Below, one piece after another: positions 1 to 64,000 of a DNA stretch of 64,000 nt; position 1 is the first letter of the stretch, and each line of letters opens with the position of its first letter. Source of the DNA: Gluconobacter cadivus (lineage in GTDB: Bacteria > Pseudomonadota > Alphaproteobacteria > Acetobacterales > Acetobacteraceae); contig NZ_JABCQI010000001.1 in NCBI RefSeq assembly GCF_015244745.1, positions 186,001 to 250,000 on the forward strand, written 5' to 3'. The notes below the pieces were generated by a model that did no database searches, was not told the origin of the DNA, and saw only the letters and a program-made list of their open reading frames with translations. The translations under genes were made by a program, and so were the position numbers.

Positions 1-19
1 CGGACAACCCAAAGCTGTC

Positions 20-784
20 TTACATCATGCCGTTGGGGTGCTGGCCCATGTCCATGCCATCCATGATCATGGCCTTATGGTGCGGATCATCGAGATGACA
101 TTCATGGTCCTGAAGCTCTTCGCCCGATCCATGATCGAGCACATGCGCCATGTCATCGAGCAGGATGAACCCGCCATGCTTTGCCGGCGTGATGACGAGC
201 GTGTGGATGGACATGTCATCAGCAGCAATCACCCGGAACGGCGACGGCTCCAGAGACGTCACGATCCGCGCCCGATAGGGATGACCGTACAACGAGACCA
301 AAGACCAATCCTCGGTGATCATGTTCTTGTCGAGCTCGGCACGCGCATAGGACGTCAGGCAATCCAGATGGATGTGCAACTGGTCCTGCGTGCGCCCCGG
401 ACGCGAATTGATCGCCATCGACAGATGCGAGTCAGGGATTTCAAACCCGTAGGACTGCGCCACATGGGCACGCTGCCCCCAGGCTTCCGCGAAATAATTC
501 GGCGTCTCAGGCTTCAGCAGACTTGGATCTTCAACGCCCGGCACCTTCTGCGTCGGGATCACCAGATACTGGCCGCGTCCGGTCTGATCCTTGAGGAGGG
601 CATAGCCATCTTTCTCGTCATAAACCGTGCAGGGCTTGTGATCCGCATCAACAGCACAACGCCCGTGAACGACCTTCCACAGCGCACCCCGGTCATGGGA
701 TTTTCCGCAGCCCGACAGTCCGAAAACCACTGCCGCCGCTACAAGACCAAATCTGGCCGCCGTCCCGTAATCCCGCAAAGTCAT
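20..784 (-). CDS. cdh: CDP-diacylglycerol diphosphatase, lipoprotein
   Basis: The family hydrolyses CDP-diacylglycerol to CMP and phosphatidic acid at the cytoplasmic membrane. The 254-residue product is close to the usual length of about 250. An N-terminal hydrophobic stretch ends in LSGC (lipobox, Cys26), so a lipid-anchored periplasmic protein is likely. The HIT-like histidine motif QLHIHLDCL is at residues 135-143 (His137 and His139), as expected for this family. The start codon overlaps the stop of ppx by 4 bases, so it is translationally coupled as the third gene of ppk1-ppx-cdh. After the conserved QDHEC segment the last 25 or so residues are rich in His and Met, which I do not recall as typical and which could bind metal. 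Confidence 0.88.
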   Translation of the reverse strand: MTLRDYGTAARFGLVAAAVVFGLSGCGKSHDRGALWKVVHGRCAVDADHKPCTVYDEKDGYALLKDQTGRGQYLVIPTQKVPGVEDPSLLKPETPNYFAEAWGQRAHVAQSYGFEIPDSHLSMAINSRPGRTQDQLHIHLDCLTSYARAELDKNMITEDWSLVSLYGHPYRARIVTSLEPSPFRVIAADDMSIHTLVITPAKHGGFILLDDMAHVLDHGSGEELQDHECHLDDPHHKAMIMDGMDMGQHPNGMM

Positions 785-2259
785 TCTTCCCTAACCTGAC
801 ATTCAAGCTGCATCGCAGCCGCCAGCCTCTCAAAGCGACGTCGGACCGCACTGCCCGCCGCCCGCACACTGCGCGCGCCCAGAACCAGCACGAGCGTTCC
901 GTCTTCCACGAGAAGCCTGCACTCATCGAGCAGGACTTTCGTTCCCGCGCAGAGTGTATAGGCCAGCCGGAGCGCAAGGCCCAGACGCACCGCACGGTCA
1001 ATCTCCGAGCGCGACAGAAGCTGCCGGGAAGGTTCAATCAGGGGAGAATCCATCGAGACTTCATACCGCACGGCGAGCGTCAGGCCGATAAAAGCCCGAG
1101 CCGTATGATCGAAGCCCACACCATGCCCATACATCACCCGTCGATAGGTCTGCTCGACCCGATATTCCGGGTGATCGTAAGAACCGATATCGGAGAGCAT
1201 ACACGCCAGTTCGCGCAGACGCTTCTGGGTGCGCGTCTCGTCGCGAAACAGCGGTGCCGTCCAGCTCACCAGCGCTTCCGCGAGCGAGGCGCTGCGGGCC
1301 AGACGATTGGCCATCTCCGTCGCCAGATCCGTCATCGGATCAAGATCCGCGACCGAAGACGCCACGTGGCGCATGTACCAGCCTTCGCGCAGTCCATCGA
1401 CACTGAACACGACCTTGGACGGACGGACCCGCTCCATCAGACAGCGCAGTACGACCGCCGCAAACGGCGCATCCGCCAGACGCTTGCGGGGGGCCCCCGG
1501 CATTTTCTCAAGGGTCCGGCGCGGGGAACTGATGACCCAGTCCGCCATTTCCCGCGCTTCCCCTTCGGAAAGGGTAAACAGATGCACGAGGTTTAATGGA
1601 TACTGCGTCCGCGCAATCTGAAGCCGCGCCAGCGCACGGAACGCCCCGCCCACAAGATAAAGCGGTCGCCCGGTCATACCCGGCAGCCAGTTCACTTCTG
1701 CCAGAAGCTCGTTCGCGATTTCCGCTGCCCGCTCAATGCTGCCCTTGGAACGGTCATGCAGCCGGATCACGCCCAGTTTCGTCGTCACGGCTTCAAAATA
1801 CTGGCTGTCCGCAACATGGATCAGTTCCAGAGAACCGCCACCAATATCCGCAACCAGACCATTCGCTTCCGGCAGACCGCACAGAACGCCGCGGGCCGCA
1901 TAATCGGCTTCTTCGGTCCCTTCCAGAACGCGGATCGGCACGCCTGGCATCCGCGCTCGGATGGCGTCCACGAAATCGGGTCCGTTGGTCGCATCGCGAA
2001 CGGCTGCGGTGGCGAGAACCTCGAAAGGCTCGGCCCCCATGGCACGGGCGACGGCATGGAACCGCCCTAGCACGTCCATCGCCAGCGTAACGCCCTCTTC
2101 ATTGAGACGCCCGGTCACATCCAGTCCGCGCCCCAGCTTGAGCGTGGCTTTCTCGTTGAAAATCGGAAGGGGATTGCGCGTTACCCCTTCAAAAACAACC
2201 AGCCGGACCGAGTTGGACCCAAGATCGACAATGGCGGAACGCTGTGCAGATGAGGACAT
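781..2259 (-). CDS. ppx: Exopolyphosphatase, Ppx/GppA family
   Basis: Removes terminal phosphate from polyphosphate, or pppGpp phosphate if it acts like GppA. The 492-residue protein opens with the ASKHA-fold phosphate-1 motif IVDLGSNSVRLVVFEG and carries the second phosphate loop VADIGGGSLELI near residue 138. The remaining part, about residues 310-490, corresponds to the helical HD-like domain of long Ppx proteins. It starts 5 bases after the ppk1 stop and overlaps cdh by 4 bases. The partnership with ppk1 favours polyphosphate as substrate. Ppx and GppA cannot be separated from sequence alone. Confidence 0.92.
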   Translation of the reverse strand: MSSSAQRSAIVDLGSNSVRLVVFEGVTRNPLPIFNEKATLKLGRGLDVTGRLNEEGVTLAMDVLGRFHAVARAMGAEPFEVLATAAVRDATNGPDFVDAIRARMPGVPIRVLEGTEEADYAARGVLCGLPEANGLVADIGGGSLELIHVADSQYFEAVTTKLGVIRLHDRSKGSIERAAEIANELLAEVNWLPGMTGRPLYLVGGAFRALARLQIARTQYPLNLVHLFTLSEGEAREMADWVISSPRRTLEKMPGAPRKRLADAPFAAVVLRCLMERVRPSKVVFSVDGLREGWYMRHVASSVADLDPMTDLATEMANRLARSASLAEALVSWTAPLFRDETRTQKRLRELACMLSDIGSYDHPEYRVEQTYRRVMYGHGVGFDHTARAFIGLTLAVRYEVSMDSPLIEPSRQLLSRSEIDRAVRLGLALRLAYTLCAGTKVLLDECRLLVEDGTLVLVLGARSVRAAGSAVRRRFERLAAAMQLECQVREE

Positions 2260-2264
2260 GAAAA

Positions 2265-4556
2265 TCAGTCTTCCAGAATCCTGTCGGGCCGCTCACGGGG
2301 GCGATGTGCCTCCGGAAGGACCTTCTCCCGCGCAGCCGAGCCTCGGCCGGACAGGGACGGATTGTTCATGAAGTATTCGTGGGCGGAGAACGGATGTGCG
2401 CCCGGCGAAACCCGATGCCAATAGCCGTCCCTCGTGAGCGTCCAGCTCTGAAGGTTGTCCTTGATGTTCATCGTCATGATCTGGCCAAGAATCTGCGCAT
2501 GGACCGTCGGGTTCGTGATGGGCACCATGGCTTCTACCCTCCAGTCCATGTTCCGCACCATCCAGTCTGCCGAAGAAATGAAAACTTTTGCCTTGGCGGA
2601 CGGCATCCGATGCCCGTTTCCAAAGGCGAAAACCCGGGAATGCTCCAGAAAACGCCCGACAATCGACTTGATTTCGATATTGTCCGAAAGCCCCGGCACA
2701 CCGGGCCGCAGACAGCAGATTCCGCGAATGATCCCAATGATCTTCACCCCGGCCTGCGAGGCTTCGTAGAGTTTGTCGATCAGTTCGGCATCCACGAGGC
2801 TGTTCATTTTCAGCCAGATCCGCCCCGGACGCCCTTCCTTCACATGGTCGATTTCGTCCTGAATGAGCTGTTCCAGCGTGGAGCGGATGGTGATGGGCGA
2901 GAAGGCCAGCGCATCCATTTTCGCGGGGATGGCATAGCCCGTCATGTAATTGAACAGACGCGCCGAATCCGAAGCCAGCTTCGGGTCACAGGTGAAAAAC
3001 GACAGATCCGTATAAATCCGCGCCGTAATCGGATGGTAATTGCCCGTTCCGAAATGTGCGTAGGACCGGAGCGAGCCGTTCTCGCGACGGACCACAAGAC
3101 TCAGCTTGGCATGGGTCTTGAGATGCGCGAAGCCGAACACGACCTGCACGCCCGCAGCTTCAAGCGCGCGGGACAGGCGAATATTGGCTTCCTCGTCAAA
3201 CCGCGCCCGTAGTTCGACCATGGCGGTCACTGATTTTCCGGCCTCCGCCGCTTCGATCAGCGCGTGAACGATCGGGCTATCGCGGGATGTGCGATACAGC
3301 GTCTGCTTGATTGCCAGAACGTTCGGGTCCAGCGCCGCCTGACGCAGGAACTGCACCACCACGTCGAAGCTTTCGAACGGATGATGGACCAGCATGTCCT
3401 TCGCCCGGATCGCCGCGAAACAGTCGCCGTCATAATCCAGAACCCGCTCGGGAAAGCGCGGCGTATAGGCCGAAAACACCAGATCCGGGCGGTCATCCAC
3501 GATCAGTTGCTTGAGATCGGTCACTCCGACGAAGCACGGCAGAACGACAACGTCCTCCTCACCCACGCCCAGCTCTTCGCCCATCTCACGACCCAGCGTG
3601 TCAGGCAGCTTGCGGTCCAGCGCGAGGTGAATGCATACGCCACGCCGACGCTGTTTCAGTGCCGTTTCATAAGACCGCACCAGATCCTCGGCCTCGTCTT
3701 CAAACTCCACATCCGTATCGCGGATCACGCGCAGCACGCCCGCAGCCCCGATCACCAGCCCCGGAAACAGACGGCCGGCAAACAACGTGATGAGATCTTC
3801 GAGCAGCACGAAGCGGATCTGGTCCGGTGTTTCCTGCCCTTCCTTCAAGCGCGCCGGAAGCCGCAGGAAACGCGGAACCTGCGCGGGAAGCAGGATCAAG
3901 CCGTCCATCACATGCGTCGACGAGGCCGCATCCTTTAAACGCAGATGCAGCGCCAGACCCATATTCGGAATAAAGGGCAGCGGATGGGAGGGATCAACCG
4001 CCATCGGCGTCAGCACCGGGAAAACCCGCTCGTCGAACAGCGTGGAAAGCTGCGCCAGATCCGTTTCATCCAGCGAGTCGGTCGGAAGAATGACGATCCC
4101 CGCGTCCTTCAGCTCTCCTTCCAGCACATGCCAGACGCGCTGCTGCTCCGCCAGAAGATGCCGCGCCTTCTGCCGCACCTGTGAAAGCTGCTGGATGGGG
4201 GTCAGTCCGTCCGGACTGCGCACGACCATGCCTTCGCGCACCTGCCCCACAAGCCCGGCCACACGCACGGAATAGAACTCGTCCAGATTGCTGGAACTGA
4301 TCGAGAGAAACCGCACCCGCTCCAACAGCGGATTGCGGGTATTTTCGGCCTCTTCAATAACGCGCTCGTTGAAATCCAACCAAGACAGTTCCCGGTTCAG
4401 GAAGCGCTCTGGCGACGTTGCCATACGCGCGTAATCTTCGGCCCGGATAGCGGGAGTCTGCCGACGACGGCTGCGGTTCTGGGCTGGAGTGACTGCACTG
4501 CGTGGCTTGCGGGGAGAGCGGCGGCGCGGCGCGGGCCGGGAATCTTCAGTCGTCAC
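2265..4556 (-). CDS. ppk1: Polyphosphate kinase 1
   Basis: Reversibly transfers the terminal phosphate of ATP onto polyphosphate. The conserved N-terminal block [15 protein letters not shown] is present. The autophosphorylated histidine motif (THAKL, in the stretch beginning FDEEANI) and the second catalytic histidine (FLEHSRVF) are both intact. I chose the GTG at 4556, which follows a GGAAGG ribosome site by 7 bases and gives 763 residues. A TTG at 4598 would add 14 residues but has no visible site. Before the conserved domain there is an Arg/Lys/Pro-rich tail of about 45 residues that is probably disordered. It is first gene of the ppk1-ppx-cdh operon. Confidence 0.95.
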
Positions 4557-4655
4557 AATGGGGCCTTCCGGAACACACGGATTTAAAAATCGCCTCAAGG
4601 GTCATGCCACGGGATAGGCATGTCAAACGGAGTTTTTGTGTCACGTTCGTGACAT

Positions 4656-5369
4656 CTATTCCTCAGGCGTCAGCAGATCCGGCAGCATTTCCAGCGCCAA
4701 CGCTCGCGTGATGGGCTGCTTGCGCACCAACGCCGCCTCGTCCAGCCGTTCCACTGCCGAAACCAGTGCGTTGCCCGTCCGGGGCAGATGACGCCACAGC
4801 CAGTCCGTCACCGATTGCGACACGACAAGCTGCCGGTCTGCCAGCAGCGACAGGAGCAGCGTCGCCCGTAGATCGTCCTCAGGCTCGCCTGTTGCGGTCG
4901 TGGCCGTCGCCCGCAAACGGCTCGCAAGATCGGGCAGCATGAAATGACTGCGCGACGGCGGCAGGCGGCCCGCCATCAGAACGCGATCGCCTTGGGAGAA
5001 CGCATCATTGAGCAGATGCAGCATGGTCGCCTCATCGCCCGGCGAATCGGCATTGTCGATGGCAAGATTTCCCTGAACCCGTATCCGCCCTCCCGCCGAA
5101 GACGTGGAAAACAGCCGGGCATCCAGCACCGTCGCGTCATGTTCATGCGCCCATGCCGTAAGGAGATGGGTCTTCCCCGTCCCCGAAGGGCCCCAGAGCC
5201 ACAAACGCCCATCCGGCCATTGACTGCGCGCAAGCCATGCCCGTGCCGCCACATTCGACGGACCATTGATGAAACGATCGGACGTCATCGCCGTCACCCG
5301 GCGCAGGGGAAACGCCATCTGGGTGGCCGCGGGTCTTCCAGACACCCCGCCCACATCCCGTTTCGTCAT
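4656..5369 (-). CDS. hdaA: Hda/DnaA-related replication regulator
   Basis: A DnaA-domain-III-like AAA+ protein; the family promotes hydrolysis of DnaA-bound ATP with the sliding clamp and limits re-initiation. The Walker A motif GPSGTGKTHLL is near residue 60. The N-terminal QMAFPLRR resembles the clamp-binding segment at the start of Hda proteins. There is no DNA-binding domain IV, consistent with 237 residues. The start at 5369 is preferred because AGGGGG lies 5 bases upstream. The ATG at 5387 lacks such a site. It is divergent from purM. Confidence 0.85.
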   Translation of the reverse strand: MTKRDVGGVSGRPAATQMAFPLRRVTAMTSDRFINGPSNVAARAWLARSQWPDGRLWLWGPSGTGKTHLLTAWAHEHDATVLDARLFSTSSAGGRIRVQGNLAIDNADSPGDEATMLHLLNDAFSQGDRVLMAGRLPPSRSHFMLPDLASRLRATATTATGEPEDDLRATLLLSLLADRQLVVSQSVTDWLWRHLPRTGNALVSAVERLDEAALVRKQPITRALALEMLPDLLTPEE

Positions 5370-5472
5370 CGCAGCCCCCTTTTTCATGCCGTAACACCAT
5401 CAAACAGGCGTTCCGCCAGCGCGCAGGATGCTCTAGAACGGCGTCACGTCAACCAGCGGGAACCTTTCGACC

Positions 5473-6558
5473 ATGACCGATCAGCCTGATATCGCCCCCG
5501 GATCGAGCCACAGCACGGCTGGCGGCGCAAGCTACGCACAGGCCGGCGTGGATATTGCCGCTGGCGATGCGCTGGTCGACGCCATCAAGCCCGCAGCCAA
5601 AGCCACGAACCGTCCCGGCACGATGGGGGGCTTGGGCGGCTTCGGCGCGCTTTTCGATCTGAAGGCCGCAGGCTTCACCGATCCCGTCCTCGTCAGCTGC
5701 ACCGATGGCGTCGGCACGAAACTGATGGTCGCCATCGAGGCCGGAAAGCATGATGATGTCGGGATCGACCTCGTCGCCATGTGCGTCAACGACCTCGTCG
5801 TACAAGGCGCCACCCCGCTGTTCTTCCTGGACTATCTCGCCACCGGAAAGCTCTCCGTCGAAGCCGCAGCCACGGTCGTGAAGGGCATCGCCAAGGGCTG
5901 CGCCGAGTCCGGCTGCGCTCTCGTCGGCGGCGAAACGGCTGAAATGCCCGGCATGTATGCCCCTGGCCATTACGATCTCGCAGGCTTCAGCGTGGGTGCG
6001 GCCGAGCGCAACAACCTGCTCCCCGCCAACATCGCCGAAGGCGACACGCTGATCGGCCTGCCCTCCTCCGGCGTTCATTCCAACGGCTTCTCGCTGGTCC
6101 GCGAAGTTGTGCGCCGCTCCGGCCTCGGCTGGAACGACCCGGCCCCCTTCGCCGAAGGTCACACGCTGGCCGAAGCCCTGATGACGCCCACGAAGCTCTA
6201 TGTCCGCGCGGTGCTAGACCTGCACGCCAAGGGCCTGCTGAACGGCTGCGCCCACATCACAGGCGGCGGCCTGCCGGGCAACCTGCCGCGCGTCCTGCCC
6301 GAAGGCTTCGGCGTCCGCGTGGACGGCTCCGCATGGGTCGTTCCGTCCGTTTTCCGCTGGCTGGCCAAAACCGGCAATGTGGCGGCTGACGAAATGCTCC
6401 GCGTCTTCAACTGCGGCATCGGCATGGTGCTTGTCACATCCGAGCCGGAAAAGGTCATGGCGGAACTGGATGCGCGCGGCGAAACCGGTTTCCTCATGGG
6501 CCAGATCGTCCGCTCAGACGACGCCTACACCCTGACCGCACCGGTTTCCTTCGCATGA
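5473..6558 (+). CDS. purM: Phosphoribosylformylglycinamidine cyclo-ligase (AIR synthetase)
   Basis: Fifth step of purine synthesis: ATP-dependent closure of FGAM to aminoimidazole ribotide. The 361-residue length matches the family. Typical PurM blocks are visible: [15 protein letters not shown] near the start, [10 protein letters not shown] in the ATP site, [12 protein letters not shown] near residue 155 and [12 protein letters not shown] near residue 200. The stop overlaps the purN start by 4 bases, giving the common purM-purN coupling. The gene is cytoplasmic and divergent from the Hda gene with an 85-103 base spacer depending on the latter's start. Confidence 0.97.
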
Positions 6559-7199
6559 AGAAGCCGCCCGTCAGAAACAGAGCCAAAGCCCAGCCTAAAA
6601 ACGCGCCAAAAAAAATCCAGAAGGTGCCTGTCGCGATCCTCATCAGCGGTCGCGGCAGCAATATGCGCGCCCTGATCGAAGCCTGTGCCCGACCGGACTA
6701 TCCCGCCGAAATCGTGCTGGTCCTCAGCAACCGCCCGGATGCGCCGGGCCTTGAGGTCGCCGAAGACGCGGGCCTGAAAACCCTCGTCATCGACCACAAG
6801 CCTTTCGGTACGGACCGCGAAGCCCACGAACGCGAAATAGACGCAGCCCTTCAGGCCTCCGGCGCCATGCTGGTCGTCCTCGCGGGCTATATGCGTGTCC
6901 TGACACCATGGCTGGTCAAGGCGTGGGAAGACAGGATGCTCAACATCCACCCGAGCCTCCTACCCGCCTTCCCCGGCCTACACACCCATGAAGCCGCCCT
7001 CAAGGCTGGCGCAAAAGAACATGGCTGCACCGTCCACCTCGTCACATCCGGCGTGGATGAAGGCCCTATCCTCGGGCAGGCCAGCGTTCCCATCCTTGAC
7101 ACCGATACGCCAGAAACCCTTGCCGCCCGCGTGCTGGAACAGGAACACCTGCTCTACCCGGACGTACTCGAAATGATCTGCGACGTTTTTGCGAAGTAA
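6555..7199 (+). CDS. purN: Phosphoribosylglycinamide formyltransferase 1
   Basis: Third step of purine synthesis: formylates GAR with 10-formyltetrahydrofolate. The catalytic block with [20 protein letters not shown] (Asn-His) and the later VDEGPIL aspartate region are intact. The formyl-folate fold begins [15 protein letters not shown]. The 214 residues include a basic N-terminal extension of about 20 residues before the first strand, rich in Lys and Pro. It is translationally coupled to purM and followed by a strong bidirectional terminator at 7222-7256. Confidence 0.96.
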
Positions 7200-7221
7200 G
7201 AGACGTCCAGCGTCTCCAAAC

Positions 7222-7256
7222 AAAAAAGGCGCGGACCGAAGTCCGCGCCTTTTTTG
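7222..7256. terminator. Bidirectional terminator between purN and ndk
   Basis: A 10-bp perfect GC-rich stem (AGGCGCGGAC / GTCCGCGCCT) with a CGAA loop at 7227-7250 is flanked by A-runs on the left and T-runs on the right. It can end purMN on the plus strand and ndk on the minus strand. Confidence 0.93.
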
Positions 7257-7283
7257 TTGAGAACAGATTACCTGTCGTAAAAA

Positions 7284-7706
7284 TTACGGCAGGATTTCCG
7301 TCTCGGCGAAGAAGAAGGAGATCTCGTTCTTCGCGTTCTCAAGGCTGTCAGAGCCATGCACGGAATTGGCTTCGATGCTCTCGGCGAACAGCTTGCGGAC
7401 GGTGCCTTCAGCAGCATCGGCCGGGTTGGTCGCGCCCATGACTTCGCGGTTTTTGGCGACAGCGCCTTCACCCTGCAGAACCTGCACGACAACCGGCTCG
7501 GCAATCATGGAGGACACGAGGCTGCCGTAGAACGGACGCTCCTTGTGAACCGCATAGAAAGCGCCAGCCTGCTTCTCGGTCAGGTGGATGCGCTTCTGGG
7601 CGACGATACGCAGGCCGGCGTCTTCGAACACGGCATTGATCTTGCCGGTCAGGTTACGCTTGGTCGCGTCGGGCTTGATGATGGAAAGCGTGCGCTCGAG
7701 AGCCAT
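7284..7706 (-). CDS. ndk: Nucleoside diphosphate kinase
   Basis: Equalises nucleoside di- and triphosphate pools through a phosphohistidine. At 140 residues it has the normal length. [15 protein letters not shown] is the family start, and NSVHGSDS near residue 115 carries the active-site His117. An AGGAGAAG ribosome site lies 5-6 bases upstream. It is a monocistronic gene between a terminator and the divergent ABC-F gene. Its leader contains two adjacent perfect palindromes (7722-7746). Confidence 0.97.
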
Positions 7707-7721
7707 CTTTCTTCTCCTGTT

Positions 7722-7746
7722 AGGACCGGTCCTCGCTGGACCAGCG
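7722..7746 (-). promoter_or_regulatory. Tandem palindromes in the ndk leader
   Basis: AGGACCGGTCCT (7722-7733) is a perfect 12-base palindrome. It is followed directly by CGCTGG-A-CCAGCG (7734-7746). Both lie just upstream of the ndk ribosome site, within the 143-base divergent spacer shared with the ABC-F gene. They may be an operator or leader hairpins; no known factor is recognised. Confidence 0.35.
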
Positions 7747-7849
7747 GGTCAATACCGCCGTTCCACTAGAGCAAATTCATCGTTCCTGATAGGTCTGTCG
7801 CAGTATTTTAACCGACCTGTTTCTTTTCTTCCGACTGATCGAGGCGCCC

Positions 7850-9757
7850 GTGAGCCTGCTCACCATCACCGACCTGTCCCTCCGCATCGCGGGCCGCTCC
7901 CTGCTGGACAATGCGTCCCTCAGTGTTGACCCGGGACGCAAGATCGGCCTGATCGGTAGGAACGGCGCCGGAAAATCCACTCTTCTGGCCGCGATTGCTG
8001 GTGATTTCGCGCCTGACGGCGGCACAATCACCCTCGCCGCCCGCGCCACGATGGGCCGCGTCAAACAGGAAACACCCTCAGGCAGTACGTCCATTCTCGA
8101 TACAGTTCTGGAAGGCGACCTTGAACGCACCCGACTGCTCGCGGAAGCCGAAACCGCGACCGATCCTGTCCGCATCGCAGATGTCCATGAACGCCTCATC
8201 GCCATCGACGCCTACACGGCTCCCGCCCGCGCCGGGGCCATCCTGTCTGGTCTCGGCTTCGATCAGGACGCGCAGAATCGAGCGGTTTCGGACTTCTCGG
8301 GCGGCTGGCGAATGCGCGTATCACTCGCCACGGCCCTGTTCCTGAACCCTGACCTGCTGCTGCTCGACGAACCGACGAACCATCTCGATATCGAAGCCAC
8401 GCTCTGGCTGGAATCCTGGCTTGCGAAGTTCTCGGGTGCCGCGATCATCGTCAGCCATGATCGCTCCCTGCTCGACAACACCGTCGATGCCATCGCCCAT
8501 CTCGATCACCAGAAAATCAGTGTTACCCCCGGTGGCTACGACAATTTCGTCCGCATCCGCACGGAACAGGCGCTCCAGCAGAACCGCGCTGCCGAGCGCA
8601 TCGCGGCCCAGCGCGCCCATATGCAATCCTTCGTGGACCGTTTCCGCGCCAAGGCCACCAAAGCCAAACAGGCGCAGGCCCGCCTGAAAGCCCTCGAACG
8701 CCTCCCCCAAATCGAGAGCGTCGTGGAAGACACCCCCACGCGCTTCTCTTTCCCCGAACCACAGCCTTTACCGCCCCCGATGCTGAGCCTGAACAATGTC
8801 AGCCTCGGCTATGACGGGCGCGTCGTGCTTAAAGGGCTGAACCAGCGTCTGGATATGGAAGACCGGATCGCCCTGCTTGGTCAGAACGGCCGCGGCAAAT
8901 CCACTTTCGCCAAGCTGCTCGCCGGTCGGCTGGAACCGATGTCCGGCACTTACAATCATTCGCCCAAGCTGAAAATCGGCTATTTCGCCCAACACCAGAG
9001 CGATGAACTCGTCCTGACCGACACACCCATCGACCATATGAGCCGCGCCATGCCGGACGCGTTTCCCGCTGCCGTCCGCGCGCAACTTGCCCGGTTCGGC
9101 CTTGATGAAAATCGCGCCGAAACAAAGGTCGGTGAACTCTCCGGCGGTGAAAAGGCACGTCTGCTCCTCGCCCTTTCCACCCGCGAAGCCCCGCATCTGC
9201 TGATCCTCGATGAGCCAACCAACCATCTGGATCTGGACGCCCGCGACGCCCTGATCCGCGCCCTGTCAGCGTTCGAAGGCGCGGTCGTCCTCATCAGCCA
9301 TGACAGCCATCTCGTGGAATCCGTCGCCGACCGTTTCTGGCTGGTCGAAGACGGTACGATCTCGCCGTTTGATGGCGACATGGCCGAATATCGCGCCTGG
9401 CTTCTCGAGCGCGCCCGCAAGGCCCGCGCCGAGATAGCGGAACGCAGCAAGGCCGCCACGGCGTCAGCAGATGGCGGCACAGCGTCTGCCCAGAAACGCA
9501 TTGACCGCAAGGAACAGACCCGCGCCCTCGCCCCGCTGCGGCGGAAAATCCGCGATGCGGAAGCGAAAATGACTCAGCTTTCTGGCGAAAAGAAAAAGAT
9601 CGAGGCCCGGCTGGCCGATCCTGCTCTCTACCAGTCCGGTGATGCTGGGGAACTGACATCCCTGAACGTGCATCTTGCCGCGCTCAACGCCACGCTCGAA
9701 ACCGTCGAGGAAAGCTGGCTCGAAGCGCAGGCCGAACTGGAAGATGCAACGGCCTGA
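7850..9757 (+). CDS. ABC-F ATPase, YheS type
   Basis: A ribosome-associated ABC-F protein with two ATPase cassettes and no membrane segments. Walker A motifs are GRNGAGKSTL (about residue 37) and GQNGRGKSTF (about residue 345). The signatures are FSGGWRMR and LSGGEKAR, and both Walker B regions read LLDEPTNHLD or similar. The inter-cassette linker contains FVDRFRAKATKAKQAQ, very like the E. coli YheS linker. A coiled-coil tail of about 80 residues ends the 635-residue protein. Start is GTG. Members resolve stalled ribosomes or give antibiotic tolerance; the substrate situation here is unknown. Confidence 0.9.
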   Translation: MSLLTITDLSLRIAGRSLLDNASLSVDPGRKIGLIGRNGAGKSTLLAAIAGDFAPDGGTITLAARATMGRVKQETPSGSTSILDTVLEGDLERTRLLAEAETATDPVRIADVHERLIAIDAYTAPARAGAILSGLGFDQDAQNRAVSDFSGGWRMRVSLATALFLNPDLLLLDEPTNHLDIEATLWLESWLAKFSGAAIIVSHDRSLLDNTVDAIAHLDHQKISVTPGGYDNFVRIRTEQALQQNRAAERIAAQRAHMQSFVDRFRAKATKAKQAQARLKALERLPQIESVVEDTPTRFSFPEPQPLPPPMLSLNNVSLGYDGRVVLKGLNQRLDMEDRIALLGQNGRGKSTFAKLLAGRLEPMSGTYNHSPKLKIGYFAQHQSDELVLTDTPIDHMSRAMPDAFPAAVRAQLARFGLDENRAETKVGELSGGEKARLLLALSTREAPHLLILDEPTNHLDLDARDALIRALSAFEGAVVLISHDSHLVESVADRFWLVEDGTISPFDGDMAEYRAWLLERARKARAEIAERSKAATASADGGTASAQKRIDRKEQTRALAPLRRKIRDAEAKMTQLSGEKKKIEARLADPALYQSGDAGELTSLNVHLAALNATLETVEESWLEAQAELEDATA

Positions 9758-9832
9758 GCCGGGCCCATTGACCCTCCTTCTTCCGCCACATAAGCCAGTT
9801 GACAACGACTGAGCCTCAGGACTGACACCTCC

Positions 9833-10978
9833 ATGCGCATCTCTTTTTCCGATCCGGCAGAACGCAGCGAAACGGAACCCCGTGCGCGGGAACTGTCCAA
9901 AATTGCCGGGCTGATGCGGATCACGCTCGCCCTGACCCTCATGCTGCTCGCCATCTGGCTGATCGGCGATGTTCTGGCCGTGATCTTCGCCTCCGCTCTC
10001 GTGGCCATCGTCCTGCATGGACTGGCCCGTATGCTCCGGCGTCACGTTCCCGTCATTCCCTATCAGGGCGCGGTTGCCCTCGTGACCGTGGCAATTCTCG
10101 TTGCCATGATCGGCCTTGGCTGGAGCAGCGGCCCTTCCATCAGCGACCAGTTCATCCGCCTCAAACAGGCACTGATCACTCAATCCGGCGAACTGCGCGC
10201 CCATCTTTCCGGCTCCACGATCGGCCAGATGGTTCTCGATCACCTGCCCTCGTCCCTCGGCGGAAACGCACCCGGAACAGGAGGCCTCGGCTCTCTGGGA
10301 TCAGGACTTGCAGGCTCGGTCACAGGGCTTCTCAGCAGTGTTTTCGGTATCCTCGGAACGCTTCTGGTCGTTCTGATCGCCGGTCTGTATTTCGCCCTCA
10401 GCCCGGCCGTCTATATCGACGGGATGATCCGCCTCGTCCCCACGCAGCACCGTCCCGCCGCGCGTGAACTAATGTTGACCGCCGGGTCCACGCTCTGGGC
10501 CTGGACCGCCGGGCAGGCACTGGACATGCTCGTGGTCGGCATCCTCTCAGGCGTCGGCCTGTCGCTGATTGGCGTGCCGCTTGCACTGGCGCTCGGCGTC
10601 GTGGCGGGTCTGTGCAATTTCATACCCTATATCGGCGCCATTCTCGGTGCCGTGCCTGCTGTCCTGCTGGGTCTGTCGCTCGGCACGCATGAGGGCCTGT
10701 TCGTCGCCATTCTCTACTGCGTAATCCAGTTTTTCGAAGGCAATGTCCTTGCCCCGCTGATCCAGCGCCGCGCCGTGCATATGCCCCCCGCAATGGCGAT
10801 CCTGTCGCAGACGGTTTTCGGCTCCATCCTCGGCGCCCCCGGCCTGATCCTCGCCTCCCCCATCACCGCGGCCCTTCTGGCGATGGGCGACAAGGCCACA
10901 GCCCCGCTGGAGGACGAAAACCAGACCCGCCGTGATGTCGGCGAAGTTACGGAAGAAGAAGAGAAACAGCAGAAATAA
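9833..10978 (+). CDS. AI-2E/PerM family membrane transporter
   Basis: A polytopic inner-membrane protein of the AI-2E transporter (PerM) superfamily, whose substrates are mostly uncertain. It has paired N-terminal membrane segments (about residues 28-75), a soluble middle part with a Gly/Ser-rich region, and a C-terminal cluster of helices containing the family-typical FIPYIGAILGAVPA and ILSQTVFGSILGAPG. The tail is Glu/Lys-rich. It lies 75 bases after the ABC-F gene and could be cotranscribed. A strong terminator follows. Confidence 0.82.
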   Translation: MRISFSDPAERSETEPRARELSKIAGLMRITLALTLMLLAIWLIGDVLAVIFASALVAIVLHGLARMLRRHVPVIPYQGAVALVTVAILVAMIGLGWSSGPSISDQFIRLKQALITQSGELRAHLSGSTIGQMVLDHLPSSLGGNAPGTGGLGSLGSGLAGSVTGLLSSVFGILGTLLVVLIAGLYFALSPAVYIDGMIRLVPTQHRPAARELMLTAGSTLWAWTAGQALDMLVVGILSGVGLSLIGVPLALALGVVAGLCNFIPYIGAILGAVPAVLLGLSLGTHEGLFVAILYCVIQFFEGNVLAPLIQRRAVHMPPAMAILSQTVFGSILGAPGLILASPITAALLAMGDKATAPLEDENQTRRDVGEVTEEEEKQQK

Positions 10979-10997
10979 GCCTCGTCCTTTCCGCGAC

Positions 10998-11046
10998 AGC
11001 ACAAAAAAGACCGGCGCTCCCGAAGGAGGCCGGTCTTTTTTGTGCT
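10998..11046. terminator. Bidirectional terminator
   Basis: A long near-perfect inverted repeat reads AGCACAAAAAAGACCGGC on the left and its complement on the right, with an inner CTCC/GGAG stem and CGAA loop. T-runs on both strands let it serve the upstream transporter gene and the convergent minus-strand gene at 11069. Confidence 0.92.
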
Positions 11047-11068
11047 CTCAACGCGCTCCAGAAAATCC

Positions 11069-11494
11069 TTACTTTCCAGGCTGCGCTCCAGCAGGCTGCA
11101 AGGCCATGAGCTGCGCATCTGGAAAGGCGTTCATCCGGTACGGGCCATTCTTCGCAAGCTGGATCCCAACGATGTCGTCCTGCTTCTTGTATTTCCAGAT
11201 GGAAATAATAACCGGCTCACCCTGTGCGGTCGCCATTTCGAGAACCACTTTCGGTGCAAGATCGGTCTTCTCGCCCGATGGCCCCCAAGCGGTTTCATGC
11301 GACTGAAGCCACAGATTGACCTTCTGAACCTCTTCCGCTGACAGATCGCGACTGAGCGGCGCACTCATCTGCCCCGTAGTCACCTGCGGAAATTTCCATG
11401 CATGCAGCAGCGGCCATGTCACAAACCAGATGATGCCTACGGGAATGAGGACCAGCGCCCCGAAAACCAGAAGAAGTTTCTGCTCGCGTCTCAC
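11069..11494 (-). CDS. Uncharacterised single-span membrane protein
   Basis: I do not recognise the family. The 141-residue product has a short basic N terminus, one strong transmembrane helix (LLLVFGALVLIPVGIIWFVT) and then a soluble domain of about 110 residues, probably periplasmic. That domain includes a strand-rich part around PVIISIWKYKKQDDIVGIQL. I chose the GTG at 11494, which overlaps the DegT gene stop as GTGA; an ATG at 11512 is also open. Coupling to the aminotransferase suggests a role in the same polysaccharide or sugar pathway, but that is only context. Confidence 0.7.
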   Translation of the reverse strand: MRREQKLLLVFGALVLIPVGIIWFVTWPLLHAWKFPQVTTGQMSAPLSRDLSAEEVQKVNLWLQSHETAWGPSGEKTDLAPKVVLEMATAQGEPVIISIWKYKKQDDIVGIQLAKNGPYRMNAFPDAQLMALQPAGAQPGK

Positions 11495-12633
11495 GCCTGT
11501 TCTCCTGCCCACCGATTGAGGGCTGCAATGATGTGATGGACGTCCTCGTCCGTCAGTTCAGGATGGATGGGAAGTGCCAGCACCTGCGCACCAAGCCCTT
11601 CTGCGACTGGCAGACAGACTCCGTCATGATGCGGCGCATAGGCGGGCTGATGATGCAGCGGTTTTGGATAGTAAACGGCGGTTGGAACGCCTGCATCCTT
11701 CAAAAACGTCTGAAGCGAATTCCGCTTTTCCGCATCCGGCAGCAGGATCGTATAGATCGCCCACGCGCTCTCGCTATCCGAAACGCGTACAGGCGGTACG
11801 ATCCCCGCAGGCATCCCGGCATCATAGGCCGTCGCAATCGCATCCCGGCGCTTCAGTTCTGCGTCAAACACATCCAGCTTTGCCAGCAGCACAGCCGCCT
11901 GAAGCGTATCCAGCCGCCCGTTGATCCCGATCCGCTCGACTTCATAACGCGTCCGGCCTTCGCCATGCGTGCGAAGGGAATGATACAGCGCCGCCAGATC
12001 GTCGTCGTCCGTCAGGATCGCGCCGCCGTCCCCATATCCACCCAGTGGTTTGGACGGGAAGAAAGACAATGTGGTCGCCTTCGCCTCATGTCCCAGACGA
12101 CGACCATGATACGTCGCCCCAAAAGACTGTGCACAATCGGCCACCAGCGTCAGACCTTCCTGCGCCGTCCAGAGCTTCAGTTCGTCCCAGGGCGCGGGTT
12201 GGCCGAACAGATCCACACCGATCACAACACGCGGCTCCAGATCTTCAGTCTGACGGACGGCCTCAAGCCGCGCCTTCAGCGATTCAAGACTGATCTGGAA
12301 GGTCTGCGGATCGACATCCACGAAAACCGGCGTTCCACCCAGCAACAGGACGACTTCGGCCGTCGCCGTATAGGTGAAAGCCGGCAGGAAAACCGCATCT
12401 CCCGGCCCGATCTCCTCGCCCATCAGCACCATCAACAGCGCATCCGTGCCGGATGAGACGCCGATCGCATGTTTCGCACCGCCGAACTCTGCCAGACGAT
12501 GCTCGAGTTCCTGCACTTCCGGGCCAAGCACGAAGCGGCAATGCGCCACGACGGCATCCACGCGCTTCTGGATGCTGCCGCCAAGGCGCGCCTGCTGGGC
12601 GGGAAGGTCGAGAAAAGCAATCTGCCGTGTCAT
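11491..12633 (-). CDS. DegT/DnrJ/EryC1/StrS aminotransferase
   Basis: A PLP-dependent aminotransferase that aminates keto-sugars bound to nucleotides. The PLP lysine is in TLSFFPSKPLGGYGDGG (about residue 187). SSGTDALLMVL and DCAQSFGA are the other family blocks. Length (380) is normal. It overlaps the CapD-type gene upstream by 4 bases, so the product of that enzyme (a 4- or 5-keto UDP-sugar) is the obvious candidate substrate. This pairing occurs in bacillosamine- or perosamine-type pathways; the actual sugar cannot be read from sequence. Confidence 0.92.
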   Translation of the reverse strand: MTRQIAFLDLPAQQARLGGSIQKRVDAVVAHCRFVLGPEVQELEHRLAEFGGAKHAIGVSSGTDALLMVLMGEEIGPGDAVFLPAFTYTATAEVVLLLGGTPVFVDVDPQTFQISLESLKARLEAVRQTEDLEPRVVIGVDLFGQPAPWDELKLWTAQEGLTLVADCAQSFGATYHGRRLGHEAKATTLSFFPSKPLGGYGDGGAILTDDDDLAALYHSLRTHGEGRTRYEVERIGINGRLDTLQAAVLLAKLDVFDAELKRRDAIATAYDAGMPAGIVPPVRVSDSESAWAIYTILLPDAEKRNSLQTFLKDAGVPTAVYYPKPLHHQPAYAPHHDGVCLPVAEGLGAQVLALPIHPELTDEDVHHIIAALNRWAGEQA

Positions 12634-14648
12634 GGCGCTATCATCTCCGGATCGGGATGGGAGACCGCAACCGGCAGTCCGCCGTCACGGTTATGAAGAA
12701 ATTCAGGCACCAGCCTGTACAGGATCGTCATGATCGCGCCCAGATCGTTTGCGCGGCAGGCCATTTCCAGCTCGTCCATCGCAAGTCTCGCAACCCTGAA
12801 ATCAACTGTGCGCGGGGAGGCCATCCGCAGACCGGGCGCATCTGTCGGAACCGGGGCCTCGCGTCCGTGGAACAATTCTTCAAACAATTTTTCCCCCGGA
12901 CGCAGGCCGGTGAAGCGGATCTCGATATCGGTTTCGGGACGCAGTCCGGCCAGACGGATCATCTGAAATGCCAAATCCATGATCCGCACCGGATCGCCCA
13001 TATCGAGCACGAAAATTCCGCCCTGCTTGAGGCGCCGGTCCGTCGCATCGTTTTCCGCACGCTCATGCGTTCCGCGCACAGCCGCCTGCAAAACAAGCCC
13101 GACGGCCTCAGGCACGGTCATGAAATAGCGCGTCATGTCCGGATGCGTGATGGTCAGCGGACCGCCATGTTCAAGCTGCCGCCGAAACAGCGGCACGACC
13201 GATCCCGTGGACCCCAGCACATTGCCAAACCGCACGGTCACACACCGCATGCCGCCCTGTCCGGCCCGCGCGCGCATATCGAGCGCCTGCCCGTAAACCT
13301 CCGCACAACGCTTACTGGCCCCCATCAGGCTGGACGGGTTGACCGCCTTGTCGGTGGAGATCATGACCATCGCCTGCGCACCAGCGCGCTCGGCTTCGTC
13401 CGCGACAATCCGTGTGCCGATCACATTCGTCAGCACGCCCTCGACCGGATTGTCCTCGACGATAGGCACATGCTTGAGAGCCGCCGCATGAAAGACGATC
13501 TGCGGTCGATACTCCCCGAAAATCTCCGCCATGCGTCGCCGATCGCGCACGTCCGCCACGATCTGATGGCGTGTCACATCACCAAAGCGCTCGGAAATAT
13601 CCAGATTGATCTGCCACAGCGCGTACTCGCTGCTCTCAATCAGGAGAAGCACAGCGGGCTGAAACGATGCGATCTGCCGCGCGAGTTCGGAGCCAATACT
13701 CCCCCCGGCCCCGGTCACGGCAATGACACGGTCACTGATCAACCGCGCCATACCCTGCGAATCGAGCGCAACCGGCGGACGGTTCAGCAGATCCTCAATG
13801 GCGATGGGTCGAAGTTCCACCCGGTCTGCCGGCTGCAAAGCCGTCAAAGACGGCGTGCGCTGAACGTCGATGTCATAGACGCGCGCGGCTTCAAGGATGC
13901 GTGCCAAGTCCCGCCCCTTGATATCTCCTGACGTCAGAACCAGCGCATCCGGCAGCTTTCCCGCAGCGAACAGGCGCTCCAGAATGGCGGGCGTTTCGCT
14001 GATCGTTCCCAGAATGGGGCAGTCATGAATACGCCGCCCGGCCTGCTGCGAACCACCAGTCAGAATTCCCGTCACGCTGCGACTGTTCTCGCTGTCCCGC
14101 TCCATCGCCCGGATGAACAGATCCGCCTCATGATCCGCACCCAGCAGCAGAATGCGCTGACTGGCCAGCGCAGTGCTCTTACGGCGCGCCGCCAGCCGCC
14201 ACATCATGCGGACGGAACCGAGAAACACCAGAAGAACCAGCGCATGGATGATTGGAAAGGTCGGCGTCGGCAGCGGATAGCCCGCCACACGTAAGAGTCC
14301 CGCAAACAGCAGCGCGCTCAGAACCGAGGCGCAGGCAATATTGAACAGGTCTGCCACACCCGAGAACCGCCAGTATTGCTGCGGAACGCGGAACGGCAGC
14401 CCACCCACCAGAAGCGTGATTCCCCCGCCCGCAATAAACCACAGCGGATGCAGCCATCCCCCGGCCGGATCTGCCAGCCAGCGCGCAACAGGTGCGGCAG
14501 CCGCAGACACGACTCCGTCAAGCGCGACATTGAGCGCAATGCGCCGCGCGCGCATCGACGTATGCGAGGCGGAGGGCGGCCTGAAAGACGGCGCCGAAGG
14601 GGGCATTGAGGCCGGAGCGGCAGGGCCTGTAGGATCAACAGATGTCAC
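12630..14648 (-). CDS. CapD/FlaA1-type nucleoside-diphosphate-sugar epimerase/dehydratase, membrane-anchored
   Basis: The long (672 residue) form of the family: an N-terminal membrane module of about four helices (residues 40-160), a CoA-binding-like Rossmann segment, then the SDR catalytic domain. The NAD-binding motif VIAVTGAGGSIGSELA is near residue 310. The conserved MVMISTDKAVNPSSLMGASK follows near residue 425. Members are UDP-GlcNAc 4,6-dehydratases or C4/C5 epimerases in capsule, O-antigen and protein glycosylation. It is first of a coupled three-gene set and divergent from the WecA-type gene with a 45-base spacer. Confidence 0.9.
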   Translation of the reverse strand: MTSVDPTGPAAPASMPPSAPSFRPPSASHTSMRARRIALNVALDGVVSAAAAPVARWLADPAGGWLHPLWFIAGGGITLLVGGLPFRVPQQYWRFSGVADLFNIACASVLSALLFAGLLRVAGYPLPTPTFPIIHALVLLVFLGSVRMMWRLAARRKSTALASQRILLLGADHEADLFIRAMERDSENSRSVTGILTGGSQQAGRRIHDCPILGTISETPAILERLFAAGKLPDALVLTSGDIKGRDLARILEAARVYDIDVQRTPSLTALQPADRVELRPIAIEDLLNRPPVALDSQGMARLISDRVIAVTGAGGSIGSELARQIASFQPAVLLLIESSEYALWQINLDISERFGDVTRHQIVADVRDRRRMAEIFGEYRPQIVFHAAALKHVPIVEDNPVEGVLTNVIGTRIVADEAERAGAQAMVMISTDKAVNPSSLMGASKRCAEVYGQALDMRARAGQGGMRCVTVRFGNVLGSTGSVVPLFRRQLEHGGPLTITHPDMTRYFMTVPEAVGLVLQAAVRGTHERAENDATDRRLKQGGIFVLDMGDPVRIMDLAFQMIRLAGLRPETDIEIRFTGLRPGEKLFEELFHGREAPVPTDAPGLRMASPRTVDFRVARLAMDELEMACRANDLGAIMTILYRLVPEFLHNRDGGLPVAVSHPDPEMIAP

Positions 14649-14693
14649 CTGCCCCTTATAGCGCTAAAAGCCGCTCTCCCATAAAGTCGTTCC

Positions 14694-15677
14694 ATGCCCT
14701 TTTCTTTTCAGAACATTAACAACGGCCTTACGCTCCCCTGCGTGGCCGCAGTCGTGCTGTGCAATATCCTGATCCTGCTCATGATCCGGGCCGGTGTTCT
14801 GGATCATCCCGTAGAGCGGAGCTCCCATACACGACCAACCCCTAAGGGTGGCGGCATCGGCATCGTGGGGGCCTTCGTTCTATGCCTGATCCCGGCCCTG
14901 CGCGCATCCCATGCCCAGGTGTCCATCATTCCGGCTATTACGGGACTGCTGATCGGCATGATCGTGCTGGGCGCTATATCGTGGCTCGACGACATGCGCC
15001 CTTTCCCGGCCCGCTACAAACTCGCAGCCCAGTTTCTGGCCGCTATTGCCGCGGCATTCGGAGCGACATACGGCACGAATATTCCATCATGGATGGTAGT
15101 GCCTTTCGTTCTCGCTGCGGTGTTCATTACGAACGGTTTGAATTTCATCGACGGGATCAACGGTCTCGCCTCTGGCGTCATGGCCGTCTCCGCCATCTTT
15201 CTGGCGAGCGCAGGCATCATGCCCGTGGCCTTCATGCTGCTCGCCATCTGCCTGCTGAGCTTCCTGCCCTATAATTTTCCAAAGGCCCGAATTTTCATGG
15301 GCGACGTTGGCAGCCAGCCCATCGGGCTCGCCATCGCATGGGGTGGCATGACAGGATTTGGCACGGGTGGCGGCGTCCTCGTGATCGCCCTGCTCTCGGG
15401 CGTGTTGTGGGACGTAACCTTTACGCTACTACGTCGCGCCCGCGCTGGAGACAGACTCGCGCAAGCTCATCGTGGCCATCTCTACCAACTGGCCGCCCGT
15501 TCAGGGCTGTCGGTACCATTCGTCACTTTTTTATACTGGGGATTTGCCCTCTGGGGCGCTGTGGCTTTCGCCACAGGTCAGATCATCACGACAGTTCTGA
15601 TGATCGCCCTGCCACAGATTTTGTGGACAGGATATGTCTGCACGCGAGCCAAAGCCCGCGTGCAAGATCGCTGGTAA
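14694..15677 (+). CDS. Glycosyltransferase family 4, WecA/WbpL type
   Basis: Transfers a sugar-1-phosphate from a UDP-sugar to undecaprenyl phosphate to start glycan synthesis. The 327-residue polytopic protein shows the family landmarks in order: SSHTRPTPKGGGIGI near residue 43, the SWLDD acidic pair near residue 100, NFIDGINGLASG near residue 150 and ARIFMGDVGSQPIG near residue 205. About ten membrane helices are expected. MraY is less likely because the sequence lacks MraY-specific blocks. It probably acts with the divergent sugar-nucleotide genes. Confidence 0.88.
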   Translation: MPFSFQNINNGLTLPCVAAVVLCNILILLMIRAGVLDHPVERSSHTRPTPKGGGIGIVGAFVLCLIPALRASHAQVSIIPAITGLLIGMIVLGAISWLDDMRPFPARYKLAAQFLAAIAAAFGATYGTNIPSWMVVPFVLAAVFITNGLNFIDGINGLASGVMAVSAIFLASAGIMPVAFMLLAICLLSFLPYNFPKARIFMGDVGSQPIGLAIAWGGMTGFGTGGGVLVIALLSGVLWDVTFTLLRRARAGDRLAQAHRGHLYQLAARSGLSVPFVTFLYWGFALWGAVAFATGQIITTVLMIALPQILWTGYVCTRAKARVQDRW

Positions 15678-15689
15678 TCAGCAGATCGT

Positions 15690-16091
15690 TCAGCCGGCGC
15701 GGCGGCTGCTCAGGCGCTCGACGGAAGCCGAAGCGCGTTCCGTGCGGGTCGAGCGGGTGCCGGAGGCTTCCGTCATGACGGCGCGCATTTCGCGCAGGAA
15801 GGTGGAACCCTTCAGCGTGCGCTGTACGAGAACCGAACGACGGTCCAGCGGATCGACCTTGCGGCGGGCCAGATCCAGTTCACCCAGACGGTCAAGGGCG
15901 CGGGTGATGGCGGGCTTGGACACCTTGAGTTCAAGGGCCAGACCACGAACTGTGTGGGCGCCGTCCCGCAGATAGCAGGTCAGGAACACGGCAAGCTGGC
16001 GTGCCGACAGGTCGGGTCCGTCACGACGCACCATGGAAACGATGGTGTCGCACAGAAGATTGAGCATTTGATCATTGGTAGCCTGGGGCAT
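15690..16091 (-). CDS. MarR-family winged-helix regulator
   Basis: A 133-residue protein with a MarR-type fold: LSARQLAVFLTCYL, then the recognition-helix region LALELKVSKPAITRALDRL (residues 58-76), then the wing with DPLDRRSVLVQRT. The last 25 residues are Arg/Ser-rich and probably disordered. It ends 12 bases from the convergent GT4 gene with no clear terminator between. An inverted repeat overlaps its immediate upstream region (16105-16123) and could be an autoregulatory operator. The ligand and targets are unknown. Confidence 0.85.
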   Translation of the reverse strand: MPQATNDQMLNLLCDTIVSMVRRDGPDLSARQLAVFLTCYLRDGAHTVRGLALELKVSKPAITRALDRLGELDLARRKVDPLDRRSVLVQRTLKGSTFLREMRAVMTEASGTRSTRTERASASVERLSSRRAG

Positions 16092-16390
16092 GATCTCTCT
16101 CCTAAACAGTTAGACCCCCTGTTGTCCGATCCCATAACAGAGACCCGCAGCACGGGAACCAACATGAAATTGTCTCTGCCTCTCCTTCCCGGGAGAGGCG
16201 TCAGTTACACTCAGATGGTGATTCGAAACGCATACGCAAGCATATGGGTTTCAAAACATTCCAGTAGACGATGACTCTGCATCGAAACGATAAGGGGCAT
16301 ATGCCTCATTGAAACGCGTTTGACACCCTAATCTTTCAAGCCTTCTTCACACCGTCACACTGTTCCCCGAGTGAAACGCTTCATGAAAGC
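16092..16390. other. 299-base intergenic region between marR and pepB
   Basis: No gene or RNA family is recognised. The region is less GC-rich than its neighbours. It contains repeated GAAACG-like words (at about 16214, 16283, 16310 and 16371) and a perfect palindrome GGCATATGCC at 16296-16305. It holds the MarR promoter on the right-hand side of that gene and the 3' flank of the minus-strand aminopeptidase gene. No convincing terminator is visible. Confidence 0.5.
16105..16123 (-). promoter_or_regulatory. Candidate MarR operator
   Basis: AACAG-N9-CTGTT inverted repeat about 5 bases upstream of the AGGAGAGAG ribosome site of the MarR gene. Its position suits autoregulation. The half-sites are only 5 bases, so chance is possible. 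Confidence 0.3.
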
Positions 16391-17782
16391 TCAAGAATTA
16401 TTATGAATTCGTGACAAAGTCTCCAGAATTGCCCGCAGACCGAGCACTTCTCCGCCCTCTGGTCGGCCCGGACTCCCTCCGTCATTCCACGCATAAGTGT
16501 CGATATGAGCCCATTTTTGGCCATCCGGAACGAATTTCTGGAGATAAAGCGCCGCAGTAATCGCCCCGGCCATGGGTTTCGACGTCACGTTTCCGAAGTC
16601 GGCGACTTTACTATCGAGCCATGCATCATAACCATGCCAGAGCGGCATTCTCCACATTACATCGGCCGTCGCTTTTCCCGATTCGAGAATAAGTGAGGCC
16701 AGTTCATCGTCATTACTAAACAGCGCCGGCACATCCGGGCCGAGTGCTACGCGCGCAGCACCCGTCAGGGTTGCAGCATCAAGAATGACATCCGGACGGT
16801 TTTCAGACGCCTCCGTTATGAGATCACACAACACCAGCCGCCCCTCCGCATCCGTATTGCCAATCTCGACCATTTTGCCGCTGCGCGTCTTCAGGACATC
16901 CCCCGGTCGCATGGCATGACCGGACACGCTGTTCTCCACGCACCCCAGACGCAGTTCCAGATCCACATCCAGACCCAGATCGATTGCCGCGCAGGTCACC
17001 GCAAGCATCAGAGCTGCCCCGCCCATGTCCTTCTTCATCCGCAGCATCCCTGCCGCCCCCTTGAGGTCATAGCCGCCCGTATCGAAGCACACCCCCTTGC
17101 CGATCAGCGAAACCTTCGGCGCTCCCTCGCGGGCCTTCCAGCGCGCCACGACCACGACCGGTTTGCGTTCGGACCCTTCACCCACTTCCGCCAGACACGG
17201 ATATGCACCGCGCAGATTATCCCCTTCGACGAGACTGACGTTCGCCCCCCGATGCACCAACGCCTTGCCTGCCATCTGCGCAAGTTCGCGCGGCCCGAGA
17301 AGATTCGCCGGCATGCTGATCAGATCCCGCCCGAACCACACAGCCTTCGACAGCGCCACAAGCCGCGTCGCATCGTCGGGAACGACCACCCGCGTCGCGC
17401 GCGGCTTCACCTCCCCCAGACCGAACCGATATGCCCCCATACAGAACCCGAGCAGCGCACTCTCCAGCGCTCCGGCTTCCAGTCCGTGCAGCACGACCGT
17501 CCAGTCCCCTTCCGGCAGGGCTGTTCCCAGAACCCCGAAAGCCTCCGGATCATTTGCCCGCGCGGAGGCCACGCACAGGATTGCTGCTCCGACCCCGCCC
17601 TCACCCGGCAGCAGCGTGAAAGCACCGTCTTTCGCCGAAAATCCCTGTGCTTGCAGAAAGGCAGCATGCTCTCCAAGAAGACCGGAAACCGCAGGACTGT
17701 CCTCACAGGCCACCAGATGGACCAAACGCGCCGAAGGCGCTTCGGCAGAGGTCACGAAGGGAAGCTGGAGATGCGGATTCAT
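16391..17782 (-). CDS. Leucyl aminopeptidase, M17 family
   Basis: A cytoplasmic di-metal aminopeptidase of peptide recycling. The signature NTDAEGRLVLCD is near residue 290. The metal and substrate block runs GKGVCFDTGGYDLKG then MKKDMGGAA near residue 225. The 463-residue length is slightly shorter than E. coli PepA because the N-terminal domain is short. The nearest named relatives are PepA and PepB; I do not assign one. The gene is divergent from the helicase gene, with 58 bases between the two starts. Confidence 0.93.
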   Translation of the reverse strand: MNPHLQLPFVTSAEAPSARLVHLVACEDSPAVSGLLGEHAAFLQAQGFSAKDGAFTLLPGEGGVGAAILCVASARANDPEAFGVLGTALPEGDWTVVLHGLEAGALESALLGFCMGAYRFGLGEVKPRATRVVVPDDATRLVALSKAVWFGRDLISMPANLLGPRELAQMAGKALVHRGANVSLVEGDNLRGAYPCLAEVGEGSERKPVVVVARWKAREGAPKVSLIGKGVCFDTGGYDLKGAAGMLRMKKDMGGAALMLAVTCAAIDLGLDVDLELRLGCVENSVSGHAMRPGDVLKTRSGKMVEIGNTDAEGRLVLCDLITEASENRPDVILDAATLTGAARVALGPDVPALFSNDDELASLILESGKATADVMWRMPLWHGYDAWLDSKVADFGNVTSKPMAGAITAALYLQKFVPDGQKWAHIDTYAWNDGGSPGRPEGGEVLGLRAILETLSRIHNNS

Positions 17783-17840
17783 AGTTTTTCTTCCTCAAAG
17801 ACCTGCCCCACCCGAGAAAGATCTGCCGGGAGGGCTTCAG

Positions 17841-20438
17841 ATGCTTGCTTTTGCTCCGCAGGCACCCGACCATTCAGACATGAAGGGTGCATTCCACGGA
17901 ACCTCGTCCAGCGACCATACCATGCCAGCCAGCATCCGTGCTGCCCTCGGCCCCACCAATACCGGCAAGACCCATTATGCCCTGACGCGCATGATGGCCC
18001 ATGCGTCCGGCATCATCGGTTTTCCTCTGCGCCTTCTGGCCCGAGAAAACTACGAACGCCTCGTTAAAATCAAAGGCGAGCGCAGCGTCGCGCTCATCAC
18101 GGGTGAAGAAAAAATCGTGCCCCCCGGCGCACGCTGGTTTTCCTGTACCGTCGAGGCCATGCCGCTGGACCGTAAGGCCGAATTCATCGCCATCGACGAG
18201 ATCCAACTTGCCTCGGATCCGGATCGCGGTCACGTCTTCACGGATCGCCTGCTCCACGCTCGTGGCACCGTCGAGACGCTGTTCCTCGGCGCCGAGACCA
18301 TTCGCCCGCTGCTTCAGAGACTCGTTCCCGGCATCGAGATCGACATCCGCGCCCGCCTCTCGAGCCTCGCCAGCACCGGACACACGAAACTCTCCCGTCT
18401 GCCTCCACGTTCGGCCATCGTCGCCTTCTCCATGAGCGAAGTCTATGCGCTGGCCGAAGTCATCCGCAGACGCCGTGGCGGCTGTGCGGTTATCATGGGC
18501 CAGCTCAGCCCCCGTACCCGAAACGCTCAGGTCGAGCTCTATCAGAACCGCGACGTGGATTATCTCGTCGCAACCGATGCCATCGGTATGGGCCTGAACA
18601 TGGACGTCGATCACGTCGCCCTTGCCCAACTCAGCAAGTTCGACGGCACGGTTCCTCGCCCGCTGTTCCCGCAGGAAATCGCCCAAATTGCCGGACGCGC
18701 CGGTCGCGGCATGAAAGACGGCACCTTCGGCACCACGGCCGACTGTCCGCCCATGTCCAGCGCCCTCGTCGAAGCTGTCGAGCAGCACCGCTTCGACCCG
18801 ATCCAGCGCCTCTACTGGCGCAACCACGAACTCGATTTCACCAACCCGGCCAACCTGCTCAAAAGCCTGACCCGCCCGCCACCGCTGCGTGGCCTGACCG
18901 CAGGGCGCGTGGCCTCGGACGTCACCACCCTCGAATCCCTGATGCTCGACCCGGATGTCCGCGAGATCGCGAGAGGCAAACGCGCCACGACCCTGCTTTG
19001 GGACGTCTGCCAGATCCCTGATTTCCGCAAACTCGGCGATGACAGCCATACCCGGCTCTGCGCGCGCCTCTACAGCCATCTAATTAAGGACGGGTCCATT
19101 CCCGCCAACTGGATGGAAGGCCATATCCGTGGTCTGGCCAAAACCGAAGGCGATATCGACACCCTCATGCACCGCCTCACCGGTGTGCGCGTGTGTTCCT
19201 ATGTCGCCGCCCGCACCGAATGGAGCCGCCATTCCGCCATGTGGCAGGAGCGTGCCCGCGAAGTTGAAGACCAGCTTTCCGACGCCCTGCACGAGCGCCT
19301 CACCGCCCGCTTCGTGGACCGCCGCGCCACGACGCTTCTGCGCCGCCTCGACAGCGATGGCGACCGCACACTCCTTTCCGCCGTCAAACCCGATGGCGAT
19401 GTTCTGGTAGAAGGCCACAGCATCGGACGCATCCGGGGTTTCACGCTGGAAACCGACGTCGCCTCCGGCCCCGAACGCCAGATGATCCTGCGTGCCGGGC
19501 GCAAAGCCCTCATCCACGAAATCCCCCGCCGCATCCGTCTCCTACAGGACGCACCGGACACCGCCCTTAAACTGGACGCTACCACCGGACATCTTTTCTG
19601 GGACGAAACCCCTCTGGGTCGCCTCACCGCAGGCACAGCTCTGCTGCGCCCGGCCATCCAGCTTTTTCCAGCCGAGTTCACTGATACGGTTCAGAAAACC
19701 CATGTCGAAACCCGTCTGCTGACATTTGTGGCCAACCTCATTCGAACGGATCTGAAAGCCCTTTATCGCGCCCACGCACTTGCCGAACACGAACCGGGAC
19801 TGCGCGCCATTCTGCACCGTCTCATGGAAGACGGCGGCATTACCGAAACCCTGCCAGAAGATCAGGCGCTTCCTCCCGCTTTGCGCAACACACTACGGAA
19901 GCACGGAGTCGAAGTCGGACGTTTCTCGATCTTCTGCCCGGCCCTGTTCCGAAAACGCCCTCTGGATCTTCTAGGACTGCTCCACGCCCTGCATCGCCAG
20001 ACGCCTCACCGTCCGACAGCGCCCGGTCGCGTCTCCCTTCCATGGCACGAGATCAGCGGGCAATTCGGCTGGATCCGTGCCGGAGAGACGGGCCTGCGCC
20101 TCGACATCGCAGAACGCTGCATCGCGGAACTGCACCAACTCATACGCCGCCGCGACCACACAGCACCGCCCGATCTGGCCTCCAGACTGGGCATAAAATC
20201 CGACAGCCTTCCCTCCGTCCTGAAAGGTCTGGGCATCGCGCATCAACCTGCAGAGGCTCAGTCCTCCACCCATGCCGGTCCACCACGCCCGCTCATGATT
20301 CTGCATGATCGCAAAACCCGAGCCTCCCGCCGCCCGAGAGCCGCTCAACACGGGTCCGCGTCCAGGCGCCCTTCGCCTCCACGGACTGACAGTCCTTTCG
20401 CGGCCCTCGTCATCCTGAGGGAAAAAGTCCGCCCATGA
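17841..20438 (+). CDS. SUV3/MgpS-type ATP-dependent helicase
   Basis: A superfamily 2 helicase related to mitochondrial SUV3, named MgpS in some alphaproteobacteria. Walker A GPTNTGKTHYAL is near residue 36. The Walker B is an unusual DEIQ (IDEIQLA), as in SUV3. Motif VI is QIAGRAGRG. C-terminal to the motor lie several hundred residues of helical sequence and a basic, Ser/Pro-rich tail. The frame is open for 744 bases upstream, across the antisense of pepB. I place the start at 17841 because GGGAGG lies 7 bases before that ATG, giving 865 residues. The stop overlaps the next gene by 4 bases. Likely roles are RNA turnover or RNA remodelling. Confidence 0.85.
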   Translation: MLAFAPQAPDHSDMKGAFHGTSSSDHTMPASIRAALGPTNTGKTHYALTRMMAHASGIIGFPLRLLARENYERLVKIKGERSVALITGEEKIVPPGARWFSCTVEAMPLDRKAEFIAIDEIQLASDPDRGHVFTDRLLHARGTVETLFLGAETIRPLLQRLVPGIEIDIRARLSSLASTGHTKLSRLPPRSAIVAFSMSEVYALAEVIRRRRGGCAVIMGQLSPRTRNAQVELYQNRDVDYLVATDAIGMGLNMDVDHVALAQLSKFDGTVPRPLFPQEIAQIAGRAGRGMKDGTFGTTADCPPMSSALVEAVEQHRFDPIQRLYWRNHELDFTNPANLLKSLTRPPPLRGLTAGRVASDVTTLESLMLDPDVREIARGKRATTLLWDVCQIPDFRKLGDDSHTRLCARLYSHLIKDGSIPANWMEGHIRGLAKTEGDIDTLMHRLTGVRVCSYVAARTEWSRHSAMWQERAREVEDQLSDALHERLTARFVDRRATTLLRRLDSDGDRTLLSAVKPDGDVLVEGHSIGRIRGFTLETDVASGPERQMILRAGRKALIHEIPRRIRLLQDAPDTALKLDATTGHLFWDETPLGRLTAGTALLRPAIQLFPAEFTDTVQKTHVETRLLTFVANLIRTDLKALYRAHALAEHEPGLRAILHRLMEDGGITETLPEDQALPPALRNTLRKHGVEVGRFSIFCPALFRKRPLDLLGLLHALHRQTPHRPTAPGRVSLPWHEISGQFGWIRAGETGLRLDIAERCIAELHQLIRRRDHTAPPDLASRLGIKSDSLPSVLKGLGIAHQPAEAQSSTHAGPPRPLMILHDRKTRASRRPRAAQHGSASRRPSPPRTDSPFAALVILREKVRP

Positions 20439-20713
20439 GCGAAGCATATCAGCGACTAGACCAGTGGCTCTATTACGCCCGCATCGCCAAGACACGTCCG
20501 CTTTGTGCGGCTATCGTCGGGAAAGGTCGCATCCGCATCAACCGGCAGCCCACAAGCAAGCCCCATGCCAAGCTTCACATCGGCGACATATTGACTTTTC
20601 CCGCAGTTTCTGGCGGAGAAGTGCGCGTGTGGCGCGTTTTGGATCTTGGTGAACGCCGCGGTCCGGCAAAAGAAGCCGCACTTCTTTACGAAGTCATCAC
20701 AGAAGACGGCTGA
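20435..20713 (+). CDS. S4-domain RNA-binding protein, Hsp15 type
   Basis: A 92-residue protein consisting almost entirely of an S4 domain: RLDQWLYYARIAKTRPLC, then GRIRINRQP, then HIGDILTF. Hsp15 (HslR) in E. coli binds free 50S subunits carrying nascent chains. Translational coupling to the SUV3-type helicase (4-base overlap) suggests a joint RNA or ribosome-related role. The exact target is not shown. Confidence 0.88.
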   Translation: MSEAYQRLDQWLYYARIAKTRPLCAAIVGKGRIRINRQPTSKPHAKLHIGDILTFPAVSGGEVRVWRVLDLGERRGPAKEAALLYEVITEDG

Positions 20714-20805
20714 GGATGCTTGCGTCTGACGCCAAACCTTCGCATATCATCCCGCTCGGATGAAACCGGCCGGATGCCGGACCAGCAAGACGATCGGAGA
20801 CGTCA

Positions 20806-21138
20806 ATGACCTATGTGGTCACAGAAAACTGCATTCGCTGCAAGTTCACGGATTGCGTGGAAGTCTGCCCCGTAGACTGCTTCTACGCAGGTGAAAACTT
20901 CCTTGTCATCAATCCGGACGAATGCATCGACTGCGGCGTATGTGAGCCGGAATGCCCGGCCGAAGCCATCTTCCCCGACAGCGACAACCGCGCCGCACCG
21001 TGGATCGAAGTCAATGCGAAATACTCGGCACAGTGGCCGAATATGACCCGCAAGATCGATGCCATGCCAGACGCGGAAGAATGGAAAGACAAGCCGGGCA
21101 AAGCCGCCATGTTGTCCGAAGCACCGCATCAGGGCTGA
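20806..21138 (+). CDS. fdxA: Seven-iron ferredoxin (3Fe-4S/4Fe-4S)
   Basis: A 110-residue soluble electron carrier. Cysteines are arranged as in Fdx[21 protein letters not shown] at the start for one cluster and [17 protein letters not shown] for the other. The long acidic and helical tail ends the domain as in other FdxA proteins. A GGAG ribosome site precedes the ATG. The 92-base upstream spacer contains small hairpins (TCATCC-N5-GGATGA at 20747-20763). A good terminator follows. Confidence 0.94.
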
Positions 21139-21166
21139 TTTTCTCCGATATACCGAAGTTATCCTC

Positions 21167-21196
21167 ACCCGGTCTCTCATGAGATCGGGTTTTTTT
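21167..21196 (+). terminator. Terminator after fdxA
   Basis: A 10-bp stem (ACCCGGTCTC with GAGATCGGGT, one G-T pair) and a TCAT loop, followed by seven T. Confidence 0.92.
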
Positions 21197-21246
21197 GTGC
21201 CACCTGCTCTGACTGGCATCCCGATCCCCACCAAGGCGTATGGCAT

Positions 21247-21283
21247 AAAAAAAGGGCTGGTAGGATTTCTCCCACCAGCCCTT
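21247..21283 (-). terminator. Terminator after cyoABCD
   Basis: AAGGGCTGGT pairs with ACCAGCCCTT. The A-run on the plus strand left of the stem gives a T-tract on the minus strand, in the right orientation to end the cyo operon 23 bases past cyoD. Confidence 0.92.
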
Positions 21284-21305
21284 CCCACAGGTTTCGAGAG
21301 AAACC

Positions 21306-21635
21306 TTAGCGGGACATCATGTTGATCGCAGTGTCATGCATGATGAAGATCGTGCCGCCGATGATGACGATCACCGATGCCGCAGCAAAGATGAAGCACA
21401 TCAGGTTCCAGCTCTGCTCGCTGCTGGTGTTCAGGTGGAGGAAGAACACCAGGTGAACGACGATCTGCACGACGGCAAGAAACGTCAGCGCTGCAAGCGT
21501 CATGGACGGAGGCAGAACGTGGGCCATGACAGCGGCAAAGGATGCCACCGTCAGGATCACGGCCAGAACAAAGCCGATCAGATAAGCCGAATAGGAGCCG
21601 TGGCTACTATCGTGGGCTGTATGTGCCTGAGCCAT
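21306..21635 (-). CDS. cyoD: Cytochrome bo3 ubiquinol oxidase subunit IV
   Basis: A 109-residue three-helix membrane protein of the COX4 prokaryotic family. It contains SYSAYLIGFVLAVILT, VVQIVVHLVFFLHL and a third helix before the end. The start at 21635 shares one base with the cyoC stop (TAATG), so it is translationally coupled. The open frame extends upstream into cyoC but that part is out of register with any conserved protein. It stabilises the CuB site of subunit I. Confidence 0.95.
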   Translation of the reverse strand: MAQAHTAHDSSHGSYSAYLIGFVLAVILTVASFAAVMAHVLPPSMTLAALTFLAVVQIVVHLVFFLHLNTSSEQSWNLMCFIFAAASVIVIIGGTIFIMHDTAINMMSR

Positions 21636-22255
21636 TACATCACTCCTGCGAGATAGACGAACGAAAAGACACAGATCCAGACGATGTCGAGAAAGTGCCA
21701 GAACAGGCTGAGGCAAGCCAGCTTGTTCATCATACGCTCGGACAGATCCTGCGGACCCATCATCTGAACCATCAGGACGACCATCCAGATCAGGCCACAG
21801 GTGACGTGCAGACCATGCGTTCCAACCAGCGTGAAGAACGCGGAGAGGAATGCAGAACGGTCAGGGCCATTACCTTCTGCGATCATGGAGGTGAACTCGT
21901 TCACCTCCAGACCGACGAAGGACGCGCCAAGAACGAACGTGACGGCAAGCCAGACCAGAACCATCGTCTTGTTCTTCGCCAGCGCATTCAGCGAGGCGAA
22001 GCCGTACGTGATGGACGAGAACAGCAGGATAGCCGTCTCGATCCCCACGTTCGTCAGGTCGAACAGTTCCTTGCCCGACGGGCCACCGGCATACTGGTTC
22101 CGGAGGACCGCAAAGGCAGCGAAGATCGACCCGAACAGGACACAGTCCGTCATCAGGTAGAGCCAGAAGCCGAACACGTTGGGGGTTTCGTGATGATGTT
22201 CCCCGCCGTGATCGTCGGCGTGTGCCAGAGGCGACATTGTTGCTTCGTGAGCCAT
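21635..22255 (-). CDS. cyoC: Cytochrome bo3 ubiquinol oxidase subunit III
   Basis: A 206-residue protein with five membrane helices of the COX3 family. The N terminus is His-rich, then FGFWLYLMTDCVLFGSIFAA, and GTHGLHVTCGLIWM near residue 145 is the typical subunit III histidine segment. It sits 18 bases after cyoB in the cyoABCD operon. Confidence 0.96.
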   Translation of the reverse strand: MAHEATMSPLAHADDHGGEHHHETPNVFGFWLYLMTDCVLFGSIFAAFAVLRNQYAGGPSGKELFDLTNVGIETAILLFSSITYGFASLNALAKNKTMVLVWLAVTFVLGASFVGLEVNEFTSMIAEGNGPDRSAFLSAFFTLVGTHGLHVTCGLIWMVVLMVQMMGPQDLSERMMNKLACLSLFWHFLDIVWICVFSFVYLAGVM

Positions 22256-22273
22256 AAGTCTTATGCCTCCTTC

Positions 22274-24262
22274 TTACTCTGCTGCCTGCGCCGCAGCGAT
22301 ACGACGAGAATAGACTTCCTCGTTGTGCTCGATTTCGCTCACCGGGACGTAGTAGTCGACGTCGCGGTTTGCACTGCGCAGGATCATGGTTGCAACGATA
22401 CCGATCAGGCCGATGGCAGCGAGCCACCAGATGTACCAGACCGAAGCGAAACCGAGAATGAAGCTGAACAGACCGATGAAAACACCTGCAGATGTGTTCT
22501 TCGGCATGTGGATCGGAGCCAGCGGCTTGCCGTGAGCCTTCAGGCCCAGCTGCTTCTCGGTATGGAACGTGTCGAGACCATGAATGTCAGGAATGACCGC
22601 GAAGTTATAAGCCGGGGGCGGAGAGGAAATGGACCACTCCAGCGTACGGCCGTTCCACGGATCACCCGTCAGATCCAGGTTCTCGGGCAGATTACGGTCA
22701 CGGATGGACACATAGAGCTGCGTCAGCTGGCATACGATACCGCAGGCGATAACGATTGCACCGGCTTCAGCAACCAGCATCCACGGATACCAGTCAGGGT
22801 TGTCGTAATGGTTCATACGACGCGTCATACCCTCGAGACCGAGGATGTAGAGCGGAACGAAGGCAAGGTAGAAGCCGACGAACCAGCACCAGAACGCGCG
22901 CTTGCCCCAGGCTTCGTTCAGCTTGAAGCCAAAAGCCTTCGGGAACCAGAAACCCATGCCCGCGATGTAACCGAAATACACGCCGCCGATGATGACGTTG
23001 TGGAAGTGGGCAATCAGGAACAGGGAGTTGTGCAGGATCCAGTCAGCAGCCGGCATGGCCATCATCACACCGGTCATACCACCGATGGAGAAGGTGATCA
23101 TGAAGCCCAGCGTCCAGTACATCGGAGCCGTGAATTCCACGCGGCCCTTATACATGGTGAACAGCCAGTTGAAGATCTTCACACCAGTCGGGACGGCGAT
23201 GATCATCGTCATGATACCGAAGAAGGTATTGACGTTGGCACCGGCACCCATGGTGAAGAAGTGATGCACCCACACGACGAAGGAGAGCACCATGATGGAG
23301 CACGTGGCGTACACCATCGTCTTGTAACCGAAGAGCGGCTTCTGGGAGAACGTTGCTGTGACTTCGGAGAACACACCGAACGCCGGGATGACGAGGATGT
23401 AAACTTCCGGATGGCCCCAGGTCCAGATCATGCTGAGGTAAAGCATGACGTTGCCGCCGGCATCATTCGTGAAGAAGTGCATGCCGAGGTAACGGTCAAG
23501 GCTGAGCAGAGCCAGCGTAACCGTCAGAACCGGGAAGGACACCATGATCAGCACGGTCGTGCAGAATGCAGTCCAGGTGAACACCGGCATCTGCATCCAG
23601 CCCATGCCAGGAGCACGCATTTTGACGATGGTCGTGAAGAAGTTCACGCCTGTCAGCAGCGTTCCAACACCGGAGATCTGAACGGCCCAGATATAGTAGT
23701 CAACGCCGACACCCGGGCTGAACTGCATCTCGGACAGAGGCGGGTAAACCAGCCAGCCGCACTGGGCAAACTCACCGATAAACAGCGAGATGTTGATCAG
23801 CAGGGCTCCGACCAGCGTCATGTAGAAGCTGAGCGAGTTCAGGAACGGGAACGCAACGTCACGCGCACCGATCTGAAGGGGAACCACCAGGTTCATCAGG
23901 CCCGTCATAAACGCCATCGCCATGAAGAAAATCATGATGGTGCCGTGAGCGGAGAAAACCTGATCGTAGTGATGTGGCGGCAGATAACCGGGGTTGCCGT
24001 TGTAAGCCAACGCAAGCTGGGTTCGCATCATGATGGCGTCCGCGAAACCGCGGAACAGCATGACGATCGCCAGAATGATATACATCACTGCAAGACGCTT
24101 GTGGTCGACAGTCGTCAACCAGTCACGCCAGAGATAGCCCCATTTGCCATAATAGGTGACAGCACCCAGTACGGCGAGACCGATAACAGCAACACCAAGG
24201 AATGTACCGACAAGAATCGGCACATCCAACGGTATGGCTGAAAAGGAGAGTTTTCCGAGCAT
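22274..24262 (-). CDS. cyoB: Cytochrome bo3 ubiquinol oxidase subunit I
   Basis: The catalytic haem-copper subunit, reducing oxygen to water while pumping protons. At 662 residues it has the normal size with about 15 helices. [15 protein letters not shown] carries the CuB histidine and the cross-linked tyrosine. HHFFTMG holds the next CuB ligands. [18 protein letters not shown] contains the low-spin haem histidine. It starts 7 bases after cyoA. In acetic acid bacteria this enzyme is a terminal oxidase for quinol produced by membrane dehydrogenases. Confidence 0.98.
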
Positions 24263-24269
24263 CTGTCGG

Positions 24270-25190
24270 TTATTCCTTCATGCCAGTGTCGGACGGTGCA
24301 GCGTTGAGAACGGACTGCATGTGCATGACCTTGCCCGTCGTCTTGTCCACCACCATGCCATTATTATACTTGGCAACGATGCCGTCGAAGAGTTCCGGCT
24401 GGACATGCGCGAAATACTGTACCGGTGCAGCTTCCTGCGGCGCAGCATATTTCGGGTATGTCGTGTCGTCGAGATTTTCGCTTCCGCTCTTCACTTTCTC
24501 AACCCAGTCATTGAACTGAGCCGGGTCCATGGCGAGAGTGCGGAACTTCATATCCGAGAAACCGCGACCGCTGAACTGCGACGCTTCACCAAGGTAATCC
24601 CCAGGTGAGCTTGCAATCAGATGCAGCTGCGTCTGCTGACCCGGCATGGCGTAGATCATCGAGCCCAGACGGGGGATGAAGAACGACGTCATGACGGAAT
24701 CAGAGGTGATCTGGAAGTCCAGCGGCGTGTTCGTCGGCACATCCAGCTGGTTGATCGTTGCGATCCCCAGATCCGGATAAATGAACAGCCACTTCCAGTC
24801 GAGAGAAACCACCTGAACATTCAGCGGCTTGACATTGTCATCCGTCTGAAGCGGGCGGTAGGGGTCATAGGCATGCGTACTCCACCAGCTGATAGCGCCG
24901 AGGAAGGCGATCAGAATGGCGGGAACACCCCAGATGACATATTCAATTGCGGTCGAATGATCCCAGGTCGGGAGGTATTCGGCCTCTTTGTTGGAAGCAC
25001 GATACTTCCACGCAAAATAAAGCGTCGCGACGCAGGTTGGAACAACAACGAGCATCATGATGACGAATTCCGCCACCATGACATCGCGGTTCATTACTGC
25101 GACCGGGCCGCGCGGCTGAAGCAGATCAACCGTACAACCCGATAGCATCAGCGCCGGCAACGCTGGGAGATATCGCCAGAGTTTTTTCAT
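24270..25190 (-). CDS. cyoA: Cytochrome bo3 ubiquinol oxidase subunit II, lipoprotein
   Basis: A 306-residue subunit with a lipoprotein signal ([19 protein letters not shown]), two membrane helices (about residues 42-65 and 90-110) and a periplasmic cupredoxin-fold domain without the CuA ligands, as is normal for quinol oxidases. The start at 25190 fits the signal peptide and follows GCAGGA; an upstream ATG at 25208 is possible. It is first gene of the operon. No cyoE (haem O synthase) is present next to it. Confidence 0.95.
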
Positions 25191-25309
25191 CGGTCCTGCT
25201 TTCATCATCCGTTCCGGCTTGCAGTAGTCGCCGGGAAACGGTTTGACACGATAAGGTCCGCATCAGTGCCGCCGAACGCTGCCATAGTCTGCTACCTTTC
25301 TCGTTCGTA

Positions 25310-25323
25310 TCCTGACGTCAGGA
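25310..25323. promoter_or_regulatory. 14-base perfect palindrome upstream of cyoA
   Basis: TCCTGACGTCAGGA lies about 120 bases upstream of the cyoA start and could be a regulator site for respiratory control. No known consensus is claimed. Confidence 0.35.
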
Positions 25324-25584
25324 ACCGGATCAAAGATCCGATCCTGAAGTTCATTCAGCATGGGACACGGCTGTCCCGGTTCCTCAGGTTTTTTCTGCCT
25401 GAATCGCCTCAAAGACAAGGCTTATCACGGATTTCGTGAGCCTATCCCCAGCATGGACCTCAGGATGAAATGGCTGTTTTTCGCCACATTTGATCTAATT
25501 ATGACTTTCATTAAATATGAACATTACAGATTTTTAATGTAAACCTCTTTAGAATTCGCGGAAATAATTCAAGACTTTATTGGT

Positions 25585-25624
25585 CCAAAAAGCAGAAAGG
25601 GGCGGCATCAACTGCCGCCCCTTT
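25585..25624 (-). terminator. Terminator after the BI-1 gene
   Basis: A 12-bp perfect stem (AAAGGGGCGGCA / TGCCGCCCCTTT, 25596-25624) with a 5-base loop. On the minus strand it is followed by a T-rich stretch. Confidence 0.85.
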
Positions 25625-25655
25625 CCCGATATCCAGTATCGTCCAGACAATACTG

Positions 25656-26426
25656 TCAGTCGCTGTTACCTGAACGCACGCCCATGAACTGGATGAGAAA
25701 CTGGAACAGGTTCACAAAATTGAGATACATCGTCAGAGCATCATAGACACTCAGCTTCGCTACTTCTTCCGGACCAGCATAAGCCATGTATTGCTGATAT
25801 GTGATCTTGATCCGCTGCGTGTCATAGGCTGCAAGCACGGTGAAAAGACCCACGCCTATTACAGAAACAAGCATGGCCAGCGGAGAACTGTGCAGGAAAA
25901 TGTTCACCACCGAAGCCAGAACGATACCGATCAGGCCCATGAACAGGAACGAACCGAGTCGAGCGAGATTGGCACCGGTCGTGTATCCCCACAGCGACAT
26001 TCCGGCGAATGTAATGGCCGTCACGAAGAACGTCCGGGCTACGGAAACGCCCGTATAGCTCAACAGAATGCTGGCCATGCTGGCGCCCATCGCGGCGCTG
26101 AACAGCAGGAAAATCCCCTGCACAGCAGGACGGGAGAGACGGTTAACGCCGAAAGACAGAACCATCACGAACACGAGCGGTGCGAAAATACTGATACCAC
26201 CCAGAAGGGTCGGTCGCAGGACGATTGCACCATTCGGCATTTCAGCCAGATGGAAGAACAGAGCGCGCAGGGATGTCTGTGCGACGCCGTAGGCGACCAC
26301 TCCCGTGATCACCAGACCAAGCGCCATCCAGTTGAAGACCCGGCACATATAAGCGCGAAGTCCGGCGTCAAGACTGCCGGCTCCGGCCTGCACACCGGCT
26401 CTGCTGAAGTTGGAATTAAAAGCCAT
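25656..26426 (-). CDS. Bax inhibitor-1/YccA family membrane protein
   Basis: A 256-residue protein with about seven membrane helices. The family-typical end AAYDTQRIK and LYLNFVNLFQFLIQFMG is intact. The start at 26426 (MAFNSNFSRAG) matches the usual N terminus; the frame extends 35 codons upstream without support. Members include YccA, an FtsH modulator, and YbhL. Substrate or partner here is unknown. Confidence 0.9.
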   Translation of the reverse strand: MAFNSNFSRAGVQAGAGSLDAGLRAYMCRVFNWMALGLVITGVVAYGVAQTSLRALFFHLAEMPNGAIVLRPTLLGGISIFAPLVFVMVLSFGVNRLSRPAVQGIFLLFSAAMGASMASILLSYTGVSVARTFFVTAITFAGMSLWGYTTGANLARLGSFLFMGLIGIVLASVVNIFLHSSPLAMLVSVIGVGLFTVLAAYDTQRIKITYQQYMAYAGPEEVAKLSVYDALTMYLNFVNLFQFLIQFMGVRSGNSD

Positions 26427-26577
26427 GACACCTTTTCCAATGAGATGCCCTTTTAAAAAGGGCGCTTGACGAACCAGGGAGGGCCGTCCGTACACTCCAC
26501 CTGAATGTGGGAGTTTTGCCGGAGGGGTCAAGAATACTCCGCCGTCCCTTACTTATTTTTCATGGGAAACGCGCCTC

Positions 26578-27141
26578 TTGAGACTTTTTGTCGCACTCGA
26601 CCTTCCTGTCGATATCCGTGAAACGCTGGCGCTGATGCGCGGTTCCATGCCCGGCGTGCAATGGGTTCCTGCCCAAAACCACCACATCACGCTTCGCTTC
26701 ATCGGGGAAATCACGGACAGACACAGAATGGAGGAAATTGACCTTGCCCTCTCCCGTCTGGCCTGGAAGCCCTTTGATCTGTCGCTCGCACAGGCCGATA
26801 TCCGCGAGGGCCTCAATGCCGACAGCCTTCTGATCGGGGTTGAGCGAACGCCACAACTTGAAGCGCTCCAGTCTCAGGTCGAAAGTGTCCTTCGCCGTGC
26901 CGGATGTCCTCCCGCGAAGCGACGCTTCCAGCCAGCCGTCACGCTGGGGCATTTCTCCTCCAGCCAGCGGGCGGATGCCATTCAGTGGGTCCAGAGACAC
27001 AATCTTTTTCGCAGCAAACCGATGTCCGTAGAGCACGTTACACTTTTTGAAAGTCTGCGCAGCCTTGGAGAGCATGTCTATGTTCCCAGAGCCGAATATG
27101 CGTGGCAGCCAGAGATGCCGCTGACTCCTGAGGAAGAATGA
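26578..27141 (+). CDS. thpR: RNA 2',3'-cyclic phosphodiesterase (2H superfamily)
   Basis: A 187-residue two-histidine phosphoesterase (LigT/ThpR). The motifs are NHHITLRFIGE near residue 38 and EHVTLFESL near residue 145. It opens 2',3'-cyclic phosphates to 2'-phosphates in vitro; the cellular role is poorly known. The start is TTG, since the nearby ATG at 26562 is out of frame. It overlaps the UDG-like gene by 4 bases. Confidence 0.9.
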   Translation: MRLFVALDLPVDIRETLALMRGSMPGVQWVPAQNHHITLRFIGEITDRHRMEEIDLALSRLAWKPFDLSLAQADIREGLNADSLLIGVERTPQLEALQSQVESVLRRAGCPPAKRRFQPAVTLGHFSSSQRADAIQWVQRHNLFRSKPMSVEHVTLFESLRSLGEHVYVPRAEYAWQPEMPLTPEEE

Positions 27142-27743
27142 CCCGATCCATCCCCTCCCCTGAGGAGCGTCTTGACGCCCTCCTCAGGGAAGTCCGTGCC
27201 TGCCGCGTCTGTGAGGATCATCTGCCTTTGGGGGCTCGCCCTCTGATCCACGCCTCCGCGACTTCCAGGATTCTGATTGCAAGTCAGGCACCGGGCACCA
27301 AGGCCCATATTGCAGGAAAATCGTTTTTCGATCCGTCAGGCAATCGGCTCCGAAGCTGGCTCGATATCCCAGAAGACATTTTTTACGACACCCGGCATGT
27401 CGCTATTCTGCCAATGGGTCTGTGCTATCCCGGACGCCTGCCTCAAGGCGGCGACAAACCGCCGCGCCCTGAATGCGCCCCTCTATGGCGACAGCGTATC
27501 CTGTCGCTTTTGCCTGATGTCCGCCTGACGCTTCTCGTGGGCAGCTATTCCCAGAACCACGTCTTGGGGCGTGGTTCAGTCACGGAGCGAGTCAGGAACT
27601 TCAGGGATTACCTGCCTGAGTATTTTCCCTTGCCCCATCCGTCATGGCGGACCGGGGTTTGGGAAAAGAAAGCGCCATGGTTTCAGGAAGAGGTCATCCC
27701 TGCCCTGCGAGCGCGCGTTCATGCGCTGCTTGCCGAGCGCTGA
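27138..27743 (+). CDS. Uracil-DNA glycosylase superfamily protein
   Basis: A 201-residue UDG-fold protein. An N-terminal segment has CRVCEDHLPLGARP. The active-site-like motif reads ASQAPGTKAH, followed by FFDPSGNRLRSWLDI. The motif near the end is PLPHPSWR. It belongs to the group annotated as uracil-DNA glycosylase family proteins, distinct from Ung. Activity on uracil is unproven, since the motif I residues differ from Ung (Asp in GxDPYH is absent). It is translationally coupled to thpR, hinting at nucleic acid repair or processing. Confidence 0.8.
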   Translation: MTRSIPSPEERLDALLREVRACRVCEDHLPLGARPLIHASATSRILIASQAPGTKAHIAGKSFFDPSGNRLRSWLDIPEDIFYDTRHVAILPMGLCYPGRLPQGGDKPPRPECAPLWRQRILSLLPDVRLTLLVGSYSQNHVLGRGSVTERVRNFRDYLPEYFPLPHPSWRTGVWEKKAPWFQEEVIPALRARVHALLAER

Positions 27744-27746
27744 ATT

Positions 27747-28448
27747 TCAGGCGGCTTTAGCCTGCCTGAAAGCCTCGACCAGAAATCCCTCGACGCCAGA
27801 TGACAGAATCTGAATCCCGATCGCCAGCAAGATCAGGGCAGCAAGACGGCTGACAATCCGCGCACCGGTCACCCCCAGCATCGCCACGACACGCTCGGCA
27901 TAGGCGTAAACGATGGCCACCACGACAGCCATGGTCGTCGCCGCAGCGGAAACGCCCAGATAGTAATCTGCTGTTGGCATATGGGGGGGCGTGGACGAAC
28001 TCAGGGCGATGGCGACGGAAATACTCCCCGGCCCCACCGTGAACGGCATTGCCAGCGGAAAGAACGCCCGCTCCCGCAGATCCGGCGTTGTTACGGTGCG
28101 CCCCCCCTGAAGCGCCTGCTTTTCCTTGCGGGCCTCGGACGTTTCAGGCTGCAACAACATCACCCATGCCCGGGAGGCCACAACAAGACCGCCGGTGATG
28201 CGCAAGGCATTAATGGAAATACCGAAAAAACCGAGAATCCAGCTCCCGAACCAGATGGACACCAGCATGATGCCCAGCGAATTCAGGGCGACCTGACGCG
28301 CGAGTTCGACGACTTCGCGGCGCTCGCGCCCTTCTGTTGCCTGCGCGAAAATCAGCGAGGCCCCAAGCGGATTGATGATCGAAAACAGCGCGGGAAAGGC
28401 AATCAGCCAGCTGCTGAGCGTATTCCCCAGCCCGGGCGCCAGACTCAT
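27747..28448 (-). CDS. MarC family membrane protein
   Basis: A 233-residue protein with six predicted membrane helices. INPLGASLIFAQATEG near residue 23 and the LAMPFTVGPGSISVAIAL segment near residue 133 are the family landmarks. Function is unsettled: it was once linked to multiple antibiotic resistance in E. coli but that was withdrawn. The start overlaps the MprF-like gene stop by 4 bases, making it third in lysK - MprF-like - marC. Confidence 0.92.
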   Translation of the reverse strand: MSLAPGLGNTLSSWLIAFPALFSIINPLGASLIFAQATEGRERREVVELARQVALNSLGIMLVSIWFGSWILGFFGISINALRITGGLVVASRAWVMLLQPETSEARKEKQALQGGRTVTTPDLRERAFFPLAMPFTVGPGSISVAIALSSSTPPHMPTADYYLGVSAAATTMAVVVAIVYAYAERVVAMLGVTGARIVSRLAALILLAIGIQILSSGVEGFLVEAFRQAKAA

Positions 28449-30580
28449 GAGCCTGTTGCAGCCTGTGGCTGGCGCTTGCGTGCCAGACGTTCCTCACCCT
28501 TCAGAAAAGCCCGCAGCATCCGATAGTCCTCGGAAAAACAGCATACCGTCCCGGCTGTCCTGTCTGGACAGACCGTCAGTCCCAAATCGTTATAAACGGC
28601 CATCAGGGACTGGCCAACCTGTATGAAAGCGAGCTTGCAACCTTCCTGCAACGCCAGATCCCGCAACCGCCAGATCGCCGCCACACAGTTGCGTTCGGAA
28701 CCCGCCGGATCGCCCAGCCCGATAATGAACTGCCCCGTCCGCAGGAACGGAATGGCCGCGCGCCCTGCCTCGTCCAGCAAAAGCCCGGTTGGACGACGCA
28801 AACCCAGTTGCGGCAAGGCATGGGCCAGACTGTGATAGCGGCAGGCATTTTCGGCCGTCCATGCCTCAAACCGAATGCGCGTCCGACGCATTCCGCGCCA
28901 CAGGACGTAAAATCCGCAAAGGGCCGAAAACCCCAGAAACCAGCGCCCAACAGCGGTATGGGCGTCGTAGATCATGGAACGCCACCAGATCGGCCCCAGA
29001 TGCCGCTGTATCGCCACCCAGCCAACCCCCATGAGCCCCAGCCCCCACAGCGACAGGGGCGCAAGCGTTGCTGGCGTCAGAGGGGCGGTCAGAAGATGTG
29101 CGCGACGATAATAGCAATTCCGGAATGGCAGCAGCAGGAGCATCACAAGCGCAATGACAACCGGCCCTTCCCACGGCGCATGACGCAGTATCAGCAGCAT
29201 AACCGCTGATCCCAGCATCCCGAGAGAAAATTTCCAGGCCAGCGCCACACGCTGCGACAGCCCCCAGGACAGTGCCGCAAGCCCGACACCAACCACCGTC
29301 AATAGAAGATCCGCAATCTGCGACACCGCCGCCCAAAAGGAGGTCTGCACAGGCGGCAGGTCCGCCACCAACGCATAGAGCAGCAGCAACAGCCCGACGA
29401 CAGCCTGAACACTCGTCGCCACCGCCACGGAAAAATCCGCTTCCGATTCACGAATGACCTGACTGGGTCTGACCCTGCGCGGGGTCTGCCCCGCCGAGAC
29501 CAGAGCCTGTTCGCCACGCAGGAACAGCTCATGCCCCGCGAACATCAGCCCCGCAATCAGAAGGGGGATAATGTAATAGAAAAGCCGGAATACGAGGATC
29601 GCGCCCATGATCTGCGACGTTGGCAGATAAGCCTGCAACGCCAGCAGCATGGCACCATCGAAAACGCCCAAGCCCCCCGGAACGCTGGCCATCAGTCCGG
29701 CCGTATAAGAGGCAAGATAGATCGCCAGAAACGTCCCGAACCCGAAATGGGCTTCCGGCGGGAGCGGCGGTAGCACGCAATACGCAATGAGCGCCGTTGC
29801 CGCCATGTCCGCCGCACTGACCGCGATCTGTGCAATCGCAATTCCCGGCCCCGGAAGTTCAATCTCATACTTCCAGACACGCACATGCTTTCGAACACGC
29901 GAGACCAGCACATAGGCCAGCAACACAGCCCACAGGCCGAGGCCAACAAATCTGAGCAGAAACGTCGGCAGATGCATCAGAACCGGCACCGCGTGCGGTT
30001 CGATAATCAGAATTCCACCAATCAGCGCCATCGTACCGAGCAGATAGGTCGCGGAGCAGAAAGCAATGATCTGAGCAATCGCACCCGGCGTAACGCCCCA
30101 GCTCCGGTAGAGCCGGAACCGCACCGCTGCCCCCGAAATCGCCGCACAGCCCAGATTGTGGGACAGCACATAGGAGCAGAACGCCGCAAAGGCAGAACGC
30201 TGATACGACACGTCCGCCCGGACATGCAGACACGCGAGCCTGTCATAGAACGACAGGATGAAATACGACAGAACCGTTGCCGCGCCGCCTGCCATCAGAG
30301 CGGAATCCGGAATAGCGCTCAGGCTCGTTGTGATGTCATGCAGCGAAAGATGTCGCAGTTCGCGCCAGATAACGACCACAGCCGCCACCAGCAGAACCAG
30401 CCCCACCAGAGCAGGCGCGCGCGACAGGAGAACCTGCCAGCGTCGCTTCGACGGACTGGTGTCCTCACACCCGCAATCCACGGGATCCGCCTGCACCAAT
30501 GCACAGACTTCGCCCTTCACAGACGAAGCCTGAACATCGGACGACCGGAACTCCGGTCTTTTCTCTTTGGGCGCGCCCAC
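28445..30580 (-). CDS. MprF-like phosphatidylglycerol flippase with shortened synthetase domain
   Basis: MprF proteins make lysyl-phosphatidylglycerol from Lys-tRNA and flip it to the outer leaflet. Residues 50 to about 540 are a large polytopic region of MprF type with some 12-14 helices, including a VPGGLGVFDGAML block as in the flippase half. From about residue 560 the soluble DUF2156-like part begins: LLLDEAGRAAIPFLRTGQF, GLGDPAGSE, AFIQVGQSLMAVYNDLGLTV. It stops about 45 residues later, although complete synthases continue for roughly 150 residues more. Total is 711 versus about 840-880. GTG start 3 bases after lysK; stop coupled to marC, so this is not a recent frameshift. Confidence 0.8.
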   Translation of the reverse strand: MGAPKEKRPEFRSSDVQASSVKGEVCALVQADPVDCGCEDTSPSKRRWQVLLSRAPALVGLVLLVAAVVVIWRELRHLSLHDITTSLSAIPDSALMAGGAATVLSYFILSFYDRLACLHVRADVSYQRSAFAAFCSYVLSHNLGCAAISGAAVRFRLYRSWGVTPGAIAQIIAFCSATYLLGTMALIGGILIIEPHAVPVLMHLPTFLLRFVGLGLWAVLLAYVLVSRVRKHVRVWKYEIELPGPGIAIAQIAVSAADMAATALIAYCVLPPLPPEAHFGFGTFLAIYLASYTAGLMASVPGGLGVFDGAMLLALQAYLPTSQIMGAILVFRLFYYIIPLLIAGLMFAGHELFLRGEQALVSAGQTPRRVRPSQVIRESEADFSVAVATSVQAVVGLLLLLYALVADLPPVQTSFWAAVSQIADLLLTVVGVGLAALSWGLSQRVALAWKFSLGMLGSAVMLLILRHAPWEGPVVIALVMLLLLPFRNCYYRRAHLLTAPLTPATLAPLSLWGLGLMGVGWVAIQRHLGPIWWRSMIYDAHTAVGRWFLGFSALCGFYVLWRGMRRTRIRFEAWTAENACRYHSLAHALPQLGLRRPTGLLLDEAGRAAIPFLRTGQFIIGLGDPAGSERNCVAAIWRLRDLALQEGCKLAFIQVGQSLMAVYNDLGLTVCPDRTAGTVCCFSEDYRMLRAFLKGEERLARKRQPQAATGS

Positions 30581-30583
30581 GGC

Positions 30584-32215
30584 TCAGCCCTGTACAGGCT
30601 CTTCAACAGGCCGCGCGAGAGCTTCCCGGATCAGGCCAACCGTCTCCGGAAGCCCGAACAGGGATGCAAAAATCCCGAAACGCGGCCCTTCGGTCTGCCC
30701 CAGCAGCACCTCATACAGGCACCCGAACCACGAACGCAGCTCGGACTTCTCGAAATATCGTTTGCCGACTTCGAACACGACATCCTGCACGTCGCCCGGC
30801 GGCGTTTCCGGCGCGAGCTTTGCCAGTTCGTCCGCAAGATCGACCAAGCCCTTGCGCTCGGTTTCGGTCGGCGCACGATAGGTCTTGTTCGGGTAAACCT
30901 GTTCCTGAAAATACGTCAGCGCACAGCGTACGAGACGGTCCACATACGGATGCGTCTGGGGCGACAGCGTCGGATCGTAGCGGCGCAGGAACTTCCACAA
31001 CGTCTCCGGCTTGTCGGCATTGGCCACGTTCGCAAGGTTCAGTAGCGCCGTGTACGAGACCGGGCTGGTGTCTTCCGGGCGGATCGTCCCGCCATGAATG
31101 AACCACACCGGATTTGCCATCAGTTCCGGCCCGTCCTGCGTCTCGGCCTTCTGCACGAGCGTCAGGTAATCATCCGTCGCACGCGGAATGACATCGAAAA
31201 ACAGACGCTTGGCCCGCGTCGGTTGCTGGAACATATACTGCCCCAGACTTTCCGGCGTACCATAGCGCAGCCATTCCTCGACCGACAGGCCGTTACCCTT
31301 GGACTTGCTGATCTTCTGCCCCTGCGCATCGAGGAACAGTTCGTAGGTCAGACCCGCAGGCGGCTCCTTGCCCAGAATACGGCAGATCTTCGACGACAGC
31401 TTCACACTGTCAATCAGATCCTTGCCCGACATTTCATAATCCACGCCCAGCGCATACCAGCGCATGGCCCAGTCGGCCTTCCACTGCATCTTGGCATGGC
31501 CGCCCAGAACGGATGTCTCGAACGTCTTACCGGATTCGTCCTTCCAGACAACGGTCCCGGCATCCGGATCAACCTTAATGATCGGCACCTGCATGACCTG
31601 CCCGGTCTCGGGATGGATCGGCAGAACCGGCGAATAGGTCGCACGACGCTCCGGACCAAGCGTCGGAATAATGGTCGCCACGACTTCGTCATGGACTTCA
31701 AGCATACGACGCAGCGCCGCATCGAACGTGCCGTTGGTGTAATACTGTGTAGCGGAGGCGAACTCGTATTCAAAACCGAAACTGTCGAGGAACTGGCGCA
31801 GACGCGCATTATTATGCGCGGCAAAGCTCTCATACTCGCCAAACGGATCGGGCACCCGCGTCAGCGGCAGGCCGATATGCTTTGCCAGAAGTTCCTGCTG
31901 CGGCACATTGGTTGGCACCTTGCGCAGCGCATCCATGTCGTCAGAAAACGCGAGCAGGCGCGTCGGACGGCCGGTCAGCGCCTCATAGGCCTGACGCACC
32001 CAGGTCGTCCGTGCCACTTCGCCGAACGTACCAATATGCGGCAAGCCCGACGGACCATAGCCCGTTTCCAGAAGAGCGGGAGCCTGTTCCGAAGCATCTG
32101 ATGCGCGCGCGTCCATGCGCGCGGTGATTTTTCGCGCCTCTTCAAACGGCCATGCTTTCGGAAGCGGCGCGTCAGGAGAGAGGGACGGGGCGATAGGTGT
32201 CTTGGATTTCTGCAT
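30584..32215 (-). CDS. lysK: Lysyl-tRNA synthetase, class I
   Basis: Charges tRNA-Lys with lysine. This is the class I enzyme common in alphaproteobacteria and archaea, unrelated to class II LysS. The HIGH-type motif is SGLPHIGTFGE near residue 55. The KMSKS-type motif is QKISKSKGNGLS near residue 305. The 543-residue length fits. It is first gene of the operon with the MprF-like protein, whose full-length relatives use Lys-tRNA as substrate. Confidence 0.96.
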   Translation of the reverse strand: MQKSKTPIAPSLSPDAPLPKAWPFEEARKITARMDARASDASEQAPALLETGYGPSGLPHIGTFGEVARTTWVRQAYEALTGRPTRLLAFSDDMDALRKVPTNVPQQELLAKHIGLPLTRVPDPFGEYESFAAHNNARLRQFLDSFGFEYEFASATQYYTNGTFDAALRRMLEVHDEVVATIIPTLGPERRATYSPVLPIHPETGQVMQVPIIKVDPDAGTVVWKDESGKTFETSVLGGHAKMQWKADWAMRWYALGVDYEMSGKDLIDSVKLSSKICRILGKEPPAGLTYELFLDAQGQKISKSKGNGLSVEEWLRYGTPESLGQYMFQQPTRAKRLFFDVIPRATDDYLTLVQKAETQDGPELMANPVWFIHGGTIRPEDTSPVSYTALLNLANVANADKPETLWKFLRRYDPTLSPQTHPYVDRLVRCALTYFQEQVYPNKTYRAPTETERKGLVDLADELAKLAPETPPGDVQDVVFEVGKRYFEKSELRSWFGCLYEVLLGQTEGPRFGIFASLFGLPETVGLIREALARPVEEPVQG

Positions 32216-32425
32216 GATTACAGGAAAAAGTAGGGAGACACATCTTCCCGGTCAAGCAATACGACACATTCCCGTTTCACTCTGACCAATCCTTTACATG
32301 ACGAAATATTTCAGTAACTTTTTTGCTCGACCCAACCCCTTGCAGACAGCCAGCTTTCACGTTCCGTTCGCAAAACCCGCAAAACATCCTCGCCGGAATT
32401 TTTCCTTCCCGCTACACTGCCCACA

Positions 32426-35356
32426 ATGCCCCGCGCCCCCACCTTCCTGTCGCCATTCGACGCTCCGGCCCTCGTCGCCCGTCGCGGCCTGTCGTCCCTC
32501 CTGACCCCAGATGGCGAACTGCTGGACCTGACAGCGGAGGAAACCCGCGAGCGCCTGACACAACTTCCGCCGCCCCTTCTGGTCCACGGCCCCGCCGCCC
32601 TGCGCGCACTGGACCTCACTCCGCTATCCCAGCCTGTGCCGTGGTTTGACCTGCTGGACCTGTTCCTGTTCGTCCGCCCCGCCACGACCGTCGCCCCCAC
32701 CCCGCGCGGACTGGCCCTCGCCCTCGGAATCGACCCGCCCGAAACCATTAACGCGGACCTCCTGCCAGTTCTGTGCGAAACCCTGCTCGACGAACTGCGC
32801 CACAAGGCCGCAACACCCGAAGGTACGCGCTTGCGCGCCCTGATGGTCCCCTTGACCCGCGCAGGATGGGCCTGGAGTGGCGAAGTCACGGACGTTCTCG
32901 GAACTCCCCAAGACACGACAGGCGCTCATCCCTACGAAGCCATCCGCATCTGGAAGCGTCTGCCGCGCTGGGAAGAAACCGCCCCGCGCCCCGCGCCCGG
33001 AAGCCAGCCGGTCTCACCAAACGCTGCCCGCCAGCGCCTTCGTGAGATCCTTGGAGAAAACGCCGAAATCCGACCCGGACAGGCCGATTTCGCTTCCGTG
33101 GCCACTGGTGCGTTCGAGGCACGCGAAAGCATCGGCTCGCCCAATGTCGTCCTTGCCGAAGCCGGAACCGGCACAGGCAAGACTCTGGGCTATATCGCCC
33201 CTGCTAGCCTCTGGGCCGAACAGAATGACGGCGCCGTCTGGATCAGCACCTATACCCGCCATCTCCAGCGCCAGATCGAACAGGAACTCCGACGCCTCTA
33301 TCCGGGTGAAAAGATTCTTCGGGAGAAAGTCGTCGTTCGCAAAGGTCGCGAGAACTATCTGTGCCTGCTGAACATGGAAGACCTGCTCAACGTCGCCAGT
33401 TCCCGCGGCCCTGACGGTTACGCCGCCCTGCTCCCCATGGCCCTGCTCGCCCGATGGGCCGAAGCCAGTCGCGACGGCGATCTCATGGGCGGGGACCTCC
33501 CCGGCTGGTTCGGCGAACTCTTCGGGCATGGCACGCTTTTTGGCATCGCAGACCGACGCGGCGAGTGCATCCATGCCGCCTGCCCGCATTATCAGACCTG
33601 CTTTGTCGAACACGGAATCCGCCGTGCTCGGCAGGCCGATCTGGTCGTGGCCAATCACGCCCTCGTTCTCTCCCAGGCGGCGTGGGCTTCCCTCGCGCCG
33701 CCCGGCCTGCCAGACGAAGACACCACGCCCACCCGCTATGTTTTCGACGAAGGTCACCACATCCCCGACGCGGCAGACAGCGCCTTCGCTACGGCCCTGT
33801 CCGGTCTCGAAGCCGCCGAACTCCGCCGCTGGCTTCTCGGAGCGGAGGGCAGCCGTTCCCGCGCGCGCGGCCTGCAACGCCGGCTGGATGATCTGGTCGA
33901 ACGCCTGCCCATGATCGACACGCCGTTGCAAGCGGCGCTTCAGGCCGCAAGAAGCCTCCCCGCTCCCGGCTGGAGCACGCGCCTGCGTCCCGAGAGCCTC
34001 GCTGACGAAAGCATCTTACCGCCTTCCGAGGATGCGCCCACCCTGCTGATCCCTGCTGACCCCGCGCCGGAAAACCCGTCCGAAGCTTTCCTGCGCGCGC
34101 TCGACCAGCAACTCCGCGCGCGACAGACCCAAAACCCTCGGGACGGCTATATTTCGGCGGAATGTGATTTGCACCCTGTCAACACAGATGTTGCCAGCGC
34201 CGCCGAAACCCTGAGCCGTGCCTTGACCCGCCTGCGCGATCCAATTCGTCTTCTGGCAGACCGCCTCGCCGCACAGGTCGAGGACGACGCGGAAATGGAC
34301 GCCCCGACCCGCCAGCGCATCGAAGCCATGATCCGCACGCTGCATCGTCGCGCCATCAGCCGCCTGTCCGGCTGGATCGGGATGCTGGACGCGCTGCAAA
34401 CGCCGCCCGAACCGGACGTCACCCCTACTTTCGTGGACTTCATCCGCACCGAGCGCCTGCCCCGCACCCGCGCCACACAAGGCGACCATGATATCGGCCT
34501 GTATCGACACTGGCTGGACCCGACCATTCCGTTCGTCTCGACGATTCAGACACCCGCTCACGGCCTGCTCCTGACATCCGCGACATTGCGCGACCAGACC
34601 GGCCATGGCGACGCGCAGAACGAAGCAAGCTGGCACGCAGCCGAACTGCATCTGGGCGCCACGCATTTCCTCAAGCCACCCATCCGCGCTTCGGTCATGA
34701 GCCCGTTCGACTACGCCACGCAGACACGCGCCTATGTGATTACGGACGTCTCGGGCGAAATCGCCTCGCTGGCCCATGCCTTCCGTGCCCTTTTCGAAAC
34801 CGCCGGTGGCGGTGCGCTCGGCCTGTTCACAGCCATCCGCCGCCTGCGAGAAGTGCACCGCCGTATCCACGAACCTTTGGAAACGCAGGGCTTTCCCCTC
34901 TACGCGCAGCATGTCGATGCGATGGACAACGCAACGCTCGTGGACGTCTTCCGCACAGAAACCCATAGCTGCCTGCTGGGGACGGACGCCATGCGCGACG
35001 GTGTGGACGTCCCCGGCGAGGCGCTGCGTATGGTCGTGTTTGAAAAGACGCCCTGGCCCCGACCGGACATCCTGCACCGCGAACGCCGTCGTCTGCTGTC
35101 CGAAGGCCGCCCCGGCGATTATGACGACCGCATCACCCGGATGCGTCTGCGGCAGGCATTCGGCCGCCTGATCCGCCAAGGCAATGATCGCGGCGTGTTC
35201 GTCATGCTGGACCGTCGCATGCCCTCACGTCTGCTCTCGGCTTTTCCCGACGGCGTGGACGTCCGCCGTATGTCTCTGGCCGACGCACTGGAAGACATCA
35301 CCCGCTTCCTGCGTCCCCAAGAGCAGGAAAACGAGCCGCCCCTCCTTCAGGGCTGA
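32426..35356 (+). CDS. DinG/XPD-type ATP-dependent DNA helicase
   Basis: A 976-residue superfamily 2 helicase of the iron-sulfur Rad3/XPD/DinG group. The first 240 residues resemble an accessory, possibly degenerate nuclease-like domain. Walker A is AEAGTGTGKTLGYIAPA near residue 245. The cluster cysteines are YLCLLN, then RGECIHAACPHYQTCF, four in all. The DEAH-type box is FDEGHH. C-terminal motifs include LLGTDAMRDGVDVPG and RQAFGRLIRQGND. It acts on DNA repair or replication intermediates in this family. Its 3' end overlaps the convergent TelA gene by 10 bases. Confidence 0.88.
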   Translation: MPRAPTFLSPFDAPALVARRGLSSLLTPDGELLDLTAEETRERLTQLPPPLLVHGPAALRALDLTPLSQPVPWFDLLDLFLFVRPATTVAPTPRGLALALGIDPPETINADLLPVLCETLLDELRHKAATPEGTRLRALMVPLTRAGWAWSGEVTDVLGTPQDTTGAHPYEAIRIWKRLPRWEETAPRPAPGSQPVSPNAARQRLREILGENAEIRPGQADFASVATGAFEARESIGSPNVVLAEAGTGTGKTLGYIAPASLWAEQNDGAVWISTYTRHLQRQIEQELRRLYPGEKILREKVVVRKGRENYLCLLNMEDLLNVASSRGPDGYAALLPMALLARWAEASRDGDLMGGDLPGWFGELFGHGTLFGIADRRGECIHAACPHYQTCFVEHGIRRARQADLVVANHALVLSQAAWASLAPPGLPDEDTTPTRYVFDEGHHIPDAADSAFATALSGLEAAELRRWLLGAEGSRSRARGLQRRLDDLVERLPMIDTPLQAALQAARSLPAPGWSTRLRPESLADESILPPSEDAPTLLIPADPAPENPSEAFLRALDQQLRARQTQNPRDGYISAECDLHPVNTDVASAAETLSRALTRLRDPIRLLADRLAAQVEDDAEMDAPTRQRIEAMIRTLHRRAISRLSGWIGMLDALQTPPEPDVTPTFVDFIRTERLPRTRATQGDHDIGLYRHWLDPTIPFVSTIQTPAHGLLLTSATLRDQTGHGDAQNEASWHAAELHLGATHFLKPPIRASVMSPFDYATQTRAYVITDVSGEIASLAHAFRALFETAGGGALGLFTAIRRLREVHRRIHEPLETQGFPLYAQHVDAMDNATLVDVFRTETHSCLLGTDAMRDGVDVPGEALRMVVFEKTPWPRPDILHRERRRLLSEGRPGDYDDRITRMRLRQAFGRLIRQGNDRGVFVMLDRRMPSRLLSAFPDGVDVRRMSLADALEDITRFLRPQEQENEPPLLQG

Positions 35357-36597
35357 GCCAAGGGCTGTACCGACTGTTGCGCCAGGCTGCGCATGCTGCT
35401 CGCCAGACGGTCCCGAAGCTGATGCAGTTCTTTTTCCTGCTCCTGCGCCCTTTCGGCTGCAAGCCTGTCATTTTGCGCCATTTCGCCCAGAGCCTGCGTG
35501 ACCTTGTCCGCCGCCTGCGCCAGTGCTTCCATCTGTCGCGGGTCCACACCTCGGCTGGCGGCAGTCGTCCGCGCCGCATCCAGCGCACCGTCGGCCACGA
35601 GTCCAAGGATCTTGCGGTCCGCCTCGTTCAGCGCATCGCGCGCGGTAGCGGCATTGCGGTTGTCCACCTGTCCCACGGCCACCGCGCAGGCCGCTTTCAG
35701 ATTGGGAATAGTCTTCGTCAGCGCGGAATGCAGCGCCATGATCCGCGCTTCCGCGGCCTCGCGCGTGCTCTTGATCATCGGGATGGTCAGCGCAGCCCGC
35801 ATCAGCCCTTCGCGCTGCTCGCTCAGATGCCCCGAGAAATTCGCCAGACGCCCTCGCAGTTCCATGACCTCGGCCGCATCCACAGGGTCCTGTGTCTCCA
35901 GCGCATGCTGTCGTAGCGATTCAACTTTTCGCTCGCCCTCTTCAAGCGCAAGCTGCCCGGCTGCGATATCAATGTTCAGTTCCCGCACCCCATGCCGCAG
36001 AGCCTGATACATATCCTCGAACGACGTAATGTTCCGCTTGAGATCGGCAATCGTCACCCGGGCCTTGGCTTCCTGCTGATCCATCAGGGCGTTGAACTTC
36101 TTGCGGTTCTCGGCAAATCCGCCGATCGCGTCCTTCGCCCCACCGAGCAGACCGCCCACCTTCGCCAGAAAGCCACCCGGTGTCCCGCCTTCACCACGCG
36201 CCAGCTTCTGTAAATCGCCGATCCGCAGGATCTTCACACCATCCAGAACACCTGCCGCGATTTCCCCAACCGCATCGCTTTCACCCAACGTCCGTCCGGC
36301 CAGCATCCGGTCCGAAACCTTCGCCAGTTCCCCAAGCGCGCCCATCCCGTGCGACAAAAGCGTGTTCAGATCCCCAAAATCGATCGTCTCCGCCCGCCGA
36401 TGCGCCTCTTCAACCATGTCCGCTGGCAACCGGCTGATCTCCACCAGCCGCGGAAAAGCGGGCATCGGCTCCAGCGCCACCGGAACGGCACTGCTGGAAA
36501 CCGGCGCCTCAACCTTCACAGGCGAAGGCGCGGACTCATCGGCATAAAGATCGCTCAGATCCAGCGGTCTGGTCTCGTCAGAACTCATGTCAGTCAT
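35347..36597 (-). CDS. TelA-family (toxic anion resistance) protein
   Basis: A 416-residue soluble, mostly helical protein with TelA/KlaA/YaaN features. LSHGMGALGELAKVSDRML near residue 85 and the DLKRNITSFEDMYQALRHGV region are typical. Heptad-rich segments follow, with an N-terminal acidic linker. Family members are linked to tellurite and other stress, though the molecular role is unknown. It overlaps the YbjQ-type gene upstream by 8 bases (an alternative ATG at 36588 would remove the overlap). It ends a four-gene operon starting at 38853. Confidence 0.82.
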   Translation of the reverse strand: MTDMSSDETRPLDLSDLYADESAPSPVKVEAPVSSSAVPVALEPMPAFPRLVEISRLPADMVEEAHRRAETIDFGDLNTLLSHGMGALGELAKVSDRMLAGRTLGESDAVGEIAAGVLDGVKILRIGDLQKLARGEGGTPGGFLAKVGGLLGGAKDAIGGFAENRKKFNALMDQQEAKARVTIADLKRNITSFEDMYQALRHGVRELNIDIAAGQLALEEGERKVESLRQHALETQDPVDAAEVMELRGRLANFSGHLSEQREGLMRAALTIPMIKSTREAAEARIMALHSALTKTIPNLKAACAVAVGQVDNRNAATARDALNEADRKILGLVADGALDAARTTAASRGVDPRQMEALAQAADKVTQALGEMAQNDRLAAERAQEQEKELHQLRDRLASSMRSLAQQSVQPLAQP

Positions 36598-37450
36598 CCA
36601 GCGTCAGGGTAAAGGTCGGGTCGATACGGAAATTCGGGTCCGGCTTTCCAGTGTCGTACATGGCCGTGCCGATGGCCAGAAACTCGACAATATGATCGCC
36701 CCAGACATGCGATTCTTCACGCAGTGTCGTCCCGATGATTTCATTGGCTCCGACCTCGGCCGCATGAGCCGACATCCGCTCCATCGCGTGCTCGCGCGCC
36801 GTGTAATAGGCCTGCGTAAACAGATCCAGTTCCACGCACTGCATGGCCTGTTTGAGCGTCGTCATCAGGCTCCGGCGCGGAATATGCTGCACGCAACATC
36901 CCAGAACCAGATCCAGCGGCCGCCGCCCCGAGCGCAGTGCCAGCGCAAAATCCTGCCCCGACAGATCGGACGTGAACGGTCGTCCATCCGGCCGCCGATA
37001 GCCAGAATGTCCTTCCGCATGCACGATGGCCGTCCCGAAGGCCCGGAACTCCAGCATGCCGCTGTCGGCCAGCTGTGAAATCTCCAGCCGCGTTCCAACG
37101 ATCCCGTCTGCGCCAAGCTGCTCGGCTTCCTCGCGCATGATTTCGACGGCCTTCTCACGCGCGCCATACATGGCGCCCGTCAGATCCGTCAGTTCATAGG
37201 ACGTATTGCGGAACTGCGTATTGGCCTGCACCTTCCAGATGCTGTTGCCCAGACACAATCCCAGCGCCCGGAACCCGGCCTGCTCGACGACCAGCAGTTC
37301 ACGCACGCTGAAATCCGACGTTGCAACCCGTCCGCCAGACGCTCTCAGCGGCGGCACCTGTCCACCACTCTGCGCCGGTTCGGAAGATCCACCCCCGCCC
37401 CAACCCGGAGGAAGCGAATCAAAACCCGGAACCTGATCGAAGATACCCAT
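36590..37450 (-). CDS. Protein with two YbjQ/UPF0145-like domains
   Basis: A 286-residue protein made of two related halves. Each contains the YbjQ-type pattern of a strand, then a helix with AREKAVEIMREEAEQLGADGIVGT-like residues. The first copy is at about residues 55-130 (ending LGADGIVGTRLEI) and the second at about 175-265 (ending VGANEIIGTTLREE). Small YbjQ proteins form pentamers and are annotated as heavy-metal binding, which is weakly founded. A Gly/Pro-rich N terminus of 40 residues precedes them. It lies between a second YbjQ-like gene and telA. Confidence 0.8.
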   Translation of the reverse strand: MGIFDQVPGFDSLPPGWGGGGSSEPAQSGGQVPPLRASGGRVATSDFSVRELLVVEQAGFRALGLCLGNSIWKVQANTQFRNTSYELTDLTGAMYGAREKAVEIMREEAEQLGADGIVGTRLEISQLADSGMLEFRAFGTAIVHAEGHSGYRRPDGRPFTSDLSGQDFALALRSGRRPLDLVLGCCVQHIPRRSLMTTLKQAMQCVELDLFTQAYYTAREHAMERMSAHAAEVGANEIIGTTLREESHVWGDHIVEFLAIGTAMYDTGKPDPNFRIDPTFTLTLDD

Positions 37451-37501
37451 GGGACTCCCGCCGTAAAATCCACAACATCACGAGGCCGCTCGGAACGAGC
37501 C

Positions 37502-38470
37502 TCAGAACAGATCATTCAAGCCGTCAAACAGACCATCCAGTCCCTCGACGACCTCGCTAACAACCTCACCGCCGACTTCAAGACCCAGAACAGCCGCCTC
37601 GACGCGGCCATCCCTGCCCCGTTCGCCAGCCTCCTCCTCAACCTCGATCCGGTTCGAAACCCCGGCGAAAAGCGGCCGATGCTGCAAGCCCGAACGGACC
37701 GCATCATCCAGTCCGCAGACCATCGCAGGCGACACCGAACCCTGACCGCCGATGCGCCGATATCCAAGAATACTCACAGCCGCCCGCACCCGGAGCGACT
37801 TCACGACACCCCGTTCCGACTGCACCGTCAGTCCGACAATCTCGTCATGCCCCAGCGCCCCGTCCCAGTTCCGGCAGGTCGGATCGTTCCGCAGGCTCAT
37901 CGCAGCTGCATCCCGGGCCGACCGCTTGGCCTGCGTCAAAAGAGCGCTTTCCCCAATGCTAAACGCATCAAAAAAGCCTTCCAGAGGCCCCGTGTAGCGG
38001 ATCTCTTCCCACGTCCCGACGCCGTAATTCACAGGCACGATCCCGGCTGCAAGCGCCACATCCAGCGTCGCCGCATTCCAGGGCACGCAAGGGAGCACAT
38101 CCAGACGTTCAAGCTGTGGCACACGCACCGCCTCACCATGCAACATGAACCCAAGCGCCCCGCTATGATGCTCAAGCCGGTATCGCAGGTTCAAAACCGC
38201 TCCCGCTCCCAACGCCCGCGCCTGCTCGCGGATGCGGTCCGTTGCTGTGCGCCAGCCTGCTTCATGCACGGCCTGCCAGTTCATCCCGGACTTCCACCAG
38301 GTTTCGGCATGGACATTGCCCAGCGGCATAATCGCCATGGACGGCGTCAGAAGCGCCTGTCGCACCGATCCCAGACGCACCAAAGGACGTGCCCGACTGC
38401 CAAGCTCGTGAAACGCCCTTGCCTCGGCCTCTTTTTTCGGACCGGAGGACCAAGGAAACAGACGCATCAC
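37502..38470 (-). CDS. Diverged two-domain YbjQ-like protein
   Basis: A 322-residue protein that again shows a duplicated YbjQ-like pattern. The first helix-strand unit is around EAGWRTATDRIREQARALG with GAGAVLNLRYRLE. The second is around ALLTQAKRSARDAAAMS with GHDEIVGLTVQSER. The match is weaker than in the downstream gene. The last 45 residues are acidic and Val/Gly/Leu-rich with an amphipathic pattern. It overlaps the small upstream gene by 4 bases and is spaced 51 bases from the next gene. Function unknown. Confidence 0.7.
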   Translation of the reverse strand: MMRLFPWSSGPKKEAEARAFHELGSRARPLVRLGSVRQALLTPSMAIMPLGNVHAETWWKSGMNWQAVHEAGWRTATDRIREQARALGAGAVLNLRYRLEHHSGALGFMLHGEAVRVPQLERLDVLPCVPWNAATLDVALAAGIVPVNYGVGTWEEIRYTGPLEGFFDAFSIGESALLTQAKRSARDAAAMSLRNDPTCRNWDGALGHDEIVGLTVQSERGVVKSLRVRAAVSILGYRRIGGQGSVSPAMVCGLDDAVRSGLQHRPLFAGVSNRIEVEEEAGERGRDGRVEAAVLGLEVGGEVVSEVVEGLDGLFDGLNDLF

Positions 38471-38853
38471 GGCTGGAAATCCGTCAGTTCAGCGGCTGCA
38501 TGCCCTTCACCCGAAACCGCCAGTCCGGCCTCATGGATTTTTTGACGCAACTCCGTGATCCAGTCCCGGACCGGGACCTCCTTGCGACTGATAACCACTC
38601 CACGCACCTCATGCGCGATCTCGGCGACCACCCCGGTTCCGTTACGCCGGAGCACGAAAACCCGTGTTTCAAACCGAAGGGCAAGCTCCTCGATATCGAC
38701 CGTGCGTTTCAGCCACCCCCGCGCCTTCCGCGTCACGGTTGCCTGACGCGGGAACGCCTGCTCACAGAAGGCTGCGAACTTTTCCAGAAAACGCTCCCGA
38801 CCGCCTTCAGCGTCCCGGATCAGCGCCGCAAGATCGTCGATATTCCCGGTCAT
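38467..38853 (-). CDS. Uncharacterised 128-residue protein of the TelA operon
   Basis: I do not recognise a family. It is soluble, without signal or membrane segments. The order is a helical N-terminal part (DDLAALIRDAEGGRERFLEKF), a basic stretch with TRKARGWLK, two strands around FETRVFVLRR and VRGVVISRKE, and a helix with WITELRQKIHEAG. It is first in the four-gene operon and coupled to the next gene, so it probably acts with the YbjQ-like and TelA proteins. Confidence 0.7.
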   Translation of the reverse strand: MTGNIDDLAALIRDAEGGRERFLEKFAAFCEQAFPRQATVTRKARGWLKRTVDIEELALRFETRVFVLRRNGTGVVAEIAHEVRGVVISRKEVPVRDWITELRQKIHEAGLAVSGEGHAAAELTDFQP

Positions 38854-38937
38854 AAGCCCCTCTCGACATCGGCTGTTACAGTTCGACAGGTTTACTCTCC
38901 CGTCAATCAGGAAATTCCGCTTTCGAAAAGTTCACAT

Positions 38938-38974
38938 AAAAAAAGCCCCCAGTCGCAATGACCGGGGGCTTTTC
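38938..38974 (-). terminator. Terminator after the TonB-dependent receptor gene
   Basis: AAAAGCCCCC pairs with GGGGGCTTTT, and an inner GTC/GAC pair shortens the loop. The A-run at the left supplies the minus-strand T-tract. Confidence 0.9.
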
Positions 38975-39007
38975 AGGAGGGCTGTCTTCAGGACAGTCAA
39001 GGCGCCA

Positions 39008-41998
39008 TCAGAAATCGCGGGAAATCTGCAGCCAAGCGTAACGGCCCATATACATGCTGCCATACAGACCCTGCGCACTGTTCGTGGAACCGTCCACAAC
39101 ATATGGCGGGTTTTTGTCGAGCAGGTTGTTCACGCCGCCGGTGAAGTTCCAGTCGTTGTAATGGTATCCGACGGAAATATCATGCGTGAAAATGCCCGGC
39201 GTCTTGACGCGACCATAGCTACCCGGGGACTGACGGTTATAGGCGGCGAGGTCCGTCTCACCATCATTCCACATCATGCCACCTGTATAATTCATCATAT
39301 AGGTGAAGCTGAAATTGCCATGTTGCCAAGTCGCGGTTGCATAGTCACGAACGCGCGGCTGACCGTTACCCGTCGTGTACATCAGACGACCGGCAAGATT
39401 GTCCCACTGACCACCAGCCTGGAACTGCTGGAGATAGCTGATCAACTGCTGGAAGTTGTTGCTGATTGTCAGGACGTCATGCGGCGTGACGCGGATACGA
39501 TAATCAAGATCGAAATCGATACCACCTGTCTTCAGACCACCCTGATTGACGTAAAAAGTGGAAACGTCGTTGATCTGCTGGGAAATGGACGAACGGTTAA
39601 TATCCGAGCAGTAAGATTCGTTTCCACCCTGATAGCACTGATTGACGATATACTGCGGGCTCAGCGGCGAGATCAGGTTCTTGAGCGTGTAATGCCAATA
39701 CTCGATAGACGCGGACAGACCCGGAATCCAGTGAGGGGTAAATTCTGCACCGAACGTATAGGTCCGGCCGGTTTCCGGCTTCAGCTTCGCATTGCCACCC
39801 GTCAGAGACGGAATCTGGCCGGAGTTCACGTCCTGCATGGTCTGCGGGCTGGAGACGCCGTGCTTCATGCAGTTGGCAATGACGGTCGGACTCGTAGCTT
39901 CCGTGCACGGATCGGCACCCGGCAGATAGTTCAGGTACTGGCCGCCATACAGTTCATACACGTTCGGCTGACGGAAAGACGTTCCCAGCGTTGCGCGGAG
40001 ATGCACGTCACGAACCGGCTGCCAGTTGATTGAGGTCTTCCAGTTTTCCGTGTCGCCGACATTGTTGTAGGACGAGAAACGCCCCTGTCCGTCGATGGTC
40101 AGATCTTTTGCGAATGGTGCGTTATGCAGAAGGTTCAGACGGCCTTCGAGATAGGCTTCGCTGACGCTGAAGCCACCGCCCGTCGCACCCGACGGATTGG
40201 TCATGCTCAGACCAGCCGCGGCCAGCGGATCGGGATGGTAGGACAATTGCTCGCTGCGATGCTCCATCCCCAGAGCAATACCCAGACGACCACCATTCGC
40301 CCACGGCATCTTCACAACGTCGTTGTTGTTGATGCGGACGTTCAGGTCACGCATCTGATACGTCGCGTTGTCATGCGTATTGTAGTTGACGTATTTAATC
40401 TGCTCAGGCGTCAGCTTACCGAACGGATTGGTCGACAGCGTACAACCGGCAGAGGCCTGACAGACGGCAGGATTATATCTCACGCCGCTGTTCGGATCAC
40501 TCGGATCAAGCTGCTGGATGCCGTAGGTGTTCAGCAGGTGCTGGTAATTGCCCATGTTCTCGCCGACATCAGCCATCTGGCTGTTGCCGTAAGTGTAGGA
40601 CACGTCATACATCCACTTGTGGGTAATCTCGCCCTTGGCACCGAACATCCCCGTCACAGTATCGCTGGACGTCTCGGTGCGACGGTTTCCCATCTCGGTC
40701 AGACGGCGATAAAGCTGCACATCCTGCGGGTCGCCGGAATACAAACCATTCGCACCGGTTACAGTCGGATTGTAAGGGTCGTTTGCCGGAATCGTCAGAA
40801 CGTTCGGCAACGTCGACGGCGGAACACTACCTGACGTGGGTTCAGCAGCCATGAACGTGGACGTCGTACGGTGCGAATACATGGCGTTCGAATAGACCGT
40901 CAGATGACGGTTGAAATCATAATGGAAATCGCCGTTAGCTGTCGCATCCTGCCAGGAATTCAGCAGCGAAGACTGACGGGCGAAGTTATAACGGTCAGAA
41001 TTCGACCAATTATGGAACTGCGTACCGTTATTGCTCGTGCTCCAGGCGTAGTTACCATCAGCTGTGCTAATCTGACCGTTCGGCGGAATGGCCGAACCAT
41101 ACTTGACCGTCCCGCCCGCGCCCGGATTGTTCTGGGCGGCAGAATAGGCCCAGTCACGGTTGCGATTCATCACGCCCTGATTGGTCTGATACTGCGCGAA
41201 CAGCGTCAGGTTGCCCTTGTCATGATCAAAATTCCAGCCCTTGTAGGCTGAAATCTGGCCATTTTTACCATCGCCCAAGTCGCTGATGCCACCATGCAGC
41301 GTGATGTTGCCGGTGTTCAGGTTATGCTTGAGCTTGATGTTGATGACACCCGAAACGGCATCCGCACCATAAAGCTCCGAACCACCGTCCTTGAGCACTT
41401 CGATGCTTGCAATCGCCTGAACCGGAATGGTGTTCATGTCCACGCAGGAACTGGTCCCGTTCGTGTTCAGCGTCGTGCGCTTGCCATCGATCAGGACCAG
41501 GACGCGCTGCTGACCAAGATTACGCAGATCCGCGCAGGACATGCCGCCGCCGCCATTGGTGCTGCTGTTATATGTTCCACCGGACCCCATGGACGGCAGA
41601 CGCTGCAGGAAGTCCCCAACAGACGTCGCGCCCGTCATCTGGATCTGCTTGGACGTCACGATCTGGACGGGGTTCGCATTCTGATTGTTGGACGAGCGCA
41701 GTGCAGAGCCCGTAACCACCATGCTTTCACTACCGCCTTCGACAGCAGCAGGTGCAAATATGGCTTTTGCTTTCCGCGTGGAAGCAACGGGTACGGCAAC
41801 GGACGGTGCAGTAACTGGAGCGGCCACAGCAGGCTTTACGGCCTTGGAAGTAGTCGTCGAAGCGGCTGTCTTGTGATGCACAGCCTTGTGGGAACGGTGT
41901 TCCGGCTGTGTCGTGGACGCGGCGAAAGCCGTTCCTGACAGGGTCCCAACTCCGAGAATTGATGCACACAGCAACAGGTGGCGACGAGATGTGCTCAT
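39008..41998 (-). CDS. TonB-dependent outer-membrane receptor
   Basis: A 996-residue outer-membrane receptor. A signal peptide (MSTSRRHLLLCASILG to about residue 26) is followed by an unusual linker of about 70 residues, rich in Ala, Val, Thr, Lys and His, then a TonB-box-like ESMVVTGS. The plug domain contains LVLIDGKRTTLNTNG and LKDGGSELYGADAVSGVIN. The barrel ends in aromatic FSRDF-like residues (ISRDF). The start at 41998 is chosen from the signal peptide; the frame is open 31 codons further. Barrel type suggests siderophore or carbohydrate/peptide uptake, but the substrate cannot be named. No neighbouring uptake genes are present. Confidence 0.9.
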   Translation of the reverse strand: MSTSRRHLLLCASILGVGTLSGTAFAASTTQPEHRSHKAVHHKTAASTTTSKAVKPAVAAPVTAPSVAVPVASTRKAKAIFAPAAVEGGSESMVVTGSALRSSNNQNANPVQIVTSKQIQMTGATSVGDFLQRLPSMGSGGTYNSSTNGGGGMSCADLRNLGQQRVLVLIDGKRTTLNTNGTSSCVDMNTIPVQAIASIEVLKDGGSELYGADAVSGVINIKLKHNLNTGNITLHGGISDLGDGKNGQISAYKGWNFDHDKGNLTLFAQYQTNQGVMNRNRDWAYSAAQNNPGAGGTVKYGSAIPPNGQISTADGNYAWSTSNNGTQFHNWSNSDRYNFARQSSLLNSWQDATANGDFHYDFNRHLTVYSNAMYSHRTTSTFMAAEPTSGSVPPSTLPNVLTIPANDPYNPTVTGANGLYSGDPQDVQLYRRLTEMGNRRTETSSDTVTGMFGAKGEITHKWMYDVSYTYGNSQMADVGENMGNYQHLLNTYGIQQLDPSDPNSGVRYNPAVCQASAGCTLSTNPFGKLTPEQIKYVNYNTHDNATYQMRDLNVRINNNDVVKMPWANGGRLGIALGMEHRSEQLSYHPDPLAAAGLSMTNPSGATGGGFSVSEAYLEGRLNLLHNAPFAKDLTIDGQGRFSSYNNVGDTENWKTSINWQPVRDVHLRATLGTSFRQPNVYELYGGQYLNYLPGADPCTEATSPTVIANCMKHGVSSPQTMQDVNSGQIPSLTGGNAKLKPETGRTYTFGAEFTPHWIPGLSASIEYWHYTLKNLISPLSPQYIVNQCYQGGNESYCSDINRSSISQQINDVSTFYVNQGGLKTGGIDFDLDYRIRVTPHDVLTISNNFQQLISYLQQFQAGGQWDNLAGRLMYTTGNGQPRVRDYATATWQHGNFSFTYMMNYTGGMMWNDGETDLAAYNRQSPGSYGRVKTPGIFTHDISVGYHYNDWNFTGGVNNLLDKNPPYVVDGSTNSAQGLYGSMYMGRYAWLQISRDF

Positions 41999-42177
41999 CA
42001 AAGAACAAAATCCTTCAGAAGAATGTTGTTCCCTGTCTAAAGATCTCAGAGCGTGACTGTCACGAAAAATACATACCAGCCATGTCTTCAAAGGACACTT
42101 GAATGCAACATGTGTGATAAATGCAACGGTTATACCCAGGCAGGGTTTTGGTTTGGATTCAGTAATTAAACTGAAAT

Positions 42178-42214
42178 TTAAAAAGCCTCTGACCCGAAGG
42201 CCAGAGGCTTTTTT
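42178..42214 (-). terminator. Terminator after groEL
   Basis: AAAAGCCTCTG pairs with CAGAGGCTTTT. The upstream A-run gives a minus-strand T-tract 60 bases past the groEL stop. Confidence 0.9.
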
Positions 42215-42274
42215 GCAACAGATCTGGCATCTCGCCTCTTTCGTAAAAGAGGCGAAAGACGGACCGGACTTCGA

Positions 42275-43939
<1,665 letters not shown>

Positions 43940-43965
43940 TTACGAGAGGAAACGGGGACGGCTGA

Positions 43966-44256
43966 TCAGCCGATCACACCCATAATGTCGCTCTCTTTCA
44001 TGATCAGCAGCTCTTCGCCGTCGATCTTGACCTCGGTGCCGGACCACTTGCCGAACAGCACCTTGTCACCAGCCTTGACGTCCAGAGCCACGATCTGGCC
44101 CTGCTCGTTGCGGGCACCCGGGCCGACGGAAACGACTTCGCCTTCGGTCGGCTTGTCCTTGGCGGTGTCAGGAATGATGATGCCGCCGGCGGTCTTCTCT
44201 TCGCCCGTCAGGCGACGGACCACCACGCGGTCGTGAAGGGGACGAAACTTCGTCAT
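43966..44256 (-). CDS. groES: Co-chaperonin GroES, 10 kDa
   Basis: A 96-residue lid of the GroEL chamber. The sequence starts [13 protein letters not shown], contains the mobile loop around [15 protein letters not shown], and has [19 protein letters not shown] near the end. I start it at 44256 (MTKFRP); the ATG at 44268 adds four residues not seen in the family. It is first in groES-groEL. Confidence 0.98.
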
Positions 44257-44332
44257 GGATCGCTCCATTATTGGTCACACCCTTGTAAAAAGCAGCATGA
44301 CCGGGTTGCTGCACTCAATGACTGCAGTGCAT

Positions 44333-44359
44333 TTGGCACTCTCGTATGGAGAGTGCCAA
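44333..44359 (-). promoter_or_regulatory. CIRCE element (HrcA operator)
   Basis: TTGGCACTC-N9-GAGTGCCAA is a perfect 9-bp inverted repeat with the standard 9-base spacer. It differs from the classical TTAGCACTC by A to G, compensated in the other arm. It lies just downstream of the -10 of the groES promoter, so HrcA should block transcription. No hrcA gene is in the window. Confidence 0.95.
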
Positions 44360-44360
44360 T

Positions 44361-44389
44361 GACATAGGCGCCCAACCCGTTTCCGTCAA
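44361..44389 (-). promoter_or_regulatory. Vegetative-type promoter of groES-groEL
   Basis: On the minus strand, -35 TTGACG (44389-44384), a 17-base spacer, and -10 TATGTC (44366-44361). The -35 overlaps the last codons of the DUF4169 gene, and CIRCE begins two bases past the -10. An additional heat-shock sigma promoter is not evident. Confidence 0.7.
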
Positions 44390-44592
44390 GGATTCTCGCT
44401 GTCACTCCCAGACGGTCCAGAAGAAAGTTTCCGCCCGTCGAGCAGGCTTTTCAGCCGCTGTTTTTCCATGTTTTCCGTCAGTTTCTGGCGCTTGGTCCGT
44501 CCATACAAACGACGATTGGCATCCGCAACCTTGGCATCCTCAACGCCCTTGCGGCGTTTGCGTTCCCGGCGGAGATTGATGACGTCGCTCAT
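44386..44592 (-). CDS. DUF4169 family small basic protein
   Basis: A 68-residue protein, strongly charged, with the family pattern MSDVINLRRERKRRK then NRRLYGRTKRQK. It is predicted to be one long helix with a disordered Ser/Gly-rich end. Function is unknown. The gene lies just upstream of groES in the same direction, and its stop codon overlaps the groES promoter -35. Readthrough into groES is possible. Confidence 0.75.
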   Translation of the reverse strand: MSDVINLRRERKRRKGVEDAKVADANRRLYGRTKRQKLTENMEKQRLKSLLDGRKLSSGPSGSDSENP

Positions 44593-44634
44593 GATTCATG
44601 GCCTTTCGGGCATGACAAGACTGGATAGACAGAC

Positions 44635-45345
44635 ATGAAACACAGCCCATCGGACAAGAAAACCCCCGCATCAGGCCAGATGGTCAAGCTGACAGCCACG
44701 GACGGACACAGCTTCGACGCGTGGGAATCCGGCTCGGCGGAGTCGCCTCTCGCCCTTATTGTCGTGCAGGAAATTTTCGGCCTCACCGACCATATCCGCA
44801 ATGTCTGCAACGACTTCGCAGCAGAAGACTTCCACGTCATTGCCCCGGCCGTTTTCGACCGTGCAAAAGCCAATGTGGCCCTGCCTTACTCACAGGCTGG
44901 CGTGACGGAAGGCCTCGAACTTCGCAGCCAGATCCCATCCGACAAGACGCTTGCCGATATTGCTGCCTGCGCGAAGGTCCTGCGTGATGCCGGACACAGG
45001 AAAGTCGGCATCATCGGCTTTTGCTGGGGTGGTCTGCTTGCCTGGCTGACGGCAACCCAGACCCATGACGTGGACGCGGCCGTCAGCTGGTATGGTGGTA
45101 GCATCGGCAACCATGTCGATACCGCACCGCATTGTCCGGTCGAGCTGCATTTTGGCGGCGAGGATTCCTCCATCCCCCACACCGAAATCCAGAAGATCCG
45201 CGACGCTCGTCCCGAGGTCGAGGAATATGTCTATGACGACGCCGGTCACGGGTTCGGCTGCCCCGAACGCCCGAGCTTCAACAAGGACGCCCGTGACCTC
45301 GCATGGTCCCGCAGCGTCGATTTTCTGAAAACACATCTCGCGTGA
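44635..45345 (+). CDS. Dienelactone hydrolase family protein
   Basis: A 236-residue alpha/beta hydrolase. The nucleophile is Cys130 in GFCWGG, with Asp177 (GGEDSSIP) and His205 (AGHGF) completing the Cys-Asp-His triad of dienelactone hydrolases. The VVQEIFGLTDHIRN segment is a family hallmark. No catabolic genes surround it, so a substrate of the chlorocatechol pathway is doubtful. It is cytoplasmic. Confidence 0.9.
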   Translation: MKHSPSDKKTPASGQMVKLTATDGHSFDAWESGSAESPLALIVVQEIFGLTDHIRNVCNDFAAEDFHVIAPAVFDRAKANVALPYSQAGVTEGLELRSQIPSDKTLADIAACAKVLRDAGHRKVGIIGFCWGGLLAWLTATQTHDVDAAVSWYGGSIGNHVDTAPHCPVELHFGGEDSSIPHTEIQKIRDARPEVEEYVYDDAGHGFGCPERPSFNKDARDLAWSRSVDFLKTHLA

Positions 45346-45352
45346 AGCGCGT

Positions 45353-45394
45353 CCCTTCCACGGTGACACAGACTGTCGCAAAACCGTGGAAGGG
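45353..45394. repeat. 12-bp inverted repeat upstream of the DUF2934 gene
   Basis: CCCTTCCACGGT and ACCGTGGAAGGG form a perfect 12-bp inverted repeat with an 18-base loop. The loop contains a smaller GACA/TGTC pair. No T-tract follows, and a TATAAT begins 4 bases after the right arm, so a regulatory site is more likely than a terminator. Confidence 0.6.
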
Positions 45395-45397
45395 GTC

Positions 45398-45403
45398 TAT
45401 AAT
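45398..45403 (+). promoter_or_regulatory. Consensus -10 box of the DUF2934 gene
   Basis: TATAAT 48 bases before the ATG at 45452. A good -35 is absent at the right distance, so activation may depend on a factor bound to the inverted repeat at 45353-45394. Confidence 0.4.
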
Positions 45404-45451
45404 GATTGTAACCCCGGCGAATACCGCACCGGATCAGACAGGAGTTTCAAG

Positions 45452-45715
45452 ATGAGCACCAATCCGCTCAAAGACGACCCCAAGCACGACGCCGCGATCC
45501 GTCACGAAGCGCGTCTTCTGTGGGAAGCCGATGGCAAGCCGGACTGTGGCCCCGAAGGTTATCTCGAAAAAGCCGCCGACCTGATCGCAATCAAGGGAGT
45601 GCCGCAGGGCACTCCGGTTAAGGACCTGCCGCCGGTGGAACTGGACGGCGTGGAAATTGATGATGCACGGGCAGGCATCGACCTGAACGCAGACCCGAAC
45701 CATAATTTCGATTGA
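45452..45715 (+). CDS. DUF2934 domain protein
   Basis: An 87-residue soluble protein. The DUF2934 pattern is seen as AAIRHEARLLWEADGKPDCG followed by YLEKAADLIA. A GGAG ribosome site is 8 bases before the ATG at 45452; the frame extends upstream without support. The C-terminal part is acidic. Function unknown. The strong -10 and the inverted repeat upstream suggest regulated, possibly stress-linked, expression. Confidence 0.75.
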   Translation: MSTNPLKDDPKHDAAIRHEARLLWEADGKPDCGPEGYLEKAADLIAIKGVPQGTPVKDLPPVELDGVEIDDARAGIDLNADPNHNFD

Positions 45716-45763
45716 TTATGGTTTCCGCCGCGCTCGTTTTACGCAGGCGCGGCGTTCAGGGCT

Positions 45764-46654
45764 TCAGCCCTGTTTCAGAACACGTCCGGCTACCGTATCG
45801 AGCTTGGCCAGCAGCTTCGGATCGCGTGCAGCCGGAGCCGTGATGATTGCATGATCCAGAGCGCGCTCTGCACTGGCGTCGACCGGACGCTTCTTACCCA
45901 GCACCGGAATGACAGCCTTCACAAGGCGACGCGCATTCTCCGCATTGCCCGTCATGACCTTCACGACAGCCTCAACCGTCACGCTGTCATGCTCGCTGTG
46001 CCAGCAGTCGAAATCCGTGACCATCGCAACGGTCGCGTAGTTCATCTCCGCTTCGCGGGCGAGCTTGGCTTCCGGCATGTTCGTCATGCCCACGACCGAA
46101 CAGCCCCAGGACCGGTACAGCTCGCTCTCGGCACGCGTGGAGAACTGCGGACCTTCCATCACCAGATATGTCCCGCCCCGCGTGAACGGAATACCGAGCG
46201 AAGCCGCTTCACCCTGCACCACATCCAGCACGCGCGCCGAAACCGGGTCCGCCATCCCGACATGCGCCACGCAGCCGGTGTCGAAGAAGCTCTTCTCACG
46301 CGCAAAGCTGCGGTCGATGAACTGGTCCACCAGCACGAAATGCCCCGGGGGCAATTCTTCCTTGAGCGACCCCACAGCCGAAAGCGACAGAATATCTGTC
46401 ACGCCAGCGCGCTTGAGCGCATCGATATTGGCGCGGAAATTCAGGCGTGACGGCGGAATGGGATGACCCCGCCCGTGACGCGGCAGGAATACGCACTGCA
46501 CGCCCTCGAACGTCCCGAACAGCAGTTCGTCGGACGGCTCACCCCAAGGCGTTTCAACCTTGCGCCATTCCTTGTTTTCGAGTCCGTCGATATCGTACAG
46601 CCCCGAACCACCGATCACACCGATGACGGGCTGGATTTCCTGTTCCGAAGACAT
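45764..46654 (-). CDS. mtnP: S-methyl-5'-thioadenosine phosphorylase
   Basis: Cleaves methylthioadenosine to adenine and methylthioribose-1-phosphate in methionine salvage. The 296-residue protein has GVIGGSGLYDIDGL, LPRHGRGHPIPPS, and TNMPEAKLAREAEMNYAT with DFDCWH, which favour MTAP over purine nucleoside phosphorylase. The start at 46654 is taken from the conserved N terminus; the frame runs 35 codons upstream. No other methionine salvage genes are visible here. Confidence 0.92.
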   Translation of the reverse strand: MSSEQEIQPVIGVIGGSGLYDIDGLENKEWRKVETPWGEPSDELLFGTFEGVQCVFLPRHGRGHPIPPSRLNFRANIDALKRAGVTDILSLSAVGSLKEELPPGHFVLVDQFIDRSFAREKSFFDTGCVAHVGMADPVSARVLDVVQGEAASLGIPFTRGGTYLVMEGPQFSTRAESELYRSWGCSVVGMTNMPEAKLAREAEMNYATVAMVTDFDCWHSEHDSVTVEAVVKVMTGNAENARRLVKAVIPVLGKKRPVDASAERALDHAIITAPAARDPKLLAKLDTVAGRVLKQG

Positions 46655-46940
46655 GTCTGTTCCTGACTGTTGTTTGGTCCGCTCGCCCGTTCTGGACCAC
46701 GAGAACGCCCGGCGCGCAAGCCTCCTGCGCCGGACATGCCCCTTTCCCGCGTTCAGCAAAATATTTTCACAAAACCCAGCGTTTTTACGAAATGAAAACG
46801 TCTTTGCGCCATCGTCCCGCCACGGATGCCCGCCACCAATGAGCGTCAGTCATGCATCAGCCAACTGTTCGACGACGGCACGATTTGCTAGGACACTGCG
46901 CGTAACGAAGTTTTGTCCTGTATAGACGGGGGAAGAAAAA

Positions 46941-47858
46941 ATGGACCAGATCAGCCCCGGTTTCGCCGAAACCGTTCGTCCAGACGTACCTCACGACGCC
47001 CTCAAGCAGGACGCCAAAGCCTGGTTCGAAACCCTCCGTGACCGCATCTGCGCGTCCTACGAAAAGCTCGAAGACGAAGCATCCGAAGGTGGTTCGCAGG
47101 TCCTGCGCGACCGCACCGCCCCCGGCCGCTTCGAACGCACGGCCTGGAGCCGCCCGGAAGGCGGTTCAGGTGTCATGTCCGTCATGCGCGGCCGCGTATT
47201 CGAGAAAGTCGGCGTCAATGTCTCGACCGTCTGGGGTGAGTTCTCCCCCGAATTCCGCAAAAACATCCAAGGTGCCGAAGAAGACCCGCGTTTCTTTGCA
47301 ACCGGCGTCTCCCTCGTCGCCCATCCGTGCAATCCGCATGTCAGTGCCGCGCATTTCAACACGCGCATGATCATCACGACGAAAGGCTGGTTCGGCGGCG
47401 GCGGGGACATCACGCCCATGTTCCCTGACAGCGCAGAAGCGCGGTCGGACGCGGACTATTTCCACAAATCGTTCGAAGATGCCTGCAACCGGCACGATCC
47501 GGAGCATTACCCCCGCTTCAAGGAATGGTGCGACCGGTACTTCCACCTGTCCCACCGCAATGAGCCACGCGGTCTGGGTGGCATTTTCTACGACCAGTTC
47601 TCTACCGGAAATGTGGATCAGGACTTCGCCTTCACGAAGGATGTCGGCATGGCCTTCCATGATGCCTACCCCGCTGTCGTGCGCCGCCGGATGTTCACCC
47701 CATGGACCGAAGCGGACCGCGATGCCCAGCTCATCCGCCGTGGCCGGTATGTGGAGTTCAACCTGCTGCATGACCGTGGCACGCTGTTCGGTCTCAAGAC
47801 AGGGGGCAACACCGAAGCGATCCTCATGAGCATGCCGCCGGAAGTCCGCTGGCCGTGA
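46941..47858 (+). CDS. hemF: Oxygen-dependent coproporphyrinogen III oxidase
   Basis: Decarboxylates coproporphyrinogen III to protoporphyrinogen IX with oxygen. It is 305 residues. The conserved blocks [19 protein letters not shown] and [10 protein letters not shown] (with WFGGG) are present, as is [16 protein letters not shown] near the end. A GGGGGAAG ribosome site precedes the ATG. Its TGA overlaps the GTG of the next gene. The aerobic enzyme suits an obligately aerobic acetic acid bacterium. Confidence 0.97.
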
Positions 47859-48937
47859 GACTCACCCGACGTGCCGCCCTGAAAGGGCTGGCGGCCCTTG
47901 GCGGAACCGCTCCCTTCCTGAACACCCCGGCCCGCGCCGGGACGCTGACGGATGTTCAGCTCCTTCTGGGCGGCACGCTCGCCTCCATCCCCGGCCAGTT
48001 CGCAGAACTGGCAAGTGGCGCCATTTCCCGCACACTGGGTCTGGCGACGCCTCTCGAACTGACCCCCGATATCGGACAGGACGGCGTTCGCGCCGCAAAT
48101 CTGTTCGATGCCAACAGCGCGCCTGACGGCAATACGGCGCTGGCCTTTCCCGGCGCCACACTTCTGGCATCCCTGACAGGCGATTCCCGCGTCCATTACG
48201 ATTTCGGACGCTGGACTCCCGTTTTGGTGGCTTCCACCACAACCGTCGTCATTGCCCGCGCCGAACTGCACAAAACCCTGCGCAGCCGCCTGACGGGTTT
48301 CTTCCACGATCATCCCGTCCGCCTTGCCGTCTCCCGCATTGGCGGCCCGGAACTGAATGCCCTGATGGGCCTCTCGCTGCTAGGTCTGCGCCCTATTCCC
48401 GTGCCCGGTTATGTGGACTCATCAAACGCCCTGACCGCCCTGCACGAAGGCACCGTCGATGCCGTGCAGATTTCTCCCTACACGCTCGACCGACCGCTTG
48501 ATGACGTCCTCGCCAACCTGCCGGAAGGCACGAGCGCGATCTATTACACCGGCGACCTGACCGACACGCATTCGACGAGCATCCCCATTTTCATGGAAGC
48601 CTATCAGCAGGCCCGGCACCGCGCGCCCGAAGGGCCGTTCTATCACGCCTGGCAGGCCGTCTCCGCCGCCGCAGATACGGCCATGGCCATTGCCCTCCCC
48701 ATGCTGACCCCGCCTGAGATCGTCGCGCAATGGAACCGCGCCTGCACGGCTGCCACGGCGGATACCGGTGTGAGGCGCTGGGCCGAGACGCATCATTTCA
48801 AGCTGGTCACGGGCGACAACGCGGCCCCGTTCCTCTCACGTGCCGTTCCCGATCTGGGCGCCACGCTGGCCCTGCGCCGCTGGCTCTCCGTCAATACACC
48901 GCGCTGGCGCGAGGGGCAGGAAACACGCCATCTCTGA
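47855..48937 (+). CDS. Tat-exported periplasmic binding protein, TctC/Bug-like
   Basis: A 360-residue protein with a twin-arginine-type signal ([15 protein letters not shown]) and a cleavage-type ARA. The mature part looks like a bilobal substrate-binding protein of the TctC/Bug group, with elements such as [22 protein letters not shown] and [15 protein letters not shown]-like residues ([17 protein letters not shown]). Confidence in the family is moderate. There are no partner TctA/TctB membrane genes nearby. GTG start coupled to hemF. Ligand unknown. Confidence 0.65.
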
Positions 48938-48942
48938 CAGCG

Positions 48943-49506
48943 TCAGCGACGGCGTGTTTTCAGCAAAATCCGGACCGATCCGTGATTGGCCGCATGGGGA
49001 TGCACAACGGCCAGAACCATCGACCGCAGATCCCCGCGCTGAAGCCACATTGGAAGCTCACGACGGATCAACCCGCTGGTCTGTCCACTTCCAAGCCCCG
49101 TCACCACTTCTACGCAGCGCCAATTCCGCACTCGCGCGCGCTGCATGAAATCATACAGCCGCTCGAAGGCCTCCTGCACGACATAGCCATGCAGATCGAG
49201 CCGCGCATCCACCTTCATCTGCCCGCGTGACAGACGCTTCCAGCTCGTATCATCCAGCCCCGGCGCACGGACACCTACCGAAAGCTCCACAGGACGCGGT
49301 TTCGTCTTCTCAGACTGTACAGGCAGGAAAGAGCGTCCCGTCACGACGGGCATGGAGCGCGGTGCCTCCGATATGGACGCAGGAGGCTCGACCTTGGCCG
49401 CAGGCACCAGACGACGCGGGGAGCGTGGAGACCGCAACGGCTTGATATCGCGAACAACCATCCACCACAACGTCGCTTCCTCCTTCCTCAGATCCCGCTT
49501 CGCCAC
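48943..49506 (-). CDS. Smr-domain protein
   Basis: A 187-residue protein with a C-terminal Smr domain: DARLDLHGYVVQEAFERLY and VVTGLGSGQTSGLIRREL. Smr domains nick or cleave nucleic acid, some on collided ribosomes. The N-terminal half has the alphaproteobacterial pattern WWMVVRDIKPL and then a Pro-rich linker. I chose the GTG at 49506, which follows GAGGA by 5 bases. An ATG at 49542 is possible. It is convergent with the binding protein gene, 5 bases apart. Confidence 0.85.
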   Translation of the reverse strand: MAKRDLRKEEATLWWMVVRDIKPLRSPRSPRRLVPAAKVEPPASISEAPRSMPVVTGRSFLPVQSEKTKPRPVELSVGVRAPGLDDTSWKRLSRGQMKVDARLDLHGYVVQEAFERLYDFMQRARVRNWRCVEVVTGLGSGQTSGLIRRELPMWLQRGDLRSMVLAVVHPHAANHGSVRILLKTRRR

Positions 49507-49662
49507 ACTATCCTCACTTCCTGTCCGGCCACCCTTGTCCATCAGACAGTTCAGGCCCCGAGCATGTAACGGCTTCGGGCATCATTGAACAATGTTCTTT
49601 CGGGACTTTCCGCCTGCGGATGCGTTTACGCCTCACGTTCCATTTTCCGAAAGAACAGGGCC

Positions 49663-49872
49663 ATGAGCCATCTGACACAGGAAGAGCGCGACAACCTCCC
49701 CGACAGCGCCTTCGCCCTGCCTGAAAAACGCGCCTATCCGATCGATACCCGCGCTCGCGCCAGCAACGCCAAGGCCCGCGCCACACAGGAATACGAACGC
49801 GGCCTGCTGACGGCGGAAGAGCGTGAACGGATCGACAAGGCCGCTGACCGCCGCCTCGCGCAGGACGATTGA
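49663..49872 (+). CDS. Small charged protein with LPDSAFALPEKRAYPI motif
   Basis: A 69-residue protein. The N-terminal pattern LTQEERDNLPDSAFALPEKR followed by AYPI and DTRARASNAKARA resembles a short motif found in phage and bacterial proteins of unknown function. The rest is helical and charged. ATG at 49663 preceded by a GGGCC stretch without a strong ribosome site; the frame is open 26 codons further. Function unknown. Confidence 0.6.
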   Translation: MSHLTQEERDNLPDSAFALPEKRAYPIDTRARASNAKARATQEYERGLLTAEERERIDKAADRRLAQDD

Positions 49873-49998
49873 ACTGCCCACATCACTTCAGGCGCCGTCT
49901 CTTACATAAAGCCATTTTAAATTCACTTGACGTTAAGGACCATGCCGTCAGTCTCGCTTGCAACGCCAGACCGGCCCAAGACCGACTTAGGATCTTCC

Positions 49999-51183
49999 AT
50001 GCCCCTGCCTCTCCTGCGCAAATTCGCCCCCCTTCTCGCCAGCACCGCCCTTTGTTTCAGCGCGGCACAGGCCGCAGCCCCATCCGGCGCCCAGAAACCC
50101 GGAACCATCACAGCCTCGGCGCCGCTGGCCGCAGCCCTCAGCCTGCCGGATGCCGGACGCGCCCTGCGTATCACCTATCTTTCGACGAACGGCATTACCG
50201 GCAAGGGCCTCGTTCCCGTCACGGCCGAAATCATCCTTCCCCCCGGCCCTGCGCCAAAAGGCGGCTGGCCGATCGTCGCCTGGGCACACGGCACTGTCGG
50301 CGTGGACGATAGCTGCGCGCCCTCTCTCAATCCCTATAACGATCGCAACAGCACCTATCTTTCAACATGGATGAAACGCGGTTTCGCCATCGTCGCAACG
50401 GACTATCAGGGCCTCGGCGGCCCCGGCACGCATGCCTATCTGGACACCCGCGTCGAAGCCTATAGCGTCCTCGACAGCATCCGCGCCGCACTGGCCAACG
50501 TGCCGGACCTGCAAAACAAAATCATGATTGTCGGCCAGTCTCAGGGCGGTGGCGCCGCCGTCGCTACGGCGGCCTATGCGCCGACCTACGCCCCCGAACT
50601 GGACATCCGCGGCACCGTGGCCACCGGAGCCCCCTACGTCACGCCCGAACTTCTTGGGGATCTGCTCAAGAATGCCGCCCATCCCGACGCAGGCTACAGC
50701 CCGCTCGTCGATTATGTCCTCTACCTTGCCACCGGACTGGCAGGATACGACCCGCATTTCCGTCCCGAAGAAGCCTTCACCCCCAAAGCGCTGCCCTTCT
50801 ATCGCAAGGCGGCGCATGAATGCCTGACGTCCCTGTCCCAGCAGACGCAGGCCGCTGGCCTGACATTGCACAACACGCTCCAGCCGACCTTTCTCAAGGC
50901 TATCAGCCCGGCTCTGAAGGGCATGGAGTTCCCAACCCTCAAGCTGGCCCAGCCTCTTTTCACCGGGACAGGCACAGAAGACCGTGACGTCCCTCCTGCA
51001 CTCCAGCTCGGACTGGTCAAAGCGGCCTGCGCCGCCGGATCGCTTGTTCAGGCACATCTCTACAAGGGTCTGAACCACAGTGAGACGGTCAACGGCTCTC
51101 TGGCCGATTCCGCGATCTTCACCAACGAAGTCATGACCGGCCAGCCCGTCCCGCCGCAGTGCAACCCCGTGTCGCAGCAATAA
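49999..51183 (+). CDS. Secreted alpha/beta hydrolase, secretory-lipase type
   Basis: A 394-residue exported hydrolase. The signal peptide is about residues 1-26, ending SAAQAA. The nucleophile elbow is IVGQSQGGGAAVA, an acidic residue lies in GTGTEDRDVPPALQ, and the histidine in KGLNHSETV. The WAHGTVGVDDSCAPS block is typical of the secretory lipase family (LIP). It may act on esters or lipids in the periplasm or outside. The frame is open 24 codons upstream of this start; I use the one with a signal peptide. Confidence 0.82.
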   Translation: MPLPLLRKFAPLLASTALCFSAAQAAAPSGAQKPGTITASAPLAAALSLPDAGRALRITYLSTNGITGKGLVPVTAEIILPPGPAPKGGWPIVAWAHGTVGVDDSCAPSLNPYNDRNSTYLSTWMKRGFAIVATDYQGLGGPGTHAYLDTRVEAYSVLDSIRAALANVPDLQNKIMIVGQSQGGGAAVATAAYAPTYAPELDIRGTVATGAPYVTPELLGDLLKNAAHPDAGYSPLVDYVLYLATGLAGYDPHFRPEEAFTPKALPFYRKAAHECLTSLSQQTQAAGLTLHNTLQPTFLKAISPALKGMEFPTLKLAQPLFTGTGTEDRDVPPALQLGLVKAACAAGSLVQAHLYKGLNHSETVNGSLADSAIFTNEVMTGQPVPPQCNPVSQQ

Positions 51184-51207
51184 GCCCTTACAGACACAGC
51201 CCATAAG

Positions 51208-51241
51208 AAAACGGCCCCGGATGATCCGGGGCCGTTTTTTA
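51208..51241. terminator. Bidirectional terminator
   Basis: ACGGCCCCGGA pairs with TCCGGGGCCGT around TGA, with A-run on the left and T-run on the right. It sits between the convergent lipase and peroxidase genes. Confidence 0.92.
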
Positions 51242-51262
51242 TTTCCGCAGGTTCCGCAGACT

Positions 51263-52738
51263 TTAGTTCGAAGCCGGAGCCTGTAGCGGCTGATCAGCGG
51301 GCACATCCTTCAGAGGAATGCCTTCATATTTGCCTGTCAGCGTCTTGAGGAACGCCACGATATCCGTGACATCCTGATCGGCAATGTCCCGATCCGGTGT
51401 CTCGTAACGCGCCATTTCCCGTACGACCTGCTCCAGCGTGGTGGCCGAGCCATCATGCAGCCACGGTCCGGTCAGTTCGACATTGCGCAGGTTCGGAACC
51501 TTGAACCGCGCCCGATCGCCTTCCGCATGGGTCACAGACAGACGCCCTTCGTCGGCAGCTGTCAGCTTCGTGTGACGGTTTTCGAAATACGGGCCTTCCA
51601 ACCCAAGAATCTCGTAAGCGTCACCGCCCACGGCAATACCGCTATGGCAGCCTGAGCAGCCGATTTCCTTGAAGCGCTCATAGCCGCGCTTTTCCTGCGC
51701 CGTGATCGCCTTCGCATCGCCCTTCAGATACAGATCGAAACGGCTGTCCGGCGTGATCAGCGTCTTTTCATATTCCGCAATCGCCCCCGTGATCGTGTCC
51801 TTGTCGATCTGATCGGAACCGAATGCCGCCTCGAACTGCCCGGCATAGGCGGGAGTGCTCCGAACATGCTCAGCCACTGTCGCCCAATCATGCGAACCCA
51901 TTTCGAGCGGGTTCATGACCGGCCCTGCTGCCTGCTCCGCCAGATCCTTCGCACGACCGTTCCAGAACTGGGACATGCTGAACACGGAATTATAGACGCT
52001 GGGTACATTGATCGGCCCCTTTTGGCCCCCAATACCCGTCGCGGTCGTCAGATTGTCCACGCCACCCTTGTCCAGACCATGACAGCTTGCACAGTTGAGC
52101 GTTCCGTCACCCGACAAGCCCTTGTCGAAGAACAGCGCCCGGCCGAGTTCGGCCTTCTTCCAGTCCACTCCCACGCTCTCGGGAATTGGCTGGATCGGCT
52201 CGCCACGGAACTGCGCTGCCACGCCCGGCGTCGCATAATAACGCTCGCGCTGTTCACGCACCCAATTCAGGATGTCCACGCGCTGCTTTTCGTTCAGATG
52301 GGCATGCGGATGCATCAGCAAATAGGCCGCCGGCGGCATACGGTTTTGGGTGATGACTTCCTCGATGCGGGAAAGCTGCTCGACCGAAGGCGGCTTGCCC
52401 TGCTGCAACGCGGCCAGAACCGGTGCATATTCAAAATGACGCTGTCCCTGCACCAAGTCGCGCTTCATGATCTGGTTGGCCAGCGGCAGGCTGAAATAGA
52501 ACGGCAGGTTCGCATTCTGCGTGTGGCAGTAATCGCAGCGCACTTCGCGCAGAGCCGCAAAAGCCGCCATGGCCGTCGGGTCCTGTCGCGTCGGGCTGCT
52601 GGCAGGAAGCTGCGGTGCTCCAGCATGATCGAAATGCTCGAGATAAGTGACAGTCCCGCCCCAAGCGACAACGCCCAGCGCCACCAGACCGGCAATTCCC
52701 TTTGTAATCGTGCTGGAACGCACCACTTTTCTCCTCAT
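51263..52738 (-). CDS. Three-haem cytochrome c peroxidase, YhjA type
   Basis: A 491-residue membrane-anchored cytochrome c peroxidase of the MauG/CcpA superfamily. One N-terminal transmembrane segment (GIAGLVALGVVAWGG) is followed by three haem c motifs: CDYCH, CASCH and CSGCH. The extra N-terminal haem domain is what distinguishes YhjA-like quinol peroxidases from classical two-haem enzymes. It should reduce hydrogen peroxide in the periplasm, perhaps with quinol as donor. The ATG at 52738 is preferred; a TTG at 52783 is possible. Needs cytochrome c maturation. Confidence 0.88.
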   Translation of the reverse strand: MRRKVVRSSTITKGIAGLVALGVVAWGGTVTYLEHFDHAGAPQLPASSPTRQDPTAMAAFAALREVRCDYCHTQNANLPFYFSLPLANQIMKRDLVQGQRHFEYAPVLAALQQGKPPSVEQLSRIEEVITQNRMPPAAYLLMHPHAHLNEKQRVDILNWVREQRERYYATPGVAAQFRGEPIQPIPESVGVDWKKAELGRALFFDKGLSGDGTLNCASCHGLDKGGVDNLTTATGIGGQKGPINVPSVYNSVFSMSQFWNGRAKDLAEQAAGPVMNPLEMGSHDWATVAEHVRSTPAYAGQFEAAFGSDQIDKDTITGAIAEYEKTLITPDSRFDLYLKGDAKAITAQEKRGYERFKEIGCSGCHSGIAVGGDAYEILGLEGPYFENRHTKLTAADEGRLSVTHAEGDRARFKVPNLRNVELTGPWLHDGSATTLEQVVREMARYETPDRDIADQDVTDIVAFLKTLTGKYEGIPLKDVPADQPLQAPASN

Positions 52739-52819
52739 ACTCACGGTGTCGTGATAATGTCGAAAAGTGACACGCAAAGTCAAAGTGATTGAACCTGTCA
52801 GAAAAACAGGTGTCGTCGA

Positions 52820-53638
52820 TTAATCTTCGTCCTCGTGATCGATCGCAGCCCGCACCCTCTTGCGCGCCACGTTCACATAAGACGTATCGGTATCAATCCC
52901 GATCCCCACACACCCCATCCGCTCCGCCGCCACCAGCGTCGTCCCGGAGCCCATAAACGGGTCCAGCAACACGCCACCGGGCCGCAGCCCGTGCAGCCGG
53001 ATGCAGGCTTCGGGAAGCGCCACCGGGAACGTCCCCGGATGGCTGAACTTCTCCTTGCGGCTGCGCACGGTCTCGTAGGGAATAAACCATGTATCGCCCC
53101 GGCAACGCCGGTCCGTAATGTGCTGCCGCCGCACGATATTGCTCTTGTCCGTAAACGGCACACCCGCATCCAGCCGCTGCACAGGCACGTTTCCCGTCTT
53201 GGTCAGATGGAACACATGCTCATGGTTGCGGTTGACGAAACGCGCAGAATTCAGTGGCTTGAAATGTCCGTAGGTGATCTCACCGACCGAAATCGACTTG
53301 ATCCAGGTGATGTGGTTCTGGAGCACGAACAGCTTGCGCAGCCGCGTCATCAGCTCGAACGGCAGCCAGGGCTGGGACGACGATCCTGCAATATTCAGGA
53401 AAAACGACCCATCATCTTTCATCACACGACACAAACTGGTGCAGACATCCTCCAGCCAGTCCAGATACGCGTCTTCCGGCAGCCGGTCCTGATATGTCCG
53501 GTACGACACACCCAGATTATAGGGCGGCGACGTCACCACCACGTCCACGCTCTGCGACGGCATCCGCTTGAGAACCGTCGTGCAGTCTCCCCGGATCAGC
53601 GTATGAACACCGAGTTTTTCCCGGCGACTGCGGATCAT
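52820..53638 (-). CDS. Orphan site-specific DNA methyltransferase, beta class
   Basis: A 272-residue methyltransferase with motif IV (TSPPYN, residues 36-41) before motif I (DPFMGSGTT, about residues 235-243), the order of the beta class. SPPY is commonly found in N4-cytosine enzymes, while the N6-adenine enzymes including CcrM usually have DPPY, so C-N4 methylation is possible. No restriction endonuclease gene is adjacent. The ATG at 53638 overlaps the mltA stop (53635) by 4 bases, giving translational coupling. A longer frame begins at 53734. Recognition sequence unknown. Confidence 0.87.
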   Translation of the reverse strand: MIRSRREKLGVHTLIRGDCTTVLKRMPSQSVDVVVTSPPYNLGVSYRTYQDRLPEDAYLDWLEDVCTSLCRVMKDDGSFFLNIAGSSSQPWLPFELMTRLRKLFVLQNHITWIKSISVGEITYGHFKPLNSARFVNRNHEHVFHLTKTGNVPVQRLDAGVPFTDKSNIVRRQHITDRRCRGDTWFIPYETVRSRKEKFSHPGTFPVALPEACIRLHGLRPGGVLLDPFMGSGTTLVAAERMGCVGIGIDTDTSYVNVARKRVRAAIDHEDED

Positions 53639-54777
53639 TGCGCCCCGGAATCCGCAGGTGGGCGCGGCAGAAACAGCACCATCCGGCCATGTGCATGCAG
53701 GTTCCCAGCGATGGACTGCGCGCTCGCACCCCACCCTGTGAACAGATCGGCGCGTCCCGCACCTTTGATATCCGTCCCGATATCCTGCGCGAACACCAGA
53801 TGATCCCAGGTCGCGGGCTGGCCCGCGCCATAGGGCAACTTCGTTTCGATCCAGAGCGGCATCGCAAATGGCACCAGAGACCGGTCAATCGCCACGGAAC
53901 GTCCAGCCGTCAGCGGCGTCCCAAACGCGCCTTTCGGCCCCTGCGCCAGATTACCGTCGTCACGACGGAAAAAGACATAGTTCGGATTGCGCTCCAGCAC
54001 AGACATCATCTGGTCCGGGTGGGTTTCCAGCCAGTTCCGGATGCTGTCCATGCTGACACCATCCGCAGGCAGTTCGCCCTGCTGCACAAGCACACGCCCC
54101 AGCGGCACATAAGCCTGCCCGTTGCGCCCGTCATAGCTCACACGCACCTGTCCGCCATCCGGCAGGATCAACCGCCCTGAGCCCTGAATCTGCAAAAACG
54201 ACAGATCGATCGGGTTTTTCAGCCAGGCGACCTCAAGCCCCTGCCCTTCCAGTGCGCCGCCATCAATCGCGGCCCGGTCGTAATAGGGTGCGAACTGTCC
54301 GTTCACCCATCGACCGCTGACCATCTGGCCATTGGTCGCCTTCGCCCGGACGAGATCATGCGGACGGCCATAGACCGGCGTCTGATACTCCCCGCCACGT
54401 GTCAGGGACGCAGGGATCTGTGGCTCGAAATAACCGGTATAGAAAGCTTCAGTGCCGGTCTCGTAAGGCTGGAACCATGTTTCGAGATATGTTCTGGCGT
54501 CCGTTGCCGTCGCCAGCGCCGTACAGGCATTGCTCCAATCGGCAGCATGGCGCCCGTAACTGATGGCGTCGCTTCCGCCAAGAAGCGTCTCAGGCGGCAA
54601 CTGTGCCAGTCGATGGCACTCCTCCCGAAGCAGCGGCATCAGCGATGCAAAATCCTCCTGCCCCCATCCGGCAAGCGAATCATATCCTACGGGAGAAAGC
54701 GAAAATGACGACGGCACCTCTTGCGGCGTACAGCCGCACAACACACCGAGAGTCAGCAGAGTCAGCAGTTTTTTCAT
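53635..54777 (-). CDS. mltA: Membrane-bound lytic transglycosylase A
   Basis: Cleaves the glycan strands of peptidoglycan. A lipoprotein signal (LTLGVLCGC, Cys16) starts the 380-residue protein. YTGYFEPQIPASL, IQGSGRLILPDGG and the catalytic 3D-domain region with FAQDIGTDIKGAGRADLFTG are visible. It is followed, with overlap, by the DNA methyltransferase gene. The Tim44-like gene precedes it by 36 bases. This mltA/timA association is common in alphaproteobacteria. Confidence 0.95.
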   Translation of the reverse strand: MKKLLTLLTLGVLCGCTPQEVPSSFSLSPVGYDSLAGWGQEDFASLMPLLREECHRLAQLPPETLLGGSDAISYGRHAADWSNACTALATATDARTYLETWFQPYETGTEAFYTGYFEPQIPASLTRGGEYQTPVYGRPHDLVRAKATNGQMVSGRWVNGQFAPYYDRAAIDGGALEGQGLEVAWLKNPIDLSFLQIQGSGRLILPDGGQVRVSYDGRNGQAYVPLGRVLVQQGELPADGVSMDSIRNWLETHPDQMMSVLERNPNYVFFRRDDGNLAQGPKGAFGTPLTAGRSVAIDRSLVPFAMPLWIETKLPYGAGQPATWDHLVFAQDIGTDIKGAGRADLFTGWGASAQSIAGNLHAHGRMVLFLPRPPADSGAQ

Positions 54778-54813
54778 CGGACAGGCAGAAAACTCGAACA
54801 GAAAAAATAACGA

Positions 54814-55608
54814 TCAGGCCGGGCAGGACGCTGCGAGACGCCATTGTGCATCGGATTGTCCTGCCACACGCTCGAACAGCCACAGATCATGGAACTCGGT
54901 GACGGCTTCGGTTCCGACCACGGGCTCGCCCTGACGATCGGTCAGGATATTTACCTGCCGTGATACGATCCGCACCTCGATTCGGCCTGTCCGCTGCCCG
55001 TCGTCCGCAGACACCAGCATCGCATCCAGAATGGAGAGGCTTTCAACGCCGCGAAGATCACTCCGCTGTGTCTCACCAGCCTGCGTCCGCGCGTCGATCG
55101 CAGCCGAAAAGCTCTCCAGCGCAGCGGGCGTCAGTAGTTTTTCAAGCGCGGCACGGTCCCCGACTGCGAAGGCTGGAACGACCTGCCGGAACGTGTCTTC
55201 AGCGTCTTTCAGAAAACCTGAGGGTGAGAAGCCGGGGAAAGTCGTTCCAATTTCAGCCAGAACGCCACCGACACGGGTTACGGGTGCGGGAATTTCATAG
55301 TCCACATCCGGCACTGTGGCGGCGAACGCACCGTTATCGCCCTTGCCCGAAGCCTGTCCCGGGAGCGGAGGCGGCGCGCCTGGACGCGTTGCATCAGGAG
55401 CAGCGCCCTTCTGCGGTCCGAAACCGAACCGGCCACCGCCCGGACGTTCCTGCCGCACACCCTGCATTCCGACGCGACGGCCGAGCACACGGTACAGCCT
55501 CACACCCAGCACTACTGCGAGCACGAACAAGACCACGAGGTCCCAGGGGAAAGAATGGCCAGCATGTGCCATGAGGCCTGCGGGGAGGTGAATGTCGTCA
55601 GAAGACAT
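54814..55608 (-). CDS. Tim44-like (TimA) membrane-associated protein
   Basis: A 264-residue protein with one N-terminal membrane helix (LVVLFVLAVVLGVRLYRVLG), a Gly/Pro-rich linker and a C-terminal Tim44-fold domain (about residues 120-264) with FADRAALEKLLTPAALE-like sequence and the LFERVAGQSDAQWRLA end. Bacterial Tim44 homologues are related to the mitochondrial import motor subunit, but their role in bacteria is unclear. It is divergent from secB and upstream of mltA. Confidence 0.85.
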   Translation of the reverse strand: MSSDDIHLPAGLMAHAGHSFPWDLVVLFVLAVVLGVRLYRVLGRRVGMQGVRQERPGGGRFGFGPQKGAAPDATRPGAPPPLPGQASGKGDNGAFAATVPDVDYEIPAPVTRVGGVLAEIGTTFPGFSPSGFLKDAEDTFRQVVPAFAVGDRAALEKLLTPAALESFSAAIDARTQAGETQRSDLRGVESLSILDAMLVSADDGQRTGRIEVRIVSRQVNILTDRQGEPVVGTEAVTEFHDLWLFERVAGQSDAQWRLAASCPA

Positions 55609-55816
55609 GAAGCTCTGTTTCTCACTGTCCGGACTTTGCAGTGCCCGGTTTAAAGATCCGTTGCCCTACAGATAGGGTGCAATCCCTCTGATCTCAACCA
55701 TCTGTCGGCCAGAAGCGTGTCTTGGCGTTCAGCAGACATCATGCTACCGCCGAGGGATCGCAATCGTTTCAATCGATGTCCGCCATGGGGTTTGCCCCTG
55801 CGGAACCGGAGACCGC

Positions 55817-56338
55817 ATGTCAGAGAACACCGCCGACAACACCGTGATGGGTCAGGAAAACGTGCCGGCAATGCCGCTCGCCATCAACCTGCAATATACG
55901 AAGGATCTTTCCTTCGAAGTTCCGGCTGGCGCGTCCATTTTCGCAACGCTGCGCTCTGCCCCGCAGATTTCCGTCAACATCGACGTCCAGGCCAACCGCC
56001 TGGAAGAAGACCAGGCTGTCTATGAAGTCGCTCTGGCCGTCCGCGCCGAAGCCGCTGAACCGCCTGCACAGGAAGGTGGGCAGGCCGGTCGTACGGTGTT
56101 CATCGCCGAACTGACCTATGCTGCCGTTGTGACACTGACCAACCCGCCGCAGGAGCTGGTCGAGCCGATCCTGCTGGTTGAAGTTCCGCGCCTGATTTTC
56201 CCGTATGTCCGCGCCATCGTCAGCGATGTCACGCGTGACGGCGGCTTCCCGCCCGTCGTGCTTCAGCCGATCGACTTCGTGGCCCTGTGGCAGGCCAAGC
56301 GCGCCCAGCAGTTCCCGGAGCCCGCCGGCGAAGCCTGA
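55817..56338 (+). CDS. secB: Protein-export chaperone SecB
   Basis: A tetrameric cytoplasmic chaperone that keeps preproteins unfolded for SecA. The 173-residue protein shows LAINLQYTKDLSFEVP near residue 17, QPPQ-type NPPQELVEPILLVEVPRLIFPY, and DGGFPPVVLQPIDF, all typical of SecB. The last 20 residues are tail. It is divergent from timA, with a 208-base spacer, and convergent with hemD, two bases apart. Confidence 0.96.
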   Translation: MSENTADNTVMGQENVPAMPLAINLQYTKDLSFEVPAGASIFATLRSAPQISVNIDVQANRLEEDQAVYEVALAVRAEAAEPPAQEGGQAGRTVFIAELTYAAVVTLTNPPQELVEPILLVEVPRLIFPYVRAIVSDVTRDGGFPPVVLQPIDFVALWQAKRAQQFPEPAGEA

Positions 56339-56340
56339 TC

Positions 56341-56988
56341 TCAGGTAACTGGCCCGAGCTGCTTTAGCGGATCGGGCCACATCACCGCGCGCCATTCCTT
56401 ATGGTTCAGGCGCGCAGCTATGGCCTCTGACAGACAGAGCGCCCGCACGGCAGACAGTGCCGTCACGTCTTCGGCCCCAAGTGCTCCTCGAAACGCTTCC
56501 GCCGTTTTCCCGGAATACAGCAGCACAGCTTCGACTCGTCGCTCCCGCAGAGCCGCCGCCGCATCATCCGGCAACGTCATACACTTGCTGACTGCGTAAA
56601 CTTCCGCCCGCTGCACCTCCAGATCTCTCGCCAGATCCAGACCGTAGCCTTCGCCGCTAGCCAAAAGCACATCCGCGCCCGTAATGCCCCGCATCCGGCA
56701 GAATGCGGTCAAAGCCCGGGCATCTCCGTCTGCCGCTTCAACATGGATGAACCCGGCCTGACGCGCCCGCGCCGCCGTCTGTGCACCCACGGCAAAGAGC
56801 GGCCGATCCCTCGGCCAGTCCCGCAACGCAGGCAGCGCATTCGCGCTTGTCACCAGAACTGCGCGGAAGTTTTCAGGAGCAACCGGCGCCAGCGCAGTGA
56901 TGTCCAGCATCGGACACGCTATCGCCTGCCAGCCCAGCGCCCCGACTTCCGCCATGGTAGCGGGTAGTCCGGGCTCCGGCCGGGTCAC
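56341..56988 (-). CDS. hemD: Uroporphyrinogen-III synthase
   Basis: Cyclises hydroxymethylbilane into uroporphyrinogen III. The 215-residue protein has the poorly conserved but recognisable HemD layout: LVTRPEPGL at the start (the listed GTG start begins at the second motif residue), FAVGAQTAARARQAGF, and LLASGEGYGLDLA in the middle. I use the GTG at 56988, although codons upstream are open up to hemC. It lies 26 bases downstream of hemC on the same strand, the usual hemC-hemD order. Confidence 0.85.
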   Translation of the reverse strand: MTRPEPGLPATMAEVGALGWQAIACPMLDITALAPVAPENFRAVLVTSANALPALRDWPRDRPLFAVGAQTAARARQAGFIHVEAADGDARALTAFCRMRGITGADVLLASGEGYGLDLARDLEVQRAEVYAVSKCMTLPDDAAAALRERRVEAVLLYSGKTAEAFRGALGAEDVTALSAVRALCLSEAIAARLNHKEWRAVMWPDPLKQLGPVT

Positions 56989-57014
56989 CAGAACGACGCG
57001 GTCCGAGAGAAGCG

Positions 57015-58064
57015 TCAGGGACGCCTCATGTCTTCGAAAATGTTGGACGGCGTATCACGACGCAGTTCGTCCGCAAGTTCCGTTCCCATACGGGCGGCTT
57101 CGAGCGGCGCGCCTTCGATGTGGCGCTGCAACAGGAACGTCCCGTCCTCGCTTGCAATCATGCCCGTCAGCTTCAACACGCCCTTCTCGATGCGGGCATA
57201 GCCGCCGATCGGCGTCCGGCAGGAGCCATCAAGCTCCGCCAGAAGCGCGCGCTCTGCTGTCGAAACGGCCCGGGCTTCCGGATCTTCGATCGCGGACAGC
57301 AGTTCGCGCAGTTCCAGATCGCTCTCACGAACCGTCACGCCCACGATGCCCTGACCCGAGGCCGGGAGCATCTGATGCGGCTCGAACACCACATCCACAC
57401 GATCTTCCATGCCCAGACGACGCAGCCCTGCCAGCGCCAGAAGCGTCGCATCGCACGCTCCGGCCCGCAGCTTGTCCAGTCGCGTCTGCACGTTGCCCCG
57501 CAGCAGCCCGAACCGCAGATCGGGACGGACATGCAGCATCTGCGCCTGACGCCGCACGGACGCACATCCGATCAGCGCGCCTTCGGGCAAGCAGTCATAC
57601 GGGCGTTCGGGATCGATCTTTACGGTCCGGTCCCGCAGGATCAGCGCATCGCGCGCGTCCTCACGCTTGAGCGTGCAGGCCAGCACGAGGCCCGGCGGCA
57701 GATTGGTTTCCAGATCCTTGAGGCTGTGCACGGCAAAATCAATCCGCCCTGCCACCAGTGCCTCGTGGATTTCCTTAGCGAACAGTCCCTTACCGCCAAT
57801 TTCTGCCAGACGCTGAACCTGATTGCGGTCGCCTTCTGTGCTGATCTGGTATTCCTGAAACGCGCCCATGTCGCGCAGGACCGGGCAGAAGCGCGTCAGA
57901 CGCGTCAGAAAATTGCGCGTCTGGACCAGCGCCAGCGGCGATGCCCGCGACCCGACACGAAGAGGGAGCTTGCGGCCAGTCGGCGGCTCAGCGGCATGGG
58001 AACGGCGGACGGCTTCCGCTGCAACTCGCTGGAGCGCATCGGAAGGCAGGACGGGAGCATTCAT
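57015..58064 (-). CDS. hemC: Porphobilinogen deaminase (hydroxymethylbilane synthase)
   Basis: Polymerises four porphobilinogens. RVGSRASPLALVQT begins the core, HSLKDLETNLPPGL follows near residue 110, and the cofactor-binding cysteine lies in LDGSCRTPIGGYA near residue 277. The core is preceded by an extra N-terminal segment of about 35 residues. I start at the ATG at 58064; a GTG at 58088 is also open. It is upstream of hemD and divergent from tsaD. Confidence 0.95.
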   Translation of the reverse strand: MNAPVLPSDALQRVAAEAVRRSHAAEPPTGRKLPLRVGSRASPLALVQTRNFLTRLTRFCPVLRDMGAFQEYQISTEGDRNQVQRLAEIGGKGLFAKEIHEALVAGRIDFAVHSLKDLETNLPPGLVLACTLKREDARDALILRDRTVKIDPERPYDCLPEGALIGCASVRRQAQMLHVRPDLRFGLLRGNVQTRLDKLRAGACDATLLALAGLRRLGMEDRVDVVFEPHQMLPASGQGIVGVTVRESDLELRELLSAIEDPEARAVSTAERALLAELDGSCRTPIGGYARIEKGVLKLTGMIASEDGTFLLQRHIEGAPLEAARMGTELADELRRDTPSNIFEDMRRP

Positions 58065-58130
58065 GAACGGCAGCTTTAGCCCATTCACACGGGACTGTCA
58101 TGATATGACAGACTCGGCCATAATAAGGGG

Positions 58131-59216
58131 ATGTCAGCCCCCGTTACTCATTCTCCCACACCTGCGCGTCCCCTTCTCGCAATCGAGACGTCCTGCGACG
58201 ATACGGCCTGCGCCATTCTCGCTTATGACGGCACCATTCTGGCCGAAAGCGTGCTGTCCCAGATCGATCATGCCATTCTTGGTGGCGTCGTCCCGGAAAT
58301 CGCGGCCCGTGCGCATCTGGACGCGCTGCCCGCTCTGGTGGCGGAAGTCCTGAAAAAAGCCTCTCTGACGCTCGCAGAGATTGATATTTTCGCTGGCACG
58401 ACCGGTCCGGGCCTGATTGGCGGCCTGATTGTTGGCAGTTCCTACGCCAAGGGACTGGCCATGGCGCTGAAGCGTCCTTTCATGGCCGTGAACCATATCG
58501 AAGCCCATATTCTCACGCCCCGACTCCCCAGTCTCGGAGCGGAGCTTCACTTTCCCTACCTGACGATGCTCGTCTCAGGTGGTCATTGCCAGTGCGTGTC
58601 GGTCGAACAGACGGGCCACTATGTCCGCCTAGGCGGTACGATCGACGATGCCGCCGGTGAAGCCTTCGACAAGGTGGCCAAGATGCTTGGTCTTGGCTGG
58701 CCCGGCGGCCCTGCGCTGGAAAAACTTGCCACCGAAGGCCGGGACGATGCCTATGCACTTCCCCGTCCGCTCAAAGGCCGCGAAGGCTGCGATTTCTCTT
58801 TTTCGGGCCTGAAAACCGCTGTCAGCCGCCTGATCGACACGCAGGATCCGACCGGAACGCGCAATGCCCTTCCGCGCCAGTTCGCCGCAGACGTCGCCGC
58901 CTCCTTCCAGCGCGCCGTCGCGGATGTGATGGCTGATCGTGCCGAGCATGCTCTTGCCCTCAGCCCGAATGCCACGGCGCTCGTCGTAGCAGGTGGCGTG
59001 GCGGCCAACAAAACCCTGCGTCATGCGCTCGAACAGGTCGCCGCCAATCACGGCATCCCTTTCTTCGCTCCGCCCCTGCGGCTGTGTACGGATAATGCGG
59101 TGATGGTTGCGTGGGCTGCGCTTGAGCGTCTTCATGCAGGCGAAACACCCAACGACATCGACACCGCCGCCCGCCCCCGCTGGCCGCTCTCTGAACGCAC
59201 TCCCGCTCACGCCTGA
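58131..59216 (+). CDS. tsaD: tRNA N6-adenosine threonylcarbamoyltransferase
   Basis: Transfers threonylcarbamoyl to A37 of ANN-reading tRNAs, with TsaB, TsaC and TsaE. The 361-residue sequence has LAIETSCDDTACAI near the start, the metal-binding NHIEAHILTPRL near residue 121, and VAGGVAANKTLRHAL near residue 285. It is first gene of a packed plus-strand run: the next gene starts 12 bases after its stop. tsaD and gpsA are commonly neighbours in alphaproteobacteria, but here three genes lie between them. Confidence 0.97.
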   Translation: MSAPVTHSPTPARPLLAIETSCDDTACAILAYDGTILAESVLSQIDHAILGGVVPEIAARAHLDALPALVAEVLKKASLTLAEIDIFAGTTGPGLIGGLIVGSSYAKGLAMALKRPFMAVNHIEAHILTPRLPSLGAELHFPYLTMLVSGGHCQCVSVEQTGHYVRLGGTIDDAAGEAFDKVAKMLGLGWPGGPALEKLATEGRDDAYALPRPLKGREGCDFSFSGLKTAVSRLIDTQDPTGTRNALPRQFAADVAASFQRAVADVMADRAEHALALSPNATALVVAGGVAANKTLRHALEQVAANHGIPFFAPPLRLCTDNAVMVAWAALERLHAGETPNDIDTAARPRWPLSERTPAHA

Positions 59217-59228
59217 ACAGGAAGCCTC

Positions 59229-59585
59229 ATGACCGCCATCCTCATCCGCGACGAGACCGGAACCGGCATCAGCAGACCCGCCCTGCGCTTTGACTGGAAA
59301 GCCCGCAGACATCTGCGCGTGCGGGACCTGATCGCAGAACGCGTCCGTCTCGAATGGGACAACGGCGGCAAAACAGAGAACGAAGAAACCGCCCTCGTTC
59401 CGCAGGGCGCACCCTGTATCGAAACCGTGGAAGCCGCCATCGACCATGCCCTGAAGGCTTTTGAACGCCGGGCCTATCTGGTCATCATCAATGACCATCA
59501 GATCCCGCATCTGGATGACGGCATCACCCTCAGCCCGGACATGACCATCACCTTTATGCGCCTCATCCCGCTGGTCGGAGGCTGA
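59229..59585 (+). CDS. Ubiquitin/MoaD-like beta-grasp small protein with C-terminal Gly-Gly
   Basis: I know no established name. The 118 residues read as a beta-grasp pattern: strand 3-8 (AILIRD), strand about 17-22, helix 29-43 (LRVRDLIAERVRLE), a second helix 63-80, strand 82-88 (AYLVIIND), then DDGITLSPDMTITFMRLIP and a terminal LVGG. The end resembles MoaD, where a GDEV-type strand leads to a PPVAGG tail, and the last residues are Gly-Gly as in modifier or sulfur-carrier proteins. The extra loop and helix between positions 44 and 80 are not in MoaD. An AGGAAG ribosome site precedes it, and the next gene starts one base after its stop. No E1-like or JAB-type gene is in the window. Confidence 0.65.
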   Translation: MTAILIRDETGTGISRPALRFDWKARRHLRVRDLIAERVRLEWDNGGKTENEETALVPQGAPCIETVEAAIDHALKAFERRAYLVIINDHQIPHLDDGITLSPDMTITFMRLIPLVGG

Positions 59586-59586
59586 G

Positions 59587-62265
59587 ATGCAGCAGCGTGA
59601 TCCAGTGCTTGTCGCCTCCCTGCCCGGTGGTCCGCTCTATCGCCTCCTGTCAAAAGTCGGCGACATGGAACAGGCCTTCATTGAGTGGCGCGCCCTGATG
59701 CGTTCCCGCTGCCCTACGGTTTTCGAAGACGCCAGAAAAAAATGGGTCGAACTCTACGAACAGCAGAGATGCGACTACAAAGGCTACGCCTTTAGGGAGC
59801 ATGCCAACCAGTACCAGAGCGATAACATCCCTCTCGCCGCCTATTTCCTACCCGAGACGATGGGCACAGCACCGCGCCCTGCATCTCCAAAATGGCTCGA
59901 GCGTCTCTCTCGTGAAACCCTTGATCCCGACGCCCCCATTCCACTGGTGAAACGCCATTCCTACTGGACCCGATTCGAAATATTCGGCTCGGGTCCAGCC
60001 CCGTCCGTGAATACCGAATCACAGCGCATCATAGATCTGAAATGGCTAGCCCAGGCCCGAGCAGATTATGTCCGGGTTCCGGTCGAACGCCCTGGGGCGT
60101 TCCGCCTCATCCGCCAGTACATCATTCGCCTGACCCTGTATCCGAGCAATGTGGACGATCCCGTCTTTGATCGCCTCTCCACCCCCGATAATGTTACACC
60201 CTCGGTCAGAACCCTGCACGACCGAGCTGCCATTCTCGCCGCCCCTGACGGACAGGACGTTTTGACCCTGGCCCGTACTATTCTTCGCGATTTCGATACG
60301 GCGGACGGTCGCTGGATCGACGGTCCGCTCTATCGGGCAACCATTCTTCCCATCCTCATCCTGCATGCAAACAACCGCATCAAGGCCACAGGCTCCGTTC
60401 GGGAAGCGGCCTACGAACTAATCGCCAAGCCAGACGCTTTCATACCGGAACAAGAGACCCTCTGGCGAATGGACACTGCGGCACTGGGACTACAAAACCT
60501 TGGCAAACGCCCTCCAACGGAACTGCTCAAGCTCAATAAAATCCTGTGCGGCTGCCTCTGGCTCGTCGCTGTCAGTGGCAAGCCTGAAGATGTGCAACTC
60601 CTCAGCACACTGGCAAAAAACTGCCAGAAGAACGAGAAAGTCTTCGAGTTCAATCGCATCATCCGCGCCCTGGGCATTACCGCAGACCGCGACGCCATCA
60701 ACGAACAAATCGCCCTGCGCCAGAAGACCCGTCATTCCATGATGCTCGGTCAGATTAACGCTGCCCTCGCCGACTCCGCCCGCAAATCCGGCACTAGCAT
60801 CACCGAACTCGAAGAACGCTCCGCCTACACTCACGACCTCGACGACCATCATGAACGGACCGTCCCGCTTCCCAACAACCTGACCACAACGCTGTCCCTC
60901 AAAACCAACGGGGCCGGGACGGTCACACTGTTCTACGCCGACGGCACCGAACTGCGCCCGGTCCCTTCTGCTATCCGCACAGAACTCAAAACCATTCGCG
61001 TCTATGAAAAACTCAAAGAAGAAGCCCGCGACCTGACAAAGGAAATGCAGGCCCACCGCCTGCGCCTCGAACGCTCCTGGATCACACAGGAACGCTGGAC
61101 CACCGAACGCTTCCGCACGAACTATCTGGCCCATCCCGTCCTGTCTTGGCTTGCCCATCGCCAGATCTGGACCCTCACCGCGCCTGACGGCGCCCAGCGT
61201 ACCGTCCTCTTTCCAAACGGCGTACCCACCGCCCCAGACGGCACCCCGACCGCTCCCCTGCGCGACGACGAAACCATTACTCTCTGGCACCCGCTGGACG
61301 CCGATATGGCCCTCGTCAACCAGTGGCGCGACACGCTGGAAGCCATCGCCCTCATCCAGCCCATCCGTCAGGCCTGGCGCGAAACATATGTCCTGACCGA
61401 TGCCGAACGCGCCACATCCCCGGCCTCCCTCCGCTACGCAAGGCAGGTCCTGCGTCAGGCACAGTCCGTCGAACTCGGCCGCCAGCGTGGCTGGCGCGTG
61501 CGCACCTTGAGCATGCACATGCCCTCAAGCGAGGGCGCCCCCACCAGCCTGACTATTCCCTCCGCTGGTCTGCATGCCGAAATCTGGACTGCCGGCGTCG
61601 ATGGTCAGGCCGCTTTCCATCACGGAACGTTCACCCATATCCTCACCGACCGTGTCCAGTTTCGCACCGTCACGGACAACGGCTCCTGGCGCCAGGACGG
61701 CGGTAAGAAACTCACCATTGGCAAGGACACCGTAGCGCTCGAAGACGTCCCATCGCTGATCTTTTCGGAAGTCATGCGGGATCTGGATCTCTTCGTCAGC
61801 GTGGCCTCCATCGGCCTCGAAGTCACCTATCTTGACGGAGCGGAGGGCCGTTCTATCGGCGAATGGCGCCGCCTGAGTGATCTCGCCATATGGAAGCAGG
61901 ACGAAACCACATCCCTCAACGGCCGCGCCCGCATCCGCTACGAGACGCTCGAACGGCTCCTCCCCCGTCTTACCATCGCGGACCGCCTCGAACTTACCGA
62001 CACGCATGTTCACGTCCGCGGCGTCCTGCACAGTTATAAGATCCATATCGGAACGGGAAACATCTTCCTCGATCCCGACCAGCGCTATATCTGCATCGTA
62101 CCTGACATTCGCAAAAAGAAATCCAGCATCGCCCTGCCTTTCGACGACGACCAAACCCTCTCGGTCATCCTATCGAAACTCTTCCTTCTTGCCACCGATG
62201 ACAAAATTACCGATCCCGTCATCCTCCGGCAGTTCCCCGCATCCACCCCGGAACAAACATCTTGA
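59587..62265 (+). CDS. DUF4132-type large protein
   Basis: An 892-residue soluble protein without signal or membrane segments. The N-terminal 500 residues have no motif I recognise beyond helical repeats. Residues about 565-700 match DUF4132: TLWHPLDADMALVNQWRD, QPIRQAWRETYVL, then LGRQRGWRVRTLSM. From about 735 a C-terminal domain of the kind following DUF4132 is visible: LFVSVASIGLE, then RYETLERLLPRL, then KIHIGTGNIFLDPDQRYI. Function is unknown. The family is linked, weakly, to the old E. coli MolR locus. It starts one base after the Gly-Gly protein gene and overlaps rlmJ by 4 bases. It is likely a partner of the small protein. Confidence 0.75.
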   Translation: MQQRDPVLVASLPGGPLYRLLSKVGDMEQAFIEWRALMRSRCPTVFEDARKKWVELYEQQRCDYKGYAFREHANQYQSDNIPLAAYFLPETMGTAPRPASPKWLERLSRETLDPDAPIPLVKRHSYWTRFEIFGSGPAPSVNTESQRIIDLKWLAQARADYVRVPVERPGAFRLIRQYIIRLTLYPSNVDDPVFDRLSTPDNVTPSVRTLHDRAAILAAPDGQDVLTLARTILRDFDTADGRWIDGPLYRATILPILILHANNRIKATGSVREAAYELIAKPDAFIPEQETLWRMDTAALGLQNLGKRPPTELLKLNKILCGCLWLVAVSGKPEDVQLLSTLAKNCQKNEKVFEFNRIIRALGITADRDAINEQIALRQKTRHSMMLGQINAALADSARKSGTSITELEERSAYTHDLDDHHERTVPLPNNLTTTLSLKTNGAGTVTLFYADGTELRPVPSAIRTELKTIRVYEKLKEEARDLTKEMQAHRLRLERSWITQERWTTERFRTNYLAHPVLSWLAHRQIWTLTAPDGAQRTVLFPNGVPTAPDGTPTAPLRDDETITLWHPLDADMALVNQWRDTLEAIALIQPIRQAWRETYVLTDAERATSPASLRYARQVLRQAQSVELGRQRGWRVRTLSMHMPSSEGAPTSLTIPSAGLHAEIWTAGVDGQAAFHHGTFTHILTDRVQFRTVTDNGSWRQDGGKKLTIGKDTVALEDVPSLIFSEVMRDLDLFVSVASIGLEVTYLDGAEGRSIGEWRRLSDLAIWKQDETTSLNGRARIRYETLERLLPRLTIADRLELTDTHVHVRGVLHSYKIHIGTGNIFLDPDQRYICIVPDIRKKKSSIALPFDDDQTLSVILSKLFLLATDDKITDPVILRQFPASTPEQTS

Positions 62266-63101
62266 ACTACCGTCACATCTATCACGCCGGAAACTTCGCC
62301 GACTGCATGAAGCATGCTCTGCTTCTGGCGCTCATCAAGGCGCTCAAGCGGAAACCCGCAGGTTTTCTCGTCCTCGACACCCATGCCGGATGCGGCCGGT
62401 ACGATCTGACGTCCGAAGAAGCTGAAAAAACTGGCGAATGGCGCGCAGGCATCGGCCAGCTTCTGAACAGTCCGACCGCAGCACCACTTGCGGATTATCT
62501 CAACGCCGTCCGCCCCAACGTGCAGGACCGGCATCGCTACCCCGGCTCCCCGGCCTTCGCTCGTGCCGAACTGCGTCCGCAAGACCAGCTCATCGCCTGC
62601 GAACTGCACCCCGAAGACGTCCGGCCCCTTCGCCGCCTCTTCCATGCGGACCCGCAGGCCGCCGTTCATCACCGTGACGGTTACGAGGCCCTGCGCGCGC
62701 TCCTGCCGCCAAAGGATTTCAAGCGCGGCCTCATTCTCATTGATCCGCCGTTTGAAAAACCGGACGATTTCGCGCGCTGTGCAGAGGCCATCGCCCTGAT
62801 CCGCAATCGTTTCCGCGCCGGCATCGTCGCCGTCTGGTACCCGATCAAGCACCGTACACCTGTCCGCGCCTTCTATACGGCCCTTCAGGACGCGGGCATC
62901 CGGGATATGCTCGCCTGCGAGTTTCTGCTGCATCCGCCTGTCGATCCGTCCCGCCTGAACGGTTGTGGTCTGCTGGTCGTCAACGCCCCGTTCGGCTTCG
63001 AGGACGAGGCGCGCAATATTCTTGAAGCCCTTGCTGTCAGCCTGCATTCTCCGGACGCAGAAGATATCAAGATCACGATCGAACGGCTGGCAGAGGAATA
63101 A
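62262..63101 (+). CDS. rlmJ: 23S rRNA (adenine2030-N6)-methyltransferase
   Basis: Methylates A2030 of 23S rRNA. The 279-residue protein has NYRHIYHAGNFADCMKHALL at the start, LDTHAGCGRYDL as SAM motif, and the catalytic DPPFEKPDDF (RlmJ's DPPY-type site) near residue 164. The start is TTG and lies within the DUF4132 gene's stop region (4-base overlap). The stop shares its last base with the ATG of gpsA. Confidence 0.95.
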   Translation: MNYRHIYHAGNFADCMKHALLLALIKALKRKPAGFLVLDTHAGCGRYDLTSEEAEKTGEWRAGIGQLLNSPTAAPLADYLNAVRPNVQDRHRYPGSPAFARAELRPQDQLIACELHPEDVRPLRRLFHADPQAAVHHRDGYEALRALLPPKDFKRGLILIDPPFEKPDDFARCAEAIALIRNRFRAGIVAVWYPIKHRTPVRAFYTALQDAGIRDMLACEFLLHPPVDPSRLNGCGLLVVNAPFGFEDEARNILEALAVSLHSPDAEDIKITIERLAEE

Positions 63102-64000
63102 TGATGAGCAGACGTCCGCATATCGCCGTCATCGGCGCTGGAGCCTGGGGAACCGCGCTCGCCTGCGCCATGGCGGCTACCGGCGCGGACGTCACGCTCT
63201 GGATGCGAAACCCGGTCCCGCCCGGAACCCGCACCCTGCCGCGTTTGCCTGACATCACCCTGCCCGACACCGTCACCATTACCGGTGATTTCCCGCGCAC
63301 CGCCGATGTCGTGTTGCTCGTAACCCCGATGCAGACCGCCCGCGATGTCTCAACGCGGCTTCAGACCGTGCTCGACCCGGCCGTTCCGGTCGTGACCTGC
63401 TGCAAGGGGCTGGAACAGGCCACCGCCCTCCTGCCGCTCGATGTACTGGCCCAGACCATGCCGAACCGTCCGACAGGTGTCCTTTCCGGTCCGAATTTCG
63501 CCATCGAAATCGCCAGGGGCCTCCCTGCCGCCGCAACGCTGGCCTGCGCGGACCTTGCGCTTGCACAGACCCTCACGGCGCTCCTCAACACATCCAGCTT
63601 TCGTCTTTATGCCAGCGATGACGCCGCCGGCGTTCAGCTTGCAGGAGCCGCCAAGAACGTCATTGCTATCGGCGCAGGCATCACGATCGGCGCTGGACTG
63701 GGCGAAAACGCCCGCGCTGCTCTTATCACCCGCGCGGTGGCTGAAATCGGCCGCCTCGCCGAAGCCATTGGAGGGCGTGCCAGCACGCTTGCGGGCCTCT
63801 CGGGCATGGGGGATCTTATTCTGACCTGCACTGGTCGCGGTTCACGCAACTACAGTGTTGGGCTCGAACTCGGTGAAGGTCGTCCGCTCGCGGATATTCT
63901 CGCTTCACGCACGACAGTTGCGGAAGGCGTTCTGACCGCGCCCGCCATGCTCGCGCTCGCCCGCAAACACAACGTGCGGGTGCCGATTATCGAGACCGTC
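63101..64000 (+). CDS. gpsA: NAD(P)H-dependent glycerol-3-phosphate dehydrogenase (partial)
   Basis: Makes sn-glycerol-3-phosphate for phospholipid synthesis. The 300 residues present show IAVIGAGAWGTALACAMA at the NAD-binding start, SGPNFAIEIARGLPAA in the middle, and the catalytic lysine region LAGAAKNVIAIGAGI, with LSGMGDLILTCTGRGSRNY towards the C-terminal domain. The frame is open at the window end, so roughly the last 20-40 residues are outside. The ATG shares one base with the rlmJ stop; a second ATG at 63104 is equally possible. Confidence 0.95.
   Translation, partial: MMSRRPHIAVIGAGAWGTALACAMAATGADVTLWMRNPVPPGTRTLPRLPDITLPDTVTITGDFPRTADVVLLVTPMQTARDVSTRLQTVLDPAVPVVTCCKGLEQATALLPLDVLAQTMPNRPTGVLSGPNFAIEIARGLPAAATLACADLALAQTLTALLNTSSFRLYASDDAAGVQLAGAAKNVIAIGAGITIGAGLGENARAALITRAVAEIGRLAEAIGGRASTLAGLSGMGDLILTCTGRGSRNYSVGLELGEGRPLADILASRTTVAEGVLTAPAMLALARKHNVRVPIIETV

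What the first reader, a model, noticed from the sequence alone, without database searches (positions are those of the whole stretch)
59229..62265. Beta-grasp Gly-Gly protein coupled to a DUF4132 protein: a possible new ubiquitin/MoaD-like system
The 118-residue protein ends LIPLVGG after a strand pattern (DDGITLSPDMTITF) like the C terminus of MoaD/ThiS, which are sulfur carriers and relatives of ubiquitin. It sits one base upstream of an 892-residue DUF4132-type protein, so the two are almost certainly coexpressed and probably act together. No molybdenum cofactor, thiamin, E1-like or JAB gene is in the window, so a MoaD role is not supported by context. A Gly-Gly tail plus a giant dedicated partner suggests a carrier, a modifier or a stoichiometric regulatory subunit. 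Family function is unknown to me.
Basis: partly seen in the sequence, partly recalled or inferred. Interest (0 to 1): 0.85.

Follow-up and report, generated by a model that had tools for sequence, protein, structure and literature searches.

The report
Glycine-tailed ubiquitin-like protein with cysteine partner
A small bacterial protein that resembles the sulfur-carrier and ubiquitin family is encoded right beside a giant partner protein, and the glycine at its tip seems to work with one particular cysteine of that partner, which hints at an unrecognised stress-linked tagging or transfer system.

Summary
In detail: a 118-aa protein ending GG (59229-59585) sits 1 bp before an 892-aa DUF4132-DUF7737 protein. 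This two-gene module occurs in four phyla. 22 of 23 small proteins end in Gly (GG 19, SG 3). The fold is probably MoaD/ThiS-like beta-grasp: a modest AlphaFold model ranks MoaD first, and published threading of the Deinococcus member gave the same template; sequence profiles do not prove it. New: of 25 residues invariant in 21 partners of Gly-tailed proteins, Cys836 alone is kept in 0 of 5 partners lacking such a neighbour (A/S/P/V/F); one of these, in Bacteroides, has a small protein that lost the Gly end. Against: one paralogue keeps the Cys without an adjacent small gene, and only two independent losses underlie the pattern. I propose that the Gly tail works at, and probably is passed to, Cys836. 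The Deinococcus pair (DRA0165-DRA0166) is in the DdrO DNA-damage regulon; deleting DRA0165 raises H2O2 survival (published). The MoaD resemblance is in print; my searches found no report of the pairing or the Gly-Cys link.

The parts
59229..59585 (+). small ubiquitin/MoaD-like (putative beta-grasp) protein, 118 aa, ends ...RLIPLVGG
   Evidence: ORF; family alignment; AlphaFold model pLDDT 64.4, pTM 0.65; best VIA-align matches MoaD/ThiS
59577..59582 (+). codons of the C-terminal Gly-Gly, directly before TGA (59583-59585)
   Evidence: sequence; last Gly in 22 of 23 homologues
59587..62265 (+). partner protein, 892 aa, DUF4132-DUF7737
   Evidence: Pfam; starts 1 bp after the small gene
60943..61494 (+). 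DUF4132 domain (residues 453-636)
   Evidence: Pfam E 1.7e-31
61930..62232 (+). DUF7737 domain (residues 782-882), carries His820 and Cys836
   Evidence: Pfam E 3.1e-35
62092..62094 (+). codon of Cys836, the proposed partner of the Gly tail
   Evidence: present in 21 of 21 partners of Gly-tailed small proteins, absent in 5 of 6 partners without one; codon read
62044..62046 (+). codon of His820, invariant also where the Cys is lost
   Evidence: codon read
58131..59216 (+). upstream flank: gene identified by me as tsaD (name recalled); lies next to the downstream flank gene in genomes without the module
62262..63101 (+). downstream flank: gene identified by me as rlmJ (name recalled)

Best explanation
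The pair is a two-gene module: a MoaD-like beta-grasp carrier or modifier whose C-terminal glycine is its working end, and a large dedicated partner whose C-terminal DUF7737 domain carries one invariant cysteine (Cys836 here) that acts on or receives that glycine. Most likely sequence of events: the glycine carboxylate is activated by a general MoeB/ThiF-type E1 encoded elsewhere in the genome, moves to Cys836 as a thioester (with His820 close by in sequence), and is passed on to a target selected by the variable N-terminal part of the partner. Shown here: the pairing, the conserved terminal Gly, the invariant Cys, and their joint loss on two branches. Inferred: the E1 step, the thioester, the transfer and the target. 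In Deinococcus the module is DNA-damage-induced (published).
For: 22 of 23 small proteins end in Gly with nothing after it; the 12 non-Gluconobacter members compared are only 25-36% identical to the window's. In the last 470 residues of the partners, 25 positions are invariant in 21 proteins next to a Gly-tailed small protein (21 of 22; L003 left out as near-identical); Cys836 is the only one kept in 0 of 5 partners without a Gly-tailed neighbour (A, S, P, V, F), while 17 of the 25, among them His820, Asp855, Asp876, Arg598 and Glu607, are kept in 5 of 5. The Bacteroides pair lost both Gly end and Cys. The link was noted; of 11 loci fetched after that, 8 were informative and 8 of 8 fit. The tree puts the losses on two supported branches nested among Gly/Cys members. 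The model's best structural neighbours are MoaD and ThiS. Two ThiF-family genes and ThiS-family genes lie elsewhere in the genome. In Gluconobacter the module is present or absent as a unit between the same two genes.
Confidence: 0.45

Rival explanations
1. Non-covalent regulatory subunit: the Gly tail slides into a pocket of DUF7737, as the MoaD tail enters MoaE (recalled), and switches the partner on or off; the Cys is a pocket wall or a redox switch that senses oxidative stress.
For: Deleting DRA0165 makes D. radiodurans survive H2O2 better, and the protein binds thioredoxin Trx1, the product of the gene just upstream (PMC9650054, passages); no E1 beside the pair; the SG-tailed members need no acyl chemistry.
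Against: A pocket-wall residue would not obviously need to be exactly Cys in 21 of 21 and lost in 5 of 5 while most other invariant residues stay.
Confidence: 0.25
2. Sulfur carrier: the small protein carries a C-terminal thiocarboxylate and hands the sulfur to the partner, whose Cys takes it as a persulfide or acyl disulfide to make a sulfur-containing product.
For: Best structural neighbours are MoaD and ThiS, with CysO further down; the genome has ThiF-family enzymes and ordinary ThiS-family genes; in D. radiodurans thiS, thiazole synthase, thiD and thiE lie within 6 kb downstream on the other strand.
Against: That thiamin cluster is not listed beside the pair in the three other Deinococcus records, and no third gene family recurs across 14 loci; penultimate Ser in three members is unusual for sulfur carriers (recalled); no product is known.
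Confidence: 0.2
3. A second MoaD working in molybdenum-cofactor synthesis, or a regulator of it, as the name MolR of a DUF4132 relative and the Deinococcus papers suggest.
For: Threading of DRA0165 onto molybdopterin-synthase subunits (PMC9650054); the DdrO paper speculates on molybdopterin (PMC8533742); modA lies about 2 kb downstream of the D. radiodurans pair.
Against: The genome has its own MoaD-like gene (L046; label mine); the DdrO paper reports that moeA and moeB were not differentially expressed; modA is not listed beside the pair in the three other Deinococcus records; the module is absent at this site in 20 of 25 Gluconobacter genomes.
Confidence: 0.05
4. Phage-defence or toxin-antitoxin type module.
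For: Patchy, cassette-like distribution; pairs or lone partners on plasmid records; the DUF4132 part matches phage family phrog_20839 (E 6e-10, unknown function) and DRA0165 weakly matches phrog_14942 (E 0.01).
Against: No PADLOC match; no relative found in phage records or viral contigs with the queries used; in Deinococcus it belongs to the DNA-damage regulon.
Confidence: 0.05

Closest known systems
DRA0165 / SEP068184 and DRA0166 of Deinococcus radiodurans
   Same: Member of this family: a profile built without Deinococcus finds it at E 4e-16; it ends LTALAGG, stops 2 nt before its DUF4132 partner, which has the Cys. MoaD-like threading, rise on radiation and H2O2, and the deletion phenotype are published (PMC9650054, PMC8533742; passages read).
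   Different: The partner is 1626 aa with an N-terminal DUF5724. PMC9650054 held the small protein to be Deinococcus-only and without an RDRM; both statements disagree and the second with Table 2 of PMC8533742.
MoaD / ThiS sulfur carriers (Pfam PF02597)
   Same: Probable beta-grasp order of elements, Gly at the C terminus, best structural neighbours.
   Different: 118-148 aa, with a second helix after the first in the model; no Pfam match; no convincing profile similarity; no recurring pathway neighbours.
Urm1, SAMP and other E1-activated ubiquitin-like modifiers (properties recalled; listings)
   Same: Small Gly-tailed protein; an E1 shared with other carriers is possible.
   Different: No E1 beside the pair in this genome; conjugation untested.
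Bacterial E1-E2(-JAB) conjugation operons, such as CBASS Cap2/Cap3 (recalled; listing) and those of Iyer et al. 2006 (PMC1779556, passages)
   Same: Operonic link between a Gly-tailed protein and a Cys-bearing partner.
   Different: The partner is DUF4132-DUF7737, with no Pfam match to E1, E2 or JAB. MolR and DRA0165 have no occurrence in PMC1779556.
E. coli YehI (DUF4132 protein)
   Same: Shares the DUF4132 domain (annotation).
   Different: Nothing aligned with the Cys region in YehI, and the gene before it is a pseudogene, yehH, not a small Gly-tailed gene.

Membership tests
DUF4132-DUF7737 proteins (large partner) | Pfam PF13569 and PF24879 above cut-off | tested here: met
   110 and 120.7 bits against 27 each
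MoaD/ThiS family (PF02597) | sequence match to the family profile | tested here: not met
   0 families for the window protein; 1 of 13 members at E 0.23; hhalign probabilities at most 11%
MoaD/ThiS family (PF02597) | beta-grasp fold | tested here: inconclusive
MoaD/ThiS family (PF02597) | C-terminal Gly-Gly, conserved in the family | tested here: not met
   GG in 19 of 23, SG in 3, SGRLW in 1; the window protein itself has GG
MoaD/ThiS family (PF02597) | adenylation and thiocarboxylate formation | not testable with these tools
   needs biochemistry
Ubiquitin-like conjugation operon (E1, E2, JAB) | E1 gene beside the modifier in this genome | tested here: not met
   the two ThiF-family genes lie on other contigs, C8 and C3
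Ubiquitin-like conjugation operon (E1, E2, JAB) | E2 or JAB gene beside the modifier | not tested
   neighbours were compared with each other by BLAST only, not with E2 or JAB profiles
Ubiquitin-like conjugation system | covalent attachment through the terminal Gly | not testable with these tools
   only indirect: Gly-Cys joint loss

The most novel reading that the evidence does not exclude
DUF4132-DUF7737 proteins are a new class of ubiquitin-like transferase, with a catalytic Cys outside the E1/E2/HECT/RING folds, that form with their own Gly-tailed modifier a minimal two-gene bacterial conjugation system for DNA-damage and oxidative stress.
Probability: 0.25. Interest if true: 0.92.

Novelty: new variant of a known kind. 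Interest (0 to 1): 0.74.

Why it matters
DUF4132 is a domain of unknown function in Pfam. If the Gly tail really works at Cys836, one residue and one tail give it a testable chemistry: a carrier or modifier system with a dedicated acceptor unlike those I compared it with. The Deinococcus pair is already known as damage-induced with a phenotype, so the test can be made in a harmless model at once.

Tried and rejected
Sequence proof of MoaD/ThiS kinship: hhalign against MoaD-like and ThiS-like alignments built from genome-search loci. The tool comparisons gave probabilities of 0.8% and 0.2%. In one search the untrimmed 23-row alignment gave P 0.005 local and 0.0007 global against MoaD (probabilities 7.5% and 11%), but over the N-terminal columns, so with the tails out of register; after trimming gappy columns P was 0.27 local and 0.02 global. 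The C-terminal part alone scored 5.5 against 60 shuffled controls (mean 2.9, top 8.9). I count this as no proof. PDB sequence searches: nothing meaningful for the small family, 0 hits for DUF7737, and for the large protein only WD-40 and propeller matches over about 25 residues, with no stretch passing on its own. AlphaFold of the 892-aa partner failed (pLDDT 34), so nothing is built on it; no complex could be predicted. LexA-like boxes (patterns recalled) were absent in 400 bp upstream of 12 non-Deinococcus small genes and in 57701-59250 of the window. Queries used in viral contigs and phage records found no relative; these scans need close matches. Weak small-protein hits L075-L077 were judged false: L076 and L077 are histidine-kinase/response-regulator proteins, L075 has no family. 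The second tree used unaligned rows and is void; one search replaces it. The first tree agrees on the branches it holds (L026 plus L030; Bacteroides).

Rows dropped before the Cys count of 27 rows: L003 (near-identical to other Gluconobacter rows), L031 and AP014882 (same plasmid gene as L030 by identity), L038 (fragment), L120 (degraded; still reads a Cys and has no small gene, against my reading), L130 (contig end, below cut-off; no Cys by eye, no small gene), L035 and L084 (no DUF7737 by Pfam for L035; very long branch), L080 YehI (nothing aligned), L114 (no DUF7737 hit). Of the 28 papers found for DRA0165/DRA0166 as terms (20 shown) I opened two; the other 18 shown hold one or two matches each and are in unrelated fields by title.

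Full report
WHAT IS THERE. The two ORFs are as described, one base apart. The large one carries DUF4132 and DUF7737. The small one has no match in Pfam, NCBIfam, PADLOC or PHROGs. The genome is most likely a Gluconobacter: four named Gluconobacter records hold a small protein 88-92% identical. The small protein was found in 5 of 26 genomes of the genus. Of 26 genomes, 25 gave an rlmJ-like downstream gene: in 5 of 25 the partner gene lies before it, in 19 the tsaD-like gene lies next to it (within about 0.3 kb; empty site), and in 1 neither was found in the flank held. The module is thus gained or lost as a unit at one site.

A TWO-GENE FAMILY IN FOUR PHYLA. Pairs were found in other Acetobacteraceae (L021-L025), other Alphaproteobacteria (L032 Novosphingobium, L037, L118, L119), other Pseudomonadota (L036, L128, L129), Deinococcus (L034, L081-L083), Nonomuraea of the Actinomycetota (L113) and, as a variant, Bacteroides finegoldii (L112). 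Co-occurrence counts are in the observation check. In 14 loci, 608 neighbouring ORFs of 100 aa or more within 6.5 kb (less where contigs or fetched flanks end) were compared by BLAST at 1e-8; the only hits were two between L036 and L119, far from the pair. D. radiodurans has trxC just upstream and modA and a thiamin cluster (thiD, thiazole synthase, thiS, thiE) a few kb downstream on the other strand; the three other Deinococcus records do not list these.

THE GLY-CYS LINK. In the C-terminal 470 residues, 25 positions are invariant in 21 partners of Gly-tailed small proteins. In 5 partners without a Gly-tailed neighbour (L112, L126, L127, L026, L030) Cys836 is the only one of the 25 kept in none; it is A, S, P, V and F. 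17 of the 25 are kept in all five, His820 and Asp855 among them; the other seven are kept in one to four. L026 and L030 have no adjacent small gene; the profile found none in the G251 genome or on the L030 plasmid (the Acetobacter chromosome was not searched). L126 and L127 have none in the 10 kb fetched. Bacteroides L112 has the small gene without the Gly end, and Ala in place of the Cys. The sixth partner without a neighbour, L033, keeps the Cys; its record also holds a complete pair, L113. I wrote the link down; of 11 loci fetched afterwards 8 were informative (L112, L113, L118, L119, L126-L129) and all 8 fit. The other 3 (L114, L120, L130) lack DUF7737, are degraded or are cut by a contig end; L120 leans against. 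On a tree of 27 rows built without the Cys columns the losses fall on two well-supported branches: L026 plus L030 as sister to Gluconobacter, and Bacteroides plus L126 and L127 as sister to Deinococcus. Two events give a sign-test p of 0.5; the plain table's p of 7e-5 ignores kinship and is not evidence by itself.

PUBLISHED BIOLOGY. PMC8533742 (passages) lists DRA0165, putatively in operon with DRA0166, in the DdrO regulon with a radiation/desiccation response motif at -83; DRA0166 protein rises on mitomycin C in an IrrE-dependent way. PMC9650054 (abstract and passages) reports that DRA0165 (SEP068184) rises on irradiation and H2O2, that its deletion increases H2O2 survival and that it binds Trx1; it states that there is no such motif and that the protein occurs only in Deinococcus. 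The sequence shows TTATGCTATTTACATAA upstream of the gene in L034, L081 and L082 and a two-mismatch version in L083, and the profile built without Deinococcus finds DRA0165 at E 4e-16, so both statements need correction. No LexA-like box was seen before the other members tested, so damage induction outside Deinococcus is not supported.

INTERPRETATION. The conserved tail, the specific loss of one cysteine and the likely fold make a carrier or modifier whose tail works at Cys836 the best reading; thioester transfer is the chemistry I favour, sulfur transfer and non-covalent regulation are live rivals. Any E1 would be a shared one: two ThiF-family genes and ordinary ThiS-family genes lie elsewhere in this genome.

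PRIOR ART. Full-text searches found DUF4132 in 3 papers, none on this pairing as far as listings and passages show (two of three opened), DUF7737 and DUF5724 in 0, SEP068184 in 2 (one opened). PMC1779556 has no occurrence of MolR or DRA0165. The library is open-access only, so an unseen description elsewhere is possible.

Noticed in passing
L034:1764-1780: A radiation/desiccation response motif lies upstream of DRA0165, although PMC9650054 states that none is present; it recurs in L081 and L082 and with 2 mismatches in L083.
   Followed up: yes
L112:4034-4453: The Bacteroides small protein ends SGRLW; the three extra residues after SG could be a decayed tail or a precursor extension.
   Followed up: partly
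L114:1962-2306: An annotated 114-aa Iodobacter plasmid protein made almost wholly of a short repeat (KDIKRISKGYQ).
   Followed up: no
L120:11108-11623 and L038:6873-7127: Degraded or fragmentary DUF7737 copies; no small gene was found in the stretches fetched.
   Followed up: partly
L126 and L127: Genome G1054 holds two different long DUF4132-DUF7737 genes, both without the Cys and without a small gene in the stretches fetched.
   Followed up: partly
window:60775-61497: The DUF4132 part matches phage family phrog_20839 (E 6e-10, unknown function), so phage-borne relatives of this domain exist.
   Followed up: no
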